From positions 1,118,528 to 1,182,527 of the forward strand of contig FJOG01000016.1 in NCBI GenBank assembly GCA_900073065.1: a stretch of DNA of 64,000 nt, read 5' to 3'. This stretch comes from Phialocephala subalpina. Its lineage: Eukaryota > Ascomycota > Leotiomycetes > Helotiales > Mollisiaceae. Positions 1 through 64,000 of this stretch are shown here, piece by piece. The notes under the pieces are model-generated. The model ran no database searches. It was given only the letters and a program-made list of their open reading frames with translations, and had not been told where the DNA came from. A program made the translations under genes and the position numbers. Position 1 is the stretch's first letter, and each line of letters starts with the position of its first letter.

Positions 1-857
1 TGGATGGGTTCGAAAGGGTATGGAGTCGTGGTAGGATGAGATCTGTTGTTGCAAGCACGTTATTTTTAAAGAAGGATCGAGTAGCGACAAGATTGTGTAA
101 ATGTAGGTGGAATGGTCTGGGGATGAAGGTGAGTCATTTTTACCAAGTATAGAATATGCTGGATTTGTAGGTCCTGAATAATTGCAGCCCCAACAATGGG
201 TTCTAACGTCTGCTGCCACCATGATTCCGAAATGAGTTTCCTTTCATCACGTGCAAGAACAAACAATGCACTGCCGGTCTTTATCTTCTAGTACCTTGTG
301 ACCATTGTTGAGTGGAAGAATTGTTTCAATCGGCGCTTTTGAGAGTCTTGCGGAAAGTTCTGTCCTGAGATTAGGTTGTTTCTGCATCTCAAGCTCGGCA
401 CGTGCTGAGTGTATACATCAAACATCTCGAGCTAAGCCTCATTTTCCCAAGCTCAAAACGACGACAAGCTGCGACCCTAATCCGGTGCGGCAGAATACCT
501 GGAGCCAATGAACCGCAGGCGGTGAGTTGATCTCGGAGGACAAAAATCTGGAGTTTATGCATGCGGGCCTCAAAATTAAGGCACCTATAATCGGAGCCCG
601 AAGTCCCAGCGGTCTTAAGACGGAGTCAACAAAAGCACCGCCTCTAATTGGCCCAAAGCATTCAAGGTTCGAACATGCGATGGACTTTCAATGCCATCAC
701 CTTCTTCAGCCTTTCAGGTCTTAACTCCAGGCCCCGATGTCTCCCAATTTAATTTTGAAGCATATAAGGATGTCTTCCCTTCCGCCAGACTGAGAAGACA
801 GCAGCGATATTTTCTTTCAACAAAACCAAACAAAAGTTGAACTTCGACGTCTTCAAG
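1..857. other. Intergenic, no supported gene
   Basis: Only short open frames without recognisable protein features occur here. The last ~100 bases before the SDR start are pyrimidine/CAA-rich, as in a fungal core promoter and 5' leader. I see no repeat or RNA gene. Confidence 0.6.
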
Positions 858-2039
858 ATGTCTGGATTTCTTCTGGTTCTCAAGAAACTCTACTCCCAAT
901 ACAAACCCCTCCCCTACCCCACCAAGTCCTTCGCCGGACAGACCGTCATAGTCACCGGAGCCAAGTAAGTAACCCCTCTCTTTGTGTCGCCTCTCTGATT
1001 CTGCTGTATGAGAGCCTCCAAAATCGTATTCCATGCTTCTCACACACATGGTCTCTCGAGAGAAACATACTAATCCGCTGCAGCGTTGGCCTCGGTTTCG
1101 AAGCCTCCCGCCACTTCGTGCGTCTCGGCGCTGCCAAAGTAATCCTCGCCTGCCGTTCCCTCTCCAAAGGTGAAGGAGCAAAAGCCGACATTGAGCGCAC
1201 CACTGGCCGCAAAGGCGTTGTTGAGGTATGGGAAGTGGATATGGGAGATTTCGATTCAGTTCGGAGGTTCGCGAAGAGAGTTGAGGGGTTGGAGAGAGTA
1301 GACGCTGTGTGTGAGAATGCGGGGATTGCGGGGTTTGAGTATAGACCCCATCCATCTGGGTATGATGCTATGACAGCGGTTAATGTTATTGGGACTTTTT
1401 TGTTGGCGTTGAATTTGCTTCCTATTTTGAGGAGGAGTGGGCAGAGGTTTAATATGGTGCCGAGGTTGGAGATTACGAGTTCGGGGGTTCATGATGGGGT
1501 ATGTTTCTCTTTGTTTTGATGTTTAGGGGACTGGGGATGGAGGCTGATGGTGAAATTCACAGGTCAAATTCGACGAAAAGAATGAATCCTCAATCTTCTC
1601 CGCCCTCTCCCGTCCCGATCGTCCCGACTGGGCCAAAGAACGCTATCCCGTCTCCAAACTCCTTGAAGTCCTCGGTGTTCGATCCCTCGCTGAACAGATG
1701 GCGACTGGCCCACATGCAAAGCAGAAGGTTATTGTTAATGTTGTCAACCCGGGGTTCTGTAAGAGTTCTTTGGCGAGAGATGCGAAGGGAATGATGTATG
1801 TGATGTTTACGATTATGAAGACTCTCATGGCTAGGTCGACGGAGATGGGGAGTCGAACCATCTTCTCGGCCGCGGCGGCTGGAGAAGAGAGCCATGGGAA
1901 GTATATGAGCGATTGTGTGGTGGCGGAACCGAGTGAGTGGGTTAGAAGCGCGGAGGGGAAAGAGACGGGAGACAGAGTGTGGAAGGAGCTGCTGGGTATC
2001 TTGGAGGGCATCCAACCGGGCGTGACGAAGAATATCTGA
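858..2039 (+). CDS. Short-chain dehydrogenase/reductase (SDR), retinol-dehydrogenase-like
   Basis: Three exons (858-964, 1084-1498, 1563-2039) join to a 332-aa NAD(P)-dependent oxidoreductase; the first intron follows the codons for VTGA. The Rossmann glycine motif TGANVGLG spans the first junction. Further on come a VILACRSL beta-strand/arginine segment, an NAG-type motif (CENAGIAG), the serine strand LEITSSGVH and the catalytic YPVSK (Tyr-x3-Lys), followed by VVNPGFCKS. All classical SDR landmarks are therefore present, in order, at normal length. The family reduces or oxidises small carbonyl or alcohol substrates; the substrate cannot be told. The ATG at 858 sits in CAAGATGTC, a good fungal context, and no signal peptide is visible. 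It does not form an obvious cluster with its neighbours. Confidence 0.88.
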
Positions 2040-3087
2040 GGGGCGAGGGAGTGTGTATGGTAATTTCGACATTTTTCCTTGGAATATACCGTCAATCCAA
2101 TCGATTCTTTCATTGAACTTCCGGCATTGAGTGTATTCAGATAGGAATTGCTCAAAAGATGGGAGCAGCACGTGCATTGATAGGAGGATATCATTGGATG
2201 CAGTTTCCTTTGTTTCAAATATATATTCTCGTCTCTTCTAACGTTCATGATCTTGAGAGAAGCGAGGAAGGGTTCCAGCTCCACATTTCTCATGAGCGAG
2301 AGGAGGCAGGAATCAGCGCAATTCATACCCTCGCAAGCTTTCATTGGCAAATAATTTCTCATTCAATACGCAATCTCATCCCTCAAACCTTCAGAAACCC
2401 CAAGTTCCAACTTTCCTCGTCGTCTTCGATCCATCACGTGATGCTGCATGCAATCCCACGGATTCGGATCCTCTTTCCATCCGTTCACAACTTTATGACC
2501 GCATTCCCAAGCCACTCGGTTCCATGTCCTGCATCCCTCTTCCTCATTTGTCTGCTCGTCCTTGTCATGCCGTCCCAGCCATCTGTCATCGCTACCTCAG
2601 CCACTCCCAGTCGGTTGGCACCACCCAAAACGCCGGGTCGGCTATCTGGCTGCATTAAAATGCCCCTCGGCTTCAGTGCGGCTTGCGGCTTTCCCTCTAA
2701 CTCGCTCACTCGGTAACGTCTAACGTGCTCCGTAAATTTCCCAGACCACGACATCGCAACTTTCAACGTTTTTGTGCAGCGTTCTCGCTATTTGAAACGA
2801 GAAGAGTAATGCAGGGAATATGTGATGGGTTAAGGTTATAGGGGACGAGATAAGGAATGAGCAGTCAGGTTTCTCGGCCGACACAGTATACGAGAGAGCG
2901 AAACGAAAGCCCCGCATCCGCACCATACCGCACATGTACCACGAAGCCGAGGAGAACATTGCATTAATATCATAACGGCTATCCATTTCCTTTAGACTGA
3001 CTATCATCCTCTTTCTATGTTGATCTTCAGTACATATCATCATTCGAAACATTTCTTTGGGAGAAACATCATACAAAAAAAGACAAG
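2040..3087. other. Intergenic, no supported gene
   Basis: This kilobase lies between the SDR and the NTF2-like gene. Open frames are present on both strands, but none has domain-like sequence or clean splice structure. CT-rich tracts near 2400-2560 resemble leader or UTR sequence. Confidence 0.5.
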
Positions 3088-3660
3088 ATGGGATCAGTAG
3101 CTCCAGGAGGCGGCTCAGGCGAGATGTCACAACGACGCAAGACGGTTATTGCTGCTATTGAGGGATACAATTCATGGAAAATCGATAAAATCATGGCTCC
3201 GAGACATCCAGATGCTATTCATGAGATTCTACCTAGTATGTTCACGTGGTCTTCCTCTCCTCACCCCTTTTCCCTCCCTCCCCTTTCCCCCTATCTTCTA
3301 CTAACAAAGCCACCTATAGAAACGCTCGAACGCCCCGTAATGAACAACACCCACTACCGCTCCTACTTCTCCGCTATCATGCCCTACTTCCACAACTTCC
3401 ATGTCACCATCAACGACCTAATTGAAGACCCCATCCAAAACAAAATCGCCATCTGGGCCAAATCCACTGGCTCAACAGAAATCGGTGAATATTCAAACGA
3501 GTATATGTTGGTGTTTTATTTGGATCAAGAGGGGAAACAGATAGTAAGGAGTTTGGAGTTTGTGGATAGTGCGGTGACGATGCCGTATATGGTTGAGCTT
3601 GGGAAGTATATTAGGGAGAAGAAGGGGAGTGATGGGTTTGAGAAGAGGTATAATGAGTAA
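3088..3660 (+). CDS. NTF2-like / SnoaL-fold small protein
   Basis: Two exons (3088-3235, 3320-3660) give 162 aa. The 84-nt intron is a multiple of three, so the frame is also open unspliced, but GTATG...CCTATAG ends and the CT-rich, low-complexity content mark it as an intron. The product starts with a Gly/Ser-rich stretch and a helix with YNSWKIDKIMAPR. It continues with NNTHYRSYFSAIMPYFHNF, a beta-rich region (KIAIWAKSTGSTEIG) and a final helix MVELGKYIREKK. Size and the alternating helix then sheet pattern match NTF2-like (ketosteroid-isomerase-fold) proteins that are common in fungal genomes. These include small enzymes of secondary metabolism and proteins of unknown role. No catalytic residue can be assigned with certainty. 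Confidence 0.75.
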   Translation: MGSVAPGGGSGEMSQRRKTVIAAIEGYNSWKIDKIMAPRHPDAIHEILPSMFTWSSSPHPFSLPPLSPYLLLTKPPIETLERPVMNNTHYRSYFSAIMPYFHNFHVTINDLIEDPIQNKIAIWAKSTGSTEIGEYSNEYMLVFYLDQEGKQIVRSLEFVDSAVTMPYMVELGKYIREKKGSDGFEKRYNE

Positions 3661-4270
3661 GGAGTGAGTGGAGAGGGGATTTGTTCGGGTCTGGTGGGGA
3701 CTCGCGAGCGGAGGGGAGGGATTGGCTGGGGGTGACGTGACTGTAGCTAAATTCGGCATCGTAAATCTAGATAGACTTGGAAGATTGGAAACTCGGGATG
3801 GTAGAATGGAAGACATATTTATATCAAACCCTGGAGGTCTTCATCGAGAAGAAAAGTGCGTGCAAGAGTGAGATGTTCGTCATCATCGTGTGAATGTTCA
3901 TAGATTTCGGCGTATGTCTTTCCCTATACATGTGAACGAAATTTCCGGAACGATTCTCTACATACAACGCTGTTCCTCTCGCTGAACTTTGCCTGATTTT
4001 GCTCCAACATCGTTATATCACGTGAACCTCCCCCTTCCCTCCCCCGCCCCGCTCCATCCCGCCCCGCTCCATCCCGCCCCATTTTCATAATTTCAATAAA
4101 AATCACCAGGCCTTTCAATCTAAAGCAACCCCTCTCTCTTCTCAGAAGCAAAAAAGAATCACTCGCTTAAATGAAAAGAACCCAGAAATTTTTACATCCA
4201 TCAACCTCCCTCGCCACTCACCACCTCAAGGAACACTGGCAAAAGAGAATAGAAATGCGAAAAGACAGAC
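3661..4270. other. Intergenic with a short GC-rich tandem repeat
   Basis: The stretch holds no supported gene. At about 4042-4080 a 15-base unit (ATCCCGCCCCGCTCC) is repeated roughly two and a half times in a C-rich context; this may be a simple repeat or a cluster of C-rich regulatory boxes. Confidence 0.5.
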
Positions 4271-4343
4271 TCCTCGGGGAGGGCTCGAACCTCCAACCTC
4301 TCGATTAACAGTCGAACGCGCTAGCCAATTGCGCCACCGAGGA
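4271..4343 (-). tRNA. tRNA-Asn (anticodon GTT)
   Basis: Read on the minus strand, the 73 bases fold as a standard cloverleaf. The 7-bp acceptor stem is TCCTCGG/CCGAGGA, the D-arm is GCGC...GCGC and the anticodon loop is CTGTTAA with anticodon GTT. The T-arm is GGAGG-TTCGAGC-CCTCC. There is no intron and, as usual in eukaryotes, no encoded CCA. Internal A and B box sequences (TGGCGCAATTGG, GGTTCGAGCCC) are intact, so it should be transcribed by RNA polymerase III. Confidence 0.96.
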
Positions 4344-4567
4344 TTGTACGTGTGAGTTGATGAGGCACGGAATTTCTTATTTAAATATACGTACATGCGT
4401 TTTGTGGGTGAATGCAGGAACAGACCCACTGGGTTCGCGAAGCGAGGGGGCAAGCCCTAGGGACGTCGGCGGTGAGTAATTGGGACAGGTAAAGGTTTGA
4501 TTGAAATGACAAAAAGTAGGTTTTATTGTGTTCTAGATTCCCTGTTGTCGCCCTGAGTGTCACCCTC

Positions 4568-6308
4568 TTACGTCGTGTATTTGAATGAGGTGTTTTCCTT
4601 GTCCGTCAAATCCAACCAATCCATGTCTCCCCTGTTCTCCGAAATCTCACCCGCACGACTCTGATTACTACGATGACAGATAAACCCATAAGCCAAGATA
4701 CAGAAGATCGCAACGACGTAGCATACGATCATCGCGATCGTCCCGCCAGTGTATGCTGGAGCTTGGTAAGCAAGGAACGTTTGAGGACCAATAATGTTGC
4801 CAGTAGCCCACGAGACGTAGAACCAAGCGAACAAAAACACTTTCTTCGTATGACCCGCAATGTTGGCTTGGTAGATTGAAACCAAGGTGACGTATGGTGC
4901 CCAGTATGTGTATAAGATATACAGACCGATGAGTTGACCAGCAAGGTTCGTGCGCGGGAGCGTGTAACAGATAATCGCCCCCACCAACGGAAGCAAGACG
5001 GCGACAGCGACGATCAGGGTTCTGTATCGTCGCGTCGTGGCTGCGATGTAAGACAGCACGATTCCGGAGATGGTACTCATAGCTCCAGGCGGCATAGCAA
5101 GCAGCGCAGTCTTTTCAGCATCGAATCCCAACCCAGAAATAATAAGGGTATTGAATGTAGTTAATCCGCCGTTCGGGACTTGCAGAGCGATGATCGCGAA
5201 CCAGATGAGCCATGTTTTGGGGTCGAGGAGAGCTTCGGTTATTTGTTCGGGCTTGAATTTGCGGGATTCGAGACCGGTGTTGTCCATTGCTTTCCGTTGG
5301 ATGAGCATGTATTTTTCGCGTTCTGAGAGCCATTTTGCTTCGAGGGGGTTGTTTGGTCTGGATGAGGATGTTAGAGGAAGAGTGAGGAAGGGGGGTTGCG
5401 GGATGCGCACAGGAAGAAAAAGACGATTAGGGACCAGAGGATTGTGAATGCGCCCAAGGTCAGGAAGATGATCTTCCAGGGTGCGAAACTGCCTTTGTGG
5501 TATCCTGTTTTTCGTTAGCTATAGTTCTAGACAAATGCGTTTATTGCTCACCAACTGCCCATGCAACTAAACCATTGAAGATAGGAGCCACGACGTTGAG
5601 AATGATTGCATTTCGTTGGGGTTGTTCTGCAGGTTTGTACCACATAGCCACAACCAGCGTTACGGCTGGGATGAGCAACGCCTCGAAACCTCCAAGTAAG
5701 AAACGGCAGATGAAGAGTCCTCCGAAGCTGGTGCAAGCTGCCATACACATCTCAAGGATACCCCACATCAGAACATTGAAGGCGAAATATGTAACGGGAG
5801 GAAATCTGTAGACAGGAGTCAGCCACGTGACAGCGATCGAGATGGATAACCATACTTCTGCAAGCAGTATGCTGAAGGTCCCATGAATGCCAATCCGCCA
5901 AAGAACGGTGCAGATCCAACCCAAGAGTACTGTTGTCCAACTAGGTTGAGATCCTTCTTCAAGTCGTAAATTGCCGCTGCCGAGATGGCGGATTTGTCGA
6001 GACCCGAGAGAGTGGCACAAACGAAGAGCTGGGGCTTGTCAGTATACCTTGGAGACTGTACGGAAGGTTTAACTCACAATTGGTATTAGTCGCCAGTCAA
6101 CCTTCCGCATCAGGCTCTTGTCTTCTGCTAACGACCAACTTTCGTTCCCAGCAATATCAATATTGTTCGCCAGGATCTGAGCAGCAATATCGACATCGTC
6201 CGCATGTCCAGCTTTGACAGCCTTCAAAGCTTCAACAGCTTCCAACTCTGGAGCAAAGTTGATGTTGTTCTCTTGAGCCATCTTCTCTTGGTCCGCTGCT
6301 GGCGACAT
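4568..6308 (-). CDS. MFS permease of the anion:cation symporter (ACS, Dal5/allantoate-like) family
   Basis: A multi-exon gene of about 500 aa starting at ATG 6308 (MSPAADQEK). The first exon ends RLIPI and the next starts LFVCATLSGLDKSAI, the ACS signature that opens TM1 (usually LDRxNI/S; here LDKSAI). A following junction reads LQKFPPVTYF. Later come CRFLLGGFEALLIPA, MWYKPAEQPQRNA and a C-terminal half with six hydrophobic segments (for example WLIWFAIIALQVPNGG, YILYTYWAPY). The cytoplasmic tail ends KENTSFKYTT. The family imports anionic nutrients such as allantoate, ureidosuccinate, nicotinate, pantothenate or sugar acids. It is divergent from the DapA-type enzyme at 7215, so transport of that enzyme's precursor (for example a sugar-acid-derived keto acid) is a reasonable inference. 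Confidence 0.87.
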
Positions 6309-7214
6309 GATTGGCACACAAGGGCTGTTTGAACGACTGGGGTGAAGTGAGAAGAGAGAAAAAAGCAAATGCAGTCGTGAACCTTCCTTTACATATCTTT
6401 TCTTATCTCCCCACGATCCCAGCCACTTGGGACCTAGACAGCGTTCTCCTTGAGAACTGCATCTCTAGCTGGTTCATCTAGGATTCGGTAAGATAAGACC
6501 TGAATCGTGGGTCGGTATCATCGGTATGGAGCCGATCGTTGAAGCACTCGCTGATATTGGAGGCTCGGGGCAGACATGAACTGCGAGATCATCGGAGCCT
6601 AAGACGAATATGTGAAGTGAACGGGCGTAATGGAGATGTGTTGAGAGCGGGATGTGAAGTTGTTGATATTCAGGTTGAGTTCAGTGAAGTCAAACACGCT
6701 AGGGAAGGCGCGGCGTGACTCGTGCCGAGGTCTCTTCTCGACATCATCGTCGCTTCCTTCTCTTCTTTCTTTCATATTTATCTTCAAAATGCTTCTTTTA
6801 AACTTTAGTTCTATGCTGCATCACACCTCATCATTCATCATCGCCGTGATTACAATCTTGATCTTTCGAATGGCTGCTTCCGCATGTCCTTGGCCGGCAG
6901 ATCCTCGCTAGAATCTTATCGGCTTCGTCGGCCTATCTGCCGACATGCAGCATCTCTGGATCCCATTCTCCAGATCCCACTTTCGATATCGCGTTTTCGA
7001 GGTTCTTGCATTGCGATAGCGGTGTATCTGCCGATAAGTATATTGATTTCTAGCCTCATGGGGTCAGCATGCAGGTCCTAGTGGCTGTTTCTGATGGACC
7101 CTGGATCTTCATCCATCTCTCTCTTTGTTGTGCTTGTGTCATTTTCAAGAGCTTCACTTTGGAGACTGTCTCTGCCATATTTATACCTACACATTCGTTA
7201 CACATTCAGTCACC
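6309..7214. promoter_or_regulatory. Shared divergent promoter region with a repeated TGCCGATAAG-type motif
   Basis: About 0.9 kb separates the start codons of the divergent permease and aldolase/lyase genes. The stretch contains CTTATCGGC at 6915-6923, TATCTGCCGA at 6934-6943 and TATCTGCCGATAAG at 7025-7038. The first and third are inverted relative to each other. Repetition in a bidirectional promoter suggests a regulator site, but no factor is identified. No gene is supported inside. Confidence 0.35.
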
Positions 7215-8418
7215 ATGGGACGTACTCTCCCTCGGGGCATCTACACCCCACTCCCGACCTTCTTCCAAGATGGAAGTGAGGAATTGGACCTCGAGGCCTT
7301 CAAGAAACATGTCCAGTGTATGTCGTGTGACCAACCCGCATCTTGTCAATGTCTAATTCAATCAAGTCACGGCAGGTGCAGGAACGTTTCCGGTCATTTC
7401 TGGAACAATGGGCGAAGCTCCTCATCTGGTGAGTTGGATCTAAACCACGACACGATTCTGGCTGACCGCAATGGCAGAGCGGTCCCGAACGAACAGCATT
7501 GATAATAGCAGGTCGCGAAGCGCTCGACGAAATCAATCTCACTTCAGTACCAATCGTAGCTGGAATTGGAGCCACCAGCACTCGCGAGTCGATACAATTG
7601 GCAAAGGATGCTGCGACAGCGGGAGCAGATTTCGCGATAGCAATTCCACCAGGATATTATGCGGAAGCATTGATAGCGGACACGGCAGCTATCAAAAGCT
7701 TCTTCGTGGATATAGCGGAGGCATCGCCCATCCCAGTGTGAGTATCTCCTCCATGAGCTGTCAACACCCCCCCACTGACAATACCAAAGCATGATGTACA
7801 ACTTCCCAGGCGTCACTGGTGGCATCGACATGGACAGCGACCTGATCATCGACATCGCCAAAAGCGCACCCAACATCTGTGGCGTCAAACTCACTTGTGC
7901 CGCAGTGGGAAAGCTCACCAGAATCACAGCCGTCGTCAACGACCCCACTTTCGAACTCAAATACCCACGAAAAACGTCCACAGCGCCGTTCTTGGTGATT
8001 GATGGCTTCATCGACTTTTTGCTACCCTCGATGGCATCGGGAGCATCTGGAGCGATCACTGGACTCGCGAACTTCGCGCCGAGAACCTGTGTCAAGTTGT
8101 GGGAGCTGTGTTTGGCTGTACCGGGATCGCGATCTTTCGCTGAGGCGCAGAAGGTGCAAAATTTAATTGCGAATGCGGACGGTGTTGCTATCAAAATTGG
8201 GGTAAGTCCTCCATCTAGAAAAGCTTGTGATTCTGGCTGACGTATCGATGTAGATTGCTGGAATGAAGATGCTGCTCAAGAATATGTTCGGGTACGGCAA
8301 GAATCCGAGACGGCCACTGTTGCCGATGTCTAGTATGAAGGGAGATCTGGTTTTGGCAAAGCCTGTTATAAAAGAGCTGATAGCTTTCGAGATGAGCTTG
8401 GCTGGTGCTGCTAAATAA
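7215..8418 (+). CDS. DapA-family aldolase/lyase (dihydrodipicolinate-synthase-like)
   Basis: Five exons (7215-7317, 7376-7428, 7478-7737, 7790-8201, 8254-8418) encode 330 aa. The (beta/alpha)8 class I aldolase markers are in order: RGIYTPLPTFF near the N-terminus, FPVISGTMGEAPHL (pyruvate-carboxylate binding loop), VPIVAGIGATSTRE, YNFPG with the catalytic tyrosine, and GVKLT with the Schiff-base lysine. Fungal members act on 2-keto-3-deoxy sugar acids (the galacturonate and rhamnose branches), 4-hydroxy-2-oxoglutarate or related compounds; lysine synthesis is unlikely because fungi use the aminoadipate route. Divergent pairing with an anion permease suggests catabolism of an imported acid. 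Length and motifs are normal, and a functional enzyme is expected. Confidence 0.9.
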
Positions 8419-8961
8419 TGAGAATGTGTTCGAGCTACGTCTACCCCGGCGAAATGTCCAGTTTCTCGCCCTCTGAAAGGACATTGTCGGTCCTTACTTC
8501 AGTCATCCACGACGAGTGTCGTCTTAAAAAAAATAGGTAGTTCCAGACTAGTAGGTTCTCAGCTTCAAACCACCCCGAACCCTGCCTGCAACACATTCCC
8601 GTTGGGACCCTGTCCTTTCCCTTGTACTCTGAATGATGCGTCGATTATGAAGTCCAGTCAAAGAAGAGATGACACTCTTCGCAGAAAACATGATGTCTTG
8701 AAAGGGCTTTGATGCTGGAGCTACAAAAACAGCAAGCACTACGAGCCCGGTGCAGTGATTGGCTCTGGCTTTCTGTCGTGGCTTGCCTGTTGCACAGGCT
8801 TTGAAACCCGTGGGGCGGTAACGAGGTAAGCGCTAGTACCTGGACGCTGACCACACCTCACTTCACCTACAAGCTCGAACTTTCATCATCAACCTCACAT
8901 CTGATACTGATGTCGTAGAAAACATCTCGATCTCTCGGCTTCGCATCCGACATCAACCAAG
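8419..8961. other. Intergenic, no supported gene
   Basis: This is the terminator side of the lyase gene and the promoter of the P450. CT-rich leader sequence with CATCAACC/TCATCATC runs up to the ATG at 8962. I see nothing else. Confidence 0.55.
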
Positions 8962-10658
8962 ATGGGGATCTCCCAAGTCCTTCCAGCCAATTGGCCGTGG
9001 CTCGCGGTGGGCCTCATCACCATCTACACATCCTACCTAACCTTCAAATTCATCAAACACCGGCGCTTCTACAATGGCCTCGTGGGTTTCTTCAATCCCA
9101 GTCTTAATCTTCCAAATACTGACCTGCTTGCAGCCAACACCACCACACTCCCTCATCCTCGGAAACCTGGCAATAATGGGCGAAGGCATGAAGAACTACC
9201 CCGCAGACATACATCCACAACCCCTCTTCACCCAACTGGGAATCGACTACAAATTTGATGGAATATACTACCTGGATCTCTATCCTTTCTCCGAGTCCTT
9301 CATCTTCATCCTCGACCCCGACCTCGCTCTCCAAGTCCAATCCCAACCACACCTCTTCCCCCGCCATCAATTCGCCATAAACTTCTTGGGAGGAATCGTC
9401 GGCAAAAAATCCATTTTTTCAACGATGGGGAAAGAATGGCAACAACAACGTTCTTGGTTCGCACCTGCTTTTTCGATGGGGCATCTTTTGACGTTGGTGC
9501 CTGGAATGATCGAGGAGGTGTTGGTGTTTAAGGAGAAATTGACGAAATTCGCTGTGACAGGAGATACATTCGTAATGAATGATGAAGCTATGAAGTTAGC
9601 GATCGATTTAATCGGACGAAATGTAGGAGATATCAAACTTCGAAGTCAAGTCGGCTACTCCCCGATCCAAGACTCGTTTTCGAGTGCAATTGAGTGGACG
9701 GCTGGAGTCACGGATCCTTGGTGGAAGAAACTACTCAGTCCGGTTATGATGAGATGGTATACTGGACGATTGGATAGGGAGTTGAGAAGGGTGATTGAGA
9801 AGAGGTATAAAGAGAGGGCTGGGGAGGACGGCGTGGATAAGAGTATTTTGGATTTGGCGTTGAGGGGGTATAATAAGGAGAAGGGGAAGCTTGGGGGTGA
9901 GAAGATGGTCAGGGCGGATTTGGATGGGGAGTTTATGCAGCTTGCTTTGGATAAGTGAGTTTCTTTTTCTTTTTCGAGGAGCAGAAACTGACTTGGAAAC
10001 AGCGCGAAGACATTCTTTGCTGGTGGACACGATACGACTGCTTCTCTGATCACGGTAATCTTTTCTTTCATCATGCAAGAAATTTTGCTTACAACTCATA
10101 TAGTATATGTTCTACTATCTCTCCATCAACCCCTCAATCCTCTCCCGCGTCCGAGCTGAGCACGATCAGGTCTTCGGCGCAGACCTCGAATCCACAATCA
10201 AGACCTTGACAGCCAACCCAGCACTCGTCAACCACCTACCCTTCACCCTCGCCGTCCTCAAGGAAACTCTTCGCCTCCACCCCGTAGGCTTCACAGTCCG
10301 TGAAGCCGTCCCCGGCGCCACCATCACCTATAAAGACCGCACGTACCCAATGGAAGGACATATGATAGCAGTCCTCGCCTCCTCAATGCACCGTGATCCA
10401 GCCCTTTGGCCGTCTTTGGATTCAATGCCGCTTGATGAGTACCATCCCGATAGATTTCTCGATTCAGAGACACACTCGAGTGCGGCGTGGCAGCCGTTCG
10501 AAAAGGGACCGAGGAATTGCATCGGGCAGCAGTTGGCGTTGTTGGAGGTTAAGGTTATTGCTGTGTTGATGGTTAGGTGGTTTGATTTTGAGGCGCAGTT
10601 CAGAGATCACGGGTTGAAGATCGAGGGATGGGGTGGGAGAGCTTATCAGGAGTTGTGA
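8962..10658 (+). CDS. Cytochrome P450 monooxygenase, membrane-anchored
   Basis: Four exons (8962-9081, 9134-9954, 10003-10054, 10104-10658) give about 515 aa. The first exon is an N-terminal membrane anchor (WPWLAVGLITIYTSYLTF), followed by the proline-rich hinge LPTPPHSLILGNL. Exon 3 carries the I-helix oxygen-binding motif AGGHDTTA. The ExxR motif is ETLR, the PERF-like segment is YHPDRFLD, and the heme loop is FEKGPRNCIG with the cysteine ligand. All P450 hallmarks are intact. The frame closes at the TGA at 10656, giving the C-terminus RAYQEL. That TGA overlaps a GTGAGT donor, and splicing to CCCAG near 10710 would give a longer tail, so the C-terminus is uncertain. The substrate is unknown. 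Confidence 0.9.
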
Positions 10659-11412
10659 GTTTTCCATTTCTTCGAGCTTTATAATTTTGTCAATGCCTTC
10701 ACGATCCCAGCCTGCTCTGGAGAATGGAGAAGGCCAGGCTAGGCTACGATGTTGCCCTCTTTCTAGCATTCAGCCAAGGGGGAAGTTCTCTTAAGAGAAG
10801 CGGGCTGTGAATGTCCCCGGCTACGCTGGGAGATTAAAATAGCTTGATGGGTCGTTGAGGATGACAAGCATGCTAGTGTTTGGTGTTTGATGTTCAAGGA
10901 CAATGTGGTGCTGACTACGCCGTAGGAAACTAAGTGCGAAACCGAAAGATGGGATTCCGATGGTTGCGAAGCTAAGGTAGATAAAGGGGCAAACTTTGAA
11001 GCGAGATAAAGGAGAAGGGAAAGGCTTTGGGTCGCATGAACAGTCAAGCATGATATATGCATGTCTAAGCTTGAGAGGGACATTAGTGTGAAAGCATACT
11101 AGACAAAAGCCAGAGATGTTCCCATCTATCTAATATCGAGCGGGAAGCCCTCTCATACGCTTCGGCATTGAGTTCTTCCTCTTCCGTTCGGATAGTTAGC
11201 GTGATAAACAAAGAGGTAAGTCAAAACTCAAGCGTGTCTCTTTTACATATTCCCAAACACGTCTCTTTCACGGACTCCACGATCTTCTCGCAACGCCTTT
11301 CTCAACAAGCAAACAAACTTGCTTTCAGATCTTCTTGCAACGAGATCGTTTCCTTCCCAGAAAGACAACGAAGCTTCCGCACATCGCTGCATACCAAACA
11401 CCGACAAACAAG
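10659..11412. other. Intergenic, no supported gene
   Basis: The stretch may include an alternative last exon of the P450 at about 10711-10809, reached by splicing from GTGAGT at the annotated stop. The remainder shows promoter-like CT/CAA-rich sequence before the next ATG and no coding signal. Confidence 0.45.
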
Positions 11413-12558
11413 ATGGATACAGCACGAACAGTCTTCTACAACCCACAGTTGATCACTCCACAAGCAATCTACACTGAGTTATATGGCAGAGCCCCCACGC
11501 CCCAACAACTACAAGACATCACCCACCCCCGCATCCCCCGTGCTCTCCTTTTCCGACCACTCGCCCCTCCCACAACTGGCACCATCCTCAACACCATCGC
11601 CGAGACGAAGGCCGTCGCCATTGCCACCGAGCAAAATCGGCTTGCGCCGGGCATGACTTCATACATCCCTGGTCCGTTCCTTGCTACGATCGAGCTTGGT
11701 ACCATTGATGTTGCCATGGCCACTCAATGGAAGCATGAGAAGCCTCCTGGCGGAATACCCCACCTTGCTTGTCTCCCGCAAGAGGTGTTTGATATGATTG
11801 CTGCTCAGTCAGATGACATGAGTCTCGCTATCATTTCAGTATGTTCTCGTCTCCCCTGACTCCGTTCTTGTTTGTTTTTGACTGTTTGCACTCGAGCTCC
11901 CGACGCAGATGAGAAAGTCCTGGCAAGGCTGGGACATTACAAACACCGTTCTTGCTCTCATGATATGAGATCCAAATACTAACTTAATTGATCTTAGGTC
12001 ACCTGTCGTGCCCTCCGCCTTCGACTCCCCCACAAAGTCCACGTCCGGGCCGCTGACACATACTATCACCCCCTCGCTACAGCTGAGATGTCTGACGAAT
12101 ACTACAAGCGAATCACTCTCCCGATAGAGGACATTCCAGGCGATCATCTCCGACACATCTCTGGTCCTCTCGAAGATGTCATCGTCCTCAGCAATGGCAG
12201 CCGAGTCAAGATGTACGAGTTATTGAAGGAGTATATGAAGGCCGTCGAACCTATCGCCGCCATCGAGGCTATGACCATTGCCAAGTCTGACTCAACCGTC
12301 GTCTGTCCATATAAGCCAAAGTACCGACTGTACGCGGGACATTATGGAGTCTTTGTATTTGTCGAGGTTGAGCGATACAAGGAGCTCCGTGCTATGTATT
12401 GGGGCATGTATCCAGCGCTTCCCCTAGATTATTTGGAGGTGGTAAAGCGTAAGGAGCAGGCGGCGAAGAAGGCGTTGGAGGAGAAGGAAAATGTACTGAG
12501 GGCTCAGGGTCAACGACGAGTGGCTCGAGGACAACCCCTAGCACTCGCAGATTTTTGA
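11413..12558 (+). CDS. F-box-like hypothetical protein
   Basis: Two exons (11413-11838, 11998-12558) encode 328 aa. The intron has GTATGT, a CTAAC branch site and TTAG. The junction falls inside an F-box-like helix set: LACLPQEVFDMIAAQ...DDMSLAIISVTCRALRLRL at residues ~120-155 (LPxEVxxxI...SLxxxxxxCRxLR). Fungal F-box proteins of this type link substrates to SCF ubiquitin ligases, but no substrate-binding repeat is recognisable. The C-terminal half ends in a charged helix (KRKEQAAKKALEEKEN). The N-terminal ~110 residues are not recognised. The function beyond the F-box-like motif is unknown. Confidence 0.7.
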
Positions 12559-12834
12559 TTCGATGGATGCGGTGAGGAGGTATATCATGTTGATTATGTA
12601 AAGTAGGAGTGGGATATGTTTTGGGGGTTTCGAAATGTCCTTCAAAGTCTGGAACATCCTGATATCATGGTCTGAGATGAATTTGATGATGGATCGATGG
12701 GGGAGTTATGTTGATTTTACAAAGTGTAAAGAAGCAAGTTTAGCAGTTTCGAGAGTCCCTCATATTCTAAGACATTCGGATATGGTCTTGGAACGAAGTA
12801 CAGTGTAGGATTAGAAATGCAAAAATCAACAACA

Positions 12835-13984
12835 TCAACACAATCCCAATATCTCCCTATCCTCCTCGAACTTACACCCATCATCACCCTCATCCACCTT
12901 ACTCGGAATCGGCACATTCGCCAACGGTGTCAATCTGAACGCATGTCTCCTCGCCCCAGCCGGATAATCCAACGTTTGACTGTGCTGCGTAACTCTTTGA
13001 TCCCAAACCACCACAGTCCCTGGCTCATACCTTACTCTACAACTGAAATCGTGACCTCTATTGATATGATCGAATAGGAACTTGAGTAGGTAGTCGCTCT
13101 CGTCGTCATCGAATCCAACGATACTTTGAGTGTAGCTTGAGTTAACGAATAGGGCTTTTTGGCCTGTGACAGGGTGGACCGTGACAACTGGATGGATTGA
13201 TCTTGTGACTGGCCTTCGGACAACTGACTTATCCCCGTTATCTCGAATCTCTCGGGACAGAGCAGCTTGGGTGGTATGAACAGCCATCAACCCCTCCAAC
13301 CGTCCCCTAAACTTCGGACTCAACTTCTGAAAAGCCCTCACTGTCGAAGAGATGACCGTGTCACCACCAACCCCACTCGGACTCTCCAACATAGCAAAGA
13401 ATGTCATTCCCGGCGGCTGAGCTTCAGGACTCTGATCAACATGGAACTGAATCGGATTCTTCCTCGCCCAACCCTTCCGAATCCTCAAATCCTCTGAGGA
13501 ATCATAAACAACCACAAATTCTGCAGGTCCATTCTTAGGATGCGGCATCCAGCCATGGACATGCAGTGGTCCGAAATGTCCCGCTATCTTTTTCTGAGCT
13601 TCAAATCCGGACTTCAAAAATGCGTCCTGGTTTCTGAATACGACGCAACATCGCTCGGCGGCTAGGAGAGCGAGTTCGTCGAGGGCGGCGGAAGAGAGAT
13701 CTGTGAGTTGGACACCCAAGAGTTCGGTGCCGACGTGGGGTGAGAGGTCGGAGATCTTGGTTGCGTGGGATAAGAGGTTGGGCTTTGCGGGGTCGGCGCG
13801 GAGGCCGGGGTCCGAGAATTCGAAGGGACCGACCATCTCGACTTTTTCAAGAGGGTCATAATGTGCTGTGATAACTGTGAGTCATATGCTCACAGTTGAG
13901 GAGTGGGGAGGACGAACGAAGGTAGTCTGGGAAGAGGGGGCCATTTTTGGTGGGGACTTCTGGGGTTTCGATTGTGCTGGGCAT
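12835..13984 (-). CDS. TauD/TfdA-type Fe(II)/2-oxoglutarate-dependent dioxygenase
   Basis: Two exons (13984-13918, 13865-12835) give 365 aa; joining them yields LFPDYLPHYDPLEKVE, a typical fungal TauD-family N-terminus. The iron facial triad is visible: HVDQ (His-x-Asp) in the centre and a distal histidine in ARRHAFRLTP, whose arginines bind 2-oxoglutarate. Other family markers are TELLGVQLTDLS, RCCVVFRNQ, GGDTVISST and VHPVTGQKALFVN. Members release sulfite from taurine or alkylsulfonates, or hydroxylate other carboxylates, so a role in sulfur scavenging is likely but the substrate is not proven. The gene has an intact catalytic set. The donor GTTCGT is non-canonical at +3/+4 but gives perfect reading-frame continuity. 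Confidence 0.9.
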
Positions 13985-14389
13985 GGTGATAGTGGTTTGC
14001 TCGAATGTTGTGCAAGACTTAGAAGGAGCTGATTGAGATATGATGATCTATACATTAACATGACCTCTTATCAGTTGTAGATGCCAATTTTGTGCTGGTG
14101 GCTGTCGGCCCCGTCGGTTTCATCGGCATCATAGCCGATGGCAGCAATTTTGTGGGTCCAAAACATCGGGATTCTTTGCGCCAGCAACAACAAAGTCAGA
14201 ATTTGCGACCATACGGTATGGAACTGTACCAGTTTGAAAATCCAATGAAGAAGCATAGGTGTACATGTGAATAGCGAAGGCCGGTACACCCTTTGTTTGA
14301 CCGCCGTCCCCTCATCTCTCCTCAACAAAAACCAACGAGTTTGCACAAGCTTCAAGCATCAATTGTCCCTTTCGATATGTCTCTTCCCC
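13985..14389. other. Intergenic, no supported gene
   Basis: The stretch contains the promoter of the dioxygenase and the 3' side of the 14.4-kb gene. CCCCGTCGGTTTCATCGGC near 14109-14127 contains a TCGG repeat. No coding evidence was seen. Confidence 0.45.
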
Positions 14390-15088
14390 TCACGACTTCC
14401 ACAATTTATCTTTCGCTGTCGGTTTATCCTTACCAAAGAACACCATCCGGATTTCCTTCTTCTTTTCCTCTGACATTTTGGCATATTGAGGATCGGGTTC
14501 ATAATACGGGCCACGACGACGCTCAGAACCGTCTTTACTATCTCGACTGTCAAACTTATACCAGCCTCCCTTCCCCTCCGCGAGCAATCTATCCGTCACA
14601 ATATGAGATCCTCCAAGACATCTATATCCATCTTTGATTCTGATCCAAGTTAGGCCTGCTGGGCAATTTTTGCTTTCGTTTTTCTGCAGTTGCGTCTGTG
14701 CCCATTTCTCCTGTTTTTCTTGCTCGGCGGGAGGCAGAGTCTTGATCGAAGTCTGACGTTTGGCCATGTCTAAATCAAGTTTTGTCGTGAAAGTAGATCT
14801 GGTGGAGCTTTCATCGTGTCGCGACTTCGCTGGCATTGCAGTCTCACTGCTAGATGCCTCTGGACGGGAGGGCTTCTCTGAGGTTTGCTTCTTTTCTGGT
14901 TTATTCTTCTCGGGGGGTCGCTTCGAGGGGACGAGTTTGCTGGACTCTGCTTTACTCTCGTGTCGTGAATCTCGCTGAAGATTAGTCGCGAGGGCAGATG
15001 ACGTTGCGCCTTTTCTCATTTTGTTCAAACAGTAGAAGCAGGTGCTCTTGCTGGTACATTTGCACTCTGTCGCTGTTGGGCGAAACAT
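14390..15088 (-). CDS. Hypothetical protein with a C-terminal CPxGxxW...CxGGxH module
   Basis: A single open frame of 232 aa starts at ATG 15088. The N-terminus is cysteine-rich (TECKCTSKSTCFYCLNKM), with spacing that could bind zinc. The middle ~100 residues are Lys/Glu/Ser/Pro-rich and probably disordered. The C-terminal part has CPAGLTWIRIKDGYRCLGGSH followed by an acidic or aromatic tail. The same pattern ends the AAA ATPase gene 24 kb away (CPAGYEWYRKDNMWHCRGGYH), so this is a real, mobile module, probably a small metal- or ligand-binding tail. I do not recognise a named family. It may be an accessory or adaptor of the STAND/AAA island; that is inference. Confidence 0.65.
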   Translation of the reverse strand: MFRPTATECKCTSKSTCFYCLNKMRKGATSSALATNLQRDSRHESKAESSKLVPSKRPPEKNKPEKKQTSEKPSRPEASSSETAMPAKSRHDESSTRSTFTTKLDLDMAKRQTSIKTLPPAEQEKQEKWAQTQLQKNESKNCPAGLTWIRIKDGYRCLGGSHIVTDRLLAEGKGGWYKFDSRDSKDGSERRRGPYYEPDPQYAKMSEEKKKEIRMVFFGKDKPTAKDKLWKS

Positions 15089-15267
15089 GTTTTGGCAGTG
15101 TCGGTGGGAGCTTGAGTGATGAAGAAATTACTCGTTCAAGAGTTGCCGAATCTCAAAGGTTGGGACCCTTTATAAAGCGGCGCAGTAGTCGTGAATCTTC
15201 AAGGTCGGAAGCTGACTGGATCCGAGTGTCTGAGTCGATGTTGTGAACCACCGAGTCGAGATGTTGT

Positions 15268-17473
15268 TCAGTACGTCACCTCGATCATACTGACACCTCC
15301 TAGCTGGTTCTCGAGAGTCACCAACCCCTTCGAGGCATCGTATACCACCTGCGCCACCAGCTTTCCATTCGCAGTGATCGTCGGCATCTGTTCAATCGAG
15401 GCAGGCAGAATCAGTCGTCCAGAAGTGCCGCTCGGGGCATTATACTGCAGCACAAATCTATTATCAGCTGCAACCCACTTGACCGAGAACTTCCCAAGAT
15501 TGGTCGTGAATCCGCCCTCAACAGACTTCAGATCCCCGAATTGCGGCGCAATCACCCAAGTCTTTCCTCCAGGACTCGCGAGCTGCAAACCCAGTACATA
15601 CGTCGACAACGCATGCGTCGGTCCCGTACTCCAACCATGAGAGTGGCTGACATAAGAATACGTATTCTCATACCCCGCATTAGCACGATATCCAAAACTT
15701 CCATCTTCCAGATAGCCTTCGATGAACGTGCTTTCCGTCCCATAAGGATTGTTGAGATACCATCCCCAACTAAGACGAATGAGATCTAGTGCTCGAGTGG
15801 CTTGATGAGCGGCGAGGTGGGCTTTGATTTCCATACTTTCAATGAAGGGGACGATGTTGAATTCCATTTCTGGACATTTAGCGCCAATTGGTCCCCAATT
15901 TGAGAAGAGGTAGTTGCTGATGTTTCGGGAGTGGGATGAGTTGGCGAGGTCGTAGTAGAGCGCGAGGCTGTTGCCATCCTGGGGGTATCTTATGTCATTC
16001 ACGGCTCGATCGCTATCCTTGAAAGCACCGGCCTTGGCATCCCAGATGTTGGCAGCCCCAGAATTGATCGATTTCTTCAAAGTTGCCGCTTGAGCAGCCC
16101 ACTGCTTCAATGGAGTCGCATGGTTGGTCCAATTCGCCATAATGCTTCCCGTTATCAAGGTCCTGTACATCAAAGTATTCGCTGGAGTGTTATGACCACC
16201 TTGTGTGTACCGTCCCCAATCATTGGTCCCTGTGACGTATAGTAGGCCGGAGTGATCGATCTTGCGCGCGACAAAATTTATAGCTTGCTGGATCTTGGGC
16301 CAATTCTTGTCTAAGAATGCCATGTCGCCGCTGTACAGGACATATTCATAGGTTCCAATAATCGAAGACATGTGATATGTATCCGAGCCGTAGAAGTTAA
16401 GTGGTGGTCCGGCCATCGGGAGTTCCCCACTGCTCGTCTATCGAAGTGTTTTAGCAATAGCCTCTTGCCAGATAAGATAATAGATTGGAACTTACTATCA
16501 GGTCAAACTCCAACTGTAGAGCATTTCTCGCACTTTCAAAGTCTCCAGTACTAACAAAAGCACTTGGAAGAGCAATACCCAAGTCTCCTGACCAAGTAGC
16601 TCTATCCCTCTTGGCTCCGTCCGTGAAGATACTGGCACCTAAAGTCCCCAATGACGCATTATTCATCCATCCTGCGCTTAATAACGGATACACTCTTCCT
16701 GAGTCGGATGCAATAGCAGTCGTCTGCAAGGTATATGCTCCCGCATACCAGATGCGGTTGAGCAGCTCATCATTCGAATAGAAATATCCTCCATACGCTC
16801 TCAGATCTGACCATGTCGGCTGAAAGGATATCTCAAGAGAAACGGAAGTGATGTTAAGTTCAAAATTGGTAGTGTTGTTGGTGAACATAGACAAGTATCG
16901 AAAACCACCTCTCAAGAGAGAATCCGGCATCGTGTAGCTTCCATTCGTGGTATTGGCGATCGAGACCATCAGTGCACCATCGGCTCCGGTCTGATATTTG
17001 CCATTCGAATCATCAGACACATAGCCTGTCCAATTTCTAGCTTCCGAGAACGCAAGCCCCAGTGAGCCATTGCCACGTGACTGGTAGTTCAGTTTGACGA
17101 CACCACCAACTTCCTTCCCGAAGTCGTAGATGAGCAGCGATCCATTTGTTGACAAGTTGGTTACAGCTGGGTACGTCGATAACCACGAATGGTCCGGGTT
17201 CAAGATTTTGATTGGTGAGACAATCCGCGAGTCAGGTGCATAGATGTATTTCTCCCAAGGTCCTGGAAACGAAGCTGTTCGAGAAATGCATACCGTATCG
17301 CGCCAACAGGCTGCTGAATTCTGAAGAGAAAATCCGGTGATGAGCGAGAAGACATATGGAACTGCCTGTATCACCATTGGTGTCAGGTAATTCTCGACGA
17401 ACCGGTTCGACAGCGCTGACTGCACCACGAGGTCGACGCCCTGCGCCAAGGATTTCGGGTCGAGAGGCGCCAT
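15268..17473 (-). CDS. GH78-like alpha-L-rhamnosidase (six-hairpin glycosidase)
   Basis: Two exons (17473-16496, 16437-15268) join as FDLITSSGELP and give 715 aa. The beta-sandwich part contains LLIYDFGKEVGGVV. The (alpha/alpha)6 part contains WMNNASLGTLGASIFTDGAKRD, a region rich in acidic residues near WSGD, and VTGTNDWGRYTQGGHNTPANTL. The C-terminal beta domain includes THALSTYVLGLQL and VEGGFTTNLGKFSVKW. This order matches bacterial and fungal GH78-type enzymes that release L-rhamnose from plant glycosides or pectin. N-glycosylation sequons are frequent (NGS, NTT, NAS), as in secreted proteins. The annotated start has no clear signal peptide; the internal methionine at residue 33 precedes a hydrophobic stretch (MVIQAVPYVFSLITGFS) and could be a secretory start or anchor. 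Confidence 0.82.
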
Positions 17474-17943
17474 CTTTATCTTCTCGACCTCGAAGATGTT
17501 GGAAAAATTCAAGGGACAGGATATATGAAGTCTCCACAGGACGTCTTTACGCCATTGGTGTACTGGTGAGAGCCGGTGAAGTGTGGTCCAAATGCTGCAA
17601 TAGGAGAGGTTGCACGAGCTGGGAAAGTAGGTTTGAAGGTATCCCCAAGCTCCCAGTTTGCTCTTGCGAAATTTTGTGTATCCAATCAACGAAGTTGCAA
17701 TATGTTAACGCAGGTGCGAAGATGTATTTAGGATGAAGTCCTCGATTTAAGGTTCAAGGTCAAGGTTACTAGCGCGTTTCGCCTAATATATGGGGATGTG
17801 GGGGTGTCTCAAGCCCCCTTTCCTCTGGCAAGTCGCATTCTGAAGGTTTTTACACAGCGTTGCACAGTAAGGTCACTCCGATATGGAGAGCACGAAGAAT
17901 CGTGAAAGAATAGTTTGATGTCTTGCTAATGATAAGAAACTCA
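17474..17943. other. Intergenic, no supported gene
   Basis: Between the rhamnosidase start and the end of the caspase-fold gene. The frame is open for ~70 codons upstream of the rhamnosidase ATG, but it reads like leader sequence. Nothing else is visible. Confidence 0.5.
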
Positions 17944-20432
17944 TCACCAGAGCCGGCGGAGCATGTCATCCGTGGTCTCGTCCTGTCTGCGAGAGTGGCC
18001 TTCGTTGGATCCACTGTCCTCCCTGCTCGACATCGCACCTGGTATGTTTGGCCTGATAGTTGGCCTTGGGGCTGCCTTTCTTTCCGGCATTGTACCTGGA
18101 CTCTCTACACAACACTTTTTGAAGTGCGCTTCGATCCTCTCCTTGTTCGCTGGCCATGTCCCCAAGAATTCTTTACAGCGAGCGCAAGACCAACCGTCCT
18201 TGCTATGGTTGTAGGTATCTGACCAAGACTCGGGTATGTCCTTCGTCAATACATCCAACCCATGAATATCCATCAAATGCGATTTCATCATGTCGGGTCT
18301 GTCGACACGAGTTTGAAAGGTCTGAAAATGATGACTGTTGAAGCAGGGAAACCCGCATTCGGGTGTACAGGTTCCAAGCAGACATGTGTACATTCCTGGC
18401 TTCCAGGGTACATCCATCTCAACAAACCTGAACTCTGGAACACCCATCTCAACAAACAACCGCTCGAACTCTGGTACATCAATTTCCATCGCGCTGTTCT
18501 TTGTCTCCTTCGATGTACTTTGAATAATCTGATGAGGTTCATGATCAAAGCCTCGTGGCCATTGCGTGGGGTGGATGGCTTGTGACTTCTCGCTGTGAAT
18601 TACCTTAAAGTGTCTTTCCTGATCTGATGGACGAGTGAAAGTCATATCGCACATGGGGCATTTGTATGGTCGTGGACGCTTATTCTGAAAAGATGGACCT
18701 GCGACCTCAGATAGAGACTCCAAGGTACGGCTCGACCGACTGTAGAGCGTGTTCATCGAAGAGCGATCACTCTTGAGGCTGCGATCGCTCAGGTACGAAG
18801 AGTACGAGCTCATTGATTGAATAGAATCCCGACTTTGCATATCCTGAGTATTGTCAGGAAGGCTCCACGATCTGAGATGCTTGGGGCCTGGCGCTGCATT
18901 TTGCTCATGATGAGTCTTCGATATGTTCGCCCCCAAACCGTCCAAACTGGACTTGTGAACATTGGTGTACTGGTCTTGCTCAAACGGCTGCCAGACCGGC
19001 CAATAATCCATCCTATTGCCCGAAGTAATGGGCCCAAGTGAGATGATTGATGGATCTTGAGGGAGATATGCCGCCACAGATAGCGGGAGAGACATGATGA
19101 CGAGTGTCGAATGGCTGTCAAATGAAGCTTCTACCTTCATCTCATCGGCGATTGTTGGAAAATTTCTGATCCACTCTGTAAACAGTTCAATCATGCTTTC
19201 ACCAGGCTGAAAGGTTTCCCTAAGACGAATCGAAAAGAGCAATCTAGGAGTCTCGGCGGTAGGAGGTGGATTTAGAAGGAGTCGCCCGTCTGTCGCAGGC
19301 TTGTCGTCTGATAAAGTCGAGAAAGATGCGCCACGCCCAGATTCTTGGCTATGACTACCATTGGGATTGTGTTGGTTTTCGAAGGAGGAAAATGGCGGGG
19401 TTCCGCTTTGCGTTGAGTTCTGCTTCATGAGCAGCCTTTGAGGCCCGACACTAGCAGGCAACTGAATGCCCCTCGGACTCGACTCCCCATGACTGAGCGC
19501 CAGATGAATCGGCGCAGGATGCCGTTCCCTATGCGTCCCATCCCCATACATCTCTTCCGGCATCCGACACTGCGTCCGAAAGAAGATCTTCTTGTACAAT
19601 TCCCCAACGCTAAACGAAGGCTTATTGCTCAACAATCTCAGCTCTGTTACCAGCGCACTTGTGAAAGAGTAAGGTCCGACTCCATTCGCTGTCTCGTTGA
19701 ATGCGCAAGCTGAGATGAGTTCATTGACACCGTTTCCCTCGCTCGCATTGGCAGTCCCTGATGCGCAGCAGTCGAGCAAGATGAGGACGTCGCTTGGTGA
19801 TTCTTCAAGGATGGTTTGGATGCCACCCCACTTGACCATAGGGCATTTGGCTTTCTTGTTATTTCGCCAACTGCAGTCACGTCAGCTTTCATATACTCTC
19901 AAAATGCCTCCAAGATGAGAAGTACGAACCTCGTCCAGACCAGCAATCTCGTATCCGTCAACCTCGCATGCCCAGCATAATACACGATCTTGAGATGCGT
20001 CTTACTATCCTCCGTAGGCTTCACAAAATCCATAATCTTCTCCGTCAACTTCCAATGTGAATGCTCATCCGGAATCGTCCACCTCTCCGTCTCATAACTA
20101 TATACCTCATAAAACAAATTATACAAATTCCTTATCTCCTGCGAGACCGGGAGTCGAGGGTCTTCATCCTCCCAGCTCAGGATCAGAACAGAGACTTCAG
20201 TATATCGTGAATTAGTATCATTTGGAAATACAGCGTTCGCTGCATCCTGGAGACTCTTGCCGAAGTCTGAGAAGTCGATGTGGTAGCGCCATCGATCGAT
20301 GTCGGCGAGTGTTGGTGGTGGGGTGGAGTTGGGACTGCTGGTGTAGCCTTGAGACTCGCTTTCTCCTTTGCTGTCATAGGTGGTGTTTGAGCTTGAGAGG
20401 CTGTGATCACGACTGTGGAGGTGTGCCATCAT
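17944..20432 (-). CDS. Caspase-fold (C14) domain fused to C2H2 zinc fingers
   Basis: Two exons (20432-19930, 19870-17944) join at LLVWTSWRNN and give 809 aa. The N-terminal part is a caspase/metacaspase-like p20 fold. After a predicted beta strand comes LKIVYYAGHA with the candidate catalytic His155, then DVLILLDCCASG with candidate Cys203, aligned with the D-x-C-x-S-G of metacaspases. Residues ~290-640 are Ser-rich and mostly low complexity, with one structured patch. From ~640 a C2H2 finger YKCPMCDMTFTRPSDQERH is followed by a second Cys/His region (YTCLLGTCTPECGFPC) and a third (WSCARCKEFLG). The caspase fold plus DNA/RNA- or protein-binding fingers suggests a sensor-effector protease. No STAND module is present. 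The neighbouring gene at 21039 carries the same finger region. Confidence 0.8.
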
Positions 20433-21038
20433 GTGCAACTATCTCTGCTGGTCTCAGCCTCGGACTATCGCGATGTGGGGGCCAATGGCATCGAGGTGCG
20501 ACGTGAGACAAAAACAAAATTGAGGAGAGCGAGAAAATCTTTGGGCTAGCGAATAGATTAAGTAGACCGCAGCTGCCAACAGTCGGGATGGGAAGGCGCC
20601 CGCATGGGGTCTGAAACGTCGCTTCCGACTGATCGGTGACCAAATGAGGAACCCTTGCAATGCTTCACAGCCTTGCGCTGTAAGCAAAAGTGAATGAACA
20701 TCATTGCAAAAAATATATTAACGGAAATGCCACCTGCGCTTAAAGAACGACCAATGCATAGTAATGTTTATTCGTCTACCCGTCTACGGGTCTAGTTTGC
20801 TGTGTTATTAATATGTATTAATTCGTCTGAAAATTTGCGAGCAAAACCTCCAAGAACAAGACATCAAGTAGAAAACAGAACAGTCCGCAAAGCGTAGACA
20901 TCAAGCCGTCTCTAGTTGACTACGAGAGAGCATCAGCTCGTCAGTGTAGGTATCCCCACTCCCTTCTCTTTGTTGGACGTAACATTAGCCCGACTGGTAC
21001 TCAATGCCAAGTATCTCTTTAGGGATTTCTTGGCCGTC
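20433..21038. other. Intergenic, no supported gene
   Basis: Region between the two finger-module genes; both are on the minus strand. 20740-20850 is relatively AT-rich with a local duplication (GTCTACCCGTCTACGGGTCTAG). No coding signal is seen. Confidence 0.5.
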
Positions 21039-22536
21039 TCAAGTAGACTCTTCCACACTCATTCTTTTGACGAGGTTTGGTAGGCCTCCCGTACACACCT
21101 CTGAATGACCCTCGAATGCATCTGCATTCTCAATCCAGTTCCCCAAGACAACGCCACAGCTCTTGCAGCTCCAGCCGCTCTTTTGCCAGATGTATAACCA
21201 TAGCCAAGACTCGGGTAGCTTTTTGCCGGTTACGTTCTCTCCGTGAACTTCTTTGAGATGCGCAGTGATTTTGTCTCGTCGGCCTCGTCGAAAGGCACAA
21301 CTGTGATGGGGGTCCTGGCACTGCTCTGGGCATTGTGAGGTGCAAGTGTGAAGCAGACATTCATACAGACGATCATCATGTTGTGTCTCTATATGCCGAT
21401 CTCGGTCGGATGGTCTCGTGAATGTAGTGGAGCAATCGGGCTCAGTGCATGGGATGTTTGATGGGAGGGTGTTGGAGGAGTTGGAAGTAGATCGAGAATG
21501 CCCTTTTCTAGGTCCTGGCCTTGACGACATCGTGGCAGCCCCTAATGATCGTACGGAGCGATTTCCAATCGAGGATGCCATCGAGCTTTTAGAAGCATGC
21601 TTCGAAGACAGACTCCAACCAGTGTTGGTAGAATCGTAAGAGCTCGAAGACTGAAAAGATTCACGACCACTCTCCAAGGGAAAGGGATGGATCAGATGCC
21701 GTGCAACGGCGGCTGCACTACTGATAGAGATATGGCTGGAGCGGACGGAGTCGCGAGTTGGCTGGATGCTATGCGTCTCTGCGACTTGGTGTGAAATGGA
21801 CCCAGCCCCTTCCTCATCATTGAATATACTGCAATGGTGATCATAGTTATTTGCAGCAGGTGTCCAATTCATCAAGTCGCGTTCAGGATTGAGAGTTCTT
21901 GAAGTGAAGCCAGCATCTTGGAAATGGTCCTGCACGACGATAGGGTCAGGTTGTACTGATGGCATCCACTCGCATTGAACGCCAGCAGGAGTGTCTTGAT
22001 TCGAATGCCATGCCACATGAGCCATGCCTAGTAGAGGATCAGATGCATGTTGCATTGTAGGCGCGAAGTCGACAGCCGGATTAATTGGGGCATGTTGAAA
22101 ATTGCAAAGAGGCTCAGTGGCAGTGACAGACGCAAGCGACTGTGAATCTGACAAGCGTTAGCATATAAGAAACAACAGAGGGCTAGACCACATGAGAAGG
22201 AACATGGAACATACTAAGGAGTAACTTTAAAACTTCGCGGAGCACATTTGTCCTGGCCGTGGGGATGAGCGCGCCGATTTGGGATTGGAGTGACTTCGTT
22301 TCAGCCAAATCGTTGCCCATTTCCATCGTGGAAAGTGGAATAGAATGAGGAACATTATTATGATCGATGGGCGCATCGTAGACATGGGTGAAGACATCCT
22401 CAGACCCTCGTCGGATGTGTCGCGAGTTCGCACCGTATTGATGAGGTTGTTGCTGAGGTAGGGGAGGGAGAGGACGAGTCGTTGTGCCAGCACTTGGTTC
22501 GTATTGTTCCCAGGCCTGCCTGTTCTGGTCGTTCAT
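21039..22536 (-). CDS. C2H2 zinc-finger protein, paralogous finger module to the caspase-fold neighbour
   Basis: Two exons (22536-22215, 22147-21039) join as LKLLLNSQSLASV and give 476 aa; the intron has GTATGT, GCTAAC and CAG. The N-terminal half is Gln/Pro/Ser/Asn-rich and likely disordered, like an activation or scaffold region. The C-terminal ~150 residues contain CTEPDCSTTFTRPSDRDRH, YECLLHTCTSQCPEQC, HLKEVHG, LPESW and GWSCKSCGVVLGNW. These line up element by element with TFTRPSDQERH, YTCLLGTCTPECGFPC, HLMDIHG, IPESW and GWSCARCKEFLGTW in the caspase-fold gene 0.6 kb downstream. The two genes therefore share an extended zinc-binding module through local duplication. No catalytic domain is present here. 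A regulatory or partner role for the neighbour is possible but not shown. Confidence 0.78.
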
Positions 22537-23998
22537 GCTCACGTCGACACAAGTGATCGTGAAAAGGAAATCGTGGATTAAGAAAGGTCCAGAGTACCGG
22601 CCCAAAATCGATACGAAAAACGACAAAAACAAAACGAATGTATATGCGACAACTGAAAACACGACGAGCAAGAAAAGATTGGGATGACAGCAGCTCAAGT
22701 ATGCAATTGCATCTCAAGCTCAGCGAATGGCCACATCATCTGCTGAGGGCGAGGCGCGAGGTTGACATGGGAGTCACATTGGTTACTGCGATCCAAACGT
22801 GTCGCATGAGAGGGCGCGGAAAGCTGTGTTTGAGGAATGAGGCTGAGAACATGTTATTCGAAGTACAAGACATATGCTACCATGGTTAGCTGGACCTGTC
22901 CCACAACTTCGCGAAGGGACTGTTCCCATGGAACAAGAAACAAATGATCCTCCTCTTCCTCAGGCTTTGCCAATGTTCATGGAGAGTTTCATGGCTTCTG
23001 GCAGGCGTTAACCAAAAAAGAAGCACGAAAGACGAGGCGGATTGCGATCGATGATATACCGCTCCTTGCATGAATCGGAAAGTATCACATCCGACAGGCC
23101 TCGAAACGGGTGTCGAGGGCGATTCGCTGTTGGACAGGAGGTGTTTCGGTGTGGTGTTTCGGATTTGAAGGAAGGTGAGATGAAACCTGAAAGATGGCAA
23201 GAAATAGAACGAGGCTAGACCGAGTTCGTCGAGTCAGGTGATAAACATCAGCATCCAGTCATTCAGTTTGAAAGGTTTTCTTCGTTCCTTTGAGAACTTG
23301 ATCTCTACTTGGTAGCATATTCTGAGAATAAGCAAAACAATACTTGCATCTCGAGCTTCAGGCAAGCTCCATACATGTCACGTGTGACTGGGTCTTCACG
23401 CACCAATTGGAAATATCTTCAAAAAACAAATCCTTAGACAAGTGCAAAAAAAGTAGTCACCCACGCCACTACGATCTGTGGAACGGACGAGATGCCTGAT
23501 CTCCATAATCAAGGCATGCAAACCCAGCAGTGGTTGAGTGTTTGTTGGCTGAGGCTGAGCCAAAGTTGCCTGTCAGCCTGCATTGGCTTCCATTCCCTTG
23601 CAACCTTTCTGATTTATCCCCCACTTTAACCAACTCCAACAAATCAAACCTTGGGCGCAAGGCGAGAGAGCTGAGCGGCAGAGCCCTTGCGCTCCAGAAT
23701 ATTAGCCCTGCACTACAGTTTATTTCAAGCTTTCCTACATACATTTGCTCTTCTACCCTCCTCGAATTGTCGATTCCTTGTTCTAAATCCGAGCTTTCAG
23801 TCTCAAAACTTAAGTATATGCTGTTATCAAGCATTTACGAGCAGAAAATATAAACGTCTTCACCGTTTCATCCATCACCGTCTGCAAATTTATCATTTTC
23901 CGCTCAGCCTCGTCAACACTAGGCTCTCACACCACGACGCGCCATCAGTCTCACCAACCGCTCTCACTAGCTAGCTTTGTTCTTTTGTCGCAAGCTGA
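22537..23998. other. Intergenic, no supported gene
   Basis: About 1.4 kb with scattered open frames but no domain, signal peptide or consistent splice structure. A pyrimidine-rich region at 23700-23950 resembles a fungal 5' leader or promoter and would suit the broken gene that follows. Confidence 0.5.
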
Positions 23999-24352
23999 AA
24001 CATATTTACTGTTGATAAGCATGGACGAGAGAGTCACAGCAGAGATTCTCGTGCCGAGATGGATAACGATGAACGTCATGATCTCCGGGATATCACGTAC
24101 AAATCAGATACCGCGAACCTTAACTCTCTGCTCAGCGAGAGAGGCAAATTCTGTAAGAAATGAAGAGCAATCGAGTGGTGGTCTATACTGCGACGAATTG
24201 AGGCGCGCGATGAAGACCGGTTTTCTTTCCCACTCTATGGCAATCCGCGGACGTTATAAGAGTTGCAGAGCTGTTGCGAGCTTGGTCATCGTATATATCC
24301 GACTCTAATGGAATAGCTTATTCGATATCGGAATCTCGACATAACTATTTTT
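23999..24352 (+). pseudogene. Decayed gene remnant with three in-frame stops, next to the AT-rich block
   Basis: One frame reads through a protein-like sequence (MDNDERHDLRDITY, LNSLLSERGKFCKK, RAIEWWSILRRIEARDED, FSFPLYGNPRTL, ELQSCCELGHRIYPTL). It is broken only by TGA, TAA and TAG. Each stop is one C-to-T step from a sense codon that suits the context (CGA, CAA, CAG), the pattern left by RIP. The reading is lost completely where the AT-rich block begins. The ancestral family is not recognised. The alternative is chance; the length of uninterrupted amphipathic sequence around the stops argues against it, but only moderately. Confidence 0.4.
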
Positions 24353-26230
24353 TATTTCTGTCTTTGGACTTGAGTAGTTACTACTATAGTTTAAGTTATA
24401 AGTAAGCTAAACTTGAGCCGGATTAAACAAATGAATTAAGAAGGTAAACCCACGGTAAATAAAAGTAACTTGTTTAATCTCTTTAGCTATAATTGCTACT
24501 AATTAAAATTAGAAAGAATAATACAAAGGTTTTATTTGGGGCCGATTTTAGATTTTTATTCGTAAAAATTATATTAAACGATTTATTATATTTCGTAAAT
24601 TTAAATTTTAATATATATAAATATATATTATTTTATTAAATATTTATTTAATTTTTGTTTATCATAAAATATTATATTTTAATAATAATTAATTAATGAT
24701 TTTATATAATATTAAAAAACTAGAAATATATATATATAAATTTTAAAAATTAATATTTAATATTTTTTATAAATATATTTTTTATTATATAATTTTATTA
24801 AATTTTTTCCTTATATAAAATATTATTTATATAATAATTAGTTTAATAATTTTATTATAATTAAAATTTTTAATAATATAATTAATTTAAAATTTAATTT
24901 TTTCAATTATAATAATAATTTTTTTTAAAGAATATTATATTAATTAAAAAAAATTAAAAAAGATTTTAATTTATTTTTTCTTTTTATTATATTATTTTTT
25001 GATAAATATAATAATAAAAATTTATTTTTAATATTCTTTTTATATAATATAATTTAATTATAATATTATATATTACGAGAAAAATATATATATTATATAT
25101 TTAAATTTATAATAATTCTTTCAAATTAATAAAAATAATAATATATATTAAAATTTTAATTCAAATTAATTTATTATTATTTTTTATATTATAAAAACTT
25201 ATTTTTAATTTTTTAATAAAAGTATTTCCTATATAATCGAATAAATTTTAATAAGGAAAAATTAATATAAGAAATCCTAATTTGGTTTAATTTATTTATT
25301 TATAAAAATACTAAAATTATCGTTTATATAAATCAATTAATTGAATAATTATTATTAATTCAAATTATTTAAAATATAAATATATAAATAATATTTAATT
25401 AATTTTATTATATATTTCGGAATTATATAATTCGTTTAATATTTGTATTTATAATTATAATTAGAAATATAATTATAATTTCGATATAATAATAATTATA
25501 ATAGAATACTATGGCAGGGCAAAATGGTAGGGCGATATATCACGTGGTCTAATGAGGATATATTAAGAGATTTGGTATCTTGTATTCTTAGTTCTTTAGG
25601 TAGCTTTCTACGTGGTTCGTAAATACTAGAATTAACTCCAAGAGGTTTACCCTTTTATAATACCAAATTGGAAAATAATTAAAATTTTTTATAATTTGTT
25701 TTTATTTTAAATATAAGAATATAATTCGTAAAGAATTATATTCTTGGGAATCAAATTAAGAATTAAAAGTATATTAAAAATTCATATTGAAAATAAATTA
25801 TTTTAATTTATTATTCTAAATTATATATTTTTTTTTAATAATAATAATAATAAATAAACGGAAATCTTATATTTCTCAAGGAATAAATAATTTTATATTC
25901 GAAATTTTAATTAAAATTTCAAAGATTAAATTTACTTTTTAATATTTAGAATAATTAGTTTTTATAAAAATTAAAATAAATATTTTTATTATTTTTATTT
26001 ATAAAAGTAATCTATTAATTATATATAAATTAACTAGTAATTCTTAATAATAATTATAATTTAATAAAATTATATATTAAAAAATTAAATTAAAAATATT
26101 TCTAATGAAATTAATATTAAATATATTAAATTAAATATAAGTTTATATAATATTTTTCTAGCTTTAGAATCCGCTTTAATATTAATAAAATCTATTAATA
26201 TATTTTATTTATAGTATAATATTAAGGGCC
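24353..26230. repeat. AT-rich block, probably a RIP-degraded transposon remnant
   Basis: Nearly two kilobases of sequence composed almost entirely of A and T, with poly-AT runs and no open frame. A short island of ordinary composition lies at about 25510-25640. Borders are abrupt relative to the ~50% GC flanks. In Pezizomycotina such blocks are normally repeats mutated by RIP, and they often subdivide accessory regions. The remnant is too degraded to show terminal repeats or transposase homology. Confidence 0.75.
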
Positions 26231-26455
26231 GTTATATTAAGGAGATAAACCTTGGGACTTAGGTCTTACGATTAGTATAACGTGCCTTTTGCTCCCATAT
26301 AACCCTAACTATTACAAGATCAAATCTACTAGCAAGGTATCGGTAGTATCACTCGAAGCACGTAAGTAGAGTCTGCGTTTTACTCCCTCCCTAATTCTTC
26401 CGACTGCGGCGATAATGGATGGACAGATAGGAATATGGCCGAATTGGAAAAAGAA
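26231..26455. other. Mixed-composition border sequence of the AT-rich block
   Basis: Composition returns to normal over this stretch (from AAGGGCCGTTATATTAAGG). It may be the end of the degraded element. No gene is supported. Confidence 0.35.
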
Positions 26456-26770
26456 CTAAGGTTGAATGTTGTTTGTCTCTTGGTTGATGACCGCTGCTAT
26501 CTTCCCAGCTTCTGCCACTTCCCTGGTGATTGCGTTTGTGTCTTGACTTATCAGGATGGTTTGTTGTGATACTGCTGCGGTCCGCTGTACCGTCATAGCT
26601 GTCGTCTTAACCATTGTTATTGTTGTTTTCAAGTCATTCTGAATCGTTGTGAGAGCTTGCACGACGGTGTTATAGTCGGGTTCCTTTGCGGATTCGATAC
26701 ACAGGAGGACCTCACGGAAACAAGGGGAAAGGCTTGTTACAGATACACAGATGCACCCCTAAACCAACGC
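26456..26770 (-). pseudogene. Coding fragment with a coiled, Thr/Gln-rich sequence
   Basis: A minus-strand frame with no internal stop reads CFREVLLCIESAKEPDYN then VVQALTTIQNDLKTTITMV, KTTAMTVQRTAAVSQQ and TREVAEAGKIAAVIN before a stop. The heptad-like, Ala/Thr/Gln-rich helices look like a real protein segment of ~110 residues. There is no ATG in the frame near the beginning and no obvious upstream exon. It might be the tail of a gag-like or coiled-coil protein from a decayed element. The family is not identified. Confidence 0.35.
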
Positions 26771-27748
26771 ATAAGGTCCTACGCTTACATTAGATGGTGT
26801 AAACGAAAGTGAATTAGACTTACGAAGGATTTGAGGATTCTTAATTACCATAAAATGGAGACGCTTGGCCGCTGCTCATAGATAGGAGCTTTTGCATCCA
26901 GTCAGTGTTGAATTTTCAAGCGGAAATTGGAAAGGTTGCAAAATGTGAGACTACGGATTGAAAGACTGCGGGAAAGGGTGAGATAGAGCAAGAAGAGAGA
27001 TAATTGAAGGAGCCGTCCAATATTTCCTCTACTAAATGAGATAATGCTATCCGAGACACCTATGCCATCAACCCAACTAAACATGTCGCACCTGAAACTG
27101 TATGTGCCTTTCCGAAGTCTGGTACCTGATGCAGAGGGTTCAAAGAGAGGCTTGTCTTCACTCGTCCTTCTTCGAATTGACAAGAGAGGTTGCCTCATCG
27201 CAGTTGGCGCCAAAGATGCAGTAACCTCCCCCCTCGTCGGGCGTACACGGTAGCAGTCTCACTTTCTCGTTGGCCTCCCCAGTTGTCAAAATGCGCTATC
27301 TAGCCTTGTCGTCTCCTCCCTCTTGCATTAAGCCGGTCAGAGGAGGTTGCATTGTTCCTCCACAAACCAACCAATCTACTCACACGCCAAAGATCAATAG
27401 CAATTCGTTCATTTACCCTGTTCTTGTTGCATAGTCTGCAGAGAGGCGGTTGCATTCAAGCATCTGACATCAACACTCCCCTCAATAATGCCGTTACCCT
27501 GTCAGATGAAGACTTCCACGCCGTTCACGTAACAGGATAGTTGATAGAGTCTTTGTTATCGTGGCTTCACACCGATTGGTCATTCGAAGGAAAGTAGAAT
27601 GTCAAGATTACATGCTTCGACCAATGAAGTATTGAAGCATTAGATAAGATCAAAATACTCCTAGCTACTGGGATCATCTAACGCTGCGCTAATTGAACGA
27701 CGAAGATTGAACATCAGAATGAAACACGTTTATCTTTCTTACTCTATT
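26771..27748. other. Intergenic, no supported gene
   Basis: Ordinary composition with no domain-like open frame on either strand. It follows the 3' end of the CHAT-STAND gene and precedes the coding fragment. Repeated GAGGTTGC/GAGGCGGTTGCAT-type words occur near 27185, 27342 and 27444. Confidence 0.45.
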
Positions 27749-30700
27749 CTAGCTTTCAAGCTGTGTGAATGACCCATCCTCACTCTCTTCGTCAACTTCA
27801 TACAGCCTGTCTCCATTAATTGCTGCACCATTGATATGTGCCTTCTCCAGCTCTGCCATTTCCCTCAGGTGCTGGAGAGTTGCCGCATCGCTCAACTCCC
27901 TCTGCCTGGACTTGCTTAGTTTGCCGTCACCCTCCCATTTAATCGCCTCTTCCCAGGCCTCCAGCGCCTGCTTCCAATTGCCTTCGTGGCCTGCTGCCTC
28001 CGCTAATCCTCGGTACAAGTAAACCACATTGTGCGGGATAGCTCCACCGCCCCTCGGCCCGCGGCCTCCACCAATGTCCTCGCGGCTATCATGCAGCTCA
28101 GCGGCTAGAGCGTCCTGGAGCAACTTCATGGCATCTGGTCCGCCGCCGGGCCGTGACATGGCTGCTTTACTGGCGGCGAGGGCCTTGAGTATTGGCTCGA
28201 CCGGCTTGCTGAGCGAGTTCCGGAGATCGAGGATGCCGCCCACTTCGGGGGGCAGCCCTGGGAGAGCACGGCGCTTGGTGTAAGGCGTCGTGTCGTAGCC
28301 CAGGCGTGAGAGTCCGTTGAAGAATTTCTGGCGCATGGCGAGAAGCTCCACGATGTCTTCTTTGCTTGAAGGCTGCAGGAACTTGGCCAGCATCCGTGTG
28401 ATGAAGTTGAAAGCGCATGAGATGGCAATGTCTAGGACAGGGACGCGCGTTCGTTTCTTGGTCAAGAGTTTAGCTTCGAGGACATAGAACTCCATCTTAC
28501 GTTGGTCCATGCCGTCATAATAGTTGAAAAGATTGCAAATATAGAGCATTGAGACACTCTCCATGAGCAGACTCCTGATCGGCGCTTTAGAGTTAGTCAT
28601 CATCGCCATCTTGATGCGCTCGCGGATAGCCGTGAATGCAGACAATGCAAGATCGCATAGCGACAGCAGGAGGGTCTCGGCTGTGATGTCTCGCAGACCG
28701 TATGCAATAATGGCTAACCTCCACCAGAATTGTGTAACTCGGAATGTCAGAGTCGCCAAGAAGAGGACGATTTCCAGAGTAACCAGAAGCGCCCGTGCAA
28801 AATCCTCAAAGACGCCAGAGCCAGTGATACTTTCTCGAAGCTCACACAGACTATTTGACCAATTTTTTGGCGTCTGCTTTTTTCCGGTCGGGGTGATCCT
28901 CTTCAAAGCCTCAATTTCAGACTGAAATTGCCATCGTGCCTCTTCCCAGAACCACGCCACGACAGTCTGTCTTGTCTGGTCGCCTAAGATGCCCTTCTGC
29001 ATCGCAAGAGTAATGCGAATCAACTCAGCGAGGCGACAGTATTCAGCGACTTCGTCCGGGCTTCGCGACTTTCCAGTTCCATCCAAATTGAGTTTACCCC
29101 TTACTGGAAACGGCTCTATGATGAAATACGCTGCGACGAGGAGATTGATGAACTCGGCGCCAGCAACTACATGGGCCTCCTGGACCCACGCTTCATCAGC
29201 ATGAAGCTTGTCCAATGGCCATGTCTTGATCTTGTAGGCTATGAATCGCGGATATATTTGTCGGCACACGGCCCGTGATTCTGGACTGCTCAAGTGGCGT
29301 AGAACAAGAGGTACCAAAGGATGGAGGCGAAGATACTTGGCTTTCGTTTTCTCTTTCGCTTCATTTTTGATAAGGAATCCGAGTTTCTCAAGATTTTTAC
29401 AGGTATCCTCCAGGCTGTTCCAGCGAGATGTATACTCTTCATATCGCTTTTTGCTCACCTCTAGTTTCTTACCCAAAAAGCCGACATATTTTTCCTCAGG
29501 ATCTGCCTTCTTGATGACATTGTCAAGCCAGGATCTCCTGGGAGTCGAGAAGGTCAACTTGGATCGATTGTCGTTGAACTCATCGTCGCTGGCGTCAAAT
29601 TCGTCTGAGTCTGAGTCTGATTCGCTGATGTTAAAATCGTCGGGGAAATCTTCTACAGCTGAGTGATTTGAACTAGACCCGGGTTCCGTTCTCTTGGTGC
29701 TATCTGATAAATCGGACGTACCGACGGGAAAGTTGGTCGATTCCGAAAACATCAAAGACATTGTTCGCTGAGACGCCTTGTCAGGGGCGTCGGGAAAAGT
29801 ACCCCACCAATTCCCTTCAGGTTGATCAGGGGGAGTCGAAGACTTTTGATCTTGATCTTCCTCACCTCTCCAACAAGCCTCGACATACCACCAGCAGTAA
29901 GTTCGTAGCTCCGAGTATGGGGTTTCGAAGTTTGGGATCTTGAGCCAGAATGGAAGAAGAAGGTGCACCATTTGGGAACTATCCTTTTCCAGAACACTCT
30001 TGAGCTCTTCAATGCTGTTGGATCTATCGTGATCGCCGTTTTCCCACCAAGAATCGTGGATGCGGATTTTGTGTCCTCGCATGAGATGCGTAAAGTAATC
30101 CTGTGGTGCCTCAACGAGCTTCGGCGCAGCGAAATTGCGCATCAGAATCTTCAGAGCCAACGGGTTACCAGAGGCAAGCTTGATTATGTTTGTGACTGCC
30201 CCCAGAGCTGCAGGACTCAGCGCTTCGACGTTCACGGCGCCATTAGCCTTGAGGAATTCGAAACCCAGCTTGATACTATTATCGCGAGTCAAAGGGTCCA
30301 ACTCCTTGACGAGGTTAGTCAGACCTCTGTGCCAGGGCTTCGTGATCCGCGACGCAATGATGACTAAACTTTCCGTGCTTAAGAAGATGCCCTTCAGCAT
30401 TGGTGCGTATTTTAGGAGATCACGTTCTTGCGTCGACGCTGTCTCATCAAAGATGAACAGGTAAGGTTTCTTCGTGGTCTTGGCTCTCTGCTCCATCTTT
30501 CGACGCAATTCCATCACACCCTTCATATCAATAACATTCTCGGCGAACTCAATGTTAAGAGAGGTGGCCAAAACTTCCCAAACAGAATCAAGGTGACTGA
30601 AGAAGATGTGGTCTTCAATAAATCCTGTCTCACGCCACCATTTAATGGCGTCTGCGAGAAGGGCAGACTTTCCCACGCCTGCCTCGCCTTCTATTCGACG

Positions 30701-32208
30701 AATACCTCGAGATTTCAAAACCTTCTTCTTGTTGACCTCAGCGACATACTGATACAGGTCCATCTCCAGTAAGAGAAGATCCACCTCACGGCCAACCATC
30801 GCAGGCTGGCCCTTTTCGATCTTGTGAAGCCATCTGTCATACTCCTGTAAAGAGTTTGCAATTGATGTGAGTGAAGGTTGTAACGCATCTAGCACCTGGG
30901 TGCTGGCAAAAATCGACCGGGCTTCGTAGATAATTGGTACAAAGTAGTCGTGTACCTTAACTTCTGTTCCAAAATTCGTTTTCCTTCCTCTTTCCCGCAT
31001 CAGCTGCTCTCTACCAAACCTAGCAGAAAACGCAGTGTGCGACTTATGACGGAATAGCTGGTAGTAGAACGCCTGCATGAACAGGGGAGCCGCGGTCTCC
31101 AAGAGTTTATATGACATTGCCACAACAGTGTCGATGCTTTTCTTTTGAACAAACGCCCTCGCAAGGTTCAGATTAGGATCGTCTCCTTCTTTCGCAGATT
31201 CGCAGGCATTCAGTACAACAATCTTGACATTATATTCATCAAGTAAATCTCCAACTTCATCTGCGAGAGTCTCATCGACTTCCCACTTCACAGAGTCTTT
31301 GTCGATGCGGCTTTGGATGAAACAAAGACGAGGTCTATAAAGGGGGGCAATCGTGCCCTAATGTCAGCCGCGGTGTTTCTTGCGCATTTGATGTTTCTGG
31401 GCTGACAGACTCACTTGTTATCGCGTATTACTCCGTGGACATCCAAGTGAACAACGTGATAATAGCCAGCCCCTTTAGATTTGAGTTGCTCCTTCAGTTG
31501 ATTGAACGTCGGTGGCCGAAGCACGTCAAAATCCTCCACTTTGCCCAGAACCTTCATCGTTTCCAGGATGGGTCGGGTGATCAGTCGATGTGGAATGTCG
31601 ATGATGCCCGGCTTTCGCGCGGTAACGGCTAGAACGCGAGGCTGAAGAACATCTTTTAGGCCATTGTCAAGTTTCAAGTCCTCGTTGTCAAGTTTGGAGT
31701 CTCCATTTGAAGACGAACCAATGACACGCCGCACAGTGAGGCCGGATACATTGGAGGCTCTATTCGAATACGAGCTGACCTCTTCAAGCGCCTCCCAATG
31801 TACCGCCCTGAAGTATCGCGGTGCGCCCTGAAATTCGCGCACTTCAAGAAGCACATGCCGGGGATTCGAGTCAGACGATGGAATATCGTCCAGTTGAAGG
31901 GACTGGAAGAGTTCTGCCGCGTAATTTCGAAGTGTGTGAGACACCTTCTCTGCTCTTGTAACCTCGAAAGGGTCCTGGATGGCATGCCTCTCTACAAGCC
32001 ATTCGAGGTCTTCATCAAAGGTACCCTTTGAAGTCTCTAAAACAGCTTTGGGAAGCTCAACTGTTCTAACGCTTTCTCCTTGGCGAAAAACATCGATTTT
32101 GCTTCCTGAACCCTGCTTGAACTAGTGAGCAATTTAGAGCTTTGTTGGCTGGCAGTGGAAACTCACCTGACTCGGCTCTACCTTGATGACAACGAGAGTT
32201 GTTTCCAT
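27749..32208 (-). CDS. CHAT-protease STAND/NLR-like NTPase
   Basis: Three exons (32208-32167, 32121-31415, 31334-27749) join without frame loss to 1444 aa; the last junction restores HGVIRDNKPRLCFIQ. An N-terminal region precedes a caspase-like CHAT domain with the catalytic pair His243 (VVHLDVHGV) and Cys294 (VVLNACES). Next come MVGREVDLLLLEMD, Walker A EGEAGVGKSA (residues ~466-473), Walker B-like PYLFIFDE and a winged-helix-like region. Then follow an acidic insert (SESDSDSDEFDASDDE) and a long helical C-terminus with a TPR-like repeat (GNWKQALEAWEEAIKW). This is the effector-NOD-repeat plan of fungal NLR-like STAND proteins, in which CHAT is a death-inducing protease. Head-to-head with the gasdermin-like gene at 33236, it is the likely activator of that protein. 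Confidence 0.9.
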
Positions 32209-33235
32209 CACAATTCCAGCAAATCGAAACTTAGGATTCTTGCAAGGACCCAGCCCAAAATGGAGTCAGTCAAGTAGCTTAACCGTGAACCTTAGGCAAT
32301 TACAATGGTACAGTCACGGTGTTGACAATGATTTTTAAAAACATATCGGGCTTTACTCCGCGCTGCTGCCCGAGGAGCTGATAGGAGAGAACCAGGCAGA
32401 ATTCTAACCTCGCCCAACGCCAGGTTATCTGCAGCTGTTTGACCCACACAATCTCCATTTGCAAGAGGTGGACTCACCGGCTCAGCAGCCCCGAAGGTTG
32501 CTGATACTAACAACCTATTGAAGACGGGAAGACTCGCCTCTCGGCCCCCGACCGACGCAGAAGGCTGCAGCCAGCCTCGCGGTCCCTTCCCGATGGTGAC
32601 GTGGCTCTTGAATGTTTCGGAATGCATGCAGATTCTGATAGAAAACAAGCATGCGGAAGCAGTGATAGGTCAAACAACGGTAGAAACGGATGGATTGATT
32701 GGATAGAGTTATGGATACAGTGGTGGCTGAACCTCTGGCTACGGGGATCGATATATACAGAGCGTGTGCAGGAAATTTATTAATCACCATGCATAAAAAA
32801 CAATATCGAGCAATACAATGCGCCATATAGGGTTGTTTCACAAACAAGATGTCATTCGCAACGAAGTTGGATGATTCCAAGATAGCGAGGCCTAACAAAA
32901 GATGCTAACAAGGAGGTACTAACATTGTATAATTTGGGGATAGAAATTGAGTGCTTGGAGCGGATCTGAAGCGATATTCTTATCCAAACTCAGCCTTGCG
33001 ACAGTGAGAGCTAAGTACAAGCTGACAGTCAAGCTCAGCTGTCTTCACCGTATCTGCGGACTTTGCCCAAGCTCGGTCTCCGTCTCTCACCTGATTCCCT
33101 GACTTGGCGTTTGATTAAAAGGCCTGTATGCTCTAGCTTATCAGCCTACCAGAAGAAGCCTGTCCCCAACTTATTCATTATATCATCGGATCAAACTTTG
33201 AGTACATAAACTCCAGAATCAAAACATTTTGCGAC
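32209..33235. promoter_or_regulatory. Shared divergent promoter between CHAT-STAND and gasdermin-like genes
   Basis: About 1.0 kb separates the two start codons, with no open frame that looks coding. CT/CAA-rich leader sequence precedes the ATG at 33236. A bidirectional promoter would allow co-expression, as expected for a protease and its substrate. Confidence 0.45.
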
Positions 33236-34362
33236 ATGAGAAACCAGAAGAAACTGTATCATCTACTTCACACGGCCAAACCTCTTCGGATCAAGGAGGC
33301 CGATCGCGGTGACCTAAAGTGGCTGGGAGCCATTGTTGAAAACATCGACGACCCGGCGGACAACGTAGATTTTCGACCAAGCGAGTACCCGCTCATCGAA
33401 GACACAAACTGGTCTTCGATTGAGCTTAGGGACTTCGAAGTCTCTGTCATGAAAAAGGCATCTATGTCTCTACAGCTCAAATTGGCAAACACCCTCGACA
33501 TTAACATTGAGAGCAATGGAGAGTTTTCCAAAACGGCTGCCAAAAAGAAAGTCGTGGCATACACCCTAATGGGCTACGACAAATTTCTCAATAAACTACT
33601 TGGTATAAACGGATACCGTACTGAATTGTTGCCTCATCTTTCGGCTTGGTCCACAGCGCGATGGTTTGTTACAGGTTATCTGGTTGCGATTCCTGTCGAA
33701 AGCGAAAACGAGAAAGAGGGGGAGAAAGAGGGGGAAGGGGAGAACGGAAATAGCGAAACGAAAGGTACCGTTGAAAATAACAACTCCCTTTTAGTTGTAT
33801 TTGCTAAAACCATAACTGAGCAGACAACGAACCTTCTCACGATACTGATGAAACTGCACATCCTGGAGGAACAACAACTACCGATAAAACGACCAAGGTT
33901 GAAGTCGGCGTTGATCCAGGCGCTGCTCTCGTGCCTGCAGGGGGGGCATTACCTCAAGTGCTGGTTAAAGGGACGATAGGTCACGATGCGCATGCTGTAG
34001 TCAAGGCAGAGGCGGTCGAGTCGCATATATTTGCCGTAGCGTTCAAGGGCATTAAGAAAGAGAAACGGGGCAAAGGAGTAATACTGGGTGACGGCCCGCA
34101 AAAGGAAGGTGACTTTGGTGATGGTCCAGGCGGCAACCAACAGCAGCAAGCAGCTGAGGAAGTAGAGAGCATTCTGCTCGACCCAACGCCTTTGAACGAA
34201 GTGCTAAACGCCATTCTAATAGAAGGCGGTGATGGTGGAGGGGAGATCGACCAGTTCTATGCGACAGAGGCCGTGGAGGACCTAGAGTTTGCCAAAGAGG
34301 AAGCAGCCAAGTTTGAAGAGCTATTCGGAGGAGTGGAGTTCGTGTACAAAGAAAGTCTCTAA
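33236..34362 (+). CDS. Gasdermin-like candidate (fungal RCD-1/HET-Q1 type), pore-forming cell-death effector
   Basis: Two exons (33236-33764, 33824-34362; 59-nt intron GTACCG...GAGCAG) give 355 aa. The first ~160 residues alternate polar and hydrophobic positions (LYHLLHTAKPLRI, SAWSTARWFVTGYLVAIPV), as in a beta-sheet membrane-insertion domain. A charged, Glu/Gly-rich loop follows (ESENEKEGEKEGEGEN). More strands come next (GALPQVLVKGTIG, VESHIFAVAFKGIKKEKRG), then an acidic helical tail (EDLEFAKEEAAKFEELFGG). Length and order resemble fungal gasdermins, though longer than the ~260-280 aa usual. Those proteins are activated by proteolytic removal of a short C-terminal part and are commonly encoded beside a subtilisin or CHAT protease STAND gene. 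The assignment rests on overall pattern and on that neighbour, not on a searched match. Confidence 0.6.
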
Positions 34363-34808
34363 GGGAGTGTCTCCGACGCATTTCAGGACACTCTGTTTCG
34401 ACTGTCCGGACTGTCCGCAACTCAATTGATATTGCCATAACCTCTTGACTCAATATGCAGTGATTTTGGCTGGGAGCCAGCCATGCCTACATCGAAGCGA
34501 TGGAGGCGTGGATCACGTACGCAAAATATGCCACTATTCCCACTTTCAATTGACAGCGCACACCGACGGTATGACTTATTGACTCAAGATATGACATGTC
34601 TAGTCTACTTCTACGTTAGCAAGCAGAAGAGACAGGGAAACCAGTAGATCTTCTGCCATATAAAACGCCTTGAGCACCATCATCCTCCTACTGTAGTGTC
34701 GCGTCCATCCCTTCTCTCTTCCCCCTCACTGTCACCGTCGTCCTGCTGCTCTTCAGGCGGCATAACTTACCTCCGATCGGCGCATGTTGGTGGCTTAGAC
34801 GGATTGCC
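34363..34808. other. Intergenic, no supported gene
   Basis: 3' flank of the gasdermin-like gene up to the inverted-repeat element. No coding signal; a CT-rich stretch lies at 34685-34740. Confidence 0.5.
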
Positions 34809-35012
34809 CCAGAGGGACATCTTGCGCCAAAATAAAACGCCGGCATAAATGACTCAGCGTGCCTCACTAAATTTCGGGGCTATTAGTCGCTAAATTTTCA
34901 GTATATCTTAGTACACATTACTGAATATCTAGGCTCTTAGTCGCTAAATTTTGATATATAGTAATATCCTTGCTGAATTTTCAGACTAGTTTGGCGCAAG
35001 ATGTCCCTCTGG
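34809..35012. mobile_element. MITE-like element with 23-bp perfect terminal inverted repeats
   Basis: CCAGAGGGACATCTTGCGCC(AAA) at 34809-34831 is matched by its exact reverse complement at 34990-35012. They enclose 158 bp of AT-rich, non-coding sequence. Inside, TTAGTCGCTAAATTTT occurs twice as a direct repeat (34883 and 34937). Size, perfect inverted ends and lack of coding capacity fit a miniature inverted-repeat transposable element mobilised by a DNA transposase elsewhere. I could not identify a clear target-site duplication. Confidence 0.7.
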
Positions 35013-35229
35013 CACTCCCTTGCTTTACAGAATTCGAGCCAAAAATACCCACCGGAACATGCAAACGGTCGTCACACTCTAAGCTTCACTGCCAGACTGC
35101 TCTAACCACGCCACGTGTAAGTACCCACTAAGAGCTAATCTGTAGCACCTGGCAGTATGCATCGTCCCGAGAATTGCTCATTCATCCATACCCAAAACCA
35201 CTAGACGAAAAATCACGAATTCATCTCAA
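35013..35229 (+). promoter_or_regulatory. Promoter-proximal region of the AAA ATPase gene
   Basis: Only ~0.2 kb separates the right end of the MITE-like element from the AAA start codon, so the element probably lies within this gene's promoter. No specific site is recognised. Confidence 0.35.
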
Positions 35230-38200
35230 ATGGACTCATCGGTTCAGAGCGGCCCAAATGGCCAGGAAATACGAACAAAAAACAGCAATGAAAAACGGTA
35301 TCAGGATTTTGAGCCGAAGCCGTCTCGTGCAGAAAAAGAGTGGGTCCGAATGAAAAATCTTGGGGACAAGAACACCAAAGTGAATGAGGTAATGGACCTC
35401 ATCGGACTGGAGGATGTGAAGCAACAGTTTCTTTCCATCCTAGCCAAGGAGAAGATACACGACAAGCAAAAAATTAAGGTTAAAAATGACCGATTCCATG
35501 CCGTGCTACTTGGAAATCCAGGAACTGGTACGAAGACAATGTTACCCTGAGCTAAAGGTTTCATGGAATTACTAATTCGGTGAAAGGGAAAACAACCATA
35601 GCAAAGCTATATGGCGAGTTCTTAGAGGAGATAAAAGTTTTGAATATAGACCGGCCAACGGTCTCTGGCAATTACTCCAACAATTACGAACCCATCCCAG
35701 ACCCTGACTTCAAGGCATTTCGCTTATTTTCGGGTGCAAAGCTCGCCATTCAAGGTGCTCAGCAAGCACAGGATGAAATAAAAGAGATTGCTGAGACAGG
35801 GGGTATTATCTTCATCGACGAAACATATCAGTTGTTGTCCCCGCACAACTCCAGCGTTGGTGCTGCGATATTGGATATAGTTCTTACAACGATGGAGGAA
35901 AACATCGGGAAGCTGGCTGTCCTTTTCGCTGGATACAATCGAGACATGCAGACATTCTTCGAACACAATCAAGGGCTGCGAAGCAGGATCCCATACACCT
36001 TCCATTTCCAAGACTTCAACAACGCCCAGCTTCTCACTATACTAGCGGCAAAAATTGAGGAGAAATACGGCCTGGACAACTCAGGTGAGCCAAAGATGAA
36101 GGTCGAAGAGGAGATTGATGGCCGCTTGATGAAGGTCAAAGCGGGGAAAGATAGCCGCTTAATGAGAGTTGTGATTCGCCGCCTCGCTGCCGGTCGCGAT
36201 TTGAGAGGATTTGGAAACGCCAGGGCAGTTGAGAATTTGCTGGCGCAGATATCCGAGCGACAGGCAAGAAGGCTTGCAGAAGAAGAGAGATCTAAAAAAG
36301 AGAAGGCGAAAGAGGACCTGGAAGAGTGGAACAAAAGACATGACGAGAAAGTAGACAGGGAGAAACTGAAGGAGCAGCTCAAAACAGAAAAGGAGGAGAT
36401 TAAGCAGGGCAGGATACGTCTCCACGAGGAGTTGAGGCAGCTCAGGGATCGTAAGACTGAGTTGACTAAACAAGTGATTGACTACAAAAAAGGTAATCAG
36501 GGCAGTGCCGATGATGAGGAAGCTTCCAAGGATGAAAATTTAACAACAGATGCAGCGGCTGGTGTTAAGAATGATAGTAACATAGATGAAGACGGTGAAG
36601 ATTGGCAGCTGAGAGGCATTGAGCTTGATGAAACGGAAAACGACACGGAGACAGAGAGCGAAAAACCAAACGACAACGTCACCCTCGATGATGATGCAAT
36701 TTTCTGTTTCACTCGCGACGATCTCATTGGGCCGCCCCCATCCACGGCTGAGAAAAGTCTGGCTTATTCTGAGCTTCAGAAATTGACTGGGCTTAAATCA
36801 GTGAAACTGGCCGTGGATACGATGATTGGAATGTTGGAGACTAACTACGAGCGGGAACTGGAAGAATTATACCCCCTTACACTATCTCTGAACCAAGTGT
36901 TCTTTGGAGCGCCCGGGACTGGAAAGACGACTGTCGCCAAGCTATACGGACAGATATTGTCAGAACTCGCCCTATTGAGTGACGGAGAAGGTATGTTTGT
37001 ACAAATTTTCTATGCGAGATCTAGACATACTCTGCACCGCCGTAGAGCTCGCTAATGGCTGACAGTGGTGGTCAAAAATCCTTCCGACTTCATCGGCAAC
37101 GCTGTTGGTGTGTCCGAAAGCAATACGAGAAACATTCTCGCTGCCACTGTTGGCAAGGTCTTGGTCATCGACGAAGCTTACATGTTGCACTCTGGTATTC
37201 ATAGCCAGGGATCGTCGTACGGGACCTCAGTCATCGACACCATTGTAGCTGAGGTACAAGGAATTCCAGGTGATGATCGATGCATTATCCTTGTAGGCTA
37301 TGAAGACCGCCTTAAGGAGATGTTCCAGAACGCCAATCCTGGCCTCGCCCGTCGTTTCCGTATCGACAGGGCATTTCGGTTTGAAAACTTCAACACAGAG
37401 GAGCTAATGAAGATATTGAAGAAGAAAATGGACGATGAAGACATCAAAGCTTCGCCACAGGCACTGAAAGTGGCCCAAGATGTGCTTGAGAGGGCTCAGA
37501 TGCGCGCCAACTTTAGCAATGCCGGCGATGTAGTCACGCTACTCGACACCGCAAAGATGAACTTTCAGGCACGAATCCAGAATATCGTTCCGAGACCCGT
37601 TGCAGGCGAGTTCCAAAGGGAAGACTTTGATCTTGAGTGGAATCGCAGAGCTGATGCTGCTGAGAATTGCAGCAAAGCTCTTGAAGGGAAGGTCAGCCAG
37701 AGTTTGGTAGTGAAATTACAGGAGTGGATTCACTCGGCCAATGATGCAAGAGAGTTGGAAGAACACCTCTCGGATTCTGTGCCATCCAGAATCATGATCA
37801 AGGGACCACCAGGTCAGTGCGTGTGAGCTATGTCTACAATACAAATACTATTCGCGGCGATAATAACGACTAACCATATTTGTTCGCGGGTTTAGGAACC
37901 GGAAAGAAAACAACTGCACGACAAATCGCCAAGGTCTTCTACGACATTGGATATCTTGCAACTGATGAATTAGTTACCAAATCTGTGTCGGATCTACTTG
38001 GGCAGTACGTTGGGCACACGGCACCGAAAACAAAAGCACTACTCGAAAGCTGCCTAGGCAAAACCTTATTTATTCACGATGCAGAGCGTCTTGCAGAGCA
38101 TTCTTCATATGCTGCTGAAACCGTGGCCGAGTTCGCATCACTACTAGATACGCCGAAGTACTTTAACAAGATGGTTTTGGTCTTCGCTGGAACGCCTCAG

Positions 38201-39183
38201 GACATGGAAAATCTGATGTCTACAAGGCCAGCATTGTCACAGCTTTTCAGAGATAACATGGTTTCCGAGCCTCTCACCCCTGACGAGTGCATGGCCCTCC
38301 TTTTCAAATTACTGGAGGACAAGAGCATTTCTGCTCCATTCTTGAAGGAACCAGCGAGTAAAGATTACATGGAGACAAAGGTACTAATGGCCAGATTGAC
38401 AAAATCGCCACTGTGGAAGAACGCTACACATGTTGGAGATCTGGCTAAGCAAATGGCTACCCCAGTTCTCGCTACATGGCGGGCCAACAAGCGTAAACAA
38501 CACGAAGCCAAGACCAATGGTACAAAGGACGAGAACGGCCGTATGTTGTCGGCTGAGCAGGCAATAGACTGTCTCGACAAGATGCGCATCAATCACATTG
38601 CCAGACTCAAGGAAAACAAACGCCACAAAGGTACTAATGGCCAGATTGACAAAATCGCCACTGTGGAAGAACGCTACACATGTTGGAGATCTGGCTAAGC
38701 AAATGGCTACCCCAGTTCTCGCTACATGGCGGGCCAACAAGCGTAAACAACACGAAGCCAAGACCAATGGTACAAAGGACGAGAACGGCCGTATGTTGTC
38801 GGCTGAGCAGGCAATAGACTGTCTCGACAAGATGCGCATCAATCACATTGCCAGACTCAAGGAAAACAAACGCCCCACTCTCAGAGTAACTCGGCCTTTA
38901 GCCCGCTTGACCCTTTATCATACCCCAAGCCTGAGCGCGAAAAGGGCGTCTCGGAAGAAGAGTTCCAGCGCGTCCAGGAAGAATACAGAAGCAGCATTGA
39001 GGACGCCAAGAAAAAGTCAAAAGCGGATCAAGCTTATGAACAGAAAAAGAAGAAGCTGCTGATGGAAATGGAGCGCTGCCCCGCTGGCTACGAATGGTAT
39101 AGGAAAGACAATATGTGGCATTGCCGGGGCGGTTATCATGATATGTCTGATGAAGATATTGTGGCGAAATTGATACGGAGTTG
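35230..39183 (+). CDS. Triple AAA+ ATPase (CbxX/CfqX-like) with disrupted 3' end
   Basis: Exons 35230-35527, 35587-36990, 37066-37812 and 37896 onward. Three AAA modules follow one another. Module 1 has GNPGTGKTTIA (restored across intron 1) with IIFIDE; module 2 has GAPGTGKTTVA with VLVIDEAY. Module 3 has GPPGTGKKTTA with LFIHDAE, where the Walker B acid pair is HD, so it may not hydrolyse ATP. A Lys/Glu coiled coil (~residues 330-420) links modules 1 and 2. Reading on from 37896 closes at a TAA at 38696-38698 inside a 250-bp tandem duplication (1083 aa). Beyond it, one frame (38870-39183) is clearly coding and ends with CPAGYEWYRKDNMWHCRGGYH. Whether splicing rejoins it or the gene is damaged cannot be decided. 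Such multi-AAA proteins are frequent in fungi and of unknown function. Confidence 0.85.
38375..38874 (+). repeat. Perfect 250-bp tandem duplication within the AAA gene
   Basis: Bases 38375-38624 and 38625-38874 are, by eye, identical throughout, and flanks differ at once (GGAG before, CCACTC after). The unit encodes the end of AAA module 3 in its first copy (MARLTKSPLWKNATHVGDLA, then MLSAEQAIDCLDKMRI). Because 250 is not a multiple of three, the second copy is read in another frame and meets TAA after ~70 bases. The lack of any divergence means it is very recent or an assembly artefact. Confidence 0.9.
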
Positions 39184-40529
39184 AAATAAAATGAGGACGT
39201 TTTCTGCGCCGTACTTCAGCGTAATTTACGTCCCCCTGTGTACTTTGCCTCGGCTTCCCACCCTATATTTGGCCGTTCTCCTCTTACAACAAACTAAGGT
39301 AAGACAAGTACGAAATGAAATACTATTATGTAGGGTTGAGATATTTGTAATTTCGTCAAAGTTCCAGTTGTACTACGGGATTTTCGCTTCGCAGGGATGT
39401 CGGTTATGGCCAAGCCGGGATCATGCAGCTGCCAGGCTTGCCAATGACATGCTCAACAATGTTCTGGGGTGCAAGCGAACGAACCCACAGCACAATCGAA
39501 GCTCGCAGCCTTGATCATAGTCAGTTCGTGTTGGAAACCCTTTTTATTATTGGGTTAATTCCAAACTTGGATCTCACTCCCTATAAAACGATGGCCGAAG
39601 GAAGGCTGGAGTGCTTCTGCAGGCGGTCCGCTGCAGGCTTTCCGCTCTCCATATGCCGCATGTTGGTGATGAAAGGGCGCACCATAGCGGCCAAAAGTAT
39701 CAGTGCCGATTTTTCTCAACTTTTGATACTCACACTCCACTCCTTAGGGAATATTACAGCGCATGCACCCTAAAATAATAGCGCACTATGCCCTATAACT
39801 TAGCGCATCCCAGCGCTCCGCATGCCTTCAGTGCTTTATGCTTCAGCGCATTATCTCAGCCTATGTTACAGCACATAAGAGTGTATGCCGCAGTTACTAC
39901 ACCTTAACGAGGTAATGCTTTAATGTGCACTATACTACAAACTATAATAGCGCACTGTACTTTATTCCTTTAGCGCACCGTAGCTTAAAACTATGCTATG
40001 GCGTGCTGAGTTCTAGTGCTTATAGGAATTAATTTAAAAAGTTTATAGTGTGGCTTTAATACTTAAAAATGCGGCCTTATTGCTTATCTTTTATACTCGC
40101 GTTTGACTTTATTTTTAATTTACAATAATAATAAAACTACAAATATAAATCATATTTTTAGAGCACTATTTAAGACGCATTAAATAAAGCTTTTAAATAG
40201 TGCTATATTTTTATCTTTGCGATAATTTTTATGAGTTTATAAAATAAATAAGTTGGGTTTAAGTGCGGCGTTTATAGAAAATGGCCACTGATACTTTTAG
40301 CCGCTATGGTCCGCCGTCGATAATAAGCTTCACGGCCTGCTCCTTCGAAAGTAACTATAGATGCTCGAGCTAGCGAAACCTACCTATCCCGTATTATCAG
40401 CAAAAGCCTCCGCTATGGCGATTTGGTGGGATGCCCCTGTATCATAATGATATTACGTATTTCTACTTATATATAACAAATACTACAGCACTGGTCTGGC
40501 CATCGCCTCAGACCCCAACCGTCGATCGT
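39184..40529. repeat. Non-coding, degenerate GCGCA-rich and AT-rich sequence
   Basis: From about 39750 to 40020 the words AGCGCA, GCGCAT, GCGCAC and CAGCGC recur at irregular 20-60-base spacing, separated by TATGCT/CTATAA-like words. From 40020 to 40260 the sequence is AT-rich. This looks like a decayed transposable element rather than a promoter. No gene is supported. Confidence 0.4.
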
Positions 40530-41110
40530 GTTTTGAAGTTGTGAGGGCGAGAGCTGAGTTGTTGGTCGAGGGTTACCGACTGAAGAACGATCAATCGCAC
40601 GCGTCGCACTCGAAGGTGTGTGCTGTTGTGTCGAGGCTGCTCGAGGGCTTGCTATTTAATGACCGCTCGCGCTCGTATATTGGAGCGTGAGTTGCTGAAT
40701 CAAAATGTTGCTGAAGTGGATTTCAACCGAATAGTCGATGATATCCCTTGGCCAATAGATGAACTACTCCCTCTCTGCCATCCGGACTCCAGCATGGGCA
40801 ACATCTTTGTTGATGATGACTTTAATATCACTTGGCTTTGGGAGAGTTCTGCGCTTGTAACGACGGTGTTTATTATGATGAGTTTAAGAAGTATTTCAAT
40901 GGGCCGGCTTTGGTGGATCAAACCTGTATGGTTATGCAGATGACACAGTGGGAAGCCTTAGTCTTGAGCCCAACGTTCAGAGTTCGGAGTAAGAGAGGCG
41001 CAGGAGAATCTGGGACGGCGGTGGAGAAGCTAAGCAAAGAATTGGGATTGGAAAGGTTTTTTTTGCGGGCAGGATTGTTGGTCTCAGTGAGCAGTATAGA
41101 GCTAGAGTAG
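40530..41110 (+). pseudogene. Broken aminoglycoside-phosphotransferase (APH)-family kinase
   Basis: Fragments in successive frames align with one APH-type kinase. VVRARAELLVEGYRLKND and SKVCAVVSRLLEGLLFND come first. A frame change leads to ARILERELLNQNVAEV, DDIPWPIDELLPL and the catalytic-loop motif CHPDSSMGNIFVDDDFNIT (His-x-Asp-x4-Asn). Another change leads to YYDEFKKYFNGPALVD. At least two frameshifts and stops exclude a working enzyme, and the usual Asp-Trp after the catalytic loop has been lost. An intact member of the same superfamily lies at 46627-47600, but the two belong to different subgroups. Confidence 0.65.
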
Positions 41111-41588
41111 TCTGAAGAGAAAGTCTTAGTAAGAATAATCTAAATTTGTTATATTTGTGCCCCGCTGGCCCTTGGTCGGGTTTAGTTGGCATCCGATCTT
41201 TCTTTTTGGAGTGTCCGTTGACCGGCAACACGTAGTGACTTGCAAGGGGGCTAAAATTAGCGATTTGGCGACAGGTCTATGTTAGTATCAAGCATTTACC
41301 GTAGGAGGGTATCAACGTCTTCCGCTAGCATATTAACTCATTCAAGTCACGGTGAGCAAATGCCCAAAAGCCCCATATTTTCCTCTTTAGATTTATATGC
41401 CGCGCCTGAAAAGAAGAAGTGGATGATTCTCGCACACAAGTTTGAATTCTGCTGCTTTTGTAGTACATGCTGAGTTGGACCTCGGCCATCGAAAAACATC
41501 TGTGGAAAAAGATTTCAGATGAGACCAACGCTTCTCCTTTACCCATCTGACGCTCAACTCATATCTCACATAACTCTCCATACTTGAT
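41111..41588. other. Intergenic, no supported gene
   Basis: Between the kinase remnant and the last, 5-nt exon of the esterase gene. No coding signal or repeat was recognised. Confidence 0.5.
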
Positions 41589-42435
41589 TCACGCTATGAA
41601 TACGGTCAGCTTCTCCAACGAACCAGACTCGCACTTCAAGCAACATACCTGTAAGCTTAGATTTGACAAAGCTATAGGCTGCACTGCCATACTCAGCGCC
41701 ATAACCTTGGTGGGTAGCCGCGTTATCGCCATCACAGCAATATGGATCGGCTGCGTCGCAATATGATTGGATCTTGGAAGCACTTGGGCAGCTGAAGCCG
41801 GAAGCACGGGCATCGAACTAGAAAATCGTCAGATAGGGGCATGCTTATTTGTTTTGCTTCTCTTACTCCCCCAGCCGTGCATGTGCCAACATCGTAAGAA
41901 AGGCCATAATGATACATTGGATCACCCATGAAGATAGCGGCCTTAATGTTGCTGATAGCTGCAGTGCTGAATAGCACGGCAGTGTTTGTGATCCCTTGAT
42001 TGGGATCTCCACCGCCACAAAGGGCAACATCAAAGATCTCGGAGCCCTGACTGATTCAGCTTGAAATTCTACATTATTGATCGTAACGTATACCTGAGAA
42101 TATCCAACAAGGACAAGCTGGGTACTAGGGCACTCCGCTGCGTAGTTGTTCACGGCGGTAACAGCTGCAGAGACACCTGCTGCCACAGATTCGGAGTAGG
42201 TATCACCTCCACAAGAGGATTGACCGCCACAGGCAGGGTAAACAATAGCTTCTGCGGTTGACCCGGAATAGCCATTCAAGATGTCGTCAACTACGGTGAT
42301 TGAGGAGCCATAACCGGCCGCGGCAGTAGTCTCACGAGCGCCAAAGACGTGAATGTCTGGACAGCTGGCTCGTCCCTCCAATGGAACAGCAACAACACCT
42401 GCGGCAAGCACTATGGCGGCGATCGGGGACTTCAT
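41589..42435 (-). CDS. Secreted CE5 acetylxylan esterase (cutinase-fold)
   Basis: Four exons (42435-42094, 42046-41867, 41817-41649, 41593-41589) encode 231 aa; the last exon is only the CG of the final alanine codon plus the TGA. A signal peptide (MKSPIAAIVLAAGVVAVP) is followed by SCPDIHVFGARETTAAAGYG. The nucleophile lies in GYSQGSE, split exactly by intron 1. The DPYC and THQGYG motifs supply the catalytic Asp and His. Disulfide cysteines (CGGQSSCGG, GTCTAGG) are in family positions. Acetylxylan esterases remove acetyl groups from xylan and so expose it to xylanase. A GH11 xylanase gene is the next gene on the right, in divergent orientation, which supports xylan breakdown rather than cutin. 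No cellulose-binding module is present. Confidence 0.93.
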
Positions 42436-43691
42436 GTTGACAAATGCGTAGAGTGCAGTGTTCTTGGCTTTGAGTGAAGTTGCTCAGGCGGATGATTCGA
42501 AAGAGTGGCAGAGATAGAATAGAATATATACACGCAAAATTACTTGCTCCTCGATGTCCGTACAGAACTTGCTTGAACAATTTCGTTCTTCTGGGAAACT
42601 CAGACGCAGACGCCATATGCCAATCCTTAAGACTAGCCCGAGGAGATCATAATTCAAAGGGATGAGCTACTCCGTCCCCGCAGCCATTCGACCGAGAACG
42701 AAGGAACTAGACGGAGCAGAGATTTTTCACGATCAAAAAGCTGAGTTGCGTCGTGTTGAACATGTTTCTTAAATTGAAGCTTATTTTGGTGCAGGATTCG
42801 GATCAATGTACATGCATGGCCCTCCGCCGCTAATTTTCGGCGAATGTTCCACCAGTTGGTAGTGTCAGTCATTTCGCATCGGTTGCTGGTTTTCCTCGTG
42901 GCCTGTGTTTCCGAACCCCTAAATGGCTTAAATGCAGGTGCTCCAAGATCGACATGGTACAGGGGTCACAAGGCAACCAAGCTTTAGTTAGAGATATAAC
43001 GGTGTTTAATGCTCCGTGGACTCTGTCAGGAACTAAAATATCGAATGACGAGAGAAGATTACGCAGTAGTTGAAACCTCGAAACGCACGATGTCCTTAAA
43101 TCAGGGGGTAATATAAGCGAATCACGCCTCATGTTTCGGTTAAAGTGAGGGGAAGACTAGTAGGAGTGATCGCAATAGGCATTTCGGCAGACAGGAACAT
43201 CTTCCCAATACGACTCTGACCTCGAAGATGTCTTGAATCAATTCAATTGCAGCTGGAAGAAGGCACAAAATAGCTAGTTCTATGTGCTCGCTTAAGGTTA
43301 CAGCATTTAGGCAAATAACTGCCGACCCCGCAGCCCCGCATCACCCAGGTATTTCTTAATGCACCCCACAATGCAACACGTCACCGAAAGGCTTTAAAAC
43401 TGGCAGGCTAGTGATCGGCCTGGGTTCCTTTACCCGTCGGGAGGTCTAAAATTCCATGTTGTGGGCTCTTGAAATTCCACCTACTGTAGAAGACATGGCT
43501 CGCAATTTCGCAAAGCCTGTTATCTGAAGAAGGCTGAACATTAGACCAAGTTTGAATAGTTGGGCAAGAGAAGCTGTCAAGATGGGGACTTACAAGTACG
43601 CAGTAGAATAAATACCAAGGACTTCGCACGCAAGACTCCTGCCCTTCGCCTTCATCCAGCATTCACAATCAAACTCCATTATACCTTCAAG
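42436..43691. promoter_or_regulatory. Divergent promoter region of the CE5 / GH11 pair
   Basis: About 1.26 kb lies between the divergent esterase and xylanase start codons, with no supported gene. The xylanase side has a pyrimidine-rich leader ending CTTCAAGATGG. It could carry sites for a xylanolytic activator, but I cannot point to a certain one. Confidence 0.4.
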
Positions 43692-44474
43692 ATGGTTAAC
43701 TTCAAGTCCTTCCTCGTTGCTTCCATGGGCGTGGCGGGCGCTCTTGCGGCACCACATGAGCTTGCTCCACGCGACACAGTTGTTACAACAAGTACAACAG
43801 GCACCGCCGGCGGGTACTATTACTCTTGCTACATCGAGAGTGGTAGTGGTGTTACGATGGACATTGGAACCGGCACTTATGATCTGACTTGGACTACAGC
43901 GTCTGAGGACGTCGTAGCCGGCATCGGCTGGTCAACTGGAGCCGCTCGGTAAGTGACTTTTATCTGGTAGAAATATCAACCACTCCAAGCTAACTTGAAT
44001 GCTCTTCTAGTACCATCTCTTACACAGGCTCCATCGATGCTACTGGCGATAGCTTGCTGGCATTATACGGTTGGACCACGTCGCCACTCGTGGAGTATTA
44101 TGTGATTGAAAAATACGGCACATACAATCCCGGTTCCGCAGGTACTTTGAAAGGTACTGTCACCAGTGATGGAAGCGTCTACAACATCTACGAGGCAGTC
44201 CGCACCGATGCTCCCTCTATCGAAGGCACTGCAACCTTCAATCAATATCTCTCCATTCGCCAGTCAGAACGTACCAGTGGAACTATCACTCTTGCCAACC
44301 ATTTTAACGCATGGGCAGCGCTTGGATTGGTAAGTGAACCTCCATCTCGCCCTTCAAAACTAGAGTCGTAACTAATACTTGTGCACCGGTCAGAATCTCG
44401 GCACCTTCAATTACCAGATCATGGCTACGGAGGGCTATGAAAGCAGTGGTTCTTCTTCCATCACTTTCACTTGA
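43692..44474 (+). CDS. GH11 endo-1,4-beta-xylanase, secreted
   Basis: Three exons (43692-43948, 44011-44329, 44394-44474) encode 218 aa, the normal size of a single-domain GH11 enzyme. A signal peptide ([20 protein letters not shown]) and a short pro-region with HELAPRD come first. The jelly-roll follows: [36 protein letters not shown] (with the nucleophile Glu in EYYVIE), [18 protein letters not shown], and [14 protein letters not shown] with the acid/base Glu. It cleaves beta-1,4-xylan internally outside the cell. The stop follows SSITFT directly, with no carbohydrate-binding module. It pairs with the CE5 esterase on its left. Confidence 0.95.
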
Positions 44475-45813
44475 GCAAGCTTGCCAGTCAGCAATTGTCA
44501 TAATCGAGTATTGAAGGTGTACTGAGTCAGTCTGTCATGGAAATGAAACTGCTTTGCATTGTCGGGATCATAAGGACATCTCTGTTCAAGTGCTCCATTA
44601 TGTGAGAGTTGGATATACTCGATTGAAATGCGTTGGTGAATATCGGGTGACTTGAGCCAATTTCTCTCTTTGAAAAACTTGCCTGTTCTTATTTCTTGTT
44701 ACACACCCTCTCTCTTCCGAAAAAGAAAAGGGAAATTAGAAGATCCTTGCACGCAGAGTCTGAAATGCACGTGTCCAGCACGTGTTGAGTGGTCTTTACC
44801 CCGCAACCGGAAAAAAAACTTCAAAAATAAACATACAACAGCAGGTATTCGCTGATGGTCACCCACTCAACTACTAATCTGCCGATCTAAAGCTTGTGCG
44901 TGGCAGAGCGGACGGAATGCCCAATCTTCCTCAGTCTGCGGTGCAGCGAGATCAGATCGTAGATCCAGTGATTGACTCCCTGGACCTGGGAACCGAGATT
45001 TCGTTGCTGCTTTTTCAAAAACTCAGAAGCAAGCACGTGAATCACAGTACGTGTCATCGGTCGGATCACATTCCGAGGTTTGCCCATAGGCGGCTGTCTC
45101 GGTCGTGAACGAAGCTCGTAACTCATACGAAGTAGGTGGCGCTCATCCACGAAAGTCAAGCGGTTAGAAATGATTCGACACAACAGGGCTTTCGTGTATC
45201 GCATAGCCCCCAAATTCAGCCTCGTACGATCCACGACACTCCATAATTTCCCAGCTGCAGATGTTTGGCCCGTGTTACGCTATGCAGCGATGTTGCGAGG
45301 GTTGCCGCGCGCTTTGCCTGCTCGGCAACCCTGGATGCAGAGCAGTTATTTACTGAAATCTGACTTCTGACCGCTTGGCGCTTCAATAGCCAGTGGCCGT
45401 CAAATGTGTTTCATACTTCGGGGTCGAAGTTATGGCCACAAATGAACAATGAGCGTCTATCATTCATTTTCACTACCTTGAAACTTCAAGATGTCTCTCC
45501 ATAGCCTTCAAATAGGCAACATAGTCGAAAGAACCAACATAGGAACCAACGCGAGCAAATAACACCGGCCGAGTTCTCTCAAGTCTAGAGATATATAATG
45601 ACAGACCTCCCAGGAATAAACTTTTTATTATCCATCAGACATTAGGAGTCTCTTCAATTGTTCATTCAACACTACTTCACAATTCAAATACATCTCGAGA
45701 AAAGCACTTGCTTTTGACGAATATATCTTTTAAAGTTTGCTCCTTCTTTCGGAATTAACAGCTAGGGAAGCATTTACTAACGCGCCAGCCAGAATCCTTC
45801 ATTTCATTTCAAA
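44475..45813. other. Intergenic, no supported gene
   Basis: About 1.3 kb with no coding signal. It includes an ACCCCGC word at 44798, a paired cacgtgt/cacgtgt region near 44768-44783, and a CT/CAA-rich leader just before the broken gene at 45814. Confidence 0.5.
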
Positions 45814-46275
45814 ATGACTCGCGAACTGTTCTTGGTGGTTTACCACGAGAAAACCAAAGTTTCCTGCCCATTGGTCAATGTTTATTCCTCATAGTGATGG
45901 AGCCGTGAAGGGGAAGATAATCCACGCCATTGGCAGTCCTTTCACGGGCTACCAGCTTGAGATCAAGGAGTATGATATTTCGAAGACCAAGAAATCCCAT
46001 GAGAAGATCTCGCTCGGATCCATTGATGAGGGTTAGTTGCCCCATCTTGAATCCAAGGCCGAGGGTGTCAAGACTCCTGGGGTCAGCAAGACGCTATTAG
46101 ATCCATTTAGAGTAAGTCAAGCTGTTTTTTTTAAAAAAAAAAAATTTTGACTGACAATTTCTTGCAGGGGGAGAATTGCCAGAACTAGCTTAAAAGTTAT
46201 GTAGATGTGTTAGTAAAGGATAGGGTAGTGCTGCAGTCGACTCGTAATGTTCCCACTCATGCTCCTAAGATCTAA
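45814..46275 (+). pseudogene. Broken small conserved fungal gene (hypothetical family)
   Basis: The start reads MTRELFLVVYHEKTK. A one-base frame change leads to PAHWSMFIPHSDG, KGKIIHAIGSPFTGYQLEI and KEYDISKTKKSHEKISLGS. Then TAG interrupts before LPHLESKAEGVKTPGV. A plausible intron (GTAAGT...TGCAG, ~46112-46168) joins ENCQN and a second TAG to LKSYVDVLVKD. The pattern (AHWxxFIP...GKIIHxxGxPFTGY...W(x)xxYV) is one I know from small fungal proteins of unknown function. The two stops are single transitions from CAG and TGG, so the gene was lost by mutation of RIP type plus a frameshift. Confidence 0.6.
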
Positions 46276-46626
46276 CACCTGTGATCTTTGTTGTGTATTT
46301 GTCAACTACAGGGACAGGATTAGCAATTGGTGGGCAGGTACCCATGATAGTTTAGAGAATTCCGTAGATCATGTTTAAATCCAACTAAAGACATTCGTTT
46401 CAAGCCGAGCTATTTATTCTGAGTGAACGAGAACGGCAAAAGTTTGTGTTCCTTGATGCGAACAAATTTTGATTAAATATTAATGAGACTTAATTCACTC
46501 AAAACATTAGCCCTGTCGCAATGCTTCTTAAAAAATATCCCTCTACCCCCGGCCTCCCTAGAAATGAAAGTGTTCAACACATATAGCACAATTCACTGCT
46601 CTCTCCATGAAAAATTTCTTATGCCT
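46276..46626. other. Intergenic, no supported gene
   Basis: Region between the broken small gene and the 3' end of the APH-family kinase. AT-biased; nothing recognisable. Confidence 0.5.
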
Positions 46627-47600
46627 TTAGTACCCGAGAGTTCGAGGATAATAGCTCCAAGCATCATAACAATCGGCAACCTCCAAAAATTGTGGTATGT
46701 ATTCGGTCTCCCATTCTCCGTCGGGGTCGGCTGTGAATACGGCCTTACAGTATTCCCAGTAATCTGGATACCAACCCGATTGATGCCAGTCAATGATAGC
46801 CACAATGCGACAAGGTTTGTCTATAGACACTATAATGTTGCTTGGATGTAGGTCTGCATGAGTAAAGGTAATTGGCGAGTTGTCCGGAAGTAAGTGCCGG
46901 AATGGATCAGGAATTTGTGAAGGGTCTGGCCAGTGGATCTCCTTCCCCCGTTTGGTCAAATAAGACAGCCAGTCATGAAATTCTTTTACTGAGGCGAATG
47001 GGCCGGCGGAAGGTTTTGTGTCGTCCGTGAATACGATGTCTAGCAGAGGTTGGCGGTTGATATGACCTTAAAAGCAATTAGTTTGGATTTTGGTTGGGGA
47101 TTCAAATGAGAAAGCCGCTCACCTAGAAACTGATCCTTTGGATCCTGTTGTAGATTGCGTAGTGCTAGTAACATAGCTTGAAGCTGGCTACAGACGATTT
47201 CTCTCTCTTGTTTTGAGAGCGACTCCCATCTTTTTTCCAATGTAACGCCTTTAACAAGCTCCATGTAAACGAAAACTTCGCCATTGTCTTCGCACCAGCC
47301 ATAGACTTCGGGAACTGGGACCTGGGAAGGCAAAAAGCGACGGAGAGCCCAGAGACATTGCCCCTCTGCGATAGTGATCTCTTTTCCGTACTTGACCAGG
47401 AGGTTGAGCGATTCGAACTGAATGGGTCCATATTGTCCCGGGCGTTGATGTGCGCGGACCTCGGCAGGCAGAGGCAGGGAGCTTTCTAGTCCATTCCGCA
47501 AGAAATACGTTGATTCTCTGAACACGACCGATGAACTTGATGGGAGCATCCCGACAGAAATTTCGCGACGGCTGTTTTCTTTGCCCATCGTAGAAGCCAT
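46627..47600 (-). CDS. Aminoglycoside-phosphotransferase (APH)-family kinase
   Basis: Two exons (47600-47123, 47066-46627) join as DQFLGHINRQPLL and give 305 aa. The N-lobe has LLVKYGKEITIAEGQCLWALR and VPEVYGWCEDNGEVFVYMELV (hinge). The C-lobe has the Brenner motif FTHADLHPSNIIV and IIDWHQSGWYPDYWEY, which are catalytic loop and metal-binding Asp. The gene is complete. Proteins of this type are numerous in Pezizomycotina. They phosphorylate unknown small molecules and are not evidence of drug resistance. The AT-rich repeat upstream begins within 0.1 kb of the start codon. Confidence 0.88.
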
Positions 47601-47659
47601 TGGAATGAGGGGTGAATTTGAGGAAGAGGAAGGGCAGCGTATTTAAGATAGAGTGGTCG

Positions 47660-48444
47660 TGAGTTATATTGACGAGCGAAGATTATTATTACCTAACAAC
47701 AACGGATGATTAGTGGGGAGCTACAAAGAAATTTATTGTGTATCTTATACTAACGAGTAGCCAATTAACCGATTTCCACTTCCAATGCATAAATACAATA
47801 AATATATACCTCAAATTTATATTATTTATTAAGTTTTAAAAAATTACCATTTGACGATTATATAAGCTATAGCTTAAATTTTTTTAATCTATCGTCGCAA
47901 TACCCAAAAAATTCATTTCTATTAATCTAAAATAGCGTGAATTTTAATTAGATTAAATTAGATTATATTCCCTTTTTCTAAATCTAATTTAATGAAATAT
48001 AATCTACTCAAAATCTAATCTAATCTAAATCTAATCTAATAATCTAAAGTATACTCGAGTTATTAGAGTATTATGTGCCTTCTATTGAAAGTATTAGAAT
48101 AAAATTCAGCCTCATCTCCAAAAGCTAAGGTCACGTGTTATTACGCCACGTGCTTCGTAGCCTCTTACTTTGTGTAGGCTACATGTAAAGAAGCTCCGCT
48201 CCCTTCTTTAGATATTATACATAATGCATATTCTATTATAATTTATAATATAATATAGCAAAAGTTAATTAGAAGTAAGTTAAAAACATTTATTTTATAA
48301 GTATTACATGGATAATCTAAATAATTTAAAGTATAATCAAAAGATAATCTAATCAAAACTCTAGATTATCTTGAATTTGGCTACTTATAATCTAATCTAA
48401 TCTAATCTATATACTCTAGAATATACTTGAGTTATTAAATTAAT
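47660..48444. repeat. AT-rich degenerate repeat block with TAATC/ATCTAA tracts
   Basis: AATCTAATCTAA microsatellite tracts occur at about 48011-48045 and 48388-48412. Near-identical words follow them: ATACTCGAGTTATTAGA at 48051 and ATATACTTGAGTTATTAAA at 48421. This suggests two direct copies of a unit about 370 bases long. A normal-composition island (48110-48210) contains GGTCACGTG/GCCACGTGC. It looks like a degraded transposon with long repeats. Its right end abuts the truncated monooxygenase. Confidence 0.6.
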
Positions 48445-48763
48445 TTTAGTTACGCTGAAGGCGACTATCAAAGCGATCAATAATCCTTTCCATGCCTGGC
48501 ATTTGTATTACATGCCGCCTGAATCTCTCAACTGGAAAGCCGCTCTAGGCGTGACATTGATTGGCGACGCTGCACATGTGACGACTCCTTTCATCGGCGA
48601 ACGAGTCAATGTTGCCATGCGGGACTCAGTCATTCTCGCACGAAAGTTGAAAGAGTTTGGGATATCGCAGGAAGCAATTGAGGAGTATGGAACGGATATG
48701 TTTCCTCGTGCTAGAGATGTTATTGAGAAGAGTGTTAAGAGTGGAGAGTTGTACTATGATTAG
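48445..48763 (+). pseudogene. Truncated FAD-dependent monooxygenase (salicylate-hydroxylase type), 3' part only
   Basis: A stop-free frame starts at a TTTTAG boundary of the AT-rich block. It reads KATIKAINNPFHAWHL, NWKAALGVTLIGDAAHVTTPF and GERVNVAMRDSVILARKLKEF, ending ELYYD-stop. GDAAHVTTPFxGExVN is the second FAD-binding motif of class A flavin monooxygenases. The first ~70% of such an enzyme, including the GxGxxG dinucleotide fold, is absent. The gene was therefore cut by the repeat insertion or a deletion. Confidence 0.75.
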
Positions 48764-49462
48764 CGCTCCTAAGACGGTGATGGGGGCTAACGGAAAAGGT
48801 GAGCACTTCGGAGGACTGGGCCAAGAGAAATTCATGTTTACGCATGACATTGGCTTTTCGTATCACGCCCAATATTCTATAGTCGCACGTGAAAGCTTAT
48901 AATGCTATTCAAACCTGCGCGGGTTGTGAGAACTTGAGCTAAGTGAGGCGTCACTTCAAGAGCCACTTTCCTCGCTAAATTCCCATAAGCTCAAAAGGGG
49001 TTGACATTTGATAGACTAATAGAGACACCAATACCTGAAGTGCTACCATACTGTCACGAGGACATGGATGAGAGTGCGAGAGATGGATGATTCGTTGCTC
49101 TGATAAAATCGCCAAGTTCGCAGAAATTACATCCATATAACGATACTATAACAGCTATCACCGCACGAGAAGTCGCCATACCCTAGTAGTGAAAGAAAAA
49201 CCAACGCATCGAAGGGTATTGGTGCCAGAAAAGTGAAACAACGCACAAAGTATGCTCCATAACTGTAAAAGCAGTTGTTCCACCACCGAGTTACGCTGAC
49301 TCCGTGTAAGCCCGCACTAAAGAAGTGAAATACAAGTATGTCAGCCACGTCTCCTGAATCTCCATGCTTCGCTACTGAGGTCGAAATTGAGAGAACGTGA
49401 TGATCAATCCTTCCTTAGCCACCGAGTGGATGGCCTTCAAGCAGTACCACTGTTCCCCCAAA
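48764..49462. other. Intergenic, no supported gene
   Basis: 0.7 kb between the monooxygenase remnant and the 3' end of the ubiquitin-like gene. No coding signal. Confidence 0.5.
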
Positions 49463-50385
49463 TCAACATCCATTCTGTGCCACACGGAGTTCCAGCGTAT
49501 CCTCATCATCAACATTATTGTCCTCCAAGGTATTCCCATCCCACAAACGGTTGCCATTGAAAAGCAATCGTTGCTCTATCACTGGTATGCCTTCGCTACG
49601 TTGAAGCGCGCTCTCCACTTTATCTATAGTCGTCCGCTTGTCGACCGTCATCGAGAGGGTCTTTCCGGCCGGAGTCATGACGAAGATAGTGATGGGGTTT
49701 CGAGGGTGCCCGGTAAGCTGCGGACGGCTGGGCGGAGGGGGAGTATAATCAAGTGGGTCGGTCGAAAAGAACGCGCTGTACATGGCCTTCATGGCAGTCA
49801 ATCGCTTCGCACGAAGCTCAGTCTCTTGTTCGCTCGCTCCGGATGGTCTGTGGTGAAGGACAACTCCGAGCGCGTCTTGCAAATCTGCGTAAAGTCGCGT
49901 ATCAAGGATGGCAGCGTGCCAAAGCTCGTCCACTAATTTCGAAAGTTAGTAGAGTAAGAGGGATGATGTGGATGATATTGTGTACTGAGCGGCGTAGGAC
50001 TGATCTTGGTGGCATCTTCGTCGGCTGTGAACGCCTTGATTACAAGAAGGCGTCGAAGCTCCTCGATCGCGTCATCTTTGGTGACGTGGTACTGGATGGC
50101 AACGCGCTCGGCGGGGACTCGAAGGGCGTCGGAGAAACGTGAACCAAAGAGAAACGCGATACCCTCAGAGTTGTTAGGCAGCATTTGTTGGTACACTCGG
50201 ATGACAGCATCAGGGACGTTGGTGGTCATGGCCGCGGCGGAGATCGTGAGAGTAGTCTTCGGAATCTTGGACTCGTTGCGCTGACGCTTTGCTGGACTGG
50301 CCGTGGGACTGTCAGTGATGATGATGGGCTCTTCGTGGTCGCGCTTGAGCGTGCTCGACCTCTGCGATTTGCGTCTGCCTGACAT
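49463..50385 (-). CDS. Protein with C-terminal ubiquitin-like domain
   Basis: Two exons (50385-49986, 49932-49463) join as TPLMDELWHAAIL and give 289 aa; the 53-nt intron has CTAAC before TTAG. The first ~45 residues are basic and Ser/Thr-rich with a possible nuclear signal (SPAKRQRNESK). A helical middle follows (VIRVYQQMLPNN, VTKDDAIEELRRLLVIKAF). The last ~75 residues form a ubiquitin-like fold: ITIFVMTPAGKTLSMTV, DKVESALQRSEGIP, EQRLLFNGNRLWDGNTLED and DTLELRVAQNG. The tail ends NGC and lacks the di-glycine needed for conjugation, so it is a built-in rather than a processed modifier. The function is unknown. Confidence 0.8.
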
Positions 50386-50824
50386 TGTTCTTACTGAGTT
50401 CTTCAAGTAGCTTTCAATATAGAATATTCGTCCCGGAAGTGGGCGTGAAGAGTTCAGGTGGGAGCGTGGAAAAGAAAAGATGGCAAGACCTTGGAAGTTG
50501 TTTCGCGCGGGGAATTGAAGGAGCGTCTCAATAGAGCGCACGCTAAAGCCAAACGCGAGTTCACGTGATGATGATGGATTCACTCGCAACCTCGAATGCT
50601 CCTGGAGCCATGACGAATCCTCGACCAACCACGACAATCGCAGCCGAGTTGCCCTGCAGAGGGAAATTAAGGAAAGCTACGGCCCTGAGTTTGCGTCAAT
50701 CAAGGTTATTGTACCCACATGAGTCTGTGGCCACTCCATCTTTCTACTTGTTCTCGTATATCGCTTTCTTGGGAAGGGTTTGACTCAACATCCCGAAATA
50801 TAGTAAGCTTTGAATGCCCATTCG
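50386..50824. promoter_or_regulatory. Divergent promoter between ubiquitin-like and 2EXR genes
   Basis: The two start codons point away from each other across 0.44 kb. No gene is supported. CACGTG is present near 50563-50568. Confidence 0.4.
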
Positions 50825-51775
50825 ATGAGGAGTTCTAACCAGTCAACAGCATATCCACCAAACGAGTTCGAATCCTCCGAAACCTTAGACATCGCCCTCG
50901 AACTCAACAAGATGCCAGCATCCAAAATAGATAAATTTTTCAATAACCTACCAACCGAACTGCGATTGAGAATTTGGAAGAAGGCGGCGTTCATTCCCAG
51001 GAATGTGGACGTATGGAATAGGGAAATTTTCATCGGCAAGAACAACCAAGGAACAGCGTACGCCGTCTCTTATCGCATGATCTCTCGAACCCCGCCACCT
51101 GCTATCCTCCATGTTTGTCGCGAATCTCGAGCGGAGGGCCTCAAATACTATATGCTAGAGTTCGGTACCACGAAGGATTTTAGAGATTTTGTCATCACCT
51201 CAAAACCGAAAATCTACATCAATCCAGCGGTTGATACAGTCTGCTTGCCACGTCCGCAAGATTTCTTGCAGTATCCGATGGACGATACTGAAGATGTAGA
51301 ATCATATGGCAAGGCTTTGGATTTTCGCTCTCGATTAGGAAAGATGAAGTTGAGGAGCTTAGCTATCAACGTTTTCGACACACCATTACTCGATATAGAC
51401 GACTTTACGTCCGTTTCCATGTACGGCAGTATCATGCCAACAAGCAGCAACACGGTCGAACAATTGATTCTTTTCTCAGATCCGAGCAGCTACGACGGCG
51501 AACCTCGACCGCTCCAAGAACGTCATAATATAGTTAATTTCAGAAAGCTCTCCCAGCAGGAGCTAGACTCTGAACATATCACCGTGGGCGACTTGGTCCA
51601 TGGTTTGGAGCTCCTCAATGCATACTTTGCACGCGATTTTGACTCGCCGGAGAGGATCGCCAAGTACCATTCATGGAAGAAAAGTCTGCGCAAGATGGAT
51701 TGTAGATGGGAAGAAGTCGATATTATAGATGGATTGGATGTGTCCGCTACAGCGTATTGTTTGCAATCAAGTTGA
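50825..51775 (+). CDS. 2EXR-domain protein
   Basis: A single exon of about 316 aa from the first in-frame ATG (50825); a second ATG at 50912 starts just before the domain. The 2EXR domain runs FFNNLPTELRLRIWKKA (LPxELRLxIW), then a beta stretch and ILHVCRESRAEGLKYYML (HVCRESRxxxL). The C-terminal part contains VDTVCLPRP and LRSLAINVFD. This family of several dozen members per genome is typical of plant-associated Leotiomycetes and other Pezizomycotina; its biochemical role is unknown. No signal peptide is present. Confidence 0.88.
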   Translation: MRSSNQSTAYPPNEFESSETLDIALELNKMPASKIDKFFNNLPTELRLRIWKKAAFIPRNVDVWNREIFIGKNNQGTAYAVSYRMISRTPPPAILHVCRESRAEGLKYYMLEFGTTKDFRDFVITSKPKIYINPAVDTVCLPRPQDFLQYPMDDTEDVESYGKALDFRSRLGKMKLRSLAINVFDTPLLDIDDFTSVSMYGSIMPTSSNTVEQLILFSDPSSYDGEPRPLQERHNIVNFRKLSQQELDSEHITVGDLVHGLELLNAYFARDFDSPERIAKYHSWKKSLRKMDCRWEEVDIIDGLDVSATAYCLQSS

Positions 51776-52492
51776 CGTATGGATAGCATGGGGAAAAGCA
51801 GCAATTCGCGCGATTTATCAAGGTACCCAGGCCTCATGTCTGGGGTTTTATCATCGTTTAGATTCTGTCTTTGGAACACGAACTGCAAAAATGTTCCCGG
51901 AGCTGATGGTGAAGCAAAACGAGGTCGTTGAGATTGCACAACCTACTTCAATTCATGCCTGTCCACAAGACCATGCTATGCAGGACGCTCAAGTGAGAAT
52001 TGCACCAGGTTATTCATGTGCACCTTGTGCCTTCACTTGCATAGTGCTGGCGATGACATCTGGTTAAGGGAGCGAAGTTGTGCGAATTTGTATCTGAAAA
52101 CCAACTTGCTTTCTGTTCAAATTGCCTCGCCTCAGCGATGCGTACAGTAAGCGCAGTCATTTTTCTCGTGCTCTGAGAATTTTCTTCTGGCACATTTTGT
52201 GGAGGTGGGGTTCATCAGATGTTAATTTGTCCCACCCCAAAACTACTGCGCGATGACACCAGCCAAGCAAAAAGGAAGCCAAGCAATCACGAACCTGCTT
52301 CAAGCTTCAACCATCGAAATCTAAACTTCCATAATCGACGTCTTTACATGAATTATCCTTGCGCCACATCTTCGCAAATATCACTATCAAACTCAACTTC
52401 AGCCCTACAGCTACTGTACCTCCACCTCGAAATTCGACTCAACGGAAGCGCAAAGAGGGACAAAGGAGGGGCAAAGACAGGAGACATAAATC
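51776..52492. other. Intergenic, no supported gene
   Basis: No coding signal beyond short frames. CAA/AAATC-rich leader sequence precedes the ATG at 52493. Confidence 0.5.
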
Positions 52493-53398
52493 ATGGAAGA
52501 TTTCATCGAACTAGGCATCGAAGGCGTCGACAGACTAGTCGACAAGCATTTCCACAAAGTGCCAAACAAATATATCGACCCGCACACGTATCGTCATCTT
52601 CATCATCGAAATCGTGGGGAGAAGCGCTCGAGAAGGGGCGAGGACGAAGATTCCGTGGACGAAGTTGAGGAAGATGAGGAGAGGGGAAGCGCCGCTAGGG
52701 ATGATGATAGATACGATCGAAGGTCTGAGGACTCGCATCGTCCACGCCGCCGCCAAACAGATCCATCAGAAACCTACTCAAGCGGAGGTTACGAATACGT
52801 TGCTCCACCAGCTGCTGCTGGTGCTGCTGCGGGTTATGGATATGACCACAACGGTCCCACTTCCGTACCACGCACACAACCACAATACGTACCCAACCCA
52901 GGAGCAACGCAAGATCCTCATGGGTACGCGAATCAATACCTCCCACCACCTCCTCCCCCCCTAACCTCAGACCTCCAATCCGATCGACCGCGTCGAAGAC
53001 CAGATCGTCTACTCAGACGAAGCAGTTCCCAACCACCAGGCGTCAAAGAATACGACCGAGAGCGAAGGCGCGAGGAAAAAGAAAGAGAGAGACGGAGGAG
53101 AGCGAACAGTTATAGCGATGATAGGTGGAGGGACTTGCCAGGAACCGAAAGTGCAGGCGGAAAGAAGGACGGAGGACAAAGCAATACAGAGAAAGTGGTG
53201 TTGACTTTGCTGGGCGCTGCGGTGGGAGGGTTGGCGGTTAGTGCTGTGATAGATAGGATGGATAAGAAAGATAAGAAAAGTGATAGAGGGGAAGATATGA
53301 GAGTTGGTGGGAGGGAGAGGGAGAGGACTGGTGGAGGGGGGCGTGGTCATAGGGTTGAGGGGACAAGGAGATCTAGGAAGGGGGGAGGAAGGAGGTGA
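52493..53398 (+). CDS. Disordered Arg/Asp/Pro-rich protein with a C-terminal hydrophobic glycine-rich segment
   Basis: One exon of 301 aa beginning MEDFIELGIEGVDRLVDKHF, an amphipathic helix. Residues ~40-235 are charged low complexity (GEKRSRRGEDEDS, RRREEKERERRRRANS) with Tyr/Pro/Gly repeats and a PPPPPP tract. A single hydrophobic glycine-zipper-like segment follows (VVLTLLGAAVGGLAVSAV), then a basic tail. No catalytic motif is visible. It could be a tail-anchored or membrane-contacting scaffold. I do not recognise the family. The reading frame and context (ATCATGGAAG) support a real gene. Confidence 0.65.
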   Translation: MEDFIELGIEGVDRLVDKHFHKVPNKYIDPHTYRHLHHRNRGEKRSRRGEDEDSVDEVEEDEERGSAARDDDRYDRRSEDSHRPRRRQTDPSETYSSGGYEYVAPPAAAGAAAGYGYDHNGPTSVPRTQPQYVPNPGATQDPHGYANQYLPPPPPPLTSDLQSDRPRRRPDRLLRRSSSQPPGVKEYDRERRREEKERERRRRANSYSDDRWRDLPGTESAGGKKDGGQSNTEKVVLTLLGAAVGGLAVSAVIDRMDKKDKKSDRGEDMRVGGRERERTGGGGRGHRVEGTRRSRKGGGRR

Positions 53399-54088
53399 AA
53401 AAACGGGAAGGGACGGTTTGATGACTGCGGCGGATGATGAACCCGGGAAAAGTTCACGCGTCGACGACACAGCTGGGTTCTACTTCAAGAACATGCTGCG
53501 TTGAGCCGAGCGAACAGACAGTCACGAGAATGGGACTGCTAGCTGGACGCGATGGCAGGTTGTTGATCTGGTGCATAAGGATCGCGAAACAATACAACGA
53601 TGACTTGAGAACTCGTTTGCCTTTGAGTCTTGCCTAAGCCTGCAGCGCGGAGTTGGATGTGGCTGTTCAGAACGGTCGAGGGAAGAAAATGAAAGTGCGC
53701 TGCGAAATGGCCAAGAGTCAGTACCGTTCTTGTTCACTGCCTTGCAGCGCTCGAAACGCTGTAGATTTAGTGATGTGGAGCCTGAACCTTCAGGGGCGTC
53801 ACCCCTGAAAAGATCCTTGAGTTACTCGTTAAGCGAGCCAGCCTGGAAAGAGCAAGCTTGAAATTTACCCCGCACTTACCCCGCCATTGCAGAAGAATCC
53901 TGGGCCAACACCCATCATTCTCACTACAAAGAGAATAGGAGCGATCTTACGAGGTTTCAAAATTAAAATTATCCCCTATGCAATTCCATTTCAAACCCAC
54001 AAGTCCATTTTCACCTTCACTTCTCACGCCTCCACCATATCTCCATATCTCCACCCCCGCCAACTCCCCCCATCGCAATCGCCCCCCT
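53399..54088. other. Intergenic, no supported gene
   Basis: Two ACCCCGC words occur close together at 53867 and 53878 (TACCCCGCACTTACCCCGCC). No coding signal. Confidence 0.5.
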
Positions 54089-55043
54089 CTAAATCGGCTT
54101 CCCAATACTTATCCCCACCACAGTCCTATCGTTCCCTCCCACAAAATCCATACAATCACACCTCCCCTGTCTATTCTGCGTATTATACGCCATACCCACA
54201 CAATAACTCTGCTGCGAGCATTGCTCAACACAAGCAGTGAAACTCGGAAACCCAGATGAAATACAATTGGGACTAGCTCGATAAGTGCTCCACAGTGTAT
54301 CGCATTCTGTATTGTATTGTTTACCGTTGGATGCGGTGTAGGGACTGGCAGCGTTTTGGCAGGAGTCGGGGATTTGGGGGTGGACTGTTTCGGTGGCGAT
54401 GGAGGAGCAGGTGGAGATTGTTGAGGTGACGGCGAAGGAGGTGGTTGCTGTTGTTGCGTCCTGGAGAGTGTTAATTCCGAATGTATGCATGAGTTGGATG
54501 GATTGGAGACTACGGGAGTTGGTTGGACGATAGTTGTAGTGGAGGTCACTGTCGTGGTTGCGGAAGTCAAAAAGCAGCTGCATGCGCTGCTGGTCCTGAC
54601 TGTCTGCGCAACATTGTTTGCAGATGAGCATACTGGTGAAACTTGCTGGCTGTATGGTGTTGATACGGCACGCTTGACATATTCTGGTGTTCCGGTAGTT
54701 GTAGTGGTGCAATCAATGCCGATAATACGGTGGTTGTCCCTACGGTTGTTGTGATGGTAGGCTGAGCAGGTGTAGTGAAAGAAGTTGCAGAAGCCGTGAT
54801 GGTGACGGTTCCGGGTGTCGAAGAAAGGAACTATTGGCAAAATGATGAGCCTACGGCAGGTGTGGCTTGTTTAACAAAGCGCCAGCAGTTGTCTATTTTG
54901 GTCAGAGGTGATATTGCGAGTGTTGGAATATACTAACCTCCAGCACACGTTGGAGCTACAGTAGCTCGAAGTTCTAATTCTGCAGGAAGAGTAGATACTA
55001 CTCTGCTTGAGAGGAAGGCAATATATGCCGCGGAAGAGTAAAA
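54089..55043 (-). pseudogene. Decayed secreted Thr-rich/Cys-rich protein gene
   Basis: Starts with a signal-like peptide (MHFYSSAAYIAFLSSRVVS), then LELRATVAPTCAG. Intron GTTAGT...AATAG leads to DNCWRFVKQATPAVGSSFC, a pattern known from secreted fungal proteins (CAGDNC...FC). A TAG stop follows in frame, then TVTITASATSFTTPAQ. A frame change leads to DCTTTTTGTPEYVKR and SACSCFLTSATTTVTS. Another change leads to INTLQDATTATTSFAV and a C-terminal cysteine domain (CDTLWSTYRASPNCISS, FTACVEQCSQQSYCVGM, GRCDCMDFVGG). One stop and two small indels indicate a recent pseudogene. Unusual splicing or sequence errors are the alternatives. Confidence 0.5.
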
Positions 55044-55816
55044 ATGCATCTTGAAGTGGGAGAGTAAAGATTATCTCAAAAAGAAATGGGATGCGACGAG
55101 ACTGGGAATGAGTTGAGAGCGGCTGCTTGATGAACACTTCGAATGGAGGATTAGTTTCGACTTTATAATAATTTTTCATGGTCTTCCTAGTTGTTCGTCT
55201 TAGTATCAGCCATGCCTGGACTTCCCAACGGCATCACCGAAGTCGCTTGAACTTCATCCTGAGCGTTGCGCTCGAACTGAGACCATTTCCCCAGAAATCG
55301 CAGTAAACCAGAAGGGAGAGAACGCCGTCACGTCAACCCTTAAAAAGAGTGGAAGCTAAGCGTTGTGGCTGGCTTGAGGCTCGTAGATATCGACAGCTGA
55401 AGAGCTCAGTGGTTGGTGTCTTGGCACAAAGCAGCCCAGATTCCCCTGGCACTGAACCAGAAGCAGAACCTTCAAGCCACCTCATCCTATTTTGGAAACT
55501 CCCAGCTTCTCGACCGGAGAGCTTTTCGGTGCTTCTGGAAAGGCGCAACCCGATAGAACCGTTAGCGGCTCGCTCAAAAATTCAGCTGTGGCGATTGCGG
55601 CGAAGAACCCAAAATTCTAGATCACTTGATGCTCACGTGCAGTTAGCACCTAAAATCCCTTTTGCGATACAGTTCAATGTGTGTCCTAGTCATTCCTAAA
55701 CTACAAAATCCTCGGTATTGATAATTGCTGGGCGCTGATGGTCGTGGTAATCGGTTTGTTGGTGTGATGATGCCACAAGAAAGAGTCTCGCAAAGATCAC
55801 GTTGAATGCTCTTAAG
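55044..55816. other. Intergenic, no supported gene
   Basis: Only short frames, no domain. Between two minus-strand loci. Confidence 0.5.
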
Positions 55817-56514
55817 CTAAATCGGCACAATCTGAAGGTAAACAGTCGGGAACTTCCAGTCTACAGTCAAAATGATTAGCTTACGCGTGTACACAGAGGA
55901 AATGTAGACTTACCCTTCGTGCTAACCCACAGCTCTCCCCTCTCCTCATCAATCGAGAATACCACCGGAGCATTGAGCGGCGTACCACCCAACCCATTCC
56001 CAATACCATTGAAATACAACGTCTTCGAATCACCAAACATCCTCACAGCCTCCATGTCGATCAGTAATAGCCCACCTGCCCCGTTATCCAACAGATTTGA
56101 CAGAAAGACTTTCGATTGCGGGAGCGTGTGATTCGTGTTATAGGACAGAGCGAAGGAAGACGCGGTGAAGAAGTCCGGAGATGAGAATATGATACCTTGG
56201 CCAGCTGATGTTTTTTGATTGAAGTAGAAGGTAGATGCAGTTGAGGTGATGTGGACCAAGGAGCCTTGAGAGGGAGAAGTGGGGAGAGTGATGAACCCGA
56301 GGGATTGAAGGCCGTAGGTGGTCGGCTTGACGATTTTGATGGTGAACTTGGTGGGAGGGAGGAGGACGGTCGGCGTTGGTGTCACTGAGGTGCTAACAGT
56401 ACTGCTACTTTGGATGGAGTGGGTGTGAGGGTTGGTAGGTGGAACGGCAGCGGCCGAGGTGGTGTATATGAGAGGGTGGAGGATGGCGAAGGCGAGCGTG
56501 AGGCTGAGCTTCAT
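55817..56514 (-). CDS. Small secreted protein, function unknown
   Basis: Two exons (56514-55914, 55860-55817) give 214 aa; the second exon adds DWKFPTVYLQIVPI. A clear signal peptide (MKLSLTLAFAILHPLIYTTSAAA) precedes a Ser/Thr/Pro-rich region (SSTVSTSVTPTPTV) suited to O-glycosylation. A beta-rich domain follows (FTIKIVKPTTYGLQSL, GSLVHITSTASTFYFNQK, APVVFSIDEERGELWVST). The last part resembles beta-propeller or lectin-like secreted proteins of fungi. There are few cysteines, so a disulfide-rich effector is unlikely. The function is unknown. Confidence 0.75.
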
Positions 56515-57370
56515 CTTGATTGAAGGAGCGAATAAATGGAATGTGGTACGTTTCTGACTCGAGAACTCGGAGAGGACTGGTAATGAATCTGGCTGGAGAA
56601 CTTGGAAGGTGGGAAGTGACGTTGCTTAAAAGTGCATTTCAATACAGCGCAAGTTCAAGAATAGAAGGAAGCATGGAGGGCGGCAGCTGAGCCCAAAATG
56701 GTGAATTCTTTTGGTGAATCTGGGGAAATCCGATTCGTGCCACGAGTACACGGCAGACAGTTTTGTGAAGCCATCGGCGCTGAACACAGATCATATCTGC
56801 TGTTCTATCATATCGAGCTGCAGGTTGAGATCCTACGATTCTTCTCAGAAAGGATATACCTAGCTTATTGACCAAGATTCTCAATATTGGAAAAGATTAG
56901 CTCAACCAATTCCTGCAGCCAGAAGTCCACTTCACAAATACGAAGATGCCAGCGACGTGTTGAGGCAAAAGAAAGTGTCACTCGCTACACTGTCTCAACT
57001 GTTTTTAGCACTATCGCGAAGAATTTGACAGCTTCCTCAATTCGGTTTCAGCTGAAAACGGGAGGCGCGATCTGTGTACGAGAAGTCTTCTGGGTGCACT
57101 TGCAGGTGATAGTTCAACGCGAGATGGAGCTGTCATCGTCAGAGCTTGATTGTGGGAGGAAAAGGAAATCAAGGAGCAAGGAAATTAGACCAAAGGGAAG
57201 AAGCTGACAAAGCCAATGACCCCGCACCAAACAAAGCACGTGTGTCTTCCTCATCTACTACAACCACCAACAATTGACTCATTAATCACTTGAGATGGAA
57301 TTACCATTTCTGCTTTCTGCTCCCACAGATCTCATCGTGAACTCCATCTCAAAACACCATCAGTAGCAAT
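56515..57370. other. Intergenic, no supported gene
   Basis: 0.85 kb between the secreted protein start and the cupin end. ACCCCGC at 57219. No coding signal. Confidence 0.5.
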
Positions 57371-58028
57371 TCACCAATCCTTCGTCGGCTCCCCTCCACC
57401 AATCCTACCCGGCAAATTCTCCCCCAACTCCTGCCCACCAACAACCACCTTCTCCGAAGAAACAAGAACGAACATCATCCTCGCCCATCCGGAGTTCTCA
57501 GTGACGTTCTTCCACGCATGCATCGTAGCTCTTTGGACACAGACATCGCCTCGATTCATGATTCTCGTCTCGCCTGAGTCGAGAAGAAGCTCGAGTGAGC
57601 CTTCGAGGACGACACCGTAGTCGATTGATTCAGTGCGGTGCATGTAAGCTTCTTTGTCAGGAGCGAAGTCTACGAAGCGAAGGACAGTGCCTGGAGGTGA
57701 AGGTGAGCATGTGACTTGCATTGTCGGGGTGATGGAGGTGCTCACCATTGCTAAGACTCAGTCCATCTGGAGGACTCTTCAAGTCGATCTCGTACTTCTG
57801 AACATCGGCTGGGACCTCTCCAGCTTTTGGGGCGTTCAGATCGACTGGGAATCCCTTGGTGGTGTATGCGAGGAAGAAGTTCGCAGCTGGAGAGATCTCT
57901 TGCCAGGACGCCTTCGCTGGGATGTCCTTCGAGAAAATTGCTTTGCCGTCCGAGTTGTGGTCTGTGATGAATCGTTGGACATCACGGAGACCGTTGGGGA
58001 GAGTTTGTGAGGAGGAAGGAGCTGCCAT
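57371..58028 (-). CDS. Cupin-domain protein
   Basis: Two exons (58028-57746, 57690-57371) join as LSNGTVLRFVDFAP and give 200 aa. The cupin barrel is C-terminal: motif 1 region YMHRTESIDYGVVLEGSLELLLDSG and motif 2 region GDVCVQRATMHAWKN, with candidate metal-binding histidines. This is the conserved small fungal cupin type, often found beside metabolic genes, with a role in isomerase, epimerase or dioxygenase-like reactions. No substrate is assigned. The 55-nt intron (GTGAGC...CTCCAG) splits the barrel start. Confidence 0.87.
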
Positions 58029-59276
58029 TGTTGCTTCCGAACTTCGCAATGATATGTCCGAACTCGAGAAGAAAGAGCGAAGAAGTCACGAGGATTGGAT
58101 GAGTGATTTGAGAAAGCTTTATTATGTGTGAATTTGGAGGAGGTGAGTTGTTGGAAGACGATGGAGTCGTGGTGAGATGTGAAGAAAGTGCTTACTTTAT
58201 TTTAACCCCGCTTTATCCGGCGGGTATGAAGTATAGAACTCTACTTCTCTGCCGACGCCCGATTCGGGCAGTTGCAACCTTGATTGGTCGAGCTTTCATG
58301 AAAAGATGAGAAACCTGCATAGGCACCACCATTTAGGTTCGGAGACAACGAGAAGTAAGAGGCATATGATAAACACGAGGTGAGTCTTGATGACACGGAT
58401 ATGGCCAACTTCGTCCACGCCCTCAATGATCCACCAATTGCCGAATATTTGAAATATGCTGTTCAAATCCACATTGCGGCCATGACTACAAAACTGAGAG
58501 GGACTCAACTAGAAGTTCTTGGTGAGCCGATTAACTGTTGGTGACTGAAGGAACTTCTAAGCGAGAAAGATAGGGGCGAGGCCGAAGCGCAAGAGAGTTG
58601 AAGTATTGTAAAAGGCTACTTCGAAGATCGCAGTGACAACACACTAGCCGAATGACTTCTCAGTGAAAGTTGTTTTTATTGCGCATGGTACTGATTAAAT
58701 AAAACATTCCACTGAAGAGTCTGACTGGCGGGGTAGAAAGGGAGGCGGTACAAATTAGGCAAGAGATCCCCAAGCTTTGACCACTAATCTTTAGCGAGTG
58801 GTAAGCAGGTTTCAGGGCATTGGGCGCTAAACTTCAGGCTGCGATGCCCCAAATAGAGGGGCTTGCAGTGATCCTGTCGCGGCCCGATCTGCGTAAACAC
58901 ATACTTTTGAAGCAATAACAGCAAATACATGACCATAAATCAAATGATCTGCAAAACCAATAGGATTCTGGGAAATACTAGGTATTGTAAGTGAATAAAG
59001 CATTGGATCCATTGTTTAATGCCCAGATAAACCAGGATCTCGGGATAGGGACTGAATATGATGGGTACGGAGGGAGGCATGCCGCACGTGGCTTTCTAAC
59101 ATAGTATACAACAGGCCATTGAAAGATCTTTCGGGCACAATAGATCGCGAAGCTTTACGTCAATGTTCCTTAGTGCAGAATTGCATCCATTTTTATGGAA
59201 GGCGACATCGGAACCTTAAATATTTCTTTCTGCACTGGAAGCTAGGTGCTAATTATAGAGCTATCTAGCTTCCTTT
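58029..59276. other. Intergenic, no supported gene
   Basis: 1.25 kb. An almost palindromic ACCCCGC-TTTATCC-GGCGGGT occurs at 58205-58224, and the complement of ACCCCGC at 58728-58734. Nothing coding is supported. Confidence 0.5.
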
Positions 59277-62200
59277 TCAGATCAACCACAATTTCTCTGG
59301 GTTCCGGTTGACAAAAGATATTTCCTTCCCCTTAGTCTTCAGCTGCGGACGCTGCAAAATCCCCATTGGCTTAACATTATAGCCCTCCATCCACCAATCG
59401 TGCTCACTCCTCCACGCATTCGGTGCAAACCACTTCGTACACCCATCCGGCAAATGCAGCGTTCCAAACGAATTCTCCCGATTTCCATAGCAAGTAATCG
59501 ACACCTTATACATTCCTTTTTCTAGAGCTCCAACATCCACGATGCGTGGCTGTAGAGCTATGGTACCAATTCGCTTACCTTCTAAGTCGACTGTGACAAC
59601 GGGACCGGCAAAGCGCGGAACTTGGAGGAAGTATTCGCCTGCGAAGGAGGGCGTGATCTCGCAGTTATAGGTGACATTCCCAGCATAGAAAGGGTATCCT
59701 TGAATAGACCAATTTCCAAATTCGACTCGAGAAAGATCTGCGGGGAGAAGTGTGCAGGACGTGCCTCTAATATCAACCTCAAAATCACCCAATAGATACA
59801 CACGTTCGATATTCGTCAGCACGTGGAAATCGTACTCCAATTCGATGATGTTCCTTCCCTTCTTCAAGGATGGCAGAACTACAGTCCTTATGTCCTCATC
59901 GACCCACCATCCCGCGACTTTCGAGGGGATGTCTTCGCCGTTCACTCTGATCTTGGTGGTCTCTGCATTTTCTAATGCTAGCTTGGGGCTCGGGACGTCC
60001 GTTTGAGAGTTGACTTCAAATCGTAATTTCAGGGATACTTGACGCTGTCGTGAGTCAAGTGGTACTGACCAGGGCTGTCGAAAGGCTTCGAGCTTTTGAG
60101 GTAGATGGAAACGGCGGCGAACGATATTCTCCACCCGCAAAATTTCTTCTCGGTTCTCCCATGGTCCGTCGTTGACCTGGTATTCGGGGTAATCTAGAAC
60201 TAAGACATTGGGCTCTGAGAGCTCGATGCTCTTGAGAGTCACAATGTCCACAGTTTTCAAGTTACCTCGAAGCACTGCTTGGGGTTTCAAGGTAGTGGTG
60301 TTCTGTTGTATACCGGATACAGGCGTGAGGAGAGCCAGAACGCTGGCACAGGGCTCAAAATACCACTTGAAACTTGTCCATCCATTTTCGATGAGCCGTG
60401 CGATTTGCCATGTATCACCTTTCAAGGCGTCCAAAATGGTTACATCCCATTCTCCGCGAACTTCCACTGAAGTAGGGTACCATCTCTTTTTGTCCGTGTT
60501 GCAAATGAAAAGATGTTGGTCTTGTTCATCTATTCGTAACTGATAGAGGAACTTAGGATGGCGAATCCCGTCATCGGTACTGGTAACACGAACATCGCGC
60601 CATTCTTCCAGAGCTGATATGACAGCGAAAGATGACCATTCTATCTTTTTGCTCGAGGGAATGTGTGGTATACCTGTCGGTAATTGGGCGTCGACCAAAG
60701 AAGGTGCGCTTCCTGCCACGATGACGGTCCCTCTACACGCAGTAAACTTCTGCAGTCTCTCCAGGGTAGATGATCGGATGGTCCGAAGGTATGGGAGAAT
60801 GATAACATCGTAGGCACAGTGCCCGACCTGGAGTGGGGCGCCACTAACAATAGTATCTAACGGGGTCTGCTCGGGGAACAAACTCTCCGAAATGAAATCA
60901 AAATCAATGAGGCCATGCAGCAACCAAGTCGTTAAGTCCTCGAAAGCTTGATCTCTGAATGCTTGCTCTTGACCACTTGTTTGCATCGGGCCAAAGCAAA
61001 GCCAATAACTCTCAATGGGATGAATAACTGCAACGCGGGTGCGAGCTTTCCCACGAGTGAGTGATACTCCTACACGTGCAAAGTAGTCCTCGATGTAGGG
61101 ATACTCTTTGTACCATGGGCTCTGGTATCCAATTGCTGCTGGATAGTCTCGCTTTGCTTCGCCTGCCATGCTGACCTACGACGATGAGCTTCCAGCCGAG
61201 AACTTAAGAAGATTCACATACCCAACTGAGATGGTGGACACGAAAGACTACGCCTAAGGCTGCTTGCCAGTTTCCCGCTGCCATGTGGCCAGCGAAATCA
61301 AAAGTCCAGTTCGTAACTCCGTAGATCTCACTCATGATACCTTTCGCACCGTTTTTTCGCGCAACACTACTAGCTTGCTTAGCGGTGTTGTACTCCATCA
61401 GATCACTAAGCATATCGATTCCAGGCATATCGAGGTTTCGATAACATCTCATTGCCTCCCCAAGAGCTTGCGTCTGGGATAGCAACGTTGGTTCCTTCAT
61501 CATGTGCCCAATTAGAGCGATGCCTCGGTGTCGACACCACTTTGCCACGGTGTCCATGAAAGACGTTACGAATCGCTCACAGATGTGGTCGTGGTAATGG
61601 TACCGGGTGGTATTATGGCGTGTATCGTCAACTGCCGAATCCCAAACGAGTTCTGGAAGTTTGTCAATCAGACTAGATCCATATTGAGATGTGAATGTGT
61701 CGTCCATATCGAGTGACCAGGGCATGAAGATGTCGTGTTGATCCGACCCTTTCAACAAAATTGTCTTGTGTGCGAATTGTGGCTCATCAGTGAAAATGCA
61801 AGGTACTACAGTTCCAAAATCCGACGCTAGCTTGGAGTGATAGACCTCGTGAGTCGTCTCAATGAAGCGCTCAATGGCTTTAGGATTGAAGGTGTCTATG
61901 TATGTATCCCCATTGTACCATTCTGAAGGTGGATTTGGCTCGACGTATACGTACCAAGTGGAATGAGTCGATGGTTCGCCATCAGGCACGCGGCGGTATG
62001 ATTCGAGTTTGCTATCTCTTAAGGTAATTTCAAAGCGCGTGATCAGAGTGCCCTGCTCACTTCTGGACGCCTTTCCGTTGGCGCCTCCAATCTTGGCACT
62101 ACTTCAGATCAGCTAAGTTTCGCCCCTCGATGAAATTGCACACTGACGGTCCTGTAGGAGCTTTGCCATATTCCCATGGTGTAACAAGAAGATGCTGAGC

Positions 62201-62563
62201 TTTAAACTCGGGATGCCCCTTTGTCACAAGCCCACCTGCGGCACCACTCGGCCAGCGATCTTCGTCATACAAACACGCTAACATCTTTCTCTCTCTTGCG
62301 CGATTGACACAAGCCTTGACAAGATCCATAAACTCTGGCCCCATATACGGCGTGTCGAGACCGATGCGAGAATGAATATGAAAACCTCCCATACCCATCT
62401 CGGCCAATTGATCTATCTGTCGTAAGAGGCGGTCTTCTTGAAGGCGAGTATTCCAGCACCATAATGGTGCTCCCCTGTACTCTGCTGGTGGTTTCTTAAA
62501 TACATTCTCGTCGTATTTTGTCTGTGACCGAGGAAATGTCAAAGGATTGATGCCGAGACTCAT
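59277..62563 (-). CDS. Large glycoside hydrolase, GH106-like (alpha-L-rhamnosidase-type)
   Basis: Three exons (62563-62148, 62098-61222, 61175-59277) give 1063 aa. Intron 1 is only 49 nt (GTCAGT...CTGAT...TAG); joining gives APTGPAKIGGANGK. Intron 2 joins LSWVSMAGEAKRDYP. The start reads PPAEYRGAPLWCWN then MGMGGFHIHSRIGLDTPY and LYDEDRWPSGAAGG, a (beta/alpha)8 barrel opening typical of GH106-related enzymes. Later VPCIFTDEPQF and KGIMSEIYGVTNW carry acidic residues positioned like catalytic Glu/Asp. The C-terminal region contains beta-sandwich domains. There is no signal peptide, so a cytosolic or non-classical location is likely. Divergent from a sugar transporter gene, it probably hydrolyses imported oligosaccharides or glycosides. 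Confidence 0.8.
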
Positions 62564-63445
62564 ACTGGCTAGTGCTGATTTCTCGCGATATCAAACTGAG
62601 CTGGGAGAGATGGAAGATTGTTGCCAACATGGAAGGCCTCGTGAGGATCTGTCGTACAGCCTCGTTTGACAGGTATTCTCTTAATTAGGATTGCGCGTTT
62701 ATTGATTGTGTCTCGGTGCAATTGCGTGCGGAGGGTGGGGGTGTAGATATTTGGTGGCTCCTTTCTATGACCGACACAGCCTAGGGAAACCACAAGAGTG
62801 GGAAGTTTTGTGGAGCAACGCGCTGACAATTGGACTGAAATCCGAGGCATTTCGGAGAAGCTGGACTACTTAACTTCGGAAAACACTTCGAACCTGCGTT
62901 TCCGAAATCCTGGCACCTTGATTTCTGCATTTCCGACCTACACGTGACCCAGTCTCCCCTTCGTCTCCGCACATCACCTCGCCATCTTTCTTTACTGGAT
63001 TTTCGAGCGCGAACAAATGCACCGAGGAGAAATGCCAACACTTCCAAATCAGGCGGCAGCAAGGGGTGCAGGTGGTGTCTCCCTACTGTACCTTCGGAAG
63101 CCCTAGTTTCCAAAGCTAGAAAGAAAGTCGCTGACGTAGATCATGTCTTTGAAGAAACAGAACCCCCAACTTTCCCCTTTCTCTTACCCCGCTAATACCA
63201 CCATCCAAGTCCGGGGGTTCCCCATTTCCCGCATGCTGCCAAGTATGCATTGTCGAGACCAAGACTATAACCCATTATCAGGGGATCTTGCATATGATCT
63301 ATAAGTATCCCATCTCACCATCCCAGTAACACTTTGTTGCAGCATGCGAGATCCAGGGTCTATTGCTGCCGATACTGTTTACACACCATTTCACCAATTG
63401 TTATAGAATCTTAAAGGAAGTGATTCCTACGTCGAATCGACTACG
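62564..63445. promoter_or_regulatory. Divergent promoter between the glycosidase and sugar transporter genes
   Basis: 0.88 kb between start codons with no supported gene. It includes CCGGGGGTTCCCC (63211-63223), part of an inverted CCGGGG-like arrangement, and ACCCCGC at 63186. These might be sites for a Zn2Cys6 or Cys2His2 regulator of the sugar pathway. This is not proven. Confidence 0.35.
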
Positions 63446-64000
63446 ATGCCTATCCCAACCAATGGTCGGTGGCTCAACTGGGCGTGCTCAGTTACAATTG
63501 CGTTGGGCGGGTACGTAAATTTCGCATCTCAAGCTCTCAAGTGGATTTCGTACGACTGTAAGGTACTGACAAGACACATAGACTTATCTATGGTATCGAT
63601 ACGGGCATCGTATCAACAACTATTGCCCAAAAGACGTTCAATCTCTACATGTTTGGAACAACAGACAAGACAAAGTTCACGGCCTTTACGGGTGCTATGG
63701 TATCCTGCTATTATGCCGGACAGACCATCGGAAGTTTTGGAATCGGATGGATGATGGATCGCCTGGGCCGAAAATGGTCGCTGCAAATATGCACTTTTTT
63801 CACCATCGTTGGGTCGGCTGTCCAAACGGGATCCATCAATATTGGAATGTTTCTCGCTGGAAGAGTGATCGCTGGAATCGCTACTGGAGGCTTGCTGACA
63901 CTCGTGCCTCCCTATATTGCTGAGCTCGCACCGCCCGAGACTCGGGCTCGCCTGGTCGGGATGAAGGGCTTGCTAGTTGCCATCGGTTATCTCATTGCCA
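63446..64000 (+). CDS. MFS sugar transporter, 5' part (runs off the window)
   Basis: Starts MPIPTNGRWLNWACSVTIALGG. The intron (63511-63581, GTACGT...CATAG) joins GGLIYGIDTGIVSTTIAQ, the first transmembrane segment with the sugar-porter GYDTG-like motif. Then come FTGAMVSCYYAGQTIGSF, MMDRLGRKWSLQ (the D-R-x-G-R-[RK] motif of MFS sugar porters), FLAGRVIAGIATGGLLTLVPPYIAELAP and PETRARLVGMKG (PETRG-like). The gene is cut at position 64000 after about half of the N-terminal six-helix bundle. It faces away from the GH106-like glycosidase, so uptake of a released sugar, or of the glycoside itself, is likely. Confidence 0.92.

Follow-up and report, generated by a model that had tools for sequence, protein, structure and literature searches.

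A divergent gasdermin-like gene facing a CHAT-STAND protease-receptor gene in Phialocephala subalpina: a proposed two-gene regulated-cell-death module

Fungal gasdermin genes are commonly found beside genes for proteases. According to PMC12881547, PMC10197012 and PMC10989679, about 80% of them cluster with protease genes, the criterion applied being a protease gene within 10 kb, and the CHAT type makes up 17-19%, with dozens of its members being NLRs or NLR-like. In Podospora, a gasdermin is reported to be activated by its TPR-CHAT protease (Clave et al. 2022, cited through PMC12881547). HET-Q1, with 278 aa, loses 40 residues after F238 (PMC12881547, PMC10989679). Here we describe a divergent gene pair in the window, that is, the whole 64,000-nt stretch of DNA analysed, which is part of contig C38 of a genome of 68.1 Mb in 119 contigs.

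Gene structure of the divergent pair

The CHAT-STAND gene was modelled from the sequence on the minus strand (32208-27749) as three exons encoding 1441 aa with no internal stops. The sequence-only reading that drew attention to the locus had put both genes where we find them, intact and divergently oriented, and its gap of about 1 kb corresponds to 1,027 bp from ATG to ATG. Its protein of 1444 aa became three residues shorter by the splice choice, while the CHAT domain and the Walker A motif stood as described; the dyad that it numbered His243/Cys294 consists of the same residues, which are His240 (HLDVHG) and Cys291 (NACE) in the current numbering and are putatively catalytic. In the long exon-3 frame, the Pfam CHAT family PF12770 was matched over its cut-off (E 3.9e-6, 26.9 bits against 24), and AAA_30 was matched under its own (E 6e-4). 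Since the NACHT and nSTAND3 scores of the protein also fell below the Pfam cut-offs (14.4 against 26.7 bits and 12.1 against 27.2 bits, respectively), we named it STAND-like and not a NACHT member.

The partner gene encodes the 355 aa previously claimed, in two exons without internal stops that are joined by a 59-bp GT-AG intron (33765-33823). A frameshift in place of the intron was rejected because this intron joins the two frames and both of them match the family profile described below. After the strand with the VTG motif, the protein carries an acidic loop of 55 aa (17 D/E, 5 K/R), which spans 23-24 aa in five relatives from the same genome and is thus some 32 residues longer in the window. 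Acidic tails end all six members measured (C96 left out), that of the window being the longest with 99 aa and the other five having 56-93 aa.

Table 1. Coordinates of the pair and of a decayed pair elsewhere in the genome (window positions unless another sequence is named)
Feature	Position	Strand	Remarks
CHAT-STAND exon 1	32167..32208	-	14 aa, ATG at 32208; gene model
CHAT-STAND exon 2	31415..32112	-	N-terminal region and first CHAT half with His240; GT-AG introns on both sides
CHAT-STAND exon 3	27749..31334	-	second CHAT half with Cys291, NTPase, C-terminal region; gene model, Pfam
Codon of presumed catalytic His240 (HLDVHG)	31435..31437	-	read from sequence
Codon of presumed catalytic Cys291 (NACE)	31202..31204	-	read from sequence
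Pfam CHAT PF12770 match	31040..31237	-	26.9 bits, cut-off 24
Walker A GEAGVGKS, residues 463-470, STAND-like NTPase	30665..30688	-	gene model
Lone weak TPR_2-like stretch near C-terminus of CHAT-STAND protein	27935..28021	-	E 0.037, 14.6 bits, cut-off 27
Divergent intergenic region, ATG to ATG	32209..33235		1,027 bp; both gene models
Gasdermin-like gene exon 1	33236..33764	+	holds RCD-1-aligning segment; its frame alone matches leave-window-out profile, E 1.2e-5
Gasdermin-like gene exon 2	33824..34362	+	last conserved strand IFAVAF and acidic tail; its frame alone E 7.3e-6
55-aa acidic loop, residues 153-207	33692..33915	+	span includes 59-bp intron 33765-33823
99-aa acidic C-terminal tail, candidate inhibitory part removed by cleavage	34063..34359	+	23 D/E, 7 K/R; role proposed from HET-Q1
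C96 decayed pair, gasdermin-like and CHAT	L021 35-740; G000 C96:133014-133742		one stop in each match

Several other features surround the pair. Minus-strand frames at 17944-20438, separated from the CHAT gene by about 7 kb, contain KIVYYAGHA and LILLDCCASG, which we take to have a caspase-like look; no Pfam caspase family was matched there, and a C2H2 zinc finger below the cut-off lies beside them. Directly downstream of the gasdermin-like gene is a multi-AAA gene (35230-38698, plus strand), probably spliced, with AAA and AAA_lid_6 over their cut-offs. An AT-rich block beside the pair (24001-26000, GC 0.18) looks like a RIP-degraded repeat; this block and the spliced genes suggest a filamentous fungus.

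Relationship of the 355-aa protein to gasdermins

Taken alone, the 355-aa protein matched no Pfam family over the cut-off (best Omp85_2, E 0.11) and no NCBIfam, PADLOC or PDB sequence over the cut-off, and three paralogues searched singly against the PDB sequences gave unrelated matches only (E 0.14 or worse). Homologues were compared within this one genome and with the RCD-1 sequences of the PDB. Exon 1 had a weak second match in its own genome, on C51 (E 0.07). The C51 protein, used as a query, matched C60 (E 2.1e-6), C32 (0.019), C96 (0.069) and the window (0.37); C12, which was first spotted beside its CHAT gene, was also matched by the C60 query (E 0.037) and the C32 query (0.055), and C64 was found by the C60 search (E 0.008). 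Another candidate, C25 (E 0.3), was rejected: its matched frame resembles a membrane protein of an unrelated kind, and inspection by eye of the frames of at least 130 aa showed no protease.

Profiles built from these sequences gave a clearer result. The five-member profile (window, C51, C60, C32 and C12, the last as a partial 220-aa reading) placed RCD-1 ahead of all other PDB sequences, with a best E of 1.3e-4 and the next match at 0.2. With C64 added as the sixth member, four distinct RCD-1 sequences led (E 6.7e-5 to 2.5e-3; next E 2.1). When the window sequence was taken out, RCD-1 still came first (next match 0.84), and the best E weakened to 1.1e-3, indicating that the window sequence adds to the strength of the match. 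The gasdermin relationship put forward in the sequence-only reading was supported by three alignments, all of which ranked RCD-1 first. The match is moderate and takes in part of the domain, some 80 residues; it covers a helix-strand region in which WFVTGYLVA of the window aligns with VYMVTGIMVA of RCD-1-2.

To see whether the window protein belongs to this RCD-1-matching family, the profile of the five other members was run on the spliced product and on all 3097 stop-to-stop segments with a length of 40 aa or more in the window and in 20 loci fetched from the genome, which overlap in some cases. The spliced window protein was recovered with E 4.6e-12 (43.4 bits), and the best of 1000 shuffles of it reached 3.9 bits. 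Because C51 had been chosen for its likeness to the window, it was also removed, and the window protein was still matched with E 2.3e-8. Smaller profiles were weaker (C60 and C32, E 1.7; C12, C60 and C32, 0.031; C51 and C12, 0.0085; C51, C12, C60 and C32, 6.6e-6), so that the strong link to the family needs the wider set. An AlphaFold2 single-sequence model of exon 1 alone had a mean pLDDT of 33 and was not used. Altogether, these comparisons support the assignment of the 355-aa protein as a putative divergent fungal gasdermin that has a CHAT protease-receptor of its own.

Recurrent pairing of gasdermin-like and CHAT sequences in the genome

With the CHAT-STAND protein as the genome query, its own locus, C12 and C51 were recovered with E values no higher than 0.001, and all three face a gasdermin-like gene. 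The CHAT family search revealed at least 11 loci. A gasdermin-like gene lies on the head-to-head side at six of these 11 (window, C51, C12, C60, C32 and C96); at C61, C35, C87, C31 and C53, the search was confined to 4.5-5 kb on what is presumably the 5′ side, and no gasdermin-like frame was found there. At least seven gasdermin-like loci were found in total, six of which face CHAT sequence, C96 being decayed and C32 depending on a link that we infer, and protease sequence is present within 10 kb at 7/7. The conserved pairing anticipated for this gene is therefore seen within this one genome. Since homologues of the partner lie opposite CHAT sequence at five further loci, the pairing in the window is not a matter of chance. 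Under a simple placement model, the probability of at least six of the seven lying beside one of 11 CHAT loci was 7e-17, and that of at least five of seven, with C32 uncounted, was 1e-13, figures to be read with C12 first noticed through its neighbouring CHAT gene and the seven loci as a lower bound.

The CHAT domains were compared at five loci, including the window and leaving out C96, and like His/Cys motifs were present in C51, C12, C60 and C32. C60 has a 995-aa frame with CHAT at its C-terminal end and a sub-threshold TPR match (E 0.39). At C32, the piece facing the gasdermin-like gene matches TPR_10 (E 6e-10), and some 9.3 kb separate that gene from the CHAT domain (E 5.4e-33). Between the TPR_10 piece and the CHAT domain is an insert (L016 2078-7998), a 5.75-kb stretch between 170-nt direct repeats that are 96% alike, with a frame inside that we presume to be copia-like; the gasdermin-like neighbour is still open. 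We infer that the TPR and CHAT pieces are one TPR-CHAT gene split by this transposon-like insert. The C96 pair has decayed on both sides, the gasdermin-like match being interrupted by a TAG and the CHAT match by a TGA. C64 presents a different neighbour: its gasdermin-like gene (L034 33-893, plus strand) is tail-to-tail with a subtilase frame (1286-1924, minus strand; Peptidase_S8, E 1.3e-6), on the far side of which there is a DUF7580 match. At C12, a perfect 19-bp tandem repeat of 6.4 copies (L018 8399-8520) is located either between the two paired genes or in the first part of the CHAT frame.

The rank correlation between gasdermin and CHAT similarity, calculated over five pairs after dropping window residues 153-200 and leaving out C64 and C96, gave no support for co-evolution, 21 of 120 permutations being as good.

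Proposed mechanism and comparison with known systems

We consider it very probable that the two genes form a regulated-cell-death module, consisting of a tail-inhibited gasdermin and a CHAT protease receptor that would cut the tail and free the pore former. The order of events is proposed by analogy with HET-Q1 and the Podospora TPR-CHAT/gasdermin cluster, and tail inhibition, cleavage, pore formation and sensing are all carried over from published relatives. The 355-aa gasdermin would be held inactive by its acidic C-terminal tail, while the 1441-aa protein would act as an NLR-like receptor whose N-terminal effector is the caspase-like CHAT protease. Its C-terminal part may sense the trigger, after which the NTPase would drive assembly and the CHAT domain would cleave the gasdermin behind its last conserved strand, ahead of the acidic tail. 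The freed N-terminal part could then form pores in the plasma membrane and kill the cell.

Other readings were weighed against this module. That the genes are chance neighbours, or share only a promoter, and that the partner is an unrelated acidic protein would fit the partner sequence alone, for which no database match passed any cut-off; the pairing of homologous partners at other loci and the profile match to RCD-1 make this highly improbable. The RCD-1 match itself, with RCD-1 as the best PDB relative of the partner family, suggests another possibility, as RCD-1 is activated without cleavage (PMC12881547): the partner might be a gasdermin triggered by a different allele, with the CHAT-STAND protein doing something else. 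We regard this as unlikely, considering that six of the seven gasdermin-like loci face CHAT sequence, that His/Cys motifs are kept in 5/5 examined (C96 left out) and that the window protein bears a long acidic tail.

The sequence-only reading had also taken the unusual length of the partner as a hint of a distinct subtype. In the form weighed here, the long acidic loop, besides the tail, would restrain the pore-forming hairpin and have to be cut or shifted. The 55-aa loop (17 D/E, 5 K/R) following the VTG strand, as against 23-24 aa in the five relatives, speaks for this. However, RCD-1-2 is also extended at this place, with an insertion of some 20-40 residues relative to the profile in a weakly aligned region, and inserts of low complexity are common. 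The loop is therefore an elaboration of a variable place and no proof of a subtype, and the extra length (acidic loop and 99-aa tail) alone does not make one; we give the subtype a slim chance. A two-lock gasdermin, whose loop would block membrane insertion of the hairpin so that the receptor must cut twice before a pore forms, appears to be similarly doubtful.

The module of a tail-inhibited gasdermin and its CHAT receptor would add a well-anchored and very divergent case to the fungal pyroptosis-like systems. Within one genome, a single executioner family has CHAT-STAND, C-terminal-CHAT and subtilase neighbours, and such a genome is suited to asking which sensor drives which gasdermin and whether the partners are interchangeable.

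The pair can be compared with four known systems. The TPR-CHAT pair of Podospora anserina likewise has a gasdermin gene adjoining a CHAT protease gene, and short-tail cleavage has been proposed for it. Its protease is a TPR-bearing CHAT protein, whereas in the window protein CHAT is N-terminal to a STAND-like NTPase, and activation is reported for the Podospora pair while it is deduced for ours. In HET-Q1/HET-Q2 of the same species, which act in allorecognition, a protease likewise activates a fungal gasdermin; HET-Q2, in contrast, is an S8 subtilase and the idiomorph of HET-Q1 at the locus, and among our seven loci only C64 adjoins a subtilase. RCD-1-1 and RCD-1-2 of Neurospora crassa (PDB 8jyx, 8jyy, 8jyz), to which the partner family is closest among the PDB sequences, have 257 and 244 aa and are activated by the meeting of two alleles, not by cleavage (PMC12881547). 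The fungal CHAT-bearing NLRs clustered with gasdermin genes resemble the window pair in domain order and gene pairing, although the window protein is divergent and matches the NACHT and TPR models weakly. As gasdermin-CHAT pairs have already been published, the window pair is a further, strongly diverged example of them.
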